Positions 1 through 64,000 of a DNA stretch of 64,000 bases are shown here, one piece after another (position 1 is the stretch's first letter; each line of letters starts with the position of its first letter). Origin of the DNA: Chlorophyllum brunneum. Taxonomy: Eukaryota > Basidiomycota > Agaricomycetes > Agaricales > Agaricaceae. The stretch is taken from assembly GCA_963576785.1 (NCBI GenBank), contig OY756146.1, positions 2,170,001 through 2,234,000 on the forward strand, given 5' to 3'. A program made the position numbers and the translations under genes. The notes under the pieces were generated by a model. That model made no database searches. It saw only the letters and a list, made by a program, of their open reading frames with translations, and had not been told where the DNA came from.

Positions 1-766
1 GTGAGGACGGGCTGGATCTAAGGTCAGGGAAATGACTTGAAGGAGAATTTATCTCGGTGTCTTCCACGCTCAAGCCTGTGGCGTTCATAGATCGCTTTGG
101 CTTGACGTGAATAGTGCCATCGCGAGAGATAGCTCTGCTGCCCCCATTTGACAAACGATTCGACATCGATTCTTCGTCAATGCGAGATAATTGTACACGC
201 TGTTCCGATGGTCCTGCTCCGATATGATCCTCACGAGTGCCGGAAAATATGTTTTTCCCTTTCCACGGCTTGGGTTGCATCCTCTCAAACCCCCCACCCC
301 AAAGGTCTGCGTCCGTGTACCCTTGCGCATTTCCAGACGGACCACTACCCGAGCCACCACCACTCCTTGAGTTTCTCTGGGATGTTGGACCACTCTGGAT
401 ACTGTGTGAGTAAGTGCAAAGTTTGCAAATCACCGGTATGCACCTTGTCAGTTTTGAATTCTGGCCGCTTCCGCGTTCTCCTCCACCCCTTCCAGACAAA
501 TATCGTGCCGAGCCTTGACCTACTCGACCGTCCCATGCAGTGAAACACGCATAAACCAACTCCAGCCAGCCACAATCCCAGATATACCAAAGCCACAACC
601 GTGCTTACAGTTGGTCCAACTTCGATCTCGCGTTTAATGAAACGAGTCTCACTAACCGAAAGCATTCAGTTTCAGCCCTCAGTAATAGACAGTGGCGGGG
701 GGCTTACCTATCATTTGCGGAAGCATAAGCTCGATGATTACTAAAGCCAGGTATAGCGATATACAT
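1..766 (-). CDS. Single-pass membrane protein with Ser/Gly-rich tail (partial, runs off the left edge)
   Basis: I do not recognise the family. Spliced model on the minus strand: exons 766-708, 651-444 and 394 to beyond position 1, with introns of 56 and 49 nt that keep frame. The start was chosen at 766 because its exon (begins MYIAIPGF) joins in phase through a GTAAGC donor to the exon holding the membrane segment. An ATG at 665 would lie inside that intron. One hydrophobic stretch (VALVYLGLWLAGVGLCVF, about residues 35-52) is followed by basic residues (WRRTRKRP) and then a long Ser/Gly-rich, probably disordered tail. The tail stays open to the window edge. This suggests a type-I or tail-exposed single-span protein. 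The C-terminus is missing, so the function cannot be judged. Confidence 0.55.
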
Positions 767-2689
767 GGTAGAATTATATGAACCTTGAATGAGCCACAAG
801 GGCTTAGGCGTGGAATTAAGGACTCAGTGGTGGTGGTGGTGGTAGAGGGAAGAATAGAGGTTTTCCTTGGTAAGCCGCATAATGTTAGCCCTAGGATGCA
901 GGATGCATAGGTTTACGGTATGATCCTTGTTCAACAGGTGGGATGAAGTATCTTGATGATATGATGATGATGAGTTTGATAAGTATTTTTAGAATGTGAA
1001 AACTCTTTGTTCCTCAAATATTGGATTCATACCACTCATGGGATCATTTGCTTGGTCCTCGCGGTCTCCTGTAAAAACAAGTTAACTGTTGTGTGAAACC
1101 GTTAAGGTTAGATGAACTGTTCATACCCGAAGGCGTGACTGTCCTCATTTACGCTCCCTGTATCTTTCCACATGATGGCCGAAGAAGGCAGTGTAACCGA
1201 GCGTTGACTACGGATGATTTCCTAACAGACAAGGGAACAAGAATAGCTCTGACTGCTGGCGCCCTTGCATTACCGGGTAACAAGGAAACGGAGTAGAGAT
1301 GAGATGTTTACGTGCATGAGTCGGTGGTATCAAATACAGGATACCGATCGTGCATTGGGTCAGGCATCGAGGTACTATTTTTAGGTATGCTTAATGGTTA
1401 TTTCTGAGTACCGCTTTTGTTCCCAAAGCTCTCGTTTGATTATTGTTCGTATGTGTAGTTGAAGGACAAAGCAACCCTGGTCTGGCCGAGCGGTTGTGTT
1501 GATTTCAGGAAACTGTATATCAGTATATCCAAGATCGACTGGTTACAGATAGACATCATTGAAATTGAAAAACACATACATAGACCCTGATTGTGATTCG
1601 GTTCTAACCAAATAAGCACTAGGTGATCAATTGTTAATCAGTTTATCATTTCGAACTGAGGACACTGTGGGGAATGGTTTCTATACACCCGAAGCGACCG
1701 TGGAAAGCATCAAACAACAGTTGATAATCAAAGTTCGATGAAGCTTTAGTGTGAACAAGAATACTTGTAACGCCTGTTGTATATGAGGTGAAACTCGCAG
1801 CACCAAGGTAGTTTCCTGGCTGCGCGTGAAAATGGTGACGGCATGCATGGGATTAGTAGTTTTTTCCCAGTTGAGGTGGGATTGGAGCTCTTCGGGGCTG
1901 AAAATATGGGCGTTGGCGTTGGCGAAGATGTCGCACGTCTTTGCCGAGCGTCAATGGGGCGTTTTCATGGGTAAGAAGTGACTGTTATGCATATTAGTGG
2001 GGTACTTCGGGTTGCAGGATGTCGGATGGCATCCATCCGTTGATATCATCGGCAGCACGCCATAACACAGCCACTCAGTGGAAAAACATACCAGAAACTA
2101 AAATTCTTTTGGAAATTGACTTATTTGAGTTTGACACTAATTGGTATGACACATTTCACGTTCAATGTCATCACATGCGATGATGAGTGCAGTGCAGACT
2201 ATGAGCGCTCGCTGTGAAAATTTAGAAACGCTTGCTGTGCAGTTACGGTGGCTTTCTTCTGACCCACATTCTCTCGACATTAGGGTTGCGAGCCTCGTGT
2301 GGAGCTGCGGCGGAAAAAAGGGACGGGGAATATCCGATCAGGGCATCGTGTGAACAGGAAACATTTGGCTCTCGTTTACCCGAAGCTCGTCCTGGTTCTG
2401 ACAGCTCTTGCTGGACCCACCAGCCTAGCCAGCTCTCCTTCTCTGTCTGGTCCGGTACGTGACATACAACCTTTCAAATCGTTCAATATTGACGTTCTCT
2501 GGTCTCTCCTACATTCCCTATGACAAATACCCTCCCCTCGCCCGGCTGCATCAACATGAATACCCGATAACCCTCTCATAGCCCTTCCCGCGGATTCTTG
2601 GCCGGCTCTTCGTTCATTCCTTTCCCCCGACAAACGTGGTTCTGGCCCTCGGAACCGCAGAACCCGCACCCATCCAACCCATTCCTTTC
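767..2689. other. Intergenic region, no gene seen
   Basis: About 1.9 kb between the divergent gene at the left edge and the Ser-rich gene. It holds a GGT-type microsatellite near 829-845. The part from about 2450 to 2689 is pyrimidine-rich, as expected for the promoter and 5' UTR of the downstream gene. No frame continues convincingly through splicing; the short open frames here lack ATG starts or conserved motifs. Confidence 0.5.
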
Positions 2690-5600
2690 ATGACTACCAC
2701 CACCGCTCATCCAACTCACAGTCGTTTTCCTCGTGCTGGGTTCAACCTCGGGCTAAAATCGCAGTCGGAGCTTCGCAGTCGGACGCTGGGGTCTAAAAAA
2801 GACGACGAAGACTGGTACATTCCCTACACTGGGCCTTACGAGTCGCCACCGGAGCCACGGTCCCCGGGGAATAGAGACCGAGATAGTTGGGGCGATCCTG
2901 TATATGGTTTGAGCGATGGAGAGGCTTTCGAGGATACTGCGCCCCATGTCCATTATTATGATGACTCAAGTGATCGGGGACACGGCTTCAGGCCTTCCGA
3001 TGAGAGTCAAATCATAGGGCGGGAACGTGCGCGCTCACTTTCATCCAACTACACCGCGTCAGGGATGGATCATGCCAGGTCAAGTCGCAGCGCGCAACGG
3101 CGATACAACCCAAGTGTCGACCATCGTCCGTCCGTCCCATCCTACGTCAGCTCAGATGTTGGTGGTGTAGGCGAATCGCCCGTTCCTCATCTACGCCAAC
3201 CAAAGGACCGGCCGCTCACTCATCGAGCCAGCCTTGCTAGTATCTTTACATTCGGTGTGAAATCTCCTTCATCTCCCGTCCCTGCCGACCGTGGTGCGAA
3301 GTCACCGCCCCGGAAACGATCTGTCAGACCCAATACCACTTCCGCTGGAGACAGTTCTGGAAACAGGCTGTCAACCAACGATCATCGACGTACAACTTCC
3401 GGAGACTCCCATAACAACACAATACGTGCCAGACGTGGATTTAAGGGAATAGTCCAAAGTATCAACTCCCAGACGACGACGGAAGAGGATTATTACAACT
3501 CTTACTATTCGACTCTCGTTCACACCCCAGCGAAACACCGAAGGTCTATGTCCGCCAACCATTCTTCCCCGGACTCTCCACCCACCCAATCTGTTTCTTC
3601 AGCTTCTCAACATCCTTACGCCCTCGCATCGACCCAAACAGAAAACCAAACCGAGGCTACCCCTACCAACCCGAAATCTGCACCTCCGTTCACTACTACA
3701 CAACTTACCTCACCAATCATTCCCAAGCTCACATTCTCCGATTCCCCGCCTCGCCATCCTCATGGCGCTGGTCCTTCAAACCCGGCTCCCAACAATGGCG
3801 CGCCGCATAGACAGATCAAAGGATCTGTGTCAACCCCTAATCTCCAAGCTTCGAAAAATACCCTGGGCGTATCTCGCCATGTACCAAAAGGTATAGATAG
3901 ATGGTTGTCAGCCGAGACTTGGTGTGATGCCCTGTTCTTTCCACGGCCTCGACTAAAAATAAAGAACGACCCGGGAGCGGGCTGGAGTAGACGGGTTGTT
4001 AGCCCTCCAGGAAGCCCTGTCCTCACATCTGATCCCGGAGCCAATCAAGAAACGGAGAGCGTTCCTTCAAGAGTGTTAGCGCATTCGAGGTCGCTTGTGA
4101 ATCTGGGAGAAGGCAATGAAGGAGATATTCGCCAGGATCAATCCCCCGCTGAAGCTCCCCTAGGTCTTCCTCCCATTGTACCGCAGACACAATCACAACC
4201 TTTGGTTGGGGGCGCGGGACAATTACCAGCCCTGAATGGCCATTTACGGCCACCACGGCCTAAGAGCTGGTCCTCGGATGATCTGGACCTCCCAAGCCCC
4301 ATACCTTCTTTGACCAAGTGAGCAATTCAACTTCGAGGCAGTTGGAAACGGTATTGATCTTGATTATAGGGTGCTTGCCGATGGCCAGAGATTGGAGTCA
4401 GAACGTAAGGAGTGGCAAAGTAAGGCCTTCGGGTCTATTGGCAACAGACAGGCTCGTAACGTCTCCCGCTCCCGCTCCAAGTCCCTTACGGCAAATGGAA
4501 GAAATAAAAGCAGTCGGGTGCAGACCAACATGGATTTCTTGGCGGCCCGCGCAGTCCACGGCAACCAAAACGTCATTCCCGTCGTACCCTCTGCACTCAA
4601 ACACCGGAAGGTGCCCTCACAGCAAGGGACGACATCCTACTCATCACATACTAACTCCAACCCGCAAACTCAGACCAACACCAGCTCTCTCATACGTACT
4701 CTGACCCACTCTTCCAAATCGCACTCTCGTGATCATTCTCGTAATGACTCATGGAGCAAGTCGGCACTCAAGGCTGTCAAATCGACTACTGTCCCATGTT
4801 GCGATGATCATGCCACTACGACCCCTACGGACGAGAAAAAGACGGGGCAGCACCAGAATGATCTAGAGAATATGCTACCGAAAAATGACGTTCAAGTCAT
4901 TCGACCTGTCGATACCCCTTCCGTTCTTGTCAACCCATCAACAACGCTGTCAGCACCTGCCTTGGGACCCTCACCGACACCGTCCAATACATCATCGGGC
5001 ATCACCGACCCACGGGTCGGTATCGCGATTTCCACTCCTCTGACGGATGAATCCCTTAGCCGAGATAATCTCAGACTCGCGTCACATCCTTACGCCCAGG
5101 GTGGTCTCTACTCCTACGCCGATCCTCGCACATCACACGAGAAACGCGCAGAGTATGCCGGACCACACCCGATCCAAACTCTCCGCCCTGCAGAAATTCC
5201 AGATGGACCAGCCGCTAGACATAAACTCCCACCCCATGTCATCCTTTCCCATCCTTATGCCCAAGCATCTCCCAGTCAAGACTCGTACGATGAGAGGTTG
5301 ATCAAACATCCTCGTCCTGATAGTAATGTCCCACCCCAGGAAAAGATGTGGGCACCTTTGGCGCCGGGGGTTGTCCGCGAAATTTTGCCAATGGATTTGA
5401 AATATTCGCCGTTTGTTGACCAGGATGGGAAGATGGAAGGTGATATGAAAGTGGCAATGGATATGACTGGGATTACTGACACTGTTGGTGTCGGTGAAGC
5501 TTTGGCGTATGCCGTTGAATGTCGTGAGAGAGAGGGGACCAGCGCTAGGGACAGCGGTGTAGGTACTAGCGAGAGCGCTCACGGATCCAGGTCTGGCGAT

Positions 5601-6952
5601 GTTGTTGCTGGAATTGCAACTGTGGATGAAGGAAACTGTGACTTGATAGAGAGGTTTGGTTCTGTTTCCAGATATCCCGGGCAATATGACGTTAGACGGC
5701 CGACATACCTTACGCCGAACGCTCATTCGCTAAATTCCCCGGAAACAGCACATACCTTTGCTTCATCTCCTTTGGAATACCGCTTCACGCCGAGAATCCC
5801 CGAGTTTGTACGGACAGTGACAAAAGTACCCACACCGATTATGCATTCGCAAAATTCGTCGCAAAGGAACTCTCCTCGTCCACTTGGAAGTCCGACCGAC
5901 CTTGTTGGATTCCAAGATCTGTTTTACAAACCGGGAACTGGTATGCTCAAGGAGCCGCGCAAGCAGAAGTCGTTTGACGAGCAGAGTTCGACTGGTTCAC
6001 AGACGCGGTTATCTAACATCCCTTTCGACCTGAAGTTCCCCAATCAGAGGCGAGCGAGTGGATTGACGACGCTAGCGCGGAAGTTGAGCCAGGAGTATGA
6101 TCAGCTTTCGAATAAGGATCGAACGATTAGCCAGTACTCTCATTCGAGTAGTAGTGCCACCAATGGATCTCCACGACCACCCGATGCTCGGAGACCAATG
6201 GAAGGTAGTTTGGAGTTCGTGTTTGAAGAACTGGCGAATCCGGATTCACCTACTCCTGGCACGTATATCAACGAACAAGGACGTACGAGGGTAACTCTTC
6301 CGTTTGGACCTCAGGATAACATACCCGAAGACGTTGCTTCTGCGTCCTTTATGGGAAGTGAGAAGGAAGGGGAGGAGAGTGAGGACGAGACTGGTGCGTA
6401 ACATTTTTTTTGTAGATTAGCTGAAGGCAGATCTGATTAGGCTCCACAGAGGTCTTCCATCTCAAACAAGTTGGGACAGCCACGCCCTCTGCGATTAATG
6501 CTGATCACCGGCTTTCGTATACTGGTCTGATGGGATATGAAACTGAGCGTCACGAAACTAGCGCCACTCACCCTGTACCGGTGACCGATGCTGTTAGGCC
6601 CACTGAGGCTGGAGCTCCCTTGTCTCCTATATCCAGCTCCACCTCCGAAGCTCGCGTTATGTCAGGTCTGCAACCTCCGCTCACAGATAATACCCGTAGC
6701 AGTTTCTACACCACTTCGACGGGGTCCCGCATGTCGGGTTTATCCGACTTCCCTATCCCTCCAAGAGATCACCTTTTATCGTCATTCTTCCTCGACGCGA
6801 ATGGGCGACCATCAATGCAAGTGAGAGGGGAGGAAAGTGGGCCGTCTGTGGTTTCTCGGACTTTTAACTCTAGTAATCGATTAACTTTTGGTGCTGGTGC
6901 TGATGCGGAGGATATCGTCCAAGCGCTATCCAGTCAACCACATCATTTCTAG
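2690..6952 (+). CDS. Large Ser-rich, predicted disordered protein
   Basis: Three exons, 2690-4317, 4370-6393 and 6441-6952, are joined by 52- and 47-nt introns (donors GTGAGC and GTGCGT) and keep frame, giving 1,387 residues. The ATG at 2690 is the first in the long frame; the frame opens upstream only from a GTG. The protein is rich in Ser, Pro, Thr, Arg and Asn, with many SPP/PRP-like patches and RSRS clusters. No transmembrane segment or recognisable domain is visible. The two halves repeat the same compositional style (for example HPYA and SHPYAQ motifs near residues 310, 780 and 840), but I see no true repeat. Large low-complexity proteins of this kind in basidiomycetes are often polarity, septation or signalling scaffolds; that is only a guess. 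The exon structure is well supported. Confidence 0.8.
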
Positions 6953-7461
6953 TTGACATAACTTCAATTAACTTTTTTTTGAGCCATTCAACATGCCCTT
7001 TGATATTATGTTGCTTCGAGTTCAGAAGTTGTATGTATAATTTTTTGCGTTCAGGTTCTACGCATTCAAATACCTTATTCTTCATGATAAATCCTGGATG
7101 TGGTTTCTTCGTTTCACTATAGGTAGATGTGATTTTGGATTTCATTTCGGGGTTGTATATACTTATTGTGTGTTTCGCCTTGCAGTTATTTATCTTCACC
7201 CTCTGATAAGTCTTGTAATTGTCTTCATCGACAATCGGGACGTCTAACAAGGATTGACCGCTCGAATAAGTGGGACTCATTCTTCCTCGGAGTTTCGGGA
7301 GCCGAAGCTGACTTTCTTGTATCATTCGAGTAGAACTTTCTCCTAACCATTTAAACTTTACAAAGAGGTACGTAGAGCATCTTCGAGTTGCGGGTCAATG
7401 TCCGCCAACAGGTCCACCAAATCGTCCTAAAAATCATCAGCCTCCGATTCCGGCCCAGAAA
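6953..7461. other. Short convergent intergenic region
   Basis: About 500 bp between the 3' ends of the Ser-rich gene (+) and the dehydrogenase (-). It is AT-rich and presumably holds both 3' UTRs. A 151-codon minus-strand open frame here lacks any motif and shows no splice extension, so I did not call it. Confidence 0.4.
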
Positions 7462-8608
7462 TCACTCACTCACCCACAACTTATTCTCTCTCCTCTTTCC
7501 CTCTTCTCCAAGCACAAAATTAGCCGGTTCATCGACGCGATTCAGGTTAATATATGCACCCCTCAAACTCTCTTCGTCATTCTCACCACCAACACATGCC
7601 CACGCAATTTGTTCCCCGCCTTCTTCAGCTTTTCGTGCAAAAAAGTGCATATAGATGGATATTATCCTTCCTACAATGCCCGGTGCTGATCTTTGAAGTT
7701 CGGAATGACACACTCCGGGGTTGATACAGGTGACGATGACATTTTTCGTTGATAGACGGGAAGCGAGTGCTCGGACAAAGAACATATTCAGGACTAGTAC
7801 CATGTCAGATTTTGTTAGGAAAGTATTCATGGAAGGCTCACGTTTGGTATCAAAGTATCGCTGATTGAACACGCTGTATATCGTGAACCTCGGTTGCAGC
7901 TTTCAAGGCAATCTTTTGTACATACTTTAGCTTGGACGGGAGTTGTTTACTCCCCATGGTCTTGAACGCATTCGAACTGTACAAGACCTCATCTCGAATA
8001 CGCCCGAAGTAGTGGCCTTCGCTCCCCACAACCACCACTCTGGGCGTAACGCCGAACCTTTCTGCTGTTTGTAGCAAGAGAGGTATACAGCGAAGTACAA
8101 TCAATGATTGCGAGATATTGTTGACCTGCAACCTGTTGTGCCTCGTTAGCTTCTCGCCATACCAGTGCTCTCAGGATGCAATCACTCACATTTCTTCAAA
8201 CCCATTTTTCGTCGGCGCGTGCTCAGCACCCGGGTACGACATTATGCCTGCATTAAGCACCACCAAATCCAACCTTTCTAATTCTTTCAGGGCCCTCTCA
8301 ACAAATATCCCCACTGACTCGAAATCGGTTAAGTCAACCCACCACGCCTCTACTTTCTTATATCCCACCTCTTCCTGAATTCGCCTCACAGCATCATCAC
8401 CTTTCGACTGATTCCGGCACCCCAGAACGAGTCTTCCCGGATTCATAGTTGCGAGATGTTTGGCCGCTTCAAAACCTAGTCCAGTGTTCGCACCGACTAT
8501 GATTACCGTCTTTTCTGCTAAATCGACTTTGGGGAGGGGTGTGAAGGAATATAAAGTGTCCAAGGTGATACCTATGACAGTTTTCCGCATGCTGGTTTCG
8601 CTTTGCAA
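7462..8608 (-). CDS. Short-chain dehydrogenase/reductase, retinol-dehydrogenase-like
   Basis: NAD(P)-dependent oxidoreductase of the SDR superfamily; the substrate is unknown. Four exons, 8608-8190, 8132-7926, 7873-7842 and 7793-7462, give 329 residues; introns are 57, 52 and 48 nt. The Rossmann motif GANTGLG sits near residue 40 (TGxxxGxG type) and the NAG motif (VLNAGIM) near 120. The catalytic Ser lies in VVVVGSEGH, and the catalytic Tyr/Lys pair is in YFDTK. YFDTK is read correctly only after the 32-nt third exon is joined to exon 4, giving RYFDTKLLNMFF. The layout matches fungal WW-oxidoreductase/retinol-dehydrogenase-like SDRs. The start at 8608 could also be the internal Met seven codons later. 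All key residues are present, so the enzyme should be active. Confidence 0.88.
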
Positions 8609-9294
8609 GCTGTTAGCTGTGGGAGTGCATCCTGCATATGTTGGATTATATATAAGTCAGCGCCTGGTAGCTAGTAGCATCCAACTCCCACATCGAAGGT
8701 GGTCTATTTCCGGCACCACATGGCACTACAAGTATCCAAATAATAGGACCTTGTATTCATATGATGTTCTTCGCTACTCGCCAATGTATCTCATGCTCTA
8801 ACATGTGAGTAGTGCTCTCTGGATTCGAGACCCTAAAGCATCCATCGAGGAGCCATCATAAGGCAAGAGCGTCCTCCCCTCCACTTCACGATCATTTAAA
8901 TCCAAGTACCCAGCAACGCCGGACAAGTGCGCCACTCGGACAAACTGCTGCGTGTAGCTTTAGGTATTTAGGGTTTGGCAACTCCGGATTGGTGGTCGTA
9001 GCGAAAGTGATGGCACAGGAATACAGAACCATATAAGAGCCGCCAGATTTGGATTTAAAGTATCTATGGTATAGGTATTGGGCTCTGAATAAATTAGATG
9101 GGTTAGGACAACGCGAATACTGATAATCGCTCACTGCAACTTCCTCAAAACACAACTTCATGGTTGTTGAACACGTCACATAGAGCAGTTTCAAGTGTCA
9201 ATCCGTTTGATAATCTTTAAATCTTGTCGACCTCGAGTTCTGAGTCGATCCGATCGAAGTTATTGCCCACGCATTTCCAGGCCTTGTCTATACA

Positions 9295-9680
9295 TCAGCA
9301 ACTGGCAAAAGCTTGGGACAATTTTCCTTGAGATCCCAGCCAGGTGAAGGAGGCAAGATGCGACACAAATGAGTGGATGTGAGTGCATTGCCAACATGCA
9401 TGTTGAGCGCAGTCCGCTCCTCGTTCGTCATAGCACCGGTGATACGATCGCCATGCTGCGATCGTATCGCCAAAAATTTTTTGGGCATCTACATTTCGAG
9501 CGTGTAATATCAAAAATCCCAAACAACGAGCATACATGACGGGCTTCCCGTCAGGCCCTGCATCAATCTGATTCTGAAGACATTGATCGTACGCGTCGTA
9601 CTTTCGTATCTCATTCACAAGGGGGGAAGAGGCACTCGTTGTGGGAAGAGTGGCCGAGGCGCTGGCATCGGCATTGTAGT
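9295..9680 (-). CDS. Possible exon of an unknown Cys-containing protein
   Basis: The minus strand is open from an acceptor-like CACAG (about 9681) through roughly 126 codons. It starts with a short Ser/Ala/Thr-rich stretch (ASASATLPTTSASS) and continues with a Cys-containing region (motifs YDQCLQNQ, YARCLGF, YHRCYDERGADC). Codon composition looks coding and differs from the surrounding spacer. I could not find an in-phase upstream exon with a start codon or signal peptide. It is therefore either an internal or terminal exon of a small secreted-type protein or a decayed gene. The family is not recognised. Confidence 0.25.
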
Positions 9681-10137
9681 CTGTGATTGACGGTCAGCCA
9701 TGGCATGTATGGGTCCTGGTCACATCCGCTCCTCCGCTTAGTTTCACCACGTCACTCACTGATCTGTTATGGTCTCCGGGAGCTTTCGGTCAATGTAGCA
9801 TATTTCTTTGGCCATAAAACCAATCATAATCCTTTGTCAAGTGACCAGTTTCCTCACACGAGTCCTTTCTGGTTTCAAAGCTGAAATTTGAAACATGCTG
9901 ACCCTTGTAGTAAGAACAGTGTCTTTCTGCTGTCTAGTTTTCCACTTTAAACCTGTGCTCATAGACATCACTTCTAGGGATGTAAGTGCGAGGGCAGTAC
10001 CAACAAGTTTAGGATATACGTGTAATTCATATCAAATTTAGACCTGCGAACCCAAGAACGTTATTCACCACCGGACCAGACCACCTTATCATTTAATGAT
10101 AAATACCAACAACGGGACAAATCTACAAATACAGACG

Positions 10138-10158
10138 GAGGAGAGAGAGAGAGAGAGG
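10138..10158. repeat. GA dinucleotide microsatellite
   Basis: A run of about ten GA units just downstream of the SMC1 stop codon, read CT-rich on the gene's own strand. A simple repeat in the 3' flank. Confidence 0.8.
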
Positions 10159-10188
10159 AAAGCAAGGCTAGGTAAAAAAAAATCACAA

Positions 10189-13100
10189 CTAATCATCATA
10201 CTCCGTCAACTACGAAAAATGCACATCAGCAACCCGAAAATCAATAAAGACCAAAAAAAAAGACACTCACATCTAACGTCAAAGTCCGAGAACTATTCAC
10301 ATCCTGATCCCTATAAATCCCAACCAACGAATGTCCCTTCTCATACAACGAGCCCTTAAGACTAATCACAATAAACTGGAACGCATCCGACGCATGAAAA
10401 CGAATATAGTTGGCCACTTTTGCTACATTTGTGTTATCCAGCGCAGCATCGACTTCATCGAGGACAAAGAATGGTGCAGGTTGGTAACTGTGAATAGCGA
10501 AGAGGAGAGCGAGAGCTGCGACTGTCTTTTCGCCACCTGATAGTTGTTCCATGTCTCGGAATCGTTTCATGGGTGGCATGGCGTGGTATTTGATACCACC
10601 TAGGTATGGTTCCTTGTACACGTCAGCATTCGAGAGAAACTGTTCTTATTATCGAAAGACTTACTTCACTATCCTCCAAACTGAGGTATGCTACACCTCC
10701 CATAGGTGCCGCCTTACCCTTGGTCAGGTCCTTGTACACTTGGTCAATACGGTCAGAGATATGATTATATGCTTTGTTGAATAGCTCGCAGCTACAAACA
10801 TCTATCAGTATCACGTCGCAATTTCACCCGTAGATGCGTGAACATACCGTTTACTCTTAACTTCATTGAAATAATCTCTCGCATTCCTCGACTCCTTCCT
10901 CGCCTTATCCGCCTCCTTCTCAGTATCCGCCAACTTGGCTTCAACGTCATCCAACCTAAGTCACAATCAGCACCCCCTCCAATCCAGATGAATTCTAATC
11001 ACTCACCGTTCCATAGCTTTCATATTCGGCGCCATCCTCTCTATATCATTATTCGCACTCGTAATCTCCTTATCAAACTGCGCAACCATCTCCGCAGGGT
11101 CTTGCGTCCTATCGTCCTCGTCTATCGAGTCAAAACTAACTTCAATACCAAAATCCGCAACGGCTTTTGGTTTCTGCGTGCCATCTTCGTCTTCATCCAG
11201 GTCCATTGCTACTTCTTCTCTCAAATTCTATCAGTGTGATAATGTAAGCGAAATGAATGCCGTGGATTCTTTCGTAACAGAGAATTACCTCTTCCATTGG
11301 CACATTCCGTAGGTTTCCAGAGAGAAGAGGCAGCCTAATCTCCTCCAGCCGACATTTGCGATAAATCGACGATCTCTCCAATGCCAATTTCTCGATTTCA
11401 TCATTCTGCACACACCCGGAAATCCATGTTAACCATCAGCGCTCAATCAACAACAGAAAAAAACTCACACAAGAACTAATCTCCTTGAGCGCCAGATCAA
11501 GCGCCCTAGCCGCCTTGGCGCTAACCTTCTTCGCCTGTTCCACCACCTTGGTTTTCTCCTCCAACCTCTCCTGCAACACACCGAGTTCCTCTCTCAAATC
11601 CGCGATTACGCTTTCCGTTTGGGCTAGCTCTTCTTGTATGACCTCTTTTTGCGTATTGAGGTTTTCGAGGTTGACATGTTCAGTTTGCATAGTCTGTTCC
11701 AGCCGTTGGATTCGTTCACGGGTGGTGGTGAGACCTTCGGATTCAAATGCCAGCCTGAGCAAAAATAGAGTTGGTGAGCCCTCGTGTATTGACTAGATGA
11801 AAGTGAAATGAAGCGTACTGATGCGTTAGCCGGGCGATTTGGGTATCAAACCTCAACCGTGCCTGGCTCTCCTCCTGCGCGACTCTCAACTGCCTCTCTT
11901 CATACTCTCTAATATTCTCTACACCAATCTTCTGACAGAACGCTCCAAACACGCTATCTTCAGCTTCATGAACTACCACCGCGAGTTGTTCGATACGGGC
12001 TTGAAGTGCTGAGAATGTCGTTTGCGCCTACATAGGAATCAAGGTGTACGGTTAAAAAAGCCAAATGTTGCGAAAGCAGCAGACGTACCTTTTTTAGTTG
12101 GGGTGCGTTTACCTTAAGATCATGTTCAAGGTGTCGCAGCTCTTCTTTAATACCGTTGATACGCAGTTTACAAGCAGTCTGAACATCAGTTTAGCAGCTT
12201 GACTGATATACATCAACGAACTTGAACGTACCAGATCGTCACGCTGTACAGTTAATGTAGATTCCAGTCTCGAAATCTCCGCCAATAGGTTTTCATCTGT
12301 CTTCGTGCGTGGTTTTTGCTTGTTTAGCTCTTTCAATTGGCTGAGCAAGCCCTCGCGGACACGAATAAGACCTAAAGTCCAATATCCATGGGTAAAGTGA
12401 TACAAAATTGGGCCAAATGTGAGCTTCTCACCTTGTACGTCCTTCTCATCCCACTTCTTATTCGAATTATGTGTACTCCTTCCACCAGTAATCAACCCAC
12501 TCTTGTGTATAACTGTTCCTTCCAGCGTCACGGCTACGACCATATCAGCTCTCCCCGATGTTTTCCACCAAGATAAAAAAACGTACCTTTAACCTCCTGA
12601 CCCTTCTCATAACAAACATATCTAGCAACTTCCATCGTATCACAAACAAGTGCGTTCCCACACGCATGGTGTATTGCCCGTTGAATCGCCGGCTCGTATT
12701 GTACGACATCAACTGCCAACCGTGTACCCTTTGCAAAAGCTCGGAATTTGTCATTGACAGGTTTAACTTGGATGGTGTCGAGTGGGATAAACGTTGCTTG
12801 GCCTGCGCGTTGATTGCGCATGTACTACGATAGAAAAAAGAGGACTTTCAGTTTGGATGGGGGGGAAGGGTACAGTACGACGTACCTCGATACAGTCAAT
12901 AGCTGTCTTTTCTTCGTCTACCACAATGGCGTCGATGTTCCTTCCGAGTACGACCGAAATCGCGGTTTCGTATTTCTTTGCGGTGGGTTTACACAAATCA
13001 ACCATTCTTCCTCTGACACCTACCGCCCAGGATCCCATAAGTGTTTATTCGTGCGTAACGGCAACCAGACTCACCTGGAAAGAGATCCTGCAAGTTCGCG

Positions 13101-15087
13101 AGTGTCTCTCTCAACTTCTTCTCTCGCTCGTTCTCGTTCCTATCTACACCAGCTTGAAGGAGCTGTTGATATACATTTTGTAGCTTCTCGTCGGCCTCTG
13201 CCTCAAGTTTCCTGGTCATGGGGAAGGTAAAAATCAGCCGGACGCAGATACGCCAGTGAGAGAAAAGCCTACGCGATCCTTGCACGTTCTGATTGTTGTT
13301 TATCCAGTTCTGACTTGGTCTGTGCCAACTCTCTCTGTTGGGATGACATTTTCTCTTCCAACTGTCCGGATCATTAGAAATATTTTGTGCATGGGGGATA
13401 ACACGACCTACCTCGGCCCTTTTCCCCGTCTGCGTAGTTAGATCATCACTCCTCGTCTTGGCTTTTTCCTCTAGACCTTGATGCCTCTCAGTCAGTTGTG
13501 TCAGGGCACGACTCGCTGTTTTCTCATCTCGGGTAAGTGTCTCGAGTTTCTGTCGTTCATCGACTGCGAGCACGCTCGCGCGTGCTTTACTACAACCCAA
13601 ACCCTTTCAGCATAACTCCAAACACGCGTATAACGAGCATACTCACAGTTGTCGGTATTCCTCTAAGCTCTCCTCGCTCAGAGCAACATTGTGCTGGGAC
13701 GCGCGACGCTGTTCCTCTACAAAACCGTAAAACATCAACAGAGCCACATCAAGGAACAGGGGGCACCTTGGGCATTATCAGCCGCCCGCTTTACGGAGAC
13801 GAGTTCCCTCTCATATCCCTCTACTTTCTGAGCCAAGGTCTGTTCCGTTTTGGTTGATTCATCCTTCGACTTGAGTGCGTTGTTGATTTTACGCGTGCCG
13901 TGGGTGATTTGGGCTTCAAGTGCCACAAGGTCGGGTTTCTGATACGCGGTTAGTGGATGGCTGAAAGCATGTAGTAAAAGGGGTTCACCTTGGCGTCGAG
14001 GGTTTTCTCGGCTTTCTTAATCGCCTTTTCTTTTTGCATCACCGCCCCCCTGGCTTTGGCTTGATCTGCGCGCTTTTCCTCAAGTGCCTTGTCATGTGAG
14101 CGTTGCTCGTCGCGAAAACCCTTTAGTCCTTTGTTTTTCTTGACAATAGACTCCGAGTTGCTCGTTATGGCTTCTTCGATGTGGAATAGTTTGAACAGTA
14201 TACGTTGTAGAATGAGGTGGTCCTTGAGATACTGTGAGACAACTTGGAAAGTGAGTCTTGAGCACGATAAACGTACCCGCTTCTCAACAAGAACTTCAAA
14301 TCTTTCCGCTTCTCCCTTTTGCTCCTTATACTGCTTGATCTCACCTGCGATACCTCGTCGCTTATTGAAGTTGAACGTCGCATTTTCTGTTGCTCTATCC
14401 TGCGCCTCTTTAGCCTTCTCGTATTCGCCCGTCAACTCGAGTGAACCACTGATTTGTTCAATGAGCCGAGAAAGCTCACGAGCGGACTGTGATGCGACAG
14501 CCTCGACATCGCCTTGGAACACGAGGAAGTTTTTAGCTTTCACAAGGATATTATGCGAGACGAGAGCAGAGTTGTATGCGGAATAGGTGACGACTTTGTC
14601 GTTGAGTTTATATTCCGAAGCACCAGTTGTTGAAATCCTAGATGAATGTCAATAGGTTGAACTCGGCAGATTGTGCCAGCAACGCACGTTCGCTGAAATT
14701 TCCACTCCTTCCCATCTGAATCCATAAACACGGCGAGTACCCACGCCTTCTTCGCCGTCCCGTCCCCGTCCTGTTCATCATCCTCCACTTCCTCATCCTG
14801 CGCCAACGATCCATCCTCATTAATCTTCGCAAGTCTCCGTCCGCGATACACGAGATCCTTGAGCTGAGAACTCCGTAGCTGTGCGCTCTTCACACCCAAG
14901 ACAAAGGAAATGGCGTCCATGAGATTAGATTTGCCAGCGCCATTGGGACCTATGACTGATGTAAAGTTCTTGAAGGGACCGATTGTCTGGTGTCCTCTGC
15001 AGCGCATTCAGTGATATGTTTTGTACATTTATCACATACTCGCCTGTAGGACTTGAAGTCGCATACTTCTATGCGTAGCAAAGGCAT
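10189..15087 (-). CDS. SMC1: Structural maintenance of chromosomes protein 1 (cohesin subunit)
   Basis: Core cohesin ATPase that pairs with SMC3 to hold sister chromatids together in the nucleus. I traced 22 exons (15087-15044, 14996-14688, 14637-14277, 14231-13989 and so on, down to 10612-10271 and 10209-10189), 1,250 residues, close to the usual family length. The N-terminal head has Walker [10 protein letters not shown] and the SMC1 signature [13 protein letters not shown]. Long coiled coils flank a hinge (about residues 500-700; VDLCKPT and [11 protein letters not shown]). The C-terminal head has LSGGEKT and Walker [12 protein letters not shown]. The last exon encodes only LTEYDD. Intron 1 has a GC donor (AG|GCGAGT), the only splice that restores the conserved SYRGHQ. 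An acidic insert ([12 protein letters not shown]) follows the first head strands. The gene is divergent from the MYND gene, separated by about 0.5 kb. Confidence 0.97.
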
Positions 15088-15608
15088 TGTTTCTGCGCAG
15101 CTCAAGGCGCGTCCACAATTCAACGCGACCACGCGAGTTGCTTAGTCAGCCGTCTATTCTTATCATACTTTGGAGCGGGTCTCCCGCTGCTGACGACGTC
15201 TCGGCGCGAAAAGCCGTGTTACGGAAACCCTTTGCAACATGCCAAAGGTCAAAAATCCGGGTCTTCGGACACAGTCCTGAACGGTTGTTGAACGACCATC
15301 CTCATAAAGCGGACTCTGTGAACAATTTATGGTTCTGAACCCTCCGAGCGCGATCATTTTTCGTTTGACCAACACAAAAATCGCGCTCCGGGGTAGACGG
15401 TTTCCTAAATCCGTTTGATTGCATAAATGTTGCACACCATATTCGGTCTTCGGTCTTCATGGAACAGAGCCCTGGAAACATCCAGGAAGCCACACAAATA
15501 CACACATCTTACATTTATCCCGAATGTCAGGGTAAGCTCCAAACCTCGCTTGGAGCTCACCTCCACCCTTCACCAAAAGCCACAAACTCTCAATCCGCTC
15601 GAACGAGA
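15088..15608. promoter_or_regulatory. Divergent promoter region between SMC1 and the MYND-finger gene
   Basis: Both genes start outward from this 521-bp region, or 371 bp if the MYND gene begins at its upstream ATG at 15459. No clear TATA box is visible on either strand. I infer a shared bidirectional promoter from the layout alone. Confidence 0.5.
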
Positions 15609-16593
15609 ATGTCTTCTGACTTGCAACATATAACCACCGACAAGGGGCAAAAATACCACTCAGCGTCAAAAGAAGACACAGCACAGGACGCTCCTCCGAG
15701 TGGCACGCAATCTACAGCTTTAGGACCTAGCAATGGGTCGGCGGGGGAAGGGGATGCTTTCCACGGAGCTCTGAAGACAAGTCATCAGTGCGAAAAATGC
15801 AACAAATCCTCAACTCAAACCAAGCTGCTCACCTGTGCCCGCTGTCAGACAGTCAAATATTGCGTATGTGTATTTCGACAATCATCCTGACCAAATGAGG
15901 ACTTACTTATCTCTTCGGGAAATTTTAGGGAAAAGAATGTCAAGTATCTGACTGGTCAGATCATAAATTCACCTGCAAGCGCATTGAAGCACATAAAGCC
16001 GCTCTAGCTATCGAGTTCCGAACAAACATTTTTGAACTGTTACACGAATGGGCAGAGGTACATATTAATTTCCCCCACTCCCTTATTCCCTCACTTTACA
16101 TCCTATCTAAAAATAGCCAACTTACCCCTGTTCGCAGGCATACAGGAACGTCCTCTTGATAAGCTTCATACACGCTCTCGCACTGCAAACATCGCCCGAC
16201 AGCTGTCTCGAATACCTCGTCTGTCTCCAACTCGCACCCAACAAATCCAATATCAGCCTTGACGGCACGTCCATCAACCTCCTTAAATCCTTCACCATCG
16301 ATGATATCTGGGTCAACACGATTAAAGAAACGCTCAAAACGATACCAAAGGAAGAGGCCGGATTTAGTACCATGATAGGAAAGATTCTTGTGGAATCTCA
16401 TGCGTTAAGGCAAGCGGAAGGTGCTGTGGGATATGTGATTGTTATGATTATGATTCATGAGTATGAGATTTCGAGATTGTTGCATTTTAGCTTGGCGAGG
16501 AGTTTTATAGGGGCGGGTATCCCTCACGAAACGAACTGGAAGAACTACTTGATAGAAAAGATTGAGTGTGGGAGTAATGAATTGGACGGTTGA
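15609..16593 (+). CDS. MYND-type zinc-finger protein
   Basis: Exons 15609-15863, 15929-16057 and 16138-16593 join in phase 0 across 65- and 80-nt introns, giving 279 residues. An in-frame ATG at 15459 would give 329 residues. The MYND finger is complete only after splicing: CEKC, then CARC, then YC joined to GKECQ, DWSDHKFTC. This is the C-x2-C / C-x2-C / C-x3-C / H-x3-C pattern of the family, which mediates protein-protein contacts rather than DNA binding. The C-terminal 190 residues are alpha-helical in character and have no recognised domain. There is no SET domain, so it is not a SMYD methyltransferase. Proteins of this size with one MYND finger are common and mostly uncharacterised in Agaricomycetes. 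It converges on the CsbD-like gene only 113 bp away. Confidence 0.85.
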
Positions 16594-16706
16594 TGGATCA
16601 TGTTCGTAAAATTATTCACGCACAAGTATGTCAAGGGTCCAAAATTCGTCGTAGAATAATACATCGTTAGAGCAGTCTATAATACAACAACAATTCAAAT
16701 TGACAG

Positions 16707-17844
16707 TCAATCATCCCTTCCAGCACTACGGTTGACATCTTGTTGAGTCTGGCCCTTATCCTGACGGAGGTTTCCTAAACCAGGCATAATTCAGAACCAA
16801 CGAGGGAAAAAAAAACGTCGTCGACAATTACCATAAGCCTGCTGCCGCTCATCACCAGTGACAGCACCAACAACAGAATCCTTTGTTCCGCCAGCTCGAT
16901 TTTGGGTACCCTCCGTATAGGCCCCGGGGCGAGCAGCCTCATATTCTGCATTACCCTGAGCACGTTCTTGTTGGCCCGGAGATTGGACATTCGTGGGGCC
17001 CGTCACATTCCCTCTCCCACCAACCCGATCTTGGGTACCATTTGCATAAGGCCCCGAGCGAGCAGCCTCATATTCTGCATTACCCTGAGCACGTTCTTGT
17101 TGACTCGAAGATTGAAGATTCGTGGGGTCTCTCACATTCCCCGTCCCACCAACCCGACCATGGGTACCCGTTCCATAGGTCCCGGAGCGAGCAGCCCCAT
17201 ATTCTGCATTACCCTGAGCACGTTCTTGTTGGCCCGGGGATTGGACATTCGTGGGGCCCGTCACATTCCCTCTCCCACCAACCCGATCTTGGGTACCATT
17301 TGCATAAGGTCCGGAGCGAGCAGCCTCATATTCTGCATTACCCTGAGCACGTTCTTGTTGACCCGAAGATTGAAGATTCGTGGGGCCCGTCACGTTCCCC
17401 GTCCCACCAACCCGACCATGGGTACCCGTTCCATAGGTCCCGGAGCGAGCAGCCCCATATTCTGCATTACCCTGAGCACGTTCTTGTTGGCCCGAGGATT
17501 GAAGATTCGTGGGCCCTCTCACATTCCCCGCCCCACCAACCCGACCATGGGTACCCGTTCCATAGGCCCCAGAGTGAGCAGCCTCATATTCGGCATTACC
17601 CTGAGCACGTTCTTGTTGACCCGAAGATTGGAGCTTCATGGAGCCCGTCACGCTTCCCAACTACGAAACACCATAAACATTGAATTTTACTGTCAGAAAA
17701 CAAGTGCATACTCCTTCCTTGAGACCGCCTTTGGTAGTGTGCCATTGGCCAGTAAGTTTACTGATGAGTAACGGAGCGATACTGTCAGTGTTATGATAAG
17801 AAAGCGAAAGAAACAATGACTACAAACCTAGGATCGCTGGACAT
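16707..17844 (-). CDS. CsbD-like stress protein (Hmp1-type) with six-fold internal repeat
   Basis: Four exons, 17844-17828, 17760-17712, 17660-16832 and 16774-16707, give 320 residues. The N-terminus (MSSDPSKLTGQWHTTKGG) and C-terminus (VGAVTGDERQQ, then NLRQDKGQTQQ) match what I recall of fungal CsbD-domain proteins annotated 'mismatched base pair and cruciform DNA recognition protein', which are normally about 90-110 residues. Here exon 3 carries the central unit of 43 residues (LQSSGQQERAQGNAEYEAARS, abbreviated) six times in a row. Each unit keeps QxSGQQERAQGNAEY, AARSG and a GTxxRVGG end. The protein is highly hydrophilic and probably disordered, like other CsbD/hydrophilin proteins induced by stress. 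Two of the introns are short and the first exon codes only five residues plus two bases. The role is inferred from family resemblance only. Confidence 0.85.
16880..17650 (-). repeat. Six tandem 129-bp coding repeats in the CsbD-like gene
   Basis: The same landmark (CACGTTCTTGTTG on the plus strand) recurs at 16961, 17090, 17219, 17348, 17477 and 17606, exactly 129 bp apart each time. The unit equals 43 codons, so copy-number change preserves the reading frame. Units 1/3 and 2/4 (counted from the left) are more alike than neighbours, suggesting at least one two-unit duplication. Confidence 0.95.
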
Positions 17845-17938
17845 GGTGATTATCGAGATTGGATAATAAGAGATTTGCAATATAAAAGTGTGTTAAACGT
17901 TAAAAATGTCAATGATGTTGGATGAATAGAGGTCCTGG

Positions 17939-17946
17939 TTTATATA
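17939..17946 (-). promoter_or_regulatory. TATA box of the CsbD-like gene
   Basis: TATATAAA on the minus strand, 95 bp upstream of the ATG at 17844, a good distance for a TATA-driven, inducible promoter with a short 5' UTR. Confidence 0.5.
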
Positions 17947-18339
17947 CCTGGATCGTAGTTGCTTAACTTAGCGTTGCGAAGGAGTTGGAGTAAGCCAGGA
18001 GTGTATGAACGCATTGTAGACTCCCAGTACGTCATGCCATATTGTTACTCTTGATACACCTCGTTACTCCCCGAGTCAGTGCCGCAATTATAATTGTAGC
18101 ACAGGGTTTTAGAAGCCAGGCACAACTCGAAGTCCATGTCATAGTTGGGGTGTGTTGAAAACGTTACCTCACCAAATTGTCATTTGGTTATATTTGCCCC
18201 ACTGTCTGAGCAGGCACTCCAATCGATTCTTGACGAAACTCGGCATCACGTTGGAAACCAATCGAACAAGTGTGCGTGTACGAAAGCCTTTCTTTGGGCC
18301 TCCCGAATGGAGAACCAGCAAGCACTATTTATGGAGTTC

Positions 18340-18909
18340 AGCCGAGCCAAGGCATCCAAATTCCTTGCCAGGCCGAGTGATCCGTTGTAGTGGGTCCGCT
18401 ACTCCGATTCCCGTCTCGAAAACGTAGGTCGGGGATGGTTCATGCACATGTGAATGCCCACTTTAACCACATTCCATATCCTGATTACAGTCTCTGCGTT
18501 ATGACTCATCCTTCGATTTCAATGCCCTGTTCTACCCAACGAAATCCAGTAACGATACCCTAAGCGCCTCAAGGGCCGTGTGAAAGAGGTCTGAATTGGT
18601 TGTGCGCTGGCCACGAGCGCTGAGCCTCAGATCGCCACGACTAATCTCTGAAAGTCACCCAGTGGTTGACCGTGGAAAGGATCTAGTCGCTGATCGTGTG
18701 TCTTCGGTTATATAACCACTCACTCGTCCAATCCTACCCAACTGTACGTCGGATCTTTGGCTGATCCGGGATTGATTAGAAAGTACTGAAGCCTAGTCTT
18801 GCATCCCAAACGCATATACTTGTGCATACCCAGTCAACCGCGTACTCTCCAAGGAACAAGCACCTGAATCTTCCTCAGCTCAAACAGTAAATACTCTTCT
18901 CCTTCAGGA
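18340..18909 (+). repeat. Upstream segment duplicated with the G-domain genes, copy 1
   Basis: About 570 bp that aligns with 22,105-22,662. Shared landmarks include AAGCCGAGTGATCCGTTGTA-like and CCTACCCAACTGTA blocks and the sequence just before the ATG. It marks the left end of the first promoter-A-B duplication unit. Confidence 0.75.
18706..18717 (+). promoter_or_regulatory. TATA-containing palindrome upstream of gene A1
   Basis: GGTTATATAACC lies about 190 bp before the A1 ATG. In the duplicated upstream segment of gene A3 the corresponding sequence reads GGTCATCTCAGCC, so the TATA is not conserved between the copies. Confidence 0.35.
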
Positions 18910-20024
18910 ATGGGTCAGACTTTCAGCAGCCGGTTTCCCCTACTCTGGGATACCAGTTTGTGGCTGAAATACTACACCACGTACAGGGGAAACGCCCGGA
19001 CTGGTATTGTAATCGCGTACGTTGTGATCGTTGAGCAATATAGCAAGAATCTAACGGCGTCCAGCGTTATCGGGCGTACGGGATCTGGCATAAGCAAAGT
19101 GAGTTCATGCTTCCTTCAAGTGAAATTGAGCAACACGAACCTGGTTCCAGTTCATTCAAGATGCGGGAGTACCTGATGCCGCTGTTTCACCTGAGGGCAG
19201 GCTTGACGATAAACCATATACAACATCAATCCAGGACTTAGGCGTTACTATCCACGGAGTCGACTTCGCAGACTTCCCACTAATATTCATTGATACCCCT
19301 GGATACGATTATACGAACCACAACAACGAACACACTAGTCTTCAGAAACTACTATCATGGCTTCGAACGTTGTGCGTCCGGCTCAGCTTTCGACCCTCCC
19401 CGACAGTCTAACTCGAGCCACAGTAGGCCTCATACCAAGCTTGATGGGCTCATTTTCATGCATAATATTGATACCAATGAAATGCAGTACCGGTCAAAGT
19501 TTTTACCGGACCTGGAAGTACTAGAAGAGTTGTGTGGCAGGAACTGGTCGAGCAAGGTTGTATTCGTGAGTTCGCATTGGAGTTATCTTGGTGAAGATCA
19601 GGTGGAATGGAAAAAGGGACACATCGAGGAGTATTGGTCGTGGATGAGGACCAAAGGATCAAGGATGGCGGAATACGGTGTCCCGCCTCGCAAGGGTGCC
19701 TGGGACATCGTGGGACCACTAATAGAATCTGCTCAAAGACGGCGGGAGAGAAAATTGAAGAAGGGGCTTTCAGAATTCGAGATGAACGGGTTTATAAGTA
19801 AAGCTACGTCTTCACGCACTACCGATTTCGTGGAAAGAAAGGTGGCCCTTATGCTAGCGATGGCTTCGAGGCTTGGGCAGGAGGGTTTTATGATGACAGA
19901 TGCAGAAAAGGACCAGTATGCGGGTTTGAATGCGGAGGCGCGGTCCCTTTGGAGAGAGTTTGAAAAAGCGGATGTCGTGGAGCTGAAACGATGGCTGGGC
20001 TCCAGTAGCAAGGGCAGAAAGTAA
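18910..20024 (+). CDS. G-domain-like P-loop protein without the P-loop lysine (array copy A1)
   Basis: Exons 18910-19016, 19065-19098, 19151-19371 and 19424-20024 give 320 residues in unbroken frame. The fold resembles the AIG1/septin-like single-G-domain proteins expanded in Agaricomycetes. G1 is GRTGSGIS where GxxGxGK[ST] is expected, so the phosphate-binding lysine is replaced by Ile. G3 is intact (FIDTPGY). The G4-like position is VVFVSSHW, with no [NT]KxD. A helical, charged C-terminal half follows (LDGLIFMHNIDTNE through LKRWLGSS). The N-terminus MGQTFS fits the N-myristoylation consensus (Gly2, Ser6). This suggests a membrane-tethered protein with weak or no nucleotide hydrolysis; both points are inference. 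First gene of a five-member tandem array. Confidence 0.75.
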
Positions 20025-20059
20025 GAGTGCTAGTTTTCTCTCCGTTTAACCTCGTCTAA

Positions 20060-21163
20060 TGGAGCAGCCTATATCCCTTATCCTGGGATACCAGTTTACG
20101 GTTAAAAGACTATGCTACGTATAGACAGAAAGGTCGTAACGGAATCGTAATCGCGTACGCTACTTAATATCCCTACGCAACGCAGCAGGGATCTAATTGC
20201 TTTTAGGCTTGTTGGGCGCACAGGGTCCGGGATGAGCCAGGTAAGCTACATCGTATCTCCTTTTGGGTAAAACTAAGATGAGGATGTTTTCAGCTGATTC
20301 ACGATGTGACGGGATCCCACGGCCCCGCTGTTTCACCTGAAAGCTGGCTGGACGGTGAACCATATACAGTCTCGATCCAGGATTTCGGGTTCACCATTCC
20401 CGGAATCAACTTCGCAGACTTCCCGTTAATATTCATTGATACCCCTGGATATGCATACACCAAGGACGATGACGAAAACGCCAGTATTCAGAAGCTACTG
20501 TCATGGCTTCGAACGTTGTGCGTCCGGCTCAGCTCTTGACCTCCCCGACAGTCTGACTCGAGTCACAGCAAGCCCCATATCAGGCTTGATGGGCTCATTT
20601 TCATGCATAACATTGATACCAACGGAATACGGAACCGGTCGAAGTTTTTACCGGACATGACAGTACTAGAAGAGTTGTGTGGCAAGGACTGGTCGAGCAA
20701 GGTTGTGTTCGTGAGCTCGCATTGGAGGCAGGTCGACGATGGCGAAGTGGAGTCGAAAAAGGGACACATCGAGGAGTATTGGTCGTGGATGAGGAGCAAA
20801 GGATCAAGGACGGTGGAATACGATGTCCCCTCTCGCAAGGGTGCGTGGGACATCGTGGGACCACTAGTAGAATCTGCGCAAAGACGGCGGGAGAGAAGAT
20901 TGAAGGATGAACTCGAAAAGCTCGAGATAAACGAGTTTATAAGTGAAGCTACGTTCTTACACACTACTGATTTCCTGCGAAGACAGGTGGCCTTTATGCT
21001 GGAGATAACTTCGAGGCTTGGGCAGGAGGACTTTATGATGACAGACGCAGAAAAGGATCAGTATGCGGATTTCAATGCGGAGGCGCAGTCCCTTTGGAGA
21101 GAGTTCGAAAAGGAGGAGGGTGTGGCGGAACTGGAGCGATGGTTGGGCTCCAACGGGAGGTAA
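20060..21163 (+). pseudogene. G-domain-like copy A2, intact frame but no start codon
   Basis: The exons corresponding to A1 (20063-20154, 20207-20240, 20294-20517, 20569-21163) all splice in frame, and the protein is close to A1 and A3 (GRTGSGMS, FIDTPGY, LDGLIFMHNIDTNG). The 5' end is missing. The sequence switches from the typical 3' flank of an A gene (CTCGTCTAATGG) straight into the codons for SS that follow MGQTF in A1, with a TAA in frame just before. The nearby ATG is in a different frame and stops after 19 codons. No promoter segment precedes it. I read it as a copy that recombined into A1's 3' flank. It could still be expressed by read-through or from an unrecognised upstream exon. 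Confidence 0.6.
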
Positions 21164-21277
21164 GGATGCTAATTTTCTCTCCGTTTGGCCCCATCCAACG
21201 GGTTACCCTCTAGTGAAACGATGATTGCGTAGGTCTCTCTTTTGCTCCTTCAGTCCCCGCCGAGGACGTTTTGGCTG

Positions 21278-21999
21278 ATAGTACTACTTAGGGTTGTGGG
21301 ATCCATAGGTTCAGGCGTCGCTCAGGTCTGGTTTCTCTTCCTTACCAGTCATTCTGAATCTCTGAACTTGTAATATAGTTCATTCACGGTGTGACGGGCA
21401 GCTATGCAGATCGCATCGCACCTCAGACAACACACCATCCAATCACAAAAGAAATCGAAATGGTTGAATACCTACTCCCACAGAATCATCTGATCGTTCA
21501 CCTTGTTACTCCGGGATTTGATTACTTGCATGACCGAAGTAGCGAATATGTCAAACTGGGTGACTTACTGAGTTGGATGACGGCAAGGTGCGTGGCAAGT
21601 GTATCAACCGAACCATAAACCGCTCAATCCGTCGCTGGTGGATTACACAGGTATGGGTCGAGAGCCAAGCTCAGTGGCGTAGTCTATATGCATGATGTGG
21701 GAAACACCGAGGTCAAGAACCAACCTCCGTTCGATGCCTGCGAGGCTCTGGAAAGGCTCTGTGGACCCCAGTGGTCGGAAAAGATTGTTTTTGTGAGTTC
21801 GTGCTGGAGTGGGAGTCAGGCTGACGAACACTGGGAAGACGATGTCAGGAAGAACTATTGGAGGATCATGCTTACGAGGGGCTCACGCATGGTTCGGTAC
21901 AGCTCACAACCGGGCCCCGAACCAGCAGTAGAGATTTTACACTTGCTTACAGAGCCCCACCGGGATACTCGGGACGGCCTCAGTCCATTGCCTTCCTAA
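21278..21999 (+). pseudogene. G-domain-like copy B1, degenerate
   Basis: B-type relative of the A genes. Exon-like blocks 21278-21325, 21379-21587 and 21651-21999 join in frame. G1 is GSIGSGVA (no lysine) and G3 is VTPG, having lost the Asp that B2 keeps (LLDTPGF). At the position where B2 starts with ATG, B1 has ATA, and the frame upstream reaches a stop without any ATG. The C-terminal domain (MHDVGNTEVKNQ, CEALERLCGP, VVFVSS-like KIVFVSSCW) is intact. The missing start, lost Asp and shortened N-terminus together suggest a non-functional copy, although the frame itself carries no stop. Confidence 0.5.
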
Positions 22000-22104
22000 G
22001 TTTTACCGAACGCGGAGTTAGACCGACAGGAATAGAGTCCCTGTCTAGCGTAGACCTCAGACTATGAATACGGCTCACCTCAGTCACTCGATAACGTCGC
22101 AAGT

Positions 22105-22662
22105 ACTGAGTTCGGCCGAGTTATGGCATCCGCCAAGCCGAGTGATCCGTTGTATTGGGTCCACTACTCCGATTCCCGTCTCAACAAACGTTTTGTGTAC
22201 GTCGGGGAAGTTTCATGAAGCATGTGAAGGCCCACTTTAACCACACCCCGCACCCTAATTACGGTCCCTGCTTTATGGCTCGTCAACGCCCCGTTCTACT
22301 CAACGAAATCCAATAACGGGGTTCGAAGCGCTCAAGGGCCGTGTGAAAGAGGTCTAAATTGATTGTGTACAGGCCATGAGCACTGCACCTCAGACCGCCA
22401 CAACTGATCTTGGAAAGTCTTGACTCTGGATAGGGACTCGTCTCTCCTTGTGTGTCTTCGGTCATCTCAGCCACTCCATTGTGCAATCCTACCCAACTGT
22501 AGGTCAGATTTTTGGCTGATCCGAGATCGATTAGAAAGTACTGAAGCCTAGTCTTGCACCCAAACACATATACTTTGCACGTCCGTGAACCGTGGCAGTC
22601 CCCAATAACAAGTACCTGAATTATCCTTCTGATAAAACAGCAAACACTTGTCGCCTTTAGAA
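22105..22662 (+). repeat. Upstream segment duplicated with the G-domain genes, copy 2
   Basis: Second copy of the segment at 18,340-18,909. It begins just after B1 and ends at the A3 ATG, so A3 has its own promoter copy. The array can therefore be read as two units of promoter-A-B, with an extra A copy (A2) inserted in the first. Confidence 0.75.
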
Positions 22663-23794
22663 ATGGGACAGACTTTCAGCATCCGGTTTCCGGTGCTCTG
22701 GGACACCAGTTCGCGATTGAAAGACTACACCACGTACAGGCAGAAAGCCCGTACTGGGATTGTAATCGCGTACGTTGTCATCTTAGGGCAATAGAGCAAA
22801 GATTTGATGGCATTCAGCGTTATCGGGCGTACGGGATCTGGTATAAGTCAAGTGAGTTTGTGCTTCCTTTGAGTGAAGTGAAATTGAACAAGAACCTGGT
22901 TTCAGTTAATTCAAGATGCGACAGGATCACATAATACCGCTGTCTCACCTGAAACCAGGCTCGACGACGAACCGTATACAATTTCGATCCAGGACTTCGG
23001 ATTTACTATTCCTGGAATCAGTTTCGCGGACTTCCCGTTAATATTCATTGATACCCCTGGATATGCATACACCAAGGATGATGACGAACACACTAGTCTT
23101 CAGAAACTATTATCATGGCTTCGAACGTTGTGCGTCCGGCTCAGCTCACAACCCTCCCCAACAGACTAACTCGAGTCACAGCAAGCAGCATACCGAGCTT
23201 GATGGGCTCATTTTCATGCATAATATCGATACCAACGAAATACAATACCGCTCGAAGTTCTTACCGGACATGACGGTACTAGAAGAGTTGTGTGGCAAGG
23301 ACTGGTCTAGCAAGGTTGTGTTCGTGAGCTCGCATTGGCGGCAGGTTGACGAGGACAAAGTGAAATTGAAAAGGGGACACATCAGGGAGTACTGGTCGTG
23401 GATGAAGGACGGGGATTCAAGGATGGCGGAATACGATGTCCCGTCTCGCAAGGTTTCGTGGGACGTCGTGGGACCACTGGTAGAATCTGCTCAAAGACGG
23501 CGGGAGAACAGACTGGAGAAGGAACTCGGGGAACTAAAGCTGAATGGGTTAATAGGTGAAGACACATTCTCGCGCACAGCTGATTTCGTGCAAAGAAAGA
23601 TGGAGTTTATGCTAGAGATGACTTCGAAACTTGGGCAGGAGGATTTTGCGATGACGGATGCGGAAAAGAAGCGGTACGCTGATTTGAATCTAGAGGCGCG
23701 ATCGCTTTGGAGAGCTCTCGAGAAAGAGGTGGATGTGATGGAACTGGAACAATGGTTGATCTCCAGTGATAAGTGGGGAAAGTACGAATGCTAA
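22663..23794 (+). CDS. G-domain-like P-loop protein without the P-loop lysine (array copy A3)
   Basis: Exons 22663-22769, 22818-22851, 22906-23129 and 23182-23794 give 325 residues. The exon lengths 107, 34 and 224 equal those of the sister genes (221 in A1). It starts MGQTFSIRF, again a myristoylation-type N-terminus. G1 is GRTGSGIS and G3 is FIDTPGY. The C-terminal helices are conserved with A1 (VLEELCGKDWSSKVVF, RRREN, LGQEDFAMTDAEK). All splice sites are canonical and there is no frame damage, so A3 and A1 are the best candidates for functional members. Like A1 it lacks the Walker A lysine and a G4 [NT]KxD. Confidence 0.75.
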
Positions 23795-23887
23795 CTTCTC
23801 TCCATTTCGCCTCGTCTAATGGACATCCCCCAGTAAAATGATGATTGCGTAGGCCTCTTTTTCAGTTCCCACTGAGGATTTTGGCTG

Positions 23888-24705
23888 ATGGTGGTACCCA
23901 GCGTTGTGGGATCCATAGGTTCAGGCGTCAGTCAGGTCTGATTCGTCTTCCTCGTTGGTCGTTTCGAGCATCTGAAACTGTGATATAGTTCATTCACGAT
24001 GTGACTGGCACCCATACGGATCGTATCGCACCCAAAACCACGCACCATCCATTCACAAAAAAAGTTGAAATGGTTGAATACCTACTTCCAGGAAGTAAAG
24101 TTAACGAAAATCATCCGATCGTTCTCCTTGATACTCCGGGATTTGATTGCTCGAATGACCAGAGTAGTGAATATTCCAAACTTGAGGACCTACTGAATTG
24201 GATGACGGCGAGGTGTGGCGAGCTTTTATCGATTGATCTATAACTCGCCTAATCCGTTGGTGGATCACACAGGTATGGTTCGAGAGCCAACCTCAGTGGC
24301 ATAGTCTATATACATGATGTGAGAAACACCGAGCTCGAGAACCGACCTGCATTGCATACGTGCGAGGCTTTGGAGAGGCTCTGTGGACCGGAGTGGCCGG
24401 AAAAAGTTGTTTTCGTGAGTTCGCACTGGAGCGGAAGCAGGAGCGACATAAATCGGGAGAAGAAAATCAAAGAGAGGTATTGGAATATTATGCTCAGGAG
24501 AGGCTCACCCATGGTTCGCTACGATTCACCATCGAACCGTGGACAGGCAGTAGAAATTTTGCACTTGATTACAGAGCCCCACCGGGATTCTCAGGACGGT
24601 CTCAATGCACGACTTTCCCAAGGTTTGCTGAATGCACAGTCTGGAGTAGTGGGAAAATCTCCTGACTCTAGAGGGCATAGAACTACGTCGTCAGAAATAA
24701 ACTAG
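23888..24705 (+). CDS. G-domain-like protein, B type (array copy B2)
   Basis: Exons 23888-23935, 23989-24212 and 24273-24705 give 234 residues from an ATG eight residues before the P-loop (MVVPSVVGSIGSGVS). The N-terminal extension of the A genes is absent, so this is either a naturally short B type or a 5'-truncated one. G1 again has no lysine (GSGVS) and G3 is LLDTPGFD. The C-terminal half (IHDVRNTELEN, CEALERLCGPEW, VVFVSSHW, PHRDSQDGLN) parallels B1 but is longer. Last gene of the array; beyond it the sequence becomes AT-rich and repeat-derived. Confidence 0.6.
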
Positions 24706-25895
24706 TACATAGAGGGGTTTGTGATTGATTATGGTTATATGTGCCTCAGTGAAGTGCTTGGGATTCTATATAACCACCTTAGGTTTAGGCAGGCTTTGTG
24801 TGTGTCTTGCCAGTCAGAGAGTATTTCCCAGGGCTTGAGATGCCCTCATGTTGAGAAAATGACTGTAATGAGTTGTTGTGGCTACCAGCAGCAGTAAATG
24901 CAGTGAGAGAGAACATAAAGTCTACTCATCAACAAGATACAATTCTAGGACAAAGAAAGGTAGCTCAGATAGATGGTGCTTGTTAATGAAATGATTTTGG
25001 TCCTAGTTCATACTACATACAAAGTCATATAGACACACATAGTATCAAAAACATATAGAACATTCTATCTGGCTCTTACTGAGTACTAATAAACATGTAT
25101 ACTAGTTATTGGAACTATCTAGAATTATCTACTAAATATCAATTGTCATAACTAGTCATAAATAACTTGGTATGACTTTTATTGTATGCAAAGCATATCA
25201 TAAAAAGTTTTATACAGTTTATTATTGTCATTATGACATATTGTCTATTCATAGAATATGACTTGAAACTTCAACACCTCATTACACTACCAGCCTCAAT
25301 TGTTGGATAGAATAACTAGAACAACCTACTCCTAGCAGCTGGTTGGCAAATGCAAAATTTTTTTTAGGTGGTAAGATAATCCATGTTAATTTCTTCTCGG
25401 CTTGGAGTAGGTTTATGACATCTAAGAGATTAATGAAGAGTTACAATGTACTACCTCAATATTTGTGTAATTTATGCAAATTATGCAGATATTACTTAAA
25501 TATTACTCTATTTTTCTATTTGTATAACTTTTGTATATTATCCAAAAATTATGCAAATCTTGTTCATGATTATTGCTTAGTAATTACACAAATATTGAGA
25601 TAGTGATAGTGTTGTTTTAGTGCTAGTGCTGATATGAAGAAAATCATTCAATAGAATAAACACTAGTTTTACAAAATATTGTAACTAGTCATCTTTCTCA
25701 AGTAGGACATCTATGTTCATATACACTAGGAAGTACATTCAAACTATAAAAAATATAAGAAATACAAGACATATACTTTCATCACAGGTCTATGAGCACC
25801 TGAATTTAAAAAAAAGATACTCATACCTTATAACAGATATATCTAAATGCCCATATATTACTAGCTTTACTCTACTGCTCTTTTCTGTCTATAAT
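24706..25895. other. AT-rich gene desert at the edge of the transposon region
   Basis: 1.2 kb, strongly AT-rich, with many short direct repeats of no clear order. No open frame shows codon bias or motifs. Probably decayed repeat DNA. Confidence 0.6.
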
Positions 25896-26204
25896 TGTTA
25901 TGACCTTAGTCTATGACTCAGGTAGCAAGTCTTTGGATAAAGACAAGGAAGTAGAGAGAAGAGGAAAGGATGATACAATTGGTAAAGTGTAAGGAATACA
26001 TTGAGTATTACTATACTTTATATACTAATAGTGAGTATTAAGAATAGGGGAATAGAGTAATGGAGTCATAGAGATGAGTAGAATGAGTCACAAAGAGTAC
26101 AGCTCTAGGAGGTAAAACAGTAGATGAAACAGATATGGTGAAATTGTAAGTGCAAGGTGATGGGTACATAATAGGAATGTAACTGCTAAGAATAGTTCAT
26201 AACA
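25896..26204 (-). repeat. Old LTR related to the full-length retrotransposon
   Basis: Begins TGTTATGACCTTAGTCTATG and ends in TTCATAACA. It aligns along its length with the 294-bp LTRs at 29,103 and 35,217 but with many substitutions. It is followed on the right by a polypurine-tract equivalent (minus strand, CTAGAAAAGGAG) and by ORF3 remnants, so it is the 3' LTR of an older minus-strand element of the same family. Confidence 0.8.
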
Positions 26205-26760
26205 ATATCTCCTTTTCTAGATTCATGACCTTGTGAATCTCAAATACCTTTATTCCTGGCTTCCTTGAGATTGCTTTTCCTTGTGGAGTATATTGACAAG
26301 TTGTTGTTTGTTGGGTCCAATCATGAGAGTTCCCAATTGATGTCTACATCTAATCCAAAAGAGGGTATAGTCAGGTCCTGCTTGGAATAATACTATAGTA
26401 CATCCTTTGAAGGTCATTGTGTTGTTTGTTTTGGCTGCTATGAGGTTGTGGACAATTTCTTGCTAGTAGTTGTTGTCAAGTTGTCTTTTTTCTTTTAGCA
26501 TGAGATAAGATTGGAGTGGGTTGAATATGATGGGTTTAGTTGGTGGATTGAATATGATAGGTTTGGTTGGTGGGTTGAAGTTGGAGATATGAATTAATAG
26601 ATGGTCTACTTCATCTCTCATATTAGGTTCCATTAATTGGTCAGCTACTAATCTTTCAATCCCCTCCATTCCTTCATCTAGCCATTCTTGTTCATCTTCT
26701 GTATGGTATGGTGGTTTATTGGGCAATGTAGTAGAGTTGTATAAGTTGAGGTCTATCAGC
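26205..26760 (-). pseudogene. Relic of the third ORF of an older retrotransposon copy
   Basis: The minus strand next to the old LTR encodes a broken frame that matches the position and style of the ORF3 3' part in the full element. It includes an internally repeated NPPTKPIIF. Several stops interrupt it, and the element is truncated after this point. Confidence 0.45.
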
Positions 26761-28321
26761 CATTAGGCTGTTATGTCCAAACCTCGAACCTATGTCAGAG
26801 GTTATGACAATTTCCCAGAAGCAATACCACTTATCCCACTACCACAATCCAATAACACTGTCATTGACTCTCCACTCCAACTAGCTTGGAAATATGCACC
26901 ATACTTATATGTATGCAACACCGATGGACTCTACTTATGCACCATCAAGAACAACCTCTACAGTACCTGGAATAATGGTTGGAAAGCATGACTTACTACC
27001 AAAGAAACTATGCAGTACATCCACCCTTACATGTATACTCATGGTCCAGTACTCAAAGTGCTCATTTACCAATAAGTTGCCAATAGAATCTATTGTATAG
27101 AAATGTGACCTAGGAACTTATCACCAGACAATAAACCTGCTGTACCCAGTAGTAACAGTGACAACTCTCCCCATCTGCTATTACAATCTACTCAAGCCTT
27201 CATCAAGTCACCCAAGTCTTACCTCTCCAAAGAACCAATTGCATTAACATCATCCTTATCATCTGACTCTGATCACCCTATGGATGTAGTTCTTCTATTA
27301 CTACCATCATCATTGTTGCTATCTACTATCTCATCCTGCACGTCTTATGACTGCAGCTGTTCCAATAAATCTCTATCATCATCATCTGAAATCTCTGAGG
27401 ATAAATAAGCATTCATCCATTTTATCTTCATCAGTTTCACTTTGCTTTATATTTAGTTGTTTCACCTTTATCAGTTTCATGTCTATCTTTAGTAGGGTTT
27501 CATCTTGAGTTTCATATCTATCAGTTTCACATTGTGAAACTTGTTTCAGTCTTGTTATCTATACTCCATAGTATTTATAGAAAAGAAGTAGTTAGTATAA
27601 ATAACCAACTATATTAGGAAGTCAAAGCTTAAGCTTTGATCTTCTATAGAGATAGTCTTCTTGATCACCTAAGAAGAGTTTCTGTTGACAATTGCTGTCA
27701 ATCAATAAAAGATTGCTTAACTGCTTATTCTCTACTCACTCTTACTACTCAGAGTTATGAGATAAACAGGATTCCCATTTCTTGGTTAAGTAATGACAGT
27801 TTGATAATACTTGCTTATCTGGTTACTTGGCAGGGATAGGTATTAAGGCTATACCCTAAAGGTTGCATCCTCTTTGATTGCCCTTAGTAGCCAAATCCGT
27901 AACACATTCTGCTCTATCTTAAGGGTAACCAAGTATAGTCAGTTTTAAATTTTTATTTGGTAAGCACTTGTATAGCTTGCTAATACAAATACTGATGCTG
28001 CAATATTTGATGTAGATGCTATTGCAGCAAGTTACTTAGACAGTAGAACTTCAAGACAATATTGTTATGGTTTTATATAAGCTTTTGGAGGCTTTATTAC
28101 AATATCCTCACTGTTACCAATTGAGAAACAGTCTTTTCAAATTGTACTAAGGGAGAAATATGATTTATGATATCCACAAAGGCTATTTCAGTGGAGAGGA
28201 ATTATGCTTAAAGGTTGTTTATTTATATCAGACTTTAGACATAGAGGCTATGCTTAAGATCAGATTCTGCTGATTTTGAGTCTAAAATTTGCTCATATTA
28301 TTGTTAAATTGTTTAGCTCTA
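26761..28321. other. AT-rich repeat-derived stretch with unassigned open frames
   Basis: A plus-strand frame at 26,773-26,991 (starts MSKPRTYVRGYDNF) and its continuation to about 27,405, which carries a few stops, look like decayed protein-coding DNA of unknown family, more C-rich than the surroundings. From 27,410 on the DNA is AT-rich. A frame at 27,636-27,839 may be an upstream part of the kinase relic that follows. Confidence 0.35.
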
Positions 28322-28890
28322 CATGAAAGAAGACATTTAATGGGAAAGCATCAACTATCCAAATATCAGTCCATTCTATGGTGTTTACTATTGTAATGAA
28401 ATATACTGGCAAATCTATCTTGTTTTACCTTAGATGGATAATGGTAATCCCACCAACTATCTAAAGAGTAACATCATAATTCTTTGTGAATCATTTGTAT
28501 GTTTTTAATTTTTGAACCACAGCTATGCTCACAAGCTCTAAAGATTTATAATGTCACCAATGGCTTGGAATATCTTTATGCACAAGGTTTAGTGCATGGA
28601 AATCTCAATGGGGTATGCAAATGTTTTGTCACATAGGAACTCTTTTGAACTATATAGTCTAGATGAATATAAGTGTGAACAGTTCAGGCAAAGTATGCCT
28701 TACAGACTTGAGGTTGTCACTTGTGTATACTAATCCCACTCTCATGCATACAGCTACTGTAAGCACTGCTCTGGGTATCTCTGTTGGTAGTTTGCTCCCA
28801 AACTTTTGGAAAGTGAAGTTTATGCCACAATGGCAAGTGATATGTAGGCTTTAGAATGTGTTTTTTATGAGGTATTTTGGATTGTACATT
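28322..28890 (+). pseudogene. Degraded protein-kinase gene fragment
   Basis: Read across stops and two remnant introns, the plus strand gives kinase landmarks in the right order: INYPNISPFYGV (subdomain IV, usually HPNILPFYG), MDNGNPTNYL (hinge), GLEYLYAQGLVHGNLNG (HGDLxG catalytic loop, Asp changed to Asn), NISVNSSGKVCLTD (DFG region), FAPKLLE (APE region, Glu changed to Lys) and ASDM*ALECVFYE. Tryptophan codons have become stops (W changed to * before FAP and before ALEC). The introns at 28,499-28,522 and around 28,612-28,661 retain GT/AG ends. This is the tyrosine-kinase-like family expanded in Agaricomycetes. It is non-functional and carries mostly G:C to A:T changes. Confidence 0.7.
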
Positions 28891-29102
28891 CAAACTTTTT
28901 ACTTGACCCATAATAAAATAGATTTTAACTAGAAAGTTACTATTTCATGGGTTGAATGATCTACAGGCTCTCTCAGTACTCATGAAGGGTCATCCAGCAG
29001 CTTAATACAATCCAACAAACAGTACTGGGATGACCATATAGGCTCTGGCAATCCAGTATTAGACAGTAAATTGTGAAGAGTGTCCCACATGTGCAAATAT
29101 CT

Positions 29103-29396
29103 TGTTACAACCTTAGTCTCTGACTCAGGTTGCAAGCCTTTGGATAAAGGAAAGGAAGTAGAGAAAGGAAGAAGAGATGATACGATTGGTAAAGTGTAAG
29201 GAATACATCAAGTATTACTACACTTTATATACTGGTGGTGATGGTTAATAATAAGGGAGAGGAGTAAACAAGTCCGATAGGAGGCATAGCCTTCAGGGGT
29301 GAAATGGGGAATGAAACGAGAAGTGAAACAAGTATGAGGGTACATGAGGTAACGGGCACAAGATAGGAATGAATGGTCTATCTATAGTTCGTAACA
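29103..29396 (-). repeat. 3' LTR of the Ty3/gypsy element
   Basis: 294 bp, TGTTACAACC to GTTCGTAACA. Nine differences from the 5' LTR; at four of them this copy has TG or CA where the other has CG. Confidence 0.95.
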
Positions 29397-29409
29397 ATAC
29401 CTCCCTTTC
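29397..29409 (-). promoter_or_regulatory. Polypurine tract
   Basis: GAAAGGGAGGTAT directly before the 3' LTR on the element's coding strand, the plus-strand priming site for reverse transcription. Confidence 0.7.
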
Positions 29410-29503
29410 AAGCTTCATGTCCTCATGATGCATATTACTATAAAGGTCCTTTATAAAATAAAGCATATGGAATTTGGAGAAGGTAGGAAAACGCAATGAG
29501 CAT

Positions 29504-30340
29504 TTACTCATTCATAAGTACAGCCGCTCCCAGAGCTCTGGCCAAGTCCTTCTTGTTTCCTCTGATGAGAGATGCTTTGTCGACATGTCTTAAGCCAATC
29601 CAGAGGGGTGCGTGTGGTGGTCCTTCTTTGAACAGGAAGTGGGTGTGATTATTGTACATGGTGTTATCGTTGGTGTGATTGGCTAAGAGCTTATGCACTA
29701 TGCCCCTCCAGTATTTGTTGTCCTTTTCGCCTTCCGATTTCAATGTGTTATATCCTTGCGGTGGATGGAAGGTCATGGGTGTGATGGGGGGTACTACTAT
29801 GGTGAGGATGGTTTGTAGATGGGCTACTTCTTCTTTGATGTCGGGGTGAAGTAGTTAGTCGGTAGCTGTTACTTCTTGTGTCTTTTGTTCACATTTATGA
29901 CAGATGTGATGTTGGATGGGGAACAGGTCGTTACTAACAAGTAGTCGGTTAACGATATGGTGGGAGAGATTGTCTGTATTCCTTGACTTGTACATATTGA
30001 GTTGTTCGGCTAGGGCTACGAGGATGCTGTGCATCCGAGCTCGCATATTGGAGATGACAATAAGTTGTAAGTTGTCGTTGATTTCGTATAAGTGTCTCTC
30101 CAATTGGTCTCTCCTTCCTTCATCGATGATGAACTGGTTGAGTCTCGGAGTGGCATCGCATAAGGTATCCATTATTTTAGATGTGCCTTCTTGGGTTGCT
30201 TTCATTGCTGCGCCCAATAGTATCATGGTGTTGACTAGGGTTTCTCCCTCTATGAGTTCCTCATGGCTAGTCCTTTCTGGGACGAGTTCATCGAACTCTT
30301 TGAGGTAGGGGTATGGAGTAAGTTGGTGTTCGGCGGGCAT
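29504..30340 (-). pseudogene. Third ORF of the retrotransposon, downstream of pol, one internal stop
   Basis: An ATG at 30,340 opens a frame (MPAEHQLTPYPYLKEFDEL) that continues to 29,504 in the same phase with a single TAA at 29,855, a likely CAA-to-TAA change. The full product would be about 277 residues. It lies 97 bp after the pol stop and before the polypurine tract, the position of env-like genes in other Ty3/gypsy elements. It shows no signal peptide or membrane segment, so it does not look like an envelope. The first part is helical and charged (EELIEGETLVNTMILLGAAM, RRDQLERHLYEINDNLQ); the second has HPPQGY and WRGIVHKLL. The older element at 25.9 kb carries a relic of the same ORF, so it is a family trait. 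Function unknown. Confidence 0.6.
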
Positions 30341-30437
30341 GGTATGTTATAAAGATAGTTGGCAAAGTCGAGAGTGGAGTGAATACAGCGAGTGATGCTT
30401 TGAGTATAGTAGTTGCTTGGAATGTGAGGTCTGTTGT

Positions 30438-33400
30438 TCATAATTGCTGCTTTTTACCTCCCCTTTTTATAGGTTTTGTCCTCGAAATCTTGCCCATGAA
30501 CTCTTGTACTGCTTCCTTGGCGTTTCCCAGATTTGCTTTATCTTCCCATGTATCTTCTTCAGACGTATATCCTTTCCAGTGTATTAGGTACTGTTTTCGT
30601 TTTCCTCTTGTATGGTGTCCTCGGACTTCATCCACCTCATAGTGTTCCTCATTATTGATTATCTTGGGGATCGGTGGTGGCAGAGTATGCTGGCTGTCAT
30701 ACTCAGGTTTGTGATAGGGGGAGAGGAGTCTGCTGTTAAACACGTCATGTATCGCCCATGTTTCAGGTAGCTCCAGTCAGTAGCTTGTTTCACCTATTTT
30801 TTCTTTTACTCGGAAGGGTCCATATCTCCTGTGATCAAGTTTTTTTGTCGGCCTTGTTGTCCTAATATTGTCTGCCTCAAGCCAAACTTGGTTTCCTGCC
30901 TGGTACTCGTGTTCTGGTTTTGTGCTGTTCCGTTTCTCCATTTGCATCTGGTTCTATTGTAGCATTTTGATCGTCTCTTGGCATATGTCCTGTAACTCCT
31001 GTATTCGCTCCGTGATCACAGGTGCCTTGACTGTGTTTGAGATATCCCCTTTCCATGGATGTCGTCCGTATACTATCTGGAACAGTGAATGTCCTGTGGC
31101 ACTATGTATTTTATCGTTATACTGGAATTCTGCTATGCTGAGCCATTTCTTCCAGTTGTTCTGCACATGGTTGATTACGTTTCTGAGGTATGCCTTGACC
31201 TCCTAGTTGATGTGCTCCGTCTGTCCATCTGTTTGTGGATGGTATGCCGTGGATAGGTTACGTTGGATGCCGGTTGCTCTGCAAAGTTCTGCCATGAACT
31301 TTGATGCGAATTGTGGGCCTCTGTCACTGATGATCCTGCGGAGTATCCCATGTTGTCTCCATATATCGTCACGATAAATATCTCCTAACTCTTCGGATGA
31401 TAGTGTGGTGTTAACTGCACATAGTCTGATCATTTTGCTAAAACAATCAACGATGACAAGTATCACGTCATATCCGTCTGATTCTGGCAGTGGTCCTATC
31501 ATGTCGATTGATATTTCTTCCCATGGTCCGGTGGGTATCAGTAGTGGGTAGAGATGTGTGGTAGGCCTTGATGTATCATTTAACATCATTGCGTATTTGT
31601 GGCCACCAATATGTTCTTTTGAGGAGTTCAATCATTTTGTGCTGTCCCGGGTGTCCTACGTCCGTTTTGTCGTGGTGTTGTTGGAGTATTTCTTGGCGTA
31701 ATTCGGTGTTTGGTGGTACATATATTCTTCCTTCAAACATAGGTAAACCATCAGTTTCCCATATCTCCTCTGGTCGTTTCTCCTTTTCTCTTAGCCATTG
31801 TGTTTCTCTTCTTTGCTCCTTTCATAATCGGTGTTTCAGGTCTTCTTCTCCCGATATTTCCCAAATTTGTCTGATCTCGGTGATAGTGTTATCAAATAGG
31901 TGGTCAGATAATAGTGTGATATTTGTGTTGTCTCTGGTTGTGTCCGTTTTTGCTAGTCTTGATAGCACATCTACTTTCGTGTTCGTCTTCCCGGGTATGT
32001 GTTTTAGTGTGTAGCGATATTCCTGTAATTCCAGTTGCCATCTTGCCTGTCGTCCTGTGAGTTGTTGCGGTTTTCTGAAGTATTCTAAGTTCTTGTGGTC
32101 CATCCATATCTCGAATGGTTTGTCGGCATCAAGTAGGTATTGTCTCCATGTTTTGATCGCTTCTTGGATTGCTAGTAGTTCTTTGTTGTAGATTTGATAG
32201 TTTCGTTCTGCCAGTGTCATTGTTCTCGAGTGAAAGGCGATTGGGTGCCACTGGTCATTCTGGTTTTGTGATAATACCGCTCCTACTCCGTATCCCGACG
32301 CATCCACTTCTACCCTGTATTGTCCTTTGTCTTGAGGCATTGCTAGTACTGGTTCGCTCGTGATCTTTTCCTTGATCTTCTTGAATGCCTGTTGTTGTCA
32401 TTCTGTCCATGACCATTGCGCATCTTTTTTCTTCAGCTCATGTAGAGGTGTTGCTATGTTACTGAAGTCTTGTATGAATCGTCGGTAGAAGTTTGCAAAA
32501 CCCAGGAATTTTTCGACGTCTTTCACAGATTTGGGTGTTGGCCATTCTCTTACTACTTTCACCTTCTCTTCCTCCATTTTAATGCTGCCTTGTCCCACTA
32601 TAAAGCCCAGTATGGGTATTTCCTTTGTGTTGAACACACATTTTGACCACTTGAAGTAAAGCTGGTGCTTGGCTGCGATGTCTAAGAACCACGTTGTTCT
32701 TTCCTCGAGTTCTTCCTGTGTGGTTCCTGGAATGACAAAATCATTCATGTAGTTGACGAGCATTCCTTCATGTAACATTTCCCGAAATACCGTGTTCATT
32801 ATCCTCTGAAAGGTTGCCGGTAAATTGCTCATCCCAAAGAACATGACCGTAGGTTCGAATAATCCACTGTTTGTTACAAATGCTGCCTTCCATTCGTCCC
32901 CTTCTCTGATCCTGACATTGTTATATCCCCAAATGATATCGAGCTTGTTGAACACCTTCGCATCCTCTAATTGGTCTAGGACTTCGCCTATGAGTGGCAG
33001 TGGCATCTTATCCTTGATGGTGTGTTCATTCAGCTTTTTGTAATCCTGTACCAGGCATTTTGTTCCATCCTTTTTTGGTATAAAGAAACATGGGGTGGCG
33101 TAGGGGGATTGTAATGGTTTGATTCGTCCTGAGGCAAGGTTCTCATCAAGGAACTTCTGTAGTTCCTGTTTCTCCGCTATTGTCATTGGGTAGACCTTGG
33201 ACTGTAGTACCAGGGGTGCATCTTCAGACAGGTTTATCTCGTGGTCCCATACCGTGTGCTCGGGTAGTTTATCAAAGTTCTTCTTGTTGAATAGGTGGGT
33301 GTATCGTCGGAGGTATGGTGGTAGATCTTCATCATTTGTCAGGTCCGCCTTTTTCTCTTCAATGTGTTCCTTGACTGTCCATATTCTCTCGTTGAACCGT

Positions 33401-33866
33401 ATGTCGCTATGTGATATTTTGCAATTGTCTGGGCATCTGGTGAATTGTATGACGTGATTGTTCCAATCGATTTCCGGGTTATGCTTGACCAACCAGTCAT
33501 GTCCGAGATATAGGTCTGCGCTTTCCAATTGTGTTACTAGAGCATCAATTTGTTCCGTGTGGTTGCCATTGTTTAATACCAGTTGTGCCTTGTCCATTAT
33601 CTCTCCTTTTTTGTTTTCTATTCCATCGGCATTGATTACTTTGATCGGGATCTCCAGGGATTTAGTCAGAATCTGTTCTTCATCTATCGTTCATTGTGCT
33701 ATGCATGTGTGGGTGCATCCAGAGTCTACAAGGGTTGTAATTGGTCTGCGTCCTTTTCTTGTCTGGATTGTTGATTTGAGGAGAAGTTTGCATATAGAGT
33801 TTCGTTTCTGGGGGATTACGTATCGTCTATTGTGGGATAAAACAGAAACTCTAGATTTATTGGCTC
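30438..33866 (-). pseudogene. Retrotransposon pol: protease, RT, RNase H, integrase, chromodomain
   Basis: Domains in order on the minus strand: protease TLVDSGCTHTCI (about 33,740), reverse transcriptase (33,597-32,398; motifs IKPLQSPYATPCFFIPKKDG, FGMSNLPATFQ), RNase H (YRVEVDASGYGVGAVL, NKELLAI), integrase zinc region and core (SIDMIGPLPES, ISDRGPQFASKF, YHPQTDGQTEH) and chromodomain (YLIHWKGYTSEEDTWE). The RT active site reads YMND instead of YxDD. Stops interrupt it near 33,696, 32,398, 31,822, 31,590, 31,203, 30,954 and 30,776, and the integrase core is in a different frame from the zinc region. Pol is in another frame than gag. The damage is mostly single transitions (CAG to TAG, TGG to TGA). 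Not functional. Confidence 0.92.
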
Positions 33867-33878
33867 ATGGGTTTGCGC

Positions 33879-35123
33879 CTACTCGGAGCCTTTGACAAAA
33901 TCCTCTTTCTCCTCCTTTTCTTGTTCATTGTCTTCGTTGATCTCTCTGATGTGTGCTCTCTTGGATGCCCTGCAGTTCTTCAAGATGTGGCCTTGTTTTC
34001 CACAATTGTAGTACATTATCTTGGTGTATGTGACTTTCGTCTTCTTCCTGCAGTATTTGGCAATATGCCCATAGAGGTTGCAGTTGTAGCACCTTGGTTT
34101 TCTATTTTGATCGGTGTCTGCCCTTTGTCTCCCTATCTCCATGGGTTGTCCTCTACCTCCATAAGTAACTCCGGTTGTGGTTCTGACATCTCCTCGAGTG
34201 ATGTCTGTTGCTTCATACCCTTGTCCTACTGCGAGGATCGTAGTTTTCCATTTGCTATATGTTGTTGGGACAGAGGTTGTCGGGTAGCCTACTATGGTTC
34301 GGATAATGTCTGCTCTGGTGTGGCATTTGAGGAGGAATATTGCGTGGGTATCGTCTGTCCCCGCTTGGGCTTTCAATGCCTCGAATTCTATTAAGAAATC
34401 TGCCGTGTTCTTCTTCCCTTGTTTGAACGTCTCGATTTCTCCTTCTGTTATGGCTTTCCTTTTTCCCAAGGAAAATGTGGCTTCTATTTCCTTTGTAAAG
34501 TCATCCCAATCTGGTGTTTTCTTGTTCTGGATGGCTTGTAGCTGCATGTTGGCATAAGGGCCTGCTAGCCCCCCTTTCATTCTCGCCAAAATTGCCACTA
34601 TCTTCTGTTCATCTTCGTCTATCTTGTTGAACATTAACCATAAGGATATGGCTCTCCACCAATCATCAAATCTGGTTCTATCTCCATTGAAATATCCTGG
34701 CTCTGGGGCTAGGTTCTTTGGGATGTTGATTTCTTCTGTTATCTCTGGTTCTGTCTCTGGTTCGCTGTGTTTGTTTCCATGGGTCTCGGCAATTTCTATA
34801 TTGGCTGTGGCGTTGGCAACTTCTGTGTCGATTTCTTCTTCAGATGGGGCTGGTTTCTCGTCTGTGCTGTGTTTAGATTCTTTCTCGTAGGTCTCGGCGA
34901 TATCTATATCGGATGTGTTCTCGGCGACTTCTATGTCGAATTCGGTTTCAAATAGAGCTGTATTCTCGTCTACGCTGTGTTCGGATTTCTGCCGTTTAAG
35001 GCCTTCAGGGATTTCTGATTCTGTGGATCGTTTGGATCCTGTTGCGACGGGTAAACCCTGGATGTCTGTTGGTCTCGGAGCTCTGTGTCTTCTCAGTGTT
35101 CTTGATGAGCTACTGCTGCTCAT
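33879..35123 (-). CDS. Retrotransposon Gag polyprotein
   Basis: 414 residues, open from ATG 35,123. An acidic, repetitive N-terminal part (DIEVAENTSDIDIAET-like units) is followed by the Gag core (EPGYFNGDRTRFDDWW, the typical retrotransposon gag start, and FKQGKKNTADFLIEF). A basic end carries two CCHC zinc knuckles. The first is intact (CYNCNLYGHIAKYC); in the second the first Cys is Tyr (YYNCGKQGHILKNC). This mutation fits the general G-to-A damage of the element. It forms the virus-like particle and binds element RNA in active relatives. Confidence 0.9.
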   Translation of the reverse strand: MSSSSSSRTLRRHRAPRPTDIQGLPVATGSKRSTESEIPEGLKRQKSEHSVDENTALFETEFDIEVAENTSDIDIAETYEKESKHSTDEKPAPSEEEIDTEVANATANIEIAETHGNKHSEPETEPEITEEINIPKNLAPEPGYFNGDRTRFDDWWRAISLWLMFNKIDEDEQKIVAILARMKGGLAGPYANMQLQAIQNKKTPDWDDFTKEIEATFSLGKRKAITEGEIETFKQGKKNTADFLIEFEALKAQAGTDDTHAIFLLKCHTRADIIRTIVGYPTTSVPTTYSKWKTTILAVGQGYEATDITRGDVRTTTGVTYGGRGQPMEIGRQRADTDQNRKPRCYNCNLYGHIAKYCRKKTKVTYTKIMYYNCGKQGHILKNCRASKRAHIREINEDNEQEKEEKEDFVKGSE

Positions 35124-35196
35124 ATACTGTCGTCCTGGTTGGAGGCTATTATTCCAAGCCTAGCTACGAATAGTGGCACCTCTTTTGCAAGGTGAG

Positions 35197-35214
35197 TCGA
35201 ATGACACTTTACCA
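35197..35214 (-). promoter_or_regulatory. Primer-binding site
   Basis: Two bases inside the 5' LTR end, the coding strand reads TGGTAAAGTGTCATTCGA. It starts with TGG as expected for pairing with the CCA end of a tRNA. I cannot assign the tRNA. Confidence 0.5.
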
Positions 35215-35216
35215 AA

Positions 35217-35510
35217 TGTTACGACCTTAGTCTCTGACTCAGGTTGCAAGCCTTTGGATAAAGGAAAGGAAGTAGAGAAAGGAAGAAGGGATGATACGAT
35301 TGGTAAAGTGTAAGGAATACATCAAGTATTACTACACTTTATATACTGGTGGTAATGGTTAATAATAAGGGAGAGGAGTAAACAAGTCAGATAGGAGGCA
35401 TAGCCTTCAGGGGTGAAACAGGGAATGAAACGAGAAGTGAAACAAGTATGAGGGTACACGAGGTAACGGGCGCAAGATAGGAATGAACGGTCTATCTATA
35501 GTTCGTAACA
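35217..35510 (-). repeat. 5' LTR of the Ty3/gypsy element
   Basis: 294 bp, TGTTACGACC to GTTCGTAACA on the plus strand. It is the promoter end of the minus-strand element. Confidence 0.95.
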
Positions 35511-35515
35511 TATCT

Positions 35516-35929
35516 TGTAAGAATTGCATGGACTGGAGGAGAGGCTCAGGGATGGGCCTTAGGCTCTTGTTGCTGGAGATGGACAGAGTTTTAAGAGGAT
35601 GATAGGGGAAATGGAGGTGATCTGTTGAGAAGAGGTCCAAGGATAATACCACCCATATGCATCCATAGGCAACCCTCATGTTTTTCTCTCATGTAAGCTA
35701 CTGTCTGTACTTCTGTTTGTCTTCTGTCCAAATTCTGCCTACTCTGGTTCATGATACTAGACTTACTCCCCTATATTCTGGGTTCTTCTGCTTTGTCCAC
35801 ATGTTATATGGCGTGCCATGTATCTTCACCAAGACTACTCAAAAAGGGGTAGGGCAAAGGAAAATGTGTACGATCATGTGACGTATATGACTTGTCGCGC
35901 CAAATATGAGTCAAGTTATCGATTGACGG
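35516..35929. other. Spacer between the retrotransposon and the ArgRS gene
   Basis: About 410 bp holding the presumed promoter and 5' UTR of the tRNA synthetase gene. The element inserted just upstream of this housekeeping gene. No other feature seen. Confidence 0.5.
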
Positions 35930-38020
35930 ATGAATCTCCTCCGACAGCGTTCACTCCCACTTCTCTTCCGCCATCCACCGCGTTTTATCTACCACAACCA
36001 CACCAACCACCACCGATTACACCAACTACAACGATTCTCAATGTCAGCCGAAAGACCACCATTACCAGTCGTACCTGATACGAATCCGAATCGGTGTATA
36101 CTTGATTCGTATCGGATAGCTGTTGCGCAGATTGTTGGTGATGCGCTGGGGTTGAAGGTTGAGGATGTTTATCCGGGGGTGCAGTATGGGAAGAAGGGAG
36201 TTGATTTTACGGTTGCGTTGCCTAGGTTTAGGATTCCTGGAAAAGTTGATGAATTGGCGAAAAAAGTTATTGAAAAAGTGCGTTTGTCTTTCTACACTCA
36301 TTATATATATATATTAACGAACGACGATATAGTTCCACCCAAACGAATACATCGCATCCATCCAACACGATAAAGCATTCCTACATTTTATGCTCCACAC
36401 GAATAATATCACTCGGGACGTCCTCATGCAAGTGGATAAATTACGGGAATTGTACGGGACGAATCAGACGGGAAATGGGAAGAAATTGGTGATTGAGTAT
36501 TCGTCGCCGAATATTGCGAAATCGTTTCATGTTGGGCATTTGAGGAGTACGATTATTGGTGCGTTTTTGGCGAATTTGTATAGGGCTTGTGGATGGGAAG
36601 TTGTTGGTTTGAATTATTTGGGAGATTGGGGTACCCAGGTGCGTCTAAATTATTTTTAAGAGAGAGAGAGAGAGAGTATTGATGAAGAGAATATAGTTTG
36701 GTCTCATCGCAGTCGGTTTTGAAAAATACGGAAACCAACAACAACTGGAACAAGACGCCATCAAACACCTCTTTGAAGTCTACGTCAAAATCAACAAAGA
36801 CGCGCAAGAAGATCCAAAAGTGAAAATCGACGCAGCAGCATGGTTTCGTAAGATGGAAAATTACGAACCAGAGGCATTACAAAATTGGCGTGTGTGGAGG
36901 GAATTGAGTGTGAGGAAATATGAGAGTGAGTATGCGAGGTTGAATGTGCATTTTGAGGTTTATACGGGGGAGAGTGAGGTTTCGCAGGGGAGTATGGATA
37001 GAGCTTTGGAAAAGTTGGAAGAGATGGGGATGATTGAGGAGAGTGATGGTGCCAAGTTGATTAATTTGGAGAAGTGGAATTTGGGGAAAGCTGTGGTTAG
37101 GAAACGAGGTGAGTTGTGGTTTGACGATGTCTTTTTTTTTTGTTGATATTTTTTTGTAGATGGGACGTCGATTTATCTTACCCGTGATATCGGTGGTGCG
37201 ATTGAACGTCAAGAAAAATACAAATTCGACAAAATGATTTATGTTGTTTCGTCACAACAAGACCTACACCTCGCGCAGTTTTTCAAAGTTCTAGAATTGA
37301 TGGGATACCCTTGGGCGAAGGATTTGTTGCATATCAATTATGGATTGGTGCAGGGGATGAGTACGAGGAAGGGTACGGTGGTGTTTTTGGATCAGATTAT
37401 TCAAGAAACGACGCAGACGATGCATGAGCAGATGCAGAAGAATGATGAAAAGTATAAAGCGATTGAAGATCCTGAAACGACGAGTAGGGAGATTGGGATT
37501 ACGGGGATTAAGATTCAAGATATGGCGGCGAAGAGGTAAGCTCCTAAATAAATATATATATATGATATTGCGACTGATGAGATGTAGGATTAATAATTAT
37601 ACATTCAACTGGGAGCGTGTGCTCTCTTTCGAAGGTGATACGGGACCGTATCTCCAATACGCACACGTCCGCTTGGCATCCATAGGCCGCAAAAATCCAC
37701 ACCTCCTACCACTTCCCCATCCAACCGAAATTCAAACCGACTCATTGTCACAATACGCTCAAGCTCGTGAAATCATCATGCTCCTAGGATCGTATCCAGA
37801 TGTGGTATTAACAGCATTAAAGACGCATGAACCAAGTGGAGTGGTGACTTTCCTGTTCCGACTCGCACATGCAATATCGAGTGCTTGGGATGTGGTTATT
37901 GTAAAAGGGGAAGAGGATTTAGAAAAAGCAAGGGCGAAGATGTGGTTATTTGAGTGTGCGAGGGTTGTGTTGAAGCAGGGAATGGAGTTGTTGAGTATTA
38001 GACCGTTGGAGAGGATGTGA
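35930..38020 (+). CDS. Arginyl-tRNA synthetase, probably dual-targeted (cytosol and mitochondrion)
   Basis: Charges tRNA-Arg with arginine (EC 6.1.1.19). Exons 35930-36277, 36333-36638, 36697-37108, 37160-37535 and 37588-38020 join in phase, 624 residues from the first ATG and 587 from the second at 36,041. Class I signature: [19 protein letters not shown] (HVGH = HIGH), with GDWGTQFG split by an intron. The KMSK loop is MSTRKG, as usual for eukaryotic ArgRS. It ends RPLERM, the conserved C-terminus of the family. The first 37 residues ([15 protein letters not shown] and onward) are rich in Arg and His and have no acidic residue, a typical mitochondrial presequence; M38 (MSAERPP) would start the cytosolic form. 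No second ArgRS gene is in the window to compare. Catalytic motifs are intact. Confidence 0.95.
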
Positions 38021-38458
38021 TTGATTGATTCTAGTAGAACTATCCTTAGGGCTAGAAGACTGCGTGGAATGTTATTCCGATGAGATAGGCAGAGGAGGTG
38101 GCGTGATCAGCCATGGGGCAGTGTTCTGGCGGGACGTGGATGCCGTATCAGAAGGGCCCGATTACATAACGATACGCTAGCTAAATTCTGAGAAATGGGT
38201 ATTTATTATTATAGCGTTGGGGCAGGGATAGTGTTCCTTCCCTTCACCCCTTGCTAAGTGTACGAGTACAGCGAAGAGGCAGATAAAAGAGAATGCAAAG
38301 AATGTGGTCTACATATCTTAAATCCGCAGAGGAAGGCGAGCGAGTGAGCTGGCAGAGTGCGAATGTGGTAAGCCTAGTTGTATTACTTAATTAAAATAGG
38401 ATTTATACAACGTGGATCCCTCCTTTCCTTCGTTCGCCCGTGTTGGTTTTTTTTGCAG
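38021..38458. other. Intergenic region before the tetraspanin gene
   Basis: About 440 bp, holding the 3' UTR of the ArgRS gene and the promoter of the tetraspanin gene. A pyrimidine-rich stretch with TTTTGCAG lies directly before the tetraspanin ATG. It may be the acceptor of a 5' UTR intron. Confidence 0.4.
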
Positions 38459-40166
38459 ATGGACCAGTCGTGAGTGTCTCCTTTACTTTCTCTGACACAT
38501 TCCCTCTTTGTTCATCATTTTGCATTCCCTATTTGTTGGTTTACCCGTGTCCCCTTCCCCTCCTGACCCTTTCATCCCCCTTCGGCGTTTTCTCGTCCGA
38601 TTTGTGTAGTCGGTCTTCGTCGTCCTCTCACGATTCACACGCTCTTTCTACGAGCCCAATCATCGCTGATCGAGACCGCGAACGAGCAAGACTTATGGGT
38701 TCGAGTACGCCCATTAGTAACAACAGCAGCATCAGTAATGGCAACAATGGCGGTGGTGGTGGTGGTGGGAATGGTCTCGTAACAACAGCCATCGCTGGTG
38801 AAATCCTCGAACGGCCAATGCCTCCTTTCATGTCTAGTTCGGGATCTGCTACTGGTTCTTATACCAATCTCAGTAGTACTTCATCCAGTCGTACAAGACC
38901 AACGCCAACTACGATTCCAGAGAGGTTGATGAATAATGCGAGTCCGGAACATAAACTTGTATCGACCAATTCGAGTGTTTCGTTGAGTGTTAATTACTTG
39001 CCGAGCAAGTTTTCGAGTACGATGCTTAATCCTGGGACGACAAGGAGGAGGCACAGGATTGGGAGGAAAGGTGATGGGGGGTTGAAGGTGATGAAAATGG
39101 GAGGAGGGGTTGATGCGTTTAGGAATGGGGAATCGAGGATGCCGGTGGATGGGGATGATGATTATGATGGTGTGAATTTGAAGGGGGGGAGGTGGTTTAT
39201 GGGTGCGAAAGGTATGAAGAAGATGAAGTGGAACAAGTTTAAATGGGCCTTGTTCTGTGCGAATATCGTCGTATGTATCTATCATTCTCAATGCGATGTA
39301 TTACTGATTTTTCTTTTAGTTATCGACTTATTCACTTGTATCGCTCATCGTCTGTCTCCTCACCTGGTTCGACGTTTGGGCTAAAGCCGATATCGTCCGT
39401 GCTGGAAATCATCCCGAACTCGTCCTTTCCACGATTGCAGCTTCGTTTGGTGTCTTCACCTCTCTCGTCGGTTGGGCCGGTATCCTCCTCAACAATCGTT
39501 CCTTCCTTGCAATCTACACTCTCTTCCTCTGGATCACATTCGCCTTCCTCGTCGCACCAGGTTACATCACATACAAACGTCACACCTTCAACCTCGAAGG
39601 CAAAATCAACTCTCAATGGTCTCGAGACCTCGGACCCCTCGGCCGATTACGAGTCCAAAACCATCTCAACTGCTGTGGCTACTTTTCACCCTTTATCGAA
39701 GCAACGGTCAGCCAGACTTGTTATTCGAGAAGTGTGTTGCCAGGGTGTAAATTGCGGTATTGGCAATTTGAGAAGATGGTGTTGAGGACGTGGTATACGA
39801 TTGTGTTTGTGCTTGTGCCGGTGCATATTGGGATTATCGTGGCGGCGTTGTTGTGTTCGAATCATGTGACGTATAGGTTTGGGAAGGGGATGATGCCAAA
39901 GGCGTATAGATTGAGTATGGGGAGTATGGCCGTTATTATGGATAAATATGCTGGGTAAGTTTATGTTTCTTTCAGTGCGCATGATGCTGATTGTTGTTAG
40001 TCAATTGGCGGAACAGTATGGAAACGATGTTGCGTCGGAGGTATTGGCAACCTCGAGGTCGAATATGCAGTTTGATACGTTTCCGACGATGGGGTATTCG
40101 GGGAGTATGACGCCCAGTGTGCAGACTGCGGGTAAGTATGATTCGATTGGAACCAAAGTCGAATAA
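38459..40166 (+). CDS. Tetraspanin family membrane protein with long N-terminal extension
   Basis: Four-span membrane organiser. Exons 38459-38469, 38610-39270, 39320-39954 and 40001-40166 give 490 residues. The first exon encodes only MDQS, and its 140-nt intron is longer than the local norm. About 215 residues of Ser/Gly/Asn-rich cytoplasmic sequence precede TM1 (WALFCANIV joined to LSTYSLVSLIV). TM2 is TIAASFGVFTSLVGWAGILL, TM3 LFLWITFAFLVAPGYI and TM4 IVFVLVPVHIGIIVAALL. The large loop between TM3 and TM4 has the family hallmark CCG (LNCCGYF) and further Cys (SQTCYS, LPGCK). The architecture resembles the basidiomycete Tsp2-type tetraspanins, an inference. A GTAAGT near 40,131 could be a last donor, which would change the final residues. 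Confidence 0.85.
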
Positions 40167-40709
40167 ACGGACCATCGTATTATCACTTCCTTGGACTTCC
40201 TTTCCTTCCTTTATGAATGAACAAATCGACGAAAAAGGACGATTGTGTGGTTTTGATACTAGAGAATTTTATCTACCTACAGACTTTTATATAGACTTTC
40301 TTTTTTAATTTCTTCTCTCTCGTTTTCTCTCTCTCAAAGCACACTTTCTTTTCTCTCTTTTTACGTTTTTGTTGATGTTTGACATGACCCGTCCCACACA
40401 CACACACACACTTGCACAAGTACACAGACCACATACTCGCTCACTCTCGTTTCCTAACCACTAGAAATTATTTTTTTGGGGGAAAAATCTAATTTGACAT
40501 TCGTTTATGCGTGTTAGGGGCTTTCGTTTATTGAAAGCCGGACGGAACTTGGGTAATGTCAGTAAGGTGTGTGGGATTTCTCGGAAGGGACTTGGAGTAC
40601 TTTTGGTATTTAAATGCCTTGTTGTATTTCGTTTACTATCCACCACTACTACTACTCTCCTGGTGTACTTGGATTCCCTCCCCCTCCTCCCTTATCTTGA
40701 GGACGAAGG
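40167..40709. other. Intergenic region with a CA microsatellite and a possible 5' exon
   Basis: Holds a (CA)n tract at about 40,397-40,411. An ATG at 40,507 opens a basic 18-residue frame (MRVRGFRLLKAGRNLGNV). It ends at a GTAAGG donor (40,562) and would join in phase to the first exon of the DHTKD1 gene through CTTGAG|GA (acceptor at about 40,700). It may therefore be the true start of that gene. Confidence 0.4.
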
Positions 40710-43700
40710 ATGTATGTGGTGTCAAGACGCGTTTTAGGTCCTAATACTACGTCGGCGAAAGTTAGGTACGGTGGATTGTTAGGTACGAGGTTTGGAAGGG
40801 AGTATCATGATGAAAGTTTTGGATATCGGCCGGTGGTGAGATATGTTTTTCCGGATTGTGAGTTCCTCTTTTCTCTTCCCCCTTACCACACAGCTACACA
40901 ACGCTCACGCTAAACACACCCAGACACACAAACCCAACTCCAAAACAGACATCACAACGCAACTCTCCTCCGCTATGTCGATTCAATGCGTACACATGGA
41001 CATAGAGCAGCGAGTATTGATCCTTTGGATTTAATTCAGCGAGAAGATGTTGCTGCGCTTTATCCGGCTAGATATGGATTGGTGGAGAGAGAGAGGAAGT
41101 ATAATGTTGATGGTATTTTATGGACTAAACGCGTTGGAGAAGGAGAAGGGGAGGAGATGTGGACGTTGGATGAGATTGAGAAACATTTGAGGAAAGTTTA
41201 TGTTGGGAGAATTGGTTACGAGGTAAGTCCCCTTTTTCTCCCCCCTGCTACTACGTCATTGATTGAAAGAGAACTTTTAGTACATGCATTCACCGAGTAA
41301 AACCGAAAGGTTGTGGTTCTCGCATTTATTGGAATCGCAGACTTTACCAAAGGTTACGGATAAACCGTTGTTGGATGTTGGTGATAGGAAGGAGAAGAGG
41401 AGGATATATGAGTTGTTGGTTAGGAGTGAAGTTTTGGATCATTTTTTGCAAGCAAAGTTTCCCAATTTGAAAAGAGTGAGTTTTTAACGACGTTTTGGAA
41501 TTTTGGGATACTGATTTTTGTGGGTGGTGTAGTATGGATTGGAAGGTGGTGAATCGATGATTCCGGCTTTGGATACTTTGTTTTCTTCAGCTGCTCAAGG
41601 TTGGTGTTTGGAATCTTGAATATTTCAAGAGATTGATTTTTCGGGTTTTATAGGTGGTATTAAGCATATTGTTCTGGCAATGCCTCATCGAGGTCGTTTG
41701 AATCTCTTAACGGATTTATTACAATATTCCCCGTCGGCTCTATTTCATAAGATTAAAGGCGGGTCGGAATGTGCTGAGGAATTGGGTGCTGAGGGTGATG
41801 TGTTGAGTCATCTTGGTACGTTTCTCTTGTTCTGTGTTGTACGTGTACAATACTTATATTTTGTTTTGTAGTTTCATCTCCGACGCTTCAGTACGACGGT
41901 GCAGAAGACCCGTTGAAAATATCTTTACTCCCTAATCCATCTCACCTCGGTACGCCCTCTCTCGTTTTAGACCGAAGTCCACTCACACTCGGATGGATAA
42001 AAAGAGGCCGTAAATCCAGTCGCACTAGGAAAAACTCGGGCTAAACAATTCTCATTGTTAAAGACGTCACCAAAGGATTGTCAATTAGGTGATAGAGTCA
42101 TGTGTGTACAGTTACACGGTGATGCAAGTTTCACCGGTCAAGGTGTCGTGATGGAAAGTTTGGGATTGAGTGAGTCGATTTCTCTTTGTTGTGCTTTTGG
42201 CATACTTGACGTTTGATAGGTAATTTACCACATTATACGAGTGGTGGAAGTGTTCATTTGGTTGTTGAGTATGTTCTTCTCTTTTTTTTGTTTTGGTAGA
42301 AAATGTTTTGCTGATTGTGTGTTTTAGCAACAAGTTGGGTTTTATTTCTTCGAGGCGAGGGTAGAGCTGACGTGGTGGTAATGTAGTATTGGATATACCA
42401 CCCCGGCGTCCGGTGCTAGATCGTCAGCTTATTGTTCAGACGTTGGGAAAGCGATCAATGCTCCGATTTTGCATGTTAACGGTGACCATCCAGAAGGTAA
42501 TGATCCTCATTCACTCTTTTTTTTTTTTTTCACTTGAGGTTGACAAATGAATAGATGTGGTGCGTGCGATGGATATTGCGTTCCGGTATCGTAATTACTT
42601 TAGAAAGGTGAGTATATGCGTTTTCGTGAAAGGCTCTTTGGAGTTGAATGGAACGTGTAGGATATCATTGTGGATCTGTTGGTGTACAGACGATGGTGCG
42701 TGTGTACTTTTCTTCACTGAGTAACAAATTTGAACGTTCTTAGGGGCCATAATGAGCTTGATCTTCCTGGGATTACCAGTCCCCTTATGTATGAAAAGAT
42801 CGCTGCTAGAAAATCTGTCCCAGAACTTTACGAACATAAGCTTTTGGTGCGTTTTTCTTCCTTACTAAACCACGTTTTCTTAAATACGATCTAGTCCGAA
42901 GGTGTACTGACGCAAGAAGATATAACCAACGTCCGTTCAACATATAAATCCCACCTCGATTCGCATCTATCAAACGTTCAATCCTACGCACCTACACTTT
43001 CATCCGCTCCTATACTCGAACAACAATGGAAAGATATCGTCTGGCCAGCTAGCAAAGAAGCCAAATCTACTGTAGATATCGAAACTGGCGTAGAAAAGGA
43101 CGTATTGAAGAAAGTTGGTGAGGCGTCGGTATGGGTTCCAGAAGGATTTGAGGTTCATAACAAGTTGGGAAGACATGTGAAGAATCGGTTGGGGAGTTTA
43201 GAGAAAGAGAAGGGTTTGGATTGGGCTACTGCTGAGGCTTTGGCGTTTGGTTCCTTGATGCTTGAAGGGTATGATGTTAGGATTTCGGGACAGGATGTTG
43301 GACGTGGAACGTTTAGTCATCGACATGCGATGATGGTTAATCAGAAGACTGAAGGTGTGGTTGTGCCCTTGAACGAGGCTTTGGGTGCAGATGGGAAATT
43401 GGAACTGGCTAATAGTGCGTCGCTGTTTCCTTCCTGTTTTGAACTGATAATGACCTAGTTTGTAGGTTCTTTGAGTGAATTTGCTGTACTCGGGGTATGT
43501 TTTGTGTATATGTCCTGGGTTAGCTGAACCTGAACGGGTGCTGTAGTTTGAATATGGCGCTAGTTGGGAACGCCCGACGTTGCTACCGATTTGGGAAGCC
43601 CAGTTTGGTGATTTCTTCAATGGTGCACAGATTATGATCGATACCTACATTTCCTCATCCGAAAGTACGTGCTTTCATTCACTCTACATGAATTTACGCA

Positions 43701-44537
43701 CTCATAGGTATACTCTTCCAATAGCCAAATGGCTTAAGCAAAGTGCAATCGTCTTACAACTACCCCATGGACTTGACGGTGCTGGCCCCGAACATTCATC
43801 CTCTCGCATAGAGCGTATGCTCCAGTTGACGAATGACAGATACACTGAAGAGGAAGCTGATCCGACAAGTATCAATATGCATGTTGTGTTCCCTACCATG
43901 CCTGCGCAGTACTTCCATTTGTTGAGAAGGCAGATGAAGAGGAATTATAGGAAGCCTTTGGTTATCGTTGGACCGAAGGGATTGTTGAGATTGGCCGTAA
44001 GTTGAAGACTCGACGCAGATCCTCTTGGAGCTTTACTAATTGGGTTGTTGCTTATACCAGGCATCGGCGTCGCCATTGGCAGACCTCGAACCCGGAACAA
44101 AATTCCAACCCGTCATCCAGGACCCTCTTACAAACTTATCAAAGACCAAACGCGTCGTTCTGTTGACAGGAAAATTGTACTACGAACTGATCAAAGAACG
44201 TGAAGCACGTAACCTCGTTGACGAGGTCTCCTTCATCCGTATCGAAGAACTCGCACCATTCCCATTCACCCAGCTGCGCGAAACATTAGAGAACTACAGT
44301 CAACGGCTGCACGATATAGAGTTATGTTGGGTTCAAGAAGAATCGAGGAACCAAGGTGCCTGGGGTCATGTGAAGGAAAGGATTGAGAGTGTTCTGGAGG
44401 ATATTGGAGTGGATTTGAGAAGAAATTGGTTAGGATTCAAAGGGAGAAAGGAGAGTGCGATTCCAGCTCCTGGGATTGGAAAGATGTATGCGAAACAGCA
44501 GAAGGAGGTTATCGCGAGTGTGTTTGAGGATTTATGA
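40710..44537 (+). CDS. 2-oxoadipate dehydrogenase E1 component (DHTKD1-like), mitochondrial
   Basis: Thiamine-diphosphate E1 that decarboxylates 2-oxoadipate in lysine/tryptophan breakdown, working with E2/E3 in the matrix. Eighteen exons from 40,710 give 961 residues. Landmarks: [94 protein letters not shown] (ThDP site), [26 protein letters not shown] and the C-terminal transketolase-like domain to FEDL. The spacing follows DHTKD1 rather than OGDH (it lacks the OGDH N-terminal extension). Two features are odd. A 6-nt exon (42,328-42,333, CAACAA) is needed to build the conserved VVxNNxGYTTP segment. The acceptor before EAVNPV is purine-rich (AAAAAG). The start is Arg-rich, and an upstream exon may add a mitochondrial presequence. 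Confidence 0.93.
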
Positions 44538-44871
44538 ACGTTTTACCTTGTTTAGGTTGGACGGAGGACCCTTTGGGTTAGCATGTGTTATTTTGTATCA
44601 TACCCGTCATAACGCCGACGCTTGTTATTTCCTTTCTCTGACCCTAAGGCTTGTCAGTCTAATTATAGATGACGATAGTCTAGTGAGCCAAACAGCCTTA
44701 ATAGTTCTAGTGTGCTGAACCGTCGATTGCATAACTTCGTTAGCTACGAACATCTTAACCTCGGGCTCGAAAATTGTTACGCGCCATGTTATCGACGGAC
44801 AGAAGTTCTTAGTATGTGAACGAAATTAGGGGTTCATTCCGACGTCTCGCCGAGATGGACGAACCTTCGCC

Positions 44872-45547
44872 TAGACATGAAACTCGATGGTAAGCAAATG
44901 TTTACTCGTTAGAACCTCTCCATCGCTTCAGGGACGAGTCTGCCACAATGACCCTTGAACAAGTTACTCAAGAGCGAAAAGGCACCCCAAAAAGCCCACG
45001 TTCCATAGTGTTCCTTACCTATCTCAGCTGATTTTATCCTCGATGCGGAAAGTAACATTCCTCTGTTCCATTATCCGACTCAAAAGGTGATTAACGGCGA
45101 CGTGGGTAAGTTAATTTAGTGAAAGTTCAGTGTGTGTTCCTGGGCACTCATGAGCACTTAATTTAAAGACACAGCCATCGGTTATGGGGTTGTACTCGAA
45201 GGTGTCAACGACCAGGTGGTGATTGACTAGTACAACCAGACGTGTCCTATTGTGAATTCTCAAACCAACACTAGTAGAGAACTACCTACCATTAACGGTC
45301 TCAAAGTGTCCTGATGACAAACGAAGGAACCGCATGTTGGCCAGGAGACGAAAGTGAAGACAAACCGTGGAAGTATGACGCACAAAACGGGTCATCGGTT
45401 CTGTGGAGAGAAGGGGATAAGTGCGTGTTATTGGCAAAAAGGGGATTATATGGTGCTATTGTTTCGTATGATCCAATACAAAATAGCTACAAGAACGAAT
45501 GGGTATGGTCAATGGACAGGGTGGATAACATAACAGAGGCGTGTTAA
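44872..45547 (+). pseudogene. Possible decayed gene of unknown family
   Basis: Coding-like pieces on the plus strand include MDEPSPRHETRW, which splices by GTAAGC/TTCAG to DESATMTLEQVT. Further on are ILDAESNIPLFHYPTQKV, AIGYGVVLEGVNDQV and an open frame 45,314-45,547 (MTNEGTACWPGDESEDK ... NEWVWSMDR). They do not connect without an in-frame TAG and a frame change, so I read a broken gene. It could also be a real gene with introns I misplaced. Confidence 0.25.
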
Positions 45548-45613
45548 ATATTACCATGAGAGATGTATGATACCATATACACTTATGTACAAGGGAAATA
45601 TGTCAACAATCCT

Positions 45614-46957
45614 TCACCACCTAAGCTTCTCTGGGAAAAACTTGGCAATGAGACCCATATAGTATGGCTTGAGTTTCTCCGGGTCTACCGGGTCATCACT
45701 CTTGCTGTACAGGTCATATGGATTGAACGCTTGGACCGCCGCTAGCGCTCCCTTGTCCGCATCGTTACATAGATGTTTGTAAGCGCCCTCACGGTGCCAC
45801 CTAAAAGTCTAATTGTCAGTATTCCAAGTCGCCCAATGAACCAAACTAGACCCTACGGGTAGAATGAATGATAGCGGATCATCCAAAGCCCCTCCTTCGG
45901 GAGGGTGCACTGGTCTTTTAGAACCATATACAGGTACTACACAGACGGAACCGTCAGGAGATCCGAAAGCCATGAATGCACACGTCGATTCACCTCATCA
46001 TGACCCCATGACAGAAGGACGTTTTCAAGGCCACAATGGGGCTCGTAGATTCCACACTCGGTCATGAGGTCCTTATTCTGCGAGTCGGGATTTGACGAGA
46101 AGGTGTCCGAATATATGATCTTGTCGGAGAACTGGCAGCCAACAGGAAAAGTATCCTACACACCCATGTTCATCAATCAGCCCGACAGACGGAAGCACGT
46201 CACGTACTCCAACAATGGCCCATTGACCCCTTAAATTGATCTTCAACCCAGGAACGCCCAAAAGAAGAGAAATAATTGCTTACTCCGGTTGTAACGTAGC
46301 AAGAAGCTTCCCAAGGTCGTGCACAAGGCCAACGACTTGCATCCATTCTGGTTTTCCATCGTGGCGTATGGCTTCGGCTGTTTGCAGCAGGTGCTCGATC
46401 TGGGTCACGCTTGTCTACTCGAAAGGATTATCAACCGCTGAAACACAGGATACACAGGGAGGCTTCTCACGTCCGGGTCTGAATCATCTTTCATTGTATT
46501 GAGAAGCTCCATCGCTTCCCAGACGCCTGTGAACAAATAGCGCATGAATCAATAGGCCGTCTGACGGTATCGTATACCAAGGGACGGAACTTGCCCATCT
46601 CTGCATGGTCCAGTTGTGCGAAGCGCTTCCGAATCTCCGTGTTGAAATCAAGTGTCTGCTTGGCTAGGTGGTGTTATATCGAATCAATAAGGACGGAGTA
46701 ACTGGCTGCGTGGAACTGACCATGTTGTTCCTGATAGAATAACTTAACATGATCGCGTGCGTCTGCGTACTGCCTAAATAGCGTGGTATCCTTTTCCTTG
46801 GAGAACTCTGCCTGTGAGTCCCACAGACGACCTTTCAGCTGATTGACTGGGAGCGAAAGAGATTGTCGGATTTATTAGCAACAGCACAACACAAGTCCGT
46901 ACCTTCGTCGACGGCGTCAGATGTCTGTTCAAGCAGTGCGAAGACGGAAGGCTTCAT
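45614..46957 (-). CDS. Myo-inositol oxygenase
   Basis: Di-iron enzyme that cleaves myo-inositol to D-glucuronate (EC 1.13.99.1), first step of inositol catabolism in the cytosol. Nine exons (46957-46903, 46846-46721, 46663-46595, 46526-46471, 46414-46284, 46229-46208, 46155-45994, 45936-45857, 45800-45614) keep phase throughout, giving 295 residues, the normal family size. Iron ligands are all visible: [17 protein letters not shown] (His-Asp), [21 protein letters not shown] and NPYDLYSK. Other family blocks are [28 protein letters not shown] and the C-terminal PEKLRW. The gene is so fragmented that no long open frame reveals it. Intron 3 uses a GC donor (G|GCAAGT), and exon 6 is only 22 nt. 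The start at 46,957 is the first ATG in frame. Confidence 0.93.
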
Positions 46958-48993
46958 GACGAACAGGTATTGAAAGGCGAGGAACAGGGATGGACTGCAG
47001 GCTGAGCCAATTGCGCCTCTTAAATAGCTTACTAGATACTGTCGCCGGATCTGGGTGTCTACAAACTTGGACTTTCGGAGTTTGAGAAGCTAGTTCCTGG
47101 TTGAACAGGGCACGACAATTGGGTCGAAACGGGTGGCCTATCCTGCTGAAGCAAATCTGCCGAGTGGATCTTAACCGTCAAAACTTACCAGAAGACCGCT
47201 ATATATATACCAATCAAAGACCATCTCCATCCGCCTCGTCTTTGAGCTTCTTATGACTTAAGTGAAGTCCAACAGTTCCACCCAGTGACTCCACAGTTAC
47301 CATTAATATTCCCTTCCATACAAACAGAAATCATGGCCGCTTTACACGACTTCCGGTAAAGGTATGAAACCTCCCAAGTTCGGCGTGGCTTCATCCCCGG
47401 TGCTCGGACTGGCCATCGCAATGTCGAGATTGTCCTGGCGACGGCGAAACCGTGATCAAGGGCCTCATCCCCGTCGTGGCATCTTTGTTACCCGGGTAGG
47501 GAAATATTACGTGCCCTCATGCATATAACGCAAATGCCTATGAGCTGGTGCGGATTTGCAGCGTAATTTAGGGCCTAGCGGTGAGCCCTTTCATACCACG
47601 CTTAGACCGAGAGAGCTGTGGTTTCACCGGGGAATCCGAGTTTGTCTAGGATAAAAGGAATCCAGAAAGTGAAACCCTGTGTAGCATTTAGTGTCCTGCA
47701 TTTGGCCATGGGCCTACCAACACGACACGGCGTTCGGGAATCAATTAGACCTAGGGACTCCCAGATGGGGTCAATCGATGAGGACACAGTATTCTAACCA
47801 CTGGACTTCCATTATCCTTCGAAGAACCCTAATTTGTGGCTAGTCAAACAAATAGTCGTGGGCAGGGCTGTTGACGGTGTCACCGGTGGTTGCGTGTTGG
47901 TGGTAAGGATGGATGATGCTTACCTATATTTGCGCAGGTACGAAAAGCTCCGCGTGCTTTATGTAACGCCACTGCCGGTTCTCGTTCCAAATTTATCTCC
48001 GTCTAAGATTTGTATGTGTTCAGAACAACGAGAGATCCACAGAGAGGTAGAACAATCCCGGGGATGCCACGCCCAAGGGACAGTGCACATTACTCTCCTA
48101 CAGCTTTCATTTGCCCCACCCATGATGATTACCCTCTCATCGCTCGACCCTTTGAATGTTTGTACCTTCCTTCAGCAATAGTCGATGAGTCAACCGATCT
48201 TCCATTAACACTGCGGGCGAGTCATCTAAAATCAAAGTAATTTATTGCACAAGCTTTTGGTAAGCTCGCAGGCAGTCTGATGTGGATGAAATGGTTGATG
48301 TTACCTGAAGATCGCTGAGTCCTGCTTCCGTTCCCACGTTGTAAGTAGCCTTATCAGCATTAAGTACTTCAAAGAGCAGTGTGGAACGCCCCCGAGCCAT
48401 TAGCAAATCTTTTGCCTTACAAAAAAATCATTACTTAAAAATCTCAAACTAAGCCACATAAACGACACAGAAGAGCCCCGAGACTAATGTAGTTGGGTGG
48501 CGCAGAGGCGAAAGCAGTTTTCTGTCACGTATTTCGGTTGAAAGGCACACCTTCAAAGTTTGGGGTGGCTTCGGATTTGTGGTGTCTGTCATCTCACCAC
48601 TCGGCAGGAGAGTGGAACCAAAATGAAAATTTGGAACGGAAAACATGTTGTGAGTATGCAGTTCCCTGCGCCATAACAAAATCGCATCAGAGTCCTGAGA
48701 GGTTAGAGCAACCATTTTCGTCCAGGAGGGTGGAAACGACTAGGCCTTGCTGGAACACTTACGCAAAGTTAGTGTTTGGAAGTCGAATACACACGGTACA
48801 AGAAACCCGTTTCTTTTAATAATGATGATTGGGTCGTCGTACGTATTCAAAAAAAAAGGGTGTGACGCAATGCCTAGATCCCAGTTACGATCCAACTCTC
48901 CTGAGACAATTTCCCCGTCATCTATTCGTCTTGTCTCGAACCAAGCCTATATGTAAATGGTTCTATGTGATCTTTTCAGCGCCGTCAATTAGA
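46958..48993. other. Gene-poor stretch with TATA-like sequence
   Basis: 2 kb. TATATATATA lies at about 47,199-47,208. About 130 bp to its right is an ATG in good context (47,333, MAALHDFR) with a possible GTAAAG donor, perhaps the start of a small or decayed plus-strand gene that I could not extend. A minus-strand segment around 47,730-47,815 resembles RNA polymerase III A and B boxes but does not fold into a tRNA. The rest shows nothing recognisable. Confidence 0.35.
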
Positions 48994-50439
48994 TTACAAC
49001 CCAAACCACTTACAAATCCGAGCAGCATGATCAATCCCATAGATCCGGTAGAAGTCAGCAACGAGGTACAAACTGCCAGCAACGACAGCTATACCCGCAT
49101 CCTCTGTGCGATCCGTCGCCCATCTCACTGCTGTGGACAGTGATTGCACTGGCTCCGCGTCCTCGGCAGCAACCCACGCGTCGGTACCCGGTAGTAATTT
49201 CTCAACTACATCGGCGAGTTCCGATGGAGGGACTGACTTGACCCAGGGCATCTCCACTGGCGGAGAAAAACGTAATAGTGCAACATGGATTCTCATGCGT
49301 TTCCTGAGTTCACTGGAGAGGCTCGATGAGAGAAGTGAAGAGAGTGTTTGAAGCGGTGTTTTTGGGGGTGAGTGGGATAGTGCGAGAAGGTACGTAACGT
49401 CAACGACTGGGTCCGTAGAAAGTGAGATGATTCGAGTGATGTAATCTGCTAAAGTCTTGGCGGACGCTGGATTGTGCGCACCATCAACCAGAACAGGGAG
49501 AGGTTTAGGCGATGAGATTGTGTGGAACGAGAGACGACCTGGCCACCGTACACGACTGATCCCATTTGCGATTGCAGATGGTGTCAGAAGATCAGCGACA
49601 TTGTTGTTTGGTGACCTTTTGTTAATAAGGACGGAGATCGCGGTTAGCGCAGTCGCCAAGTTTTCGAGCTGATGATCGCCAAGAAGAGGGAACTCCGTAG
49701 AGATCTCCTCCGGGAAAGGGATTAACGAAAATGAAACCCTGTATGGAGGCGGTGGGTGGAAAGAGAATGGGCGAAGACATAACTGATCTGGAGCTCCATC
49801 TCTCACTTCGTGAAAGGAAAGAAGGGGAACTAGTTCACTTCCTTTGCCCAAAATGGCCGCCTTAGCGACTTCCATGGCTTTGGGGTGTTTCTGTGGGCCT
49901 ATCACAAAGGGCTTTCCTAGTCTAGCAATTCCGGCTTTTTCTGTTGCAATTGCAGAAACCGTGTCGCCTAAGAAGGCTTGATGGTCGAGATCGACGTTGG
50001 TAAGGGCAGACACGAGAATAGGGTCATCCGGAATAATGTTCGTTGCATCTAATCTCCCTCCCATACCTACTTCGACTACAGCAATGTCAACCCCTACACG
50101 TTCGAAGACTTGCAGCGCGGTAAGCGTGAGAAGCTCGAAATTGCTGAGTTTTGTACAGTACTCGGCATCGATACGTTCAACTTCTGCTCTGACCGAGTTA
50201 TACAGACCAATCTCAACAGTTCTATCATTGATGACGATGCAATCGGTTACTGTTACGAGGTGCGGGCTATTATATCTGCCAACATTCAGTGGAGGTGAGG
50301 TTGACCGCAGAATGGACGAAATAATTGCGGTAACGCTGCCTTTTCCGTTGGTACCCGCTACATGAAACGTCGGCCTGGTGTACTTTGGAAGGTGCTGTAT
50401 GGCGCGTTGAAGACGATACAAGCTGAGATCAATAGACAT
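48994..50439 (-). CDS. FOL3: Dihydrofolate synthase / folylpolyglutamate synthase family
   Basis: ATP-dependent ligase of the Mur/FolC family that adds glutamate to dihydropteroate (folate synthesis); closest in layout to yeast FOL3. Intronless, 481 residues from M at 50,439 (MSIDLSLYRL). An in-frame ATG at 50,487 would add a hydrophobic 16-residue extension. Motifs: P-loop HVAGTNGKGSV (about residue 27), SPHLV (omega loop), VVEVGMGGRLDATN, NVDLDHQ (metal/ATP site), EKAGIAR, and the C-terminal domain with VDGAHNPAS. The family normally carries a carbamylated Lys in the central domain. The lack of introns is unusual next to its neighbours. The FOL3 versus FPGS assignment is inferred from length and the N-terminus; FPGS proteins usually have a longer leader. 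Confidence 0.88.
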   Translation of the reverse strand: MSIDLSLYRLQRAIQHLPKYTRPTFHVAGTNGKGSVTAIISSILRSTSPPLNVGRYNSPHLVTVTDCIVINDRTVEIGLYNSVRAEVERIDAEYCTKLSNFELLTLTALQVFERVGVDIAVVEVGMGGRLDATNIIPDDPILVSALTNVDLDHQAFLGDTVSAIATEKAGIARLGKPFVIGPQKHPKAMEVAKAAILGKGSELVPLLSFHEVRDGAPDQLCLRPFSFHPPPPYRVSFSLIPFPEEISTEFPLLGDHQLENLATALTAISVLINKRSPNNNVADLLTPSAIANGISRVRWPGRLSFHTISSPKPLPVLVDGAHNPASAKTLADYITRIISLSTDPVVDVTYLLALSHSPPKTPLQTLSSLLSSSLSSELRKRMRIHVALLRFSPPVEMPWVKSVPPSELADVVEKLLPGTDAWVAAEDAEPVQSLSTAVRWATDRTEDAGIAVVAGSLYLVADFYRIYGIDHAARICKWFGL

Positions 50440-51383
50440 GACTACTTGTGAGCTCAAAATCAGAAAAACAATGATCGTGTCAGTCACGTGCTTGTAAATC
50501 GCTGTTGAGTCCTAGCTTCATTATGTCAAGTGTGTTGAACATTGAAACCGGTCATCAGCGATACGGTAAGGATGCATTCTTGTTCATGAGATATTCACGT
50601 CCTCCATCCCGTCTTATGATATTCCAGTAACAGTATACGGGGACGCGGGGAATATTCTCGTCCGCAAAATGAAAGGATCTCGTTTGCTCTCATTAAAGCA
50701 CACCTGTGGCGGAGCAGAACAGCACATGAATGTTGTCTTACACCTCGGCGGATACTCCAGATAATCCGGGTAACAGTTGCACACGACTCCAAATCGGCCG
50801 TCATACTACAATATAGAAAGGCGCCGTCTGATCGGGCTGTTCGCGCTCTGGACTACTGGTAGAGATCATCGCATGAGATTTCTTTGCTCCGGTGGTCCAA
50901 TGCCCAGAATGAGCAGGCCGAGCCTTAGAGAAAACCACGCGACCAACAAGTTGGGCGCGCTATCAGCATACTCATACCAGGATCAACAACGTTATCACTA
51001 CCTTGAGAACTCTTACCAGTTTCTTCAGGGCAATGTGACTGTGACTGAGCCAGAGTTTAAGTCAAAGGCTGCTCTCAGAAGTTCCTGCCGACTATTAGTC
51101 AAATTCAGTCAAATTTAAGAGGAGAAAGTGTGTTGCTATCCAGGTCTCCGTGTTGCGCACACATAAATTAATGCTGTTCATACAGGAACTCAAGCGGGTA
51201 GTCGACGAAATTAAAAGTTCATCGATGCCATCAGAAAATGCGATTGTCTACGCATACCTCAGTGCGCCCATTAACTCGAGCACACCTTTTTCCAGCTCAA
51301 AGTCATCGCCTTATATCCCAGCCAGTCTATGCCCTTCCACACCCGTAAAGGGTCAGCTACCCTGCAACCTGCGGCGATGACGT
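50440..51383. other. Spacer between FOL3 and the repeat-peptide gene
   Basis: 0.9 kb including the FOL3 promoter. A plus-strand frame of 81 codons from the ATG at 50,873 (MRFLCSGGPMPRMSRP) and a possible following exon after TACAG at 51,186 are the only coding-like signals; I could not confirm them. Confidence 0.3.
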
Positions 51384-52126
51384 TCAATGTGCATCCGTGC
51401 CTTCCTCACTGCGTTTCCAAGGTGGCGTCGCCGCATCCTCTGGCTCCCGCTTCCAGGTTGGTGAAGAAGCAACCTCATCCGATCCGCGCTTCCAGCCTGG
51501 AGCACTACTCTCCTCACGTCTCCAACCGGGTGCGCCATTTTCCCCACCTCTCCTCCAGCCAGGTGCGCCATTTTCCCCACGTTTCCTCCAACCAGGTGAG
51601 CCACTTTCCTCACGTCTCCAGCCGGGTGCGCCATTTTCCTCTCTCCGCCATCCTGGTGCACTAGAACCATCACGCTTCCAACCAGGTGCACTGTCGCCTT
51701 CCCGTCTCCAGCCTGGTGCACCATCTGTTTCTCGCTTCCAGCCAGGTGCAGAGTCAGTGTCCCGCTTCCAGCGGGGACCGGAGCCGGTACTGTGCTTCCG
51801 CCCAGGTGCGTAAGTGACGTCTTTCCTCCATCCTGGAGCACCGGCTTCGCCTCTTCTACAGCCAGGAGCAGAACTGTCGTCTCGAACCCCTATGGGGACC
51901 TGGAGAAATAAATATAAACTAAGGCGGTATGAAGTGGGGACCCTGAAGGACTAACGGTGGTACCGTCCTCCACACCAGTATTACAATGCTGAATGCTCGG
52001 ATTTTCCTACAAGGATGATTAGTTACGAGGGAACCGGGATGTGGAAGTAGAACCCACCATGGGTGCTGCACTAGCGGTGGCCGCGAGGGCAGAAGCGAGC
52101 AGAGCGAAGAAAGTTATAGAACGCAT
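51384..52126 (-). CDS. Secreted repeat-peptide precursor with Kex2-type cleavage sites
   Basis: Three exons in my model: 52126-52058, 52006-51956 and 51899-51384, 211 residues. Exon 1 is a textbook signal peptide (MRSITFFALLASALAATASA). The body consists of about fourteen units of mostly ten residues ending in a dibasic pair: DTDSAPGW-KR, ETDGAPGW-RR, EGDSAPGW-KR, DGSSAPGW-RR, EENGAPGW-RR, EESGSPGW-RKR, GENGAPGW-RR and so on. There are degenerate units at both ends (SAPGC-RR; ASSPTW-KR; ATPPW-KR). The variable part is acidic and the core APGW is near invariant. This is the plan of Kex2-processed repetitive precursors such as pheromone, KEP or dikaritin precursors. The middle exon boundaries are provisional (GTGGGT and GTTAGT donors); exon 3 and the signal exon are clear. 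Product unknown; no Cys-rich effector pattern. Confidence 0.8.
51390..51850 (-). repeat. Coding minisatellite of 30-33 bp in the precursor gene
   Basis: GGTGC landmarks on the plus strand recur at 30-bp spacing from 51,627 to 51,807, and at 33-bp spacing between 51,531 and 51,597. Each unit is ten or eleven codons, so the frame is kept when units are gained or lost. Confidence 0.9.
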
Positions 52127-52176
52127 CTATGTTTGGGTGACTTCTGAGTTACCTCCCTTACTCGAAAGGGCTCATG

Positions 52177-52183
52177 TTATATA
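52177..52183 (-). promoter_or_regulatory. TATA box of the precursor gene
   Basis: TATATAA on the minus strand, 51 bp upstream of the ATG at 52,126, consistent with a strong promoter and a very short 5' UTR. Confidence 0.5.
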
Positions 52184-55100
52184 CTCGGCGGGACTCAGAT
52201 ACTGACTTGGGACTACCCTCAGACGGTTAGTGTGCCTGAGATCAAGAAGCATGCGTCACAGTTGCCTGGAAGAAGATTGAGTGGTGCAATATCCCCATGT
52301 GGATTAAGCGAGTCTTTCCAGTTCAGATTTGAATCAAGTAGCATGATATCCACAATCGTATACTCAACGGGCTCTCAATCGGGCTCGTTAGCCCATGTCA
52401 ACTCATATGTTTGCCAGCACTATCCCGAAGCTTTTGCGCAGGCCAAATCAATGGCGTCTATTTGATGTCCTGTTGGGGAACCATCTCCCGAATAGTGTAC
52501 GGTTTTTTTGGAACACAGACCCATGATCATAGTTCTTCTTAAGTTTGGCAACAGCACGGACCATGTGTGCCCGATGACGGACGAGTCAGAGCACATGGCC
52601 TATATACGTGGATCCCGCTGATAAGAACACCCGGCTAAAGCTGGTATGGGGTACGGGACTCTAGGGGAAAAAGCAAAGACCACAGGGAGACATGGTAAGC
52701 CGGCTGCGCCTCGCTGACATTTCCCCGGTCTCCTGAAGGTAGAATAGGTACAAGATAGGTTGACCGATTGTCGGACTGTTCTCTCTCTACCTTCGGCTGA
52801 ATTTTGGTCTCGGTATTGCCTGCTGGTCTATTTCCAGCTTGTGCCGAACAACCTCATACCCGTATATCTCGCCTGACAACGTAATTCGACCCATGACTGT
52901 TACGCGCGCATGGTTCTAACGGATAACATAGAAAATGGGTCAAAGTCATCCAGTGTCCTGGAATATGTTGGCATTGAATGGGGATTAGTATAGTGGAAAA
53001 CCATGAGGGCTCAGTGATTACCCCTCCCAATAAGACCCTAACAAGTGTCCTGGCTTCTGTTTAACATGTGTGGAGGTCCAGATGTGCTAAAATAGATGCA
53101 GCTATTGCCTTGGCCACCGTTTACGGCGGGAAAAGGAGGCACCCTGACATTCGAGTACTAGGAGCCACCGGAAAAGTACACCACTCCTTTCCCTTACAGA
53201 ACAGCCTCAGCAGAACAGAAGAACTTGCCGCAATTTGTTATCCGACACGCCCGGTTTGTGTCCACATATTATGGAGTGAAATAGGTAACCTCTCCTCGGA
53301 TTTGGGGACACGGATTCAGCCTGAGAGAAGCTCGTGCGGCCGCCGCTATTCAATTAACCACTAGTCACCGGTCATAAATCAGTCGTCAAGGGGAAGGTCA
53401 AGTTTGACAGCATGAGTTACTCGACGCGTTGAAGCAAGACCTCTTGTCGTGGCAGGATATTGTTGCCATACACACGTATGTGTTCGAGTCAAGAAAGGGA
53501 GAGGCGTACCTTTTCGAAGAAATTCAGATAAATTTTGGCAACATCATTCCATTGCGTTCGGATGAAACAAGTGCGTAAAACCGAGGAAGACGGATGACGG
53601 GCTAGAGTTGCCCAAAATGTGGCATCGTTTAACAAATCGAGCGAAGGGAATTGCGGTGCCCGCTACGCCGGAGGTAGCAGGAACGGTCACCATTTTTTCG
53701 TCAAAGCTTGTTAATTCTGTTCCTGTTCAATGTCAAGACAAGTGAACAGTAAGTGGGGTATGAGTCATATACGAGCATCTCCCCCACACCATTGATCCCA
53801 GTGTAACCCCCAGTTAACCTGGCCTGGAGCACAGAACACGAAGTGTAATCTGACCAATTCCGGCCATCTATTCCTCACATGAGCATGTTCCGCGGCGAAA
53901 CGGAACCTTCGCAAATGTCATTAGTACCCGAACACTGCACCACGGGCCTTCATCCCCTAGAGCTCCGGTCAGGTAAAATAGCCAGATATAGCTACCAATT
54001 CGTTTCTGCCAGCGTTCATGATAGGTACAATTCCCCATTAAACAATCATCAGACAGGTCTTCTCAAGCAAAAACCATCTATGATACTCTTGATTAATTCG
54101 CTTTTGAGGGTCTGAAAACGCCGTGGTGGAGCGGAGTACCCCGGCTTTTAGAGTACATGTGGGAGCCACTTTTGCAAGCCTTGATGGAGTGTAGATCATG
54201 AGACCGTCGCGGTAATACTTGGCTTGGCATAGCAAAGTTCTAGATTTCTTCTTAAGGTATGAAGACTCCGCATCCAGTACGTCCGAAATCCAGAAAAGCG
54301 TCGCAAACTCGTACACCGGGACGAGAACTTGGGGGGAGAAGTTAATGAAAGCACCGAAAAATCCGCGACGAAGTCGAAGCCAGCTACTAAGCTTGAGCCT
54401 GAAGGTGATCGTTACGTAGAGAACAGTGACTTCTCTAAGTACCTTCGTGGCGTTGGTTGGACTTCGTGGTCCAATCCAGAGGCATTCGGTGTATAGGAAA
54501 GGTGAGTATGTAAGTTATTAGTCCGAGGAGCCTAGATTCCGACAGATTTTGATGCAAGGTTCAAACTTGCTTCGTCGCCCACCTAGTTCACTGGTTTCGT
54601 TACTTGTAGTGCGTGCTGTTCCGTGGTGCATCGGTTTCGCTGTTCAGTCATCGAAAAAAAGATAGGAGGGGAAAGGTGCTCTGTATAGGCCAACATAGAT
54701 GACTTTGGCCGTGATGGAGAAGCTTGCTAGTGGCAAATGTTGGTGATCTCGACCGAGGAGGAGCTTAAAGACTTGCTATGAGGGAAGCCCCGCCCAGACC
54801 CAGCACGATTTTTTTAGTACCCAGTCTTCCGTTTCTTTTGCATGGTATATTTCCGATTGTTTTTAATGTTGCATTTATTGCATTTTGCGGTGACCTGGCT
54901 TGTCTGCTGAGGAGTTTTGTGCAACATGGAGGAATGATGTTCTCTTGAATAGGGGAGTTTTGCCTCATTTGGACTTGTAGGAATGTACTTCGAGTGCTCT
55001 CTTTACACAGCATATCTCGAAAAAGTGCAAGCCCCAGATCCGCACATAATTGACTCCTCTGCAAGACTGTTTTTTCACGCATGGTATATTTACAACTTTT

Positions 55101-55911
55101 TCATTCCCGATCCCCCCCAGAGCTCCTTCACGCGAGAAGTGTTTAGGAAAAATCCCGTATGGACGTCTAGAACACACTCAGGTTTCCAGGCACAGCCAAA
55201 GACTGTGTAATGGGGTTATAATATGATGACTGACATGTTCTGGAAAAGAGAGAGCGATGACTACGGTTATCGGCTCGTTGGCATGCTCTGGACTGTAAAT
55301 AAAGAGATTATGATAATGCCATCGACCTCGATGGTTTCAGCTAACTCTTCAAAAAGATATGTGGGCTCGCAGGCTATGCACCGAGAGACAATCCGTCCCG
55401 ATAGAGAACATTGTGATGATGTTGATTCAAATCTTATGGGCTCCATGAAGAAGCCAGAAACACTTGACAATTTGGATCAAGCTCCAACAAATTGATTAGG
55501 GGTGGGAGGGTTTATTCAGCAGTCTACAGAAATACAGTGGTGGTGGTATCAATAGCAATAGATAGATCAGGGATCAGAAGCCTCGATGTATCAATCAACG
55601 AGAAGGACGGAGGTGAAACAAGTAAAAAGTAGGCTACATCATAGGAAATCGGATCAAGACGAACGCGTATATATGGCTACAGTGAGGTGGTTGGGTGTGC
55701 AAGTGCAAGAGATGATCATGGAAAGCAGTCGAGACCAGTGAAAAAAAGGATGAAAACGGGGATGGCAAGCCAAACATATTAAAGAAACGTGTTCGCGATA
55801 GCGACAAGGTATCAATAAATGAATAACAGAGACGAAAACCAAGAATTGCGGGGCCGACTTTTGGTGAAACGAGACGATAGATCAAGAAGGATGTTCATCA
55901 AGAAAAAAGAA
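52184..55911. other. Gene-poor region, only weak coding signals
   Basis: 3.7 kb. The clearest coding-like piece is a plus-strand frame ending at 54,496 (contains YVRNPEKRRKLVHRDE and YLRGVGWTSWSNPEAFGV) without an ATG, possibly a last exon. Small frames at 53,068, 53,879, 54,983 and 55,223 show no motif. I looked for the HxxHC motif of UstYa-like oxidases near the precursor gene and saw none, but could not search exhaustively. Confidence 0.4.
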
Positions 55912-57551
55912 TCAGGCCCCACCCTTGACGAGATCACTAAAATCAAACCCATTGTTGATGAAGGCATATTCCGAGCCATCAACACAAGCACCCTCCTCGG
56001 GAGCGTATCCAAGGTCATGCTCCCCAAAGCCGATGTGGTGGCCGGCCCAAACACCGGATGACCCGATGTTTTCTGCACCGTTGAATGTAGCATTGCTAGT
56101 GCTCTGATCAGGGTGCATAGGTTGGGGAGCGAAGACGGGAAGAGGCAGGGTCTTGTCAGAGGGCTGGGGTGAACCGGAGTACGTGGAGGACGTGTGAGAA
56201 GAGGGGAGGGAAGGGCTCTGTTGCAAAGAAGAGGCCAGCCAATGCCCCATCTCGAGGTCCGGCACATCGGCAGTACTATTATTAGACTCGGGCGACGTGA
56301 GATCGTTAGGTGTGTTGTACATGCGAGAGAGAATATCTTGCGGTGCCAGGGGCTCTAGTGGTCCCAAGCTGAACTCTGTCTCGTGCGATTGTTCGTGGGG
56401 AGGTAGAGAGGTTATCAGTTCGTTGACGTTGAAAGGCGCAGGTTGCTGCTCAGGCTGAGACGACTGGAAATTGAAACTGCTGAAGGCATTATAGAGGGTG
56501 GGGTCAGGCTCTGGAAGAGGAGCGGAATCATTCTCGAACATGGAAGGATTGAATTGTGGGTTGGGCATGGTCCAGGAACGGAAAAATGTTGGTCCTGCGC
56601 TTGATGGGCGACGCTGCTGTCCAAACATCATTCTTTGCTGACGCGAGATGGGAGATGGAGGCCGGGATGTCATCAAGAAAGGGGCAGGCGGGATAGAGAT
56701 GCTGGCGTAGGGATTGTAGTAGTCGTTGGGAAGGGGAACGGAAGAAGAGCGGCGATGAGTGTACAGGGGCGCCGGTTGCATAACAGGCGTCTGAGAGCGC
56801 ATCCTGTCAAGGTTGCGTACAGCCTCAGCGAGCTGTTCTCCTTTCTTCCCTTCGAGAAGAAGCTGGGCAACTTCCTCGCAACGACGCTCATCCTCTGGGG
56901 TCGGCTGAGTCTTGTCCTTCTTCTTCTCCTTGTTCTTGTTGTGGATGGGGCGGAAGCGGTAGTTAGGGTACTTGACTTTGTGTTCAGCCTTTGCGTGCTT
57001 GGCTTTGACTTCCCATACACGTTTCTCCTCGAGGGGCAGTGCCCTCCAGCAGTTACCTGAATCAGAGATAAGATATTGGTCAAGAGTCATTAAAGACAAA
57101 GCACATACCAATGATCTTTGATAATGATCCATGGTTTGTCTCGATGGAACCAGGAACATGCTTCTGGCGAACGAAATCCGCCCGGAAGAGCATGAAGGCA
57201 TTAGGTGGGCGGGGGATGTAGCCTAGTGACCGGCGCTTCCCAGGCGGTGCACGACGCCGGGTGGGACCAGCTGAGGGGACCTCTGAAGGGGGGAAGAGTG
57301 TTGAGGAAGGCGATGGAGGAGCACCTCCATCCTCGGGCTCGACATAAGTCCCCGGAGTCACATTCGGCGCAAACATGACTGGTTTCTGAGACGGGGGCGG
57401 AAGACCAATGCCATAAACCCCGGGCTTAGCAGGGTTCAAGCCTATCGGGGGATATTAGTTTAGACTTCGGTTGGATTATTAGTGCTAACAAACCAATAAG
57501 CATGGCAGACGAGCGTCTTCGACGGTTTGCAGGGAGGTAGAAAGTGGGCAT
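55912..57551 (-). CDS. HMG-box transcription factor (MATA-HMG type)
   Basis: Exons 57551-57494, 57441-57109 and 57056-55912 give 511 residues (introns 52 and 52 nt). The HMG box spans about residues 94-165 and is split by the second intron: YIPRPPNAFMLFRADF, then GSLSKIIG joined to NCWRALPLEEKRVW, then KHAKAEHKVKYPNYRFRP. The start RPPNAF(M/I)LFR and end YPNYRFRP are hallmarks of sequence-specific fungal HMG proteins of the mating-type/Ste11/Prf1/Rop1 group. A basic patch (KNKEKKKDK) follows, probably a nuclear signal. The remaining 330 residues are Ser/Pro/Gln-rich with acidic stretches, a likely activation region. I cannot tell which subgroup it belongs to. No pheromone-receptor or homeodomain genes lie nearby, so it need not be a mating-type gene. 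Confidence 0.92.
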
Positions 57552-60500
57552 GTTGATACGAAGGCCAGCGGTCAAGGAAAGAGACGTGGTAATTGTAGAT
57601 GGAGGGGATTTATAGGCGATAAGCTGATTCCAGGGGTGGATCTAAACAGATGTTCTAGCTGGGACCCCGTGCACTAGAGAGCTATCAACGCTCCTGCAGC
57701 CATTTCCATCAGCTCCCTCGTCCTCATCACAGATATAAACACACCCACCTTGACAACCATGCAACGGCCTAAGTGTAGATGATTAGAGAGGGGAATATAA
57801 CAACGGGAACCCGTGGTCCATTTCTTTGTCTCTTTTATGCGATGGGTCCCGTATTATGGTCGCTTTCCGGATCTGGCCACTTGCTTGTGTTCGGATTCGG
57901 CAGGTTGTTTATCTGGGCGTCTCTTGTTCTCTTCGAATTTTCGTCCCACCCAACCGTCTTCCCCAAGGATCTTTCCTTTCTGATACGTGGCTCTACCTGA
58001 CCCTGCCTCACGAAACCCCCATTCACTACATGTATGATCATACGGAGCCGATATTGCTCAGCCTCCCCTTCGCATCGTCTCCGTTGAGTAGGAGAGTGTT
58101 CAAGAGAGAAACGAAAGGAAACAACTGTATCCTGTCTCCCCAGTGCATGGGAACTAAGATAGTAATTGGTCCCAGACATTACCTGTATTTTCATATATTT
58201 GCTTCTGATATTCCTGGCTGCAGTGTGCCCTGTTCAGGGTCACTCGTGGAACTCGGGGAACTCTGATGTCGGCATCAGCGCCCAATACCTCCAACGCCCG
58301 CATGCTCCATGCCCCAAGCGAAATGCCCTTGACCTTGTTCCCAACTCGAGCAAGTTTTTTAACGATGCTCCCAGGCCAAGAGCTTCCATTCCTCACGTCC
58401 TCCCACTCTCTGAATCAGTCTCGCCTCAAGCCCAGTAATTTGCGTAGTGCGGATCCGCATTACCTGTGTCGAGCGCTGCCACTCCTCGCCTACCGCCTCA
58501 AGAACCTTGGGTATCGGCAACCCACTGCATTAGACTGGAAACTGTGATTATCGGCGCCGTGGCATCAGATAGTAGTGCAAATCAAGTGATGGATCAAGTG
58601 ATGCGTGTTCCTGTTTTTTGCAGCTATTCTATACCTCCGAGCCGCACCAGTGGGTGGATACTCATTTCTCCCCTACTGCAAGACCAAGTTTCGGGAGGGA
58701 GCCTCCACCTTCATTCTCGCTGTAAATCATTTCGTAATTTCTTCTATGATCTCGGTAGCGGGAGTTGAGTCGCCTCTTTTCGCGTCGGTATTCGTAAGTG
58801 TCCATAATCCTCAATGGTCCACATCCTCGGTACGAGGCGTACCGTACGTACGCCTTTATGATCCAGCGTTTCTCCCACTTCGAATCCGCACGAGGACGTA
58901 AGTAACCGTTACACTACCTCTGATCGGAGAATCCAATGCTTTGTTCATCTTCCTTTCGGTGGGGCTTCTATTACTTTTAGCTGTGTACCCGAGCGCACTA
59001 CATGTACCGGTGGATGGCTACATATTCACTCACACCGACCACAACATCAGTTGACCGATATTCCACGTGGCAAGAATTAACTCATGCCCCCGGAAACTCT
59101 TGTGGCGAGGTCCCAATGCGATAGTCACGGAAACTCTCAGACTTTCATCGTGGGGCGGTGAGAGACGACCTCGATGGCTAATCTTGGCAGGTTCTCCGAG
59201 TCAGACCGAGGTTCTCCCCGCCCGGCCCGTGGTCGTTGAAGCTCTGAAGTACGTACCAGGCGGCTTGTGGCTGGGATGATGATTTCATACCTCTCTAGAT
59301 GAAGTCAAAACAGTGCCTCGTGTCATTGGAGACTGTGCATCCCCCTGCATGCAAGTTTTAGCTCGCTACTGATTCCGCCGGATGGTTCACAGAAAGTTCT
59401 TCTCGAAAAAAGTAGTTTCGGCCGTTCTAAGTTACCAGAGTCGGTGGTCCCGCTCGTGTACGTGATCTTTACGACCGCGCAGTATCACCTTGCCGGGAGG
59501 TGATGATTTCCGTTGTTGAATATCGCTGAGGTACCGTCGGTTACCAAGGCATAATAAACCCCTCCATCGTAATCTATCGTCCTAGTCTAGAGCCACGCCG
59601 ACGATCAACGCACACATCACAATGGCGGGATCTGTCAACTGGGGATATCACACTATCTACTTGGGGTTATGACGGTAGTGGTGCAACAGGCTTCGTCAGA
59701 CTCTTCTCTGAGTCACTTTGGAGACAATAATGCTGAAGTAAACTTTGGGGGACCTAGTGATAGTCTGATGTAACCATACCAAGGGCTTTTAGATTGAAAG
59801 TAGTGAAGTAGACTACTTTCGAAAGGTGATACTGGTACCGCTGAACCGTCGCAGGGGCGTAAAATGAAACGACGCTTATCCGGTAACCGTCCCGCTATCA
59901 TTATGGGATGTCCTTTGTCAATCGATCCGCACCGCACTGCCTTCCAAGAGGGTCTTCGCCAGAAGGCCCTGGCTGTAGACATAGCAACCCTGAGTATAAT
60001 TACCAACGAATCATCTAGGGAGGCCCATAATACAATGCACTCTCAGAGAAGCCAATTAAAAAAACCCCCACCACCCCTCAACTTCTCATTCCTCTTCACC
60101 CCGTTCTCCGGGACTACGTACAGTATGGCTTGTATTTTTCCATATTTTTCCGGACCCGAAACGCCTGTCGTAAGGAATATACGAAATAAAGGGAATACCC
60201 TAAATGGAACAATGTCTCGGAGCCCTGAAAATCGGGGAATGATGACTAGTGTAGGTCCATGACTACACTTGTATTGGATCGCTTAGCGTCAATCAAACAC
60301 ATTGCTCACAAGTGTAACCTTGAACCCGTTTTGGTTGAATTTTTGACCTCCGGCTGTTAAACTCTTGTTGGGCGCCGTCCATATCGTAAACCCCCCCTCA
60401 GCTGAGTGCATATTAACCAGAATTTTTATACAGCCCGAATTGAATTAAAAGGGAATTTTTATATACCTTTAAAACGGTTTGTGAATAAATTATTTTCTGA

Positions 60501-61036
60501 ACCTCCACCTGAAGGAGGTCCTCTTAGTCCATCACGTGAGAGGTTCAACAGGATGTCAGGGTGAATATCGCCTGCTGCGGCGGGCCACGGAAACCGCCAA
60601 AACTCCTCAGAATCAACCGTGTCGCTTCAAGTCAGTTCACTACACCACACACCATGGTTGGCACGTCGGAGTGTCGGCACTACCTCGCTAATTAAACTGC
60701 GACGGCGTATTTTATCTGCGAGTTCAAAAAAACCGATCGTTTGATACACGAGCGTCCTGGATCAAATACTGAAAGACATGCATTTACTAACGATCGCTCT
60801 TTCTTTGCCAACGGCGTGTTGTATATCTGTAGAATTTACTACATAACATCATTGGCTATGCAAAAGTCGTCTGATATACATCAATAATGGGTATCAACAA
60901 AATAACAAGGCCCGTGCAGGGTTAAAGGGTAAGGGGGGTCAGTAGGAAGGGTATTATAGTCATAAAATCGTTCGAATACCACCAGGGCCTTGAGGAAAGG
61001 GGAGGAGGAAATCGAGAGTAGCCCACCAGCACACCA
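57552..61036. other. Gene-poor region of 3.5 kb
   Basis: Several coding-like fragments appear but could not be assembled. A plus-strand frame at 58,166-58,438 has a signal-like hydrophobic run (IYLLLIFLAAVCPVQG) but a stop directly before it and no ATG. An exon-like block at 58,619-58,797 is bounded by TTTTTTGCAG and GTAAGT. A frame opens from an ATG in good context at 59,622. None shows a family motif. The segment at 60,400-60,500 is AT-rich. Confidence 0.4.
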
Positions 61037-62143
61037 TTAACTGAACTTCATCAGAGTCCAAAGCATCCACACCAGCCCAACCAAACTGAGGTACGAAGGT
61101 GTCCATATGACCATTCCCCCGTCGATCAGGGGCGCAGCAAGGCCAATGGTCTCATTAAGACAGGTGAGGAGGGCCATATCCACATTGGAAGGTAGAGGCG
61201 TGTCTGGCGTTCCCTCAGGGGCATATGTAGCACTGTTGTTGTAGCCGTCCAAAGTAAGTGCTATCGAGCTCGCACGGTAGAATTGTATAACCTGTTCAGG
61301 CCTTGGTACTGAGGCATTGGTATCGAGAGGTGTCGATGCGGGTGCCGGGTTCGTGGAAAACTTGGAGGAGCAGTTTTGAGAGAGGTCGGAGATCAAGGAA
61401 ACCACAGTGGCGTTGTCTGCCATAAGGCGGAACGTGGAATTGACGGAAGGTGATCGGAATACGGCGGTTGATTGAGGTCCGCCTGGGCGCGTGTTGTTGT
61501 TGACATCACCATACTACATGAAGAACGTAAGAATGATATGCACACACAAACGCTAAATCCGCGTTGTACCCACCTCGTGTCGGGCATCCAGATAGGCCTC
61601 TCCTGCAATCAGGGCGCCTCCACCCCATACAACAGGCCAAAAGAAGAATGGGAAAGGATGACCACCAACCCCTCGGCTTGTAAATCCACTTCCGTAGCCG
61701 CTTCCGTACGTTCTGCATTCCAAAAATCGCGTTGCAGCAAAATTAAAGCGTACGTCAGTCAATGAAACACTCATAGCCGAACAAGAATTTGTAACTCACC
61801 GCGTACCGAATATCTGACTTCGTGTTCCACCGCCTGCTAACCTTCCTGCGAAGGGCGCCCCCGCAGGTATCGCAGACGCAACGCCTCCACCTTTACCATA
61901 CGCTGACGCAGATCTCGAGTTTCCTCCGAACCCAAATCCTGAAGATGTGATAGGACGAGGTTTGGGTCCACTGCTGCCACCAGAGCCTCTGCTGCTGCTA
62001 CTTGAGCTTCCGCTACTACCACCCCTGCTACTGCCACCTCTACTACCACCGCCTCCGCCACCCCGACCTCCACCACCACCACCTTTTCGTCGTTCAAGTT
62101 TCGTCGCCGATGATGAGCGTTTGGTGATTCCTGGTATAAACAT
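61037..62143 (-). CDS. Gly/Ser-rich protein with two hydrophobic segments, conserved type, unknown function
   Basis: Exons 62143-61800, 61712-61574 and 61513-61037 give 319 residues. The N-terminal 120 residues are extreme low complexity (Gly, then Ser runs) after a short start MFIPGITKRSSSATKLERR. A hydrophobic segment (HPFPFFFWPVVWGGGALIAG) is followed by LDARHE, then an extracellular-type domain with several N-glycosylation sequons (NNNTR, VNSTFR, NATVV, NCSS) and Cys. It ends with a second hydrophobic stretch (YLSLVGLVWMLWTLMKFS) at the very C-terminus, possibly a membrane or GPI-type anchor signal. I believe similar proteins are common in Agaricomycetes but have no named function. Confidence 0.75.
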
Positions 62144-63179
62144 AACCACAATCGTAGAAGAGTAAGGTCGTCGAAAGTGTATAGTAAAGGGAGTTGCTGT
62201 CGGAGGGGTCTCTGGTATGGGCCCGAGCTTAATGTGAGGGGTGCACTTCCGAAAGCAGGCGCGTATCTTTCCTCCTCTATATAGATTTTTGGCGGCCCTG
62301 TTTGGAGCCCTAGATCAGGCTGTGCTGCCCGTTCGTGGCGCACCTTAAACCTGGATCGTTTCCCGCTTCGTTTTCCAGTTTATTAATAAGTATCCCCCTC
62401 CCAGATATTAGGAGTCACTGCTACCGGCTTGATGATGCGACACGCTTCAAACCCATTCAGACCACACAGGCAAAAATTTTGAGGCTGGCTTAACAGGAAT
62501 GCTGGCAGCTACAGATTTGATATATTCATATTTTCAATAGCTTTCCCAAAGCCGGTTCGGCTTGCACTGCCTCCGACCGATCAGCGTGTCTCGTGCCATT
62601 TCTTTCGGACTAGGAGATATTCGGTGGTATTGCAGTTATTTGTGAGAATCCAGGGATAATGTTTACGAGATTCTGTTCACAGGTGAGTCTTTGACTGTTT
62701 GGCGCGAAGGAGTCCTATTTTTACGCGAGAGTTTGATAGGAAGAGCCTATCTTGAGAGCCCAATGATACAATACCATGTGCTTTATGCTTGCCAAATGAT
62801 CTAGTGATCTGGCATATAAAAGGTCGCTTCTCGGTTGCCGTGAAAATTTAGCACTGCATGGCTGCAACGAAAACTATGATTATCATCTGCTGTATATAAT
62901 CGGCCAACCCGAAGGAGGCTACGCGCGTGTGTGACCGTTGTGTTCATATTCCAGAAGCTACGCCTTGGAACCTCCGACGGATTCGTATGCCTGGTAAACA
63001 TACTACACGACGATAGACGGAACGCAACTGGGTTTTTAGCGGCCCGCTCGTCGTCACAAGACTCTCTCTAGACACTTGGCTTGGCGCTTCCTAACCTCCC
63101 GCCATTTATCCTTGTCTTCAATATAAAGCGAGCGCCAGTCCAGGAGAGAGACGACATAGTTCTTATTTCTTGTCTCAGG
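62144..63179. other. Divergent intergenic region
   Basis: 1 kb between the Gly/Ser-rich gene (-) and the GH43-like gene (+). Nothing beyond presumed promoters; TATAAA-like sequence occurs at 62,815-62,820 and at 63,121-63,126 (ATATAAAGCG, 55 bp before the glycosidase ATG). Confidence 0.4.
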
Positions 63180-64000
63180 ATGATCGGCTCCTTCGGACTC
63201 GGCCTTCTGGCTGTGTTTTTCATTGCGGCATGTACACCAACTCTCGCTATACCTGCTCCAGGTAACTTAACATCTACCACTCCGGCATTGTCCCCGGAGA
63301 TGCTCAAGAGGGCTGTGTCATCCCCATACGTATTCACCGCCTTCACTTCCGCGTCAGAGTCGAACCTATATGTGTACACATCTAACGACGGGACGAATTT
63401 CAATTTGTTGAAGGGTCCTGCGTATACACCGCCTTCTGGCCTTATTCGGGATCCTAGTGTTATGTTGCACACCGAGTACGGGGATATTCCTCCGCTTGGA
63501 GATGTTACTGATCATTGATTTTTTTGGCAGTGGGAAATATTACATCGCTTGTATGTCGAATTGTTTTATTTTAGTGTAGAATTGCGTCAAGACTTTCCCT
63601 AACTTAGATACTACCGATTGGACGGGAACAAACTTTGCAATTGCTGTGCGTTTGATTCGATAGAAGCATTCGCGGTGTGGCTGATAAATATTACAGAGCA
63701 GTTCCAATCTTATCAATTGGACATTGGTAGCAACGATTTCGACAGCATCCTCGGTGATCACGCCTATCAATACCTGGGCACCGGTAAGTCTACCCGGGTA
63801 GAGTTTTTAATAACAAGCGATTAATCAAATGATTATTCTAGGAATTTTTCAAGGACCCCAGAACTGGAAGACTCAACATTATTGTTTCTTTATCAACTGG
63901 GAGTTACGGACCTTTCCTTCCATATGTTTACACCGCCAATGATTCATCGATGAAGTCTTGGTCTGGTCCTGTCAAAATGTCGGGCATTTCTAACGCTGGG
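63180..64000 (+). CDS. Secreted GH43-like glycoside hydrolase (partial, runs off the right edge)
   Basis: Five-bladed beta-propeller glycosidase, probably acting on arabinan/xylan-type polysaccharides outside the cell. Exons 63180-63475, 63531-63550, 63608-63645, 63697-63783 and 63842 to beyond 64,000 keep phase; two exons are only 20 and 38 nt. The start at 63,180 gives a clear signal peptide (MIGSFGLGLLAVFFIAACTP). GH43-type motifs: LIRDPSVMLHTDGKYYIA (base Asp; the DGKYY junction is made by splicing), TDWTGTNFAIA, SSNLINWTLV and WAPEFFKDP (the WAPE motif). The rest of the propeller, with the catalytic Glu, lies outside the window. The subfamily cannot be assigned. Confidence 0.85.

Follow-up and report, generated by a model that had tools for sequence, protein, structure and literature searches.

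A candidate KEX2-processed repeat protein gene with a recurring APGW unit ending in an agaricomycete

KEX2-processed repeat proteins (KEPs) are common in fungi, and their roles are mostly unknown. One survey reported 7,878 highly diverse KEPs in 1,345 of 1,461 strains (Umemura, PMC7329392), and Le Marquer et al. carried out another survey of KEPs (PMC6339444). In mushrooms, Vogt et al. found KEP peptides with a terminal Trp in C. cinerea, L. edodes and Pleurotus, with endings -APSW and -AADW identified by mass spectrometry (PMC9769878). By their account, expression of C. cinerea KEP 490115 in yeast gave QYKAPSW and QMRPPSW, detected in this way, while GPPAPSW came from the non-repetitive C-terminus of KEP 447393; a BLAST search with KEP 490115 returned numerous KEPs from basidiomycetes that have Trp at the C-terminus (Vogt et al., PMC9769878). 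Pichia pastoris has served as an expression host for C. cinerea KEPs. The same source describes no visible (axenic) phenotype for six C. cinerea KEP deletions and no antibacterial effect of the synthetic peptides (PMC9769878).

Here we analyzed a window of 64,000 nucleotides (C8:2170001-2234000) from a 38.9-Mb agaricomycete genome assembled in 14 contigs. We read one locus in it as a KEP gene whose product would give rise to about 11 linear, secreted, acidic peptides, most likely serving as an extracellular signal or as a factor in biotic interactions; the probability of this reading is, in our estimate, about 0.86. An earlier note on this DNA had proposed a Kex2-type repeat precursor, and the site counts, the constraint on unit ends, a plausible two-intron model, relatives with dibasic spacing and a kexin sequence in the genome all argue for that proposal.

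In the proposed mechanism, the precursor would enter the secretory pathway via a signal peptide, for which a leader is seen in the sequence. Golgi kexin would then cleave after KR, RR and RKR, and a Kex1-type carboxypeptidase would trim the basic residues to leave a free C-terminal Trp, an end that is supported by the relatives terminating at Trp. The released peptides would be 8-11 residues long and of the x-x-x-[S/G]-A-P-G-W type. Their action outside the cell, as a signal or in interaction with other organisms, is the weakest step of the scheme.

The closest described systems are the Trp-ended agaricomycete KEPs (C. cinerea 490115 and 447393, L. edodes 2599, P. ostreatus 1091723), which, as described, are likewise secreted dibasic precursors of linear, Trp-ended peptides, and whose -APSW and -PPSW endings are one residue away from -APGW and -PPGW (PMC9769878). 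The precursor studied here differs in its APGW core and acidic heads, whereas the heads of KEP 490115 carry Gln, a comparison based on the published descriptions (PMC9769878). Among the papers listed by full-text searches of PMC, one of them over 5.39 million papers with a single hit that its title marks as unrelated, there was no APGW-type fungal precursor in print, although supplementary KEP lists may contain one, and among the papers listed on the Leucocoprinus genome or secreted peptides nothing on the gene appeared in a title or at the start of an abstract. Thus, the kind of gene is already known from the Trp-ended mushroom KEPs, as far as that account goes (PMC9769878), and what stands out is the recurrence of the -PGW ending.

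Gene model and repeat array

The gene lies on the minus strand, from an ATG at 52126 to a TGA stop at 51386-51384 (Table 1). The earlier note had placed a signal-peptide exon followed by dibasic-divided tandem units at 51384..52126, and these coordinates proved exact. Both features of a KEP were found: an N-terminal leader, whose joining to the array is predicted, and internal repeats divided by KR or RR sites. The leader was read by eye, and its hydropathy maximum was 2.34.

Table 1. Features of the precursor gene and its surroundings, by position in the window
Feature	Position	Strand	Sequence or content	Basis or remark
FolC-type ligase	50511-48997	-	next recognised gene	Pfam scan
C-terminal tail and stop	51384..51410	-	SEEGTDAH
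Two divergent units	51411..51485	-	GSDEVASSPTW-KR, EPEDAATPPW-KR
Nine clean units	51486..51761	-	DTDSAPGW, ETDGAPGW, EGDSAPGW, DGSSAPGW, EENGAPGW, EESGSPGW, GENGAPGW, GGENGAPGW, EESSAPGW	KR, RR or RKR after each unit
Weakly processed stretch	51762..51851	-	GEAGAPGWRK-DVTYAPGRK-HSTGSGPRWKR	RK junctions, poor Kex2 sites
Exon 3, repeat array	51384..51899	-	through stop TGA	sequence and frame tests
Predicted intron 2, 56 nt, phase 0	51900..51955	-	GTTAGT...TTTCTCCAG	enumerated splice solutions
Predicted exon 2, short spacer	51956..52006	-	ENPSIQHCNTGVEDGTT	gene model; least certain part
Predicted intron 1, 51 nt, phase 0	52007..52057	-	GTGGGT...CTAAT...TTGTAG	splice solutions enumerated, picked by splice-site quality
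Exon 1, signal peptide	52058..52126	-	MRSITFFALLASALAATASAAPM	sequence; similar FFALL...S...AAP leader in L. birnbaumii P0001
Upstream block in common with L. birnbaumii	52225..52275	-	about 100-150 nt before the ATG	tblastn, 16/17 identity to P0001 residues 9-25
Frame with partial HMG box	57222-55915	-	next recognised frame upstream, some 3.8 kb from the precursor gene	25.2 of 25.4 bits, just below the Pfam cut-off

Enumeration yielded 9 one-intron and 69 two-intron splice models that kept the frame to the stop. The two-intron model (52057-52007 and 51955-51900, the second intron ending in CTCCAG) was judged best and is plausible, as one of several candidates; a one-intron model, 52057-51900, likewise keeps the frame. 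Under the chosen model, the coding sequence comprises 636 nt and 211 residues. It had been claimed that the longest open frames across the array are in the wrong frames. Measured from stop to stop this does not hold, since no frame there is longer than the repeat frame, which spans 51950 to 51384 and 188 aa. An ATG-to-stop caller blind to introns would still miss the repeat frame, because exon 3 contains no Met.

The precursor contains 13 KR or RR sites, and Trp directly precedes 12 of them, so that the core peptides end as they do in the Trp-ended agaricomycete KEPs. APGW occurs in nine exact copies, and SPGW, APGC and APGR occur once each, in agreement with the nine or ten APGW units counted previously (nine exact and one SPGW); three further units end in GPRW, SPTW and TPPW. 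When exon 3 was shuffled 2,000 times with its dinucleotides preserved, the maximum in any frame was 3 Trp-dibasic motifs and 11 [KR]R sites, compared with the 12 and 13 observed.

Kexin (Kex2) prefers KR and RR and cuts RK poorly. Given the two RK junctions, 11 cleanly flanked short peptides are expected rather than the up to fourteen suggested in the earlier note, together with one 28-residue fragment toward the N-terminal side. Their calculated [M+H]+ values are 848.342 for both DTDSAPGW and EESGSPGW, 832.347 for ETDGAPGW, 818.332 for EGDSAPGW, 776.321 for DGSSAPGW, 859.358 for EENGAPGW, 787.337 for GENGAPGW, 844.358 for GGENGAPGW, 862.358 for EESSAPGW, 1135.490 for GSDEVASSPTW and 1112.490 for EPEDAATPPW. 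The earlier note's description of about fourteen units of 10-11 residues ending in KR, RR or RKR was correct as to the dibasic array, but two of the junctions are RK and two late units span 13 and 12 residues including the basic pair.

The letters APGW ahead of a basic site also occur in the molluscan APGW-amide precursor. Amidation needs a Gly after the Trp, whereas here all 13 Trp residues are followed by K or R, and no WG occurs. The likeness thus appears to be convergent at most, in line with the earlier view that it arose by chance.

Relatives in other fungi and the upstream block

A single-sequence search at E <= 0.1 returned two uncharacterised proteins, NP233_g7812 of Leucocoprinus birnbaumii (P0001; 8.4e-8) and R3P38DRAFT_3172437 of Favolaschia claudopus (P0002; 2.0e-7). 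A profile of the precursor with these two found 18 proteins at E <= 1. A second profile, of 16 sequences with P0005, P0015 and P0018 left out, found 15 proteins at E <= 0.1, six of them new and nine already in the profile; in both profile searches, only the 7,997 candidates with the greatest word overlap were scored. Of the 15 relatives built into the second profile, six (P0003, P0008-P0011 and P0013) were not returned at E <= 0.1 by their own profile, and the set of relatives is therefore loose. It comprises 24 distinct proteins, with Leucocoprinus, Favolaschia, Mycena, Termitomyces and Lyophyllum as named genera, plus Rhizoctonia (P0018, not significant at E 0.86); P0024 is weak (E 0.077).

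Dibasic-flanked [A/P]PxW units were found in the Leucocoprinus, Favolaschia, Mycena, Termitomyces and Lyophyllum proteins. Proteins that keep the dibasic spacing, a point on which the earlier note had let its reading depend, exist elsewhere, foremost in L. birnbaumii with its 10-residue units. Over the relatives and the window precursor together, the commonest unit endings were APGW (67), PPGW (17), APEW (8), PPPW (8) and APPW (7). In the 24 relatives, 119 of 140 KR or RR sites beyond residue 20 followed Trp, a count biased by queries rich in Trp-dibasic motifs. Twelve of the 24 proteins, or 11 of 22 when P0005 and P0018 are omitted, ended exactly at Trp, as judged from the protein sequences alone. 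This count is only partly free of the query, which ends in SEEGTDAH, but the profiles include the Trp-ended P0001 and P0002; P0013 and P0015, both from Termitomyces, have one C-terminal stretch in common. These ends suggest that the mature peptide stops at Trp.

L. birnbaumii P0001 and F. claudopus P0002 have the layout of the window precursor, with APGW, APPW and APTW cores between them. P0001 also has 10-residue units, a similar leader and the upstream block; it differs in having fewer units (5) and in ending exactly at APGW. P0002 has longer spacers (DPSGPIAEDGAPGWKR) and also ends exactly at APGW. Common descent is well supported for L. birnbaumii only, where unit length, leader and upstream block agree. 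The other relatives resemble the precursor mostly in the repeated motif, which does not establish common descent. Among 16 members of the relatives alignment, the best Pfam E-value was 0.018 (a CTD repeat model, 2 members), with the precursor itself below the cut-off of that model, and no relative with a solved structure was found at E 1e-3.

One relative stands apart. The units of P0005 read GQSAAAGWKR and GHAAAPGWKR, and its leader is unlike fungal ones; it may be a case of convergence, perhaps from an animal.

The upstream block translates as LLPGNCDACFLISGTLT and has one match in the source genome. In P0001, MGI precedes the block in frame, whereas the window has ATGGGGATA in a different frame, and an indel appears to lie between the two. 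The block is probably promoter or 5' UTR; more likely than not it is regulatory DNA under conservation, and its coding status in L. birnbaumii a matter of annotation. The region 52140-52310 folded no better than its shuffles (z +1.60), and Rfam gave no match in the window at gathering scores.

The precursor gene is found once in its genome. Genome searches with the precursor and with Termitomyces P0003 as queries led to this locus only. A pattern of APGW plus a basic codon, loose enough to let N, S, H and Q codons through as well, occurred at 20 places genome-wide, nine of them here and 11 as single occurrences elsewhere. The reversed control pattern occurred nine times, so the 11 stray places give no sign of a second array.

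Processing enzymes, neighboring genes and other possible products

The source genome contains a kexin sequence, a partial P_proprotein match on C3. Other frames of that C3 locus look, by eye, subtilisin-like (DDHHGTRCAG, ASGNG) and like a membrane anchor with an acidic tail. Between about 44.6 and 60.5 kb of the window there are 59 open frames of at least 75 aa; 26 were scanned against Pfam and 20 of these had no match, in a frame scan that could miss multi-exon genes with short exons.

Elsewhere in the window, 16903-17660 holds a tandem array of about 5.8 copies of a 129-bp unit, for which periods of 258 and 387 bp were scored too; the unit length is divisible by three, and both strands carry long open frames. 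On the minus strand, 32401-35159 contains frames for a retrotransposon gag, a zinc knuckle and a reverse transcriptase. Three similar-looking consecutive frames on the plus strand (19284-20021, 20540-21160 and 23042-23791) each carry LDGLIFMH within the first 60 residues and are perhaps a local gene family; the last of them had no Pfam match.

The dikaritins (ustiloxin, phomopsin, asperipin) are RiPPs in which UstYa-family (DUF3328) proteins cyclise or cross-link the cores freed by Kex2. They have the same signal-repeat-dibasic layout as the precursor, and the earlier note had listed dikaritin precursors among those using it. The source genome does carry UstYa sequence, but the eight exon matches among those listed, the best candidates, are all on C2 and C10 and none is on C8, the contig of the gene. 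Instead of the Tyr-centred core of dikaritins, the precursor has one Tyr beyond residue 40, and Pfam scans of 40 of the window's open frames revealed no tailoring enzyme. As for genomic neighborhoods, the published survey lists UstYa neighbors for 4 of 7 members of KEP type P-3, which has W- and P-containing repeats, but UstYa genes near only 103 of 1,680 KEPs in Basidiomycota (Umemura, PMC7329392). A dikaritin cluster was rejected on the lack of a UstYa match on the contig among those listed, and a cyclised or cross-linked product is very unlikely.

Kex2 repeats are also the layout of ascomycete alpha-pheromone precursors, and the peptides could in principle serve in mating or self-recognition through a Ste2-type receptor. 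For basidiomycete KEPs that carry a STE13 signature, Le Marquer et al. put forward roles resembling those of hormones, but their account also states that basidiomycete mating pheromones are not Kex2 repeats (PMC6339444). A DPPIV-type (STE13-like) gene is present in the source genome, and the STE13 dipeptide, XA or XP, follows a fair share of sites in some relatives (3/5 in P0004, 3/6 in P0006, 4/9 in P0007, 4/10 in P0002, and 34/140 over all 24). In the window precursor, however, it follows only 1 of 13 dibasic sites, and we therefore did not file the precursor with the subset of KEP 490115 and the Pleurotus KEPs, which are described as carrying such motifs (PMC9769878). STE2 gave 0 matches in the source genome, a weak result as the control genomes also gave none, whereas STE3 gave 20 exon matches, so receptor genes of this type in fungi are within reach of the method. 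A typical alpha-pheromone was judged unlikely on the dipeptide count and the weakly controlled STE2 search, and a pheromone-like role of this kind is very improbable.

Constraint within the units and the shared ending

We aligned 15 units on the residue before the basic pair and compared pN/pS along them; as the units arose by duplication, these comparisons are non-independent. The ratio was 0.259 for the last four residues before the basic pair as opposed to 0.718 for the preceding four, consistent with the earlier description of varying residues ahead of a conserved unit end. When five of the 15 were left out to retain the ten [A/S]PGW units, the values were 0.038 for the last four residues and 0.547 for the first four, the former being partly built in by picking units for the motif. 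This pattern suggests that function resides in the tail of the unit, whereas for the first four residues a polar and acidic character is the main requirement. Recognition of the tail would be expected to leave just such a division, with conservation there and a freely varying acidic head.

The array might instead be a decayed or non-translated repeat without function. The units at the N-terminal end are degenerate (APGC, APGR and RK junctions), and the constraint figure depends partly on which units are compared. The constraint on unit ends nevertheless persists with all 15 units, the frame is open, proteins of the same layout occur elsewhere and the upstream block is held in common with L. 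birnbaumii. We regard decay as a remote prospect.

Over the unit and its basic pair, the repeat frame had the lowest pN/pS of the six frames, both with 15 units (0.462; others 1.273, 0.953, 1.338, 0.571 and 1.351) and with ten (0.334; others 1.26, 0.853, 1.475, 0.526 and 1.355). The nearest competitor was in each case a plus-strand frame (0.571 and 0.526), so the six-frame test alone leaves the strand unsettled. It is barely credible that this frame, with RFQPGA-type repeats at 51349-51813 and open for 154 aa, encodes the real product, because the minus strand carries both leader and dibasic sites, and proteins in other fungi match the minus frame.

Under the KEP reading, one further idea can be put forward tentatively, and we consider it doubtful: the [A/P]P[G/S/E/P]W ending could be one message common to mushroom-forming fungi, with a conserved receptor or target bound by the C-terminal tetrapeptide and an N-terminal half that is free to differ between units. 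If so, one transcript would give a mixture of peptides that all carry the same key. Which residues matter is suggested by the array itself, in its conserved tail and variable head. Since the same tail recurs in several genera and is close to the -APSW confirmed by mass spectrometry, a small synthesisable peptide such as DTDSAPGW may serve as a probe of the role and perception of these peptides.
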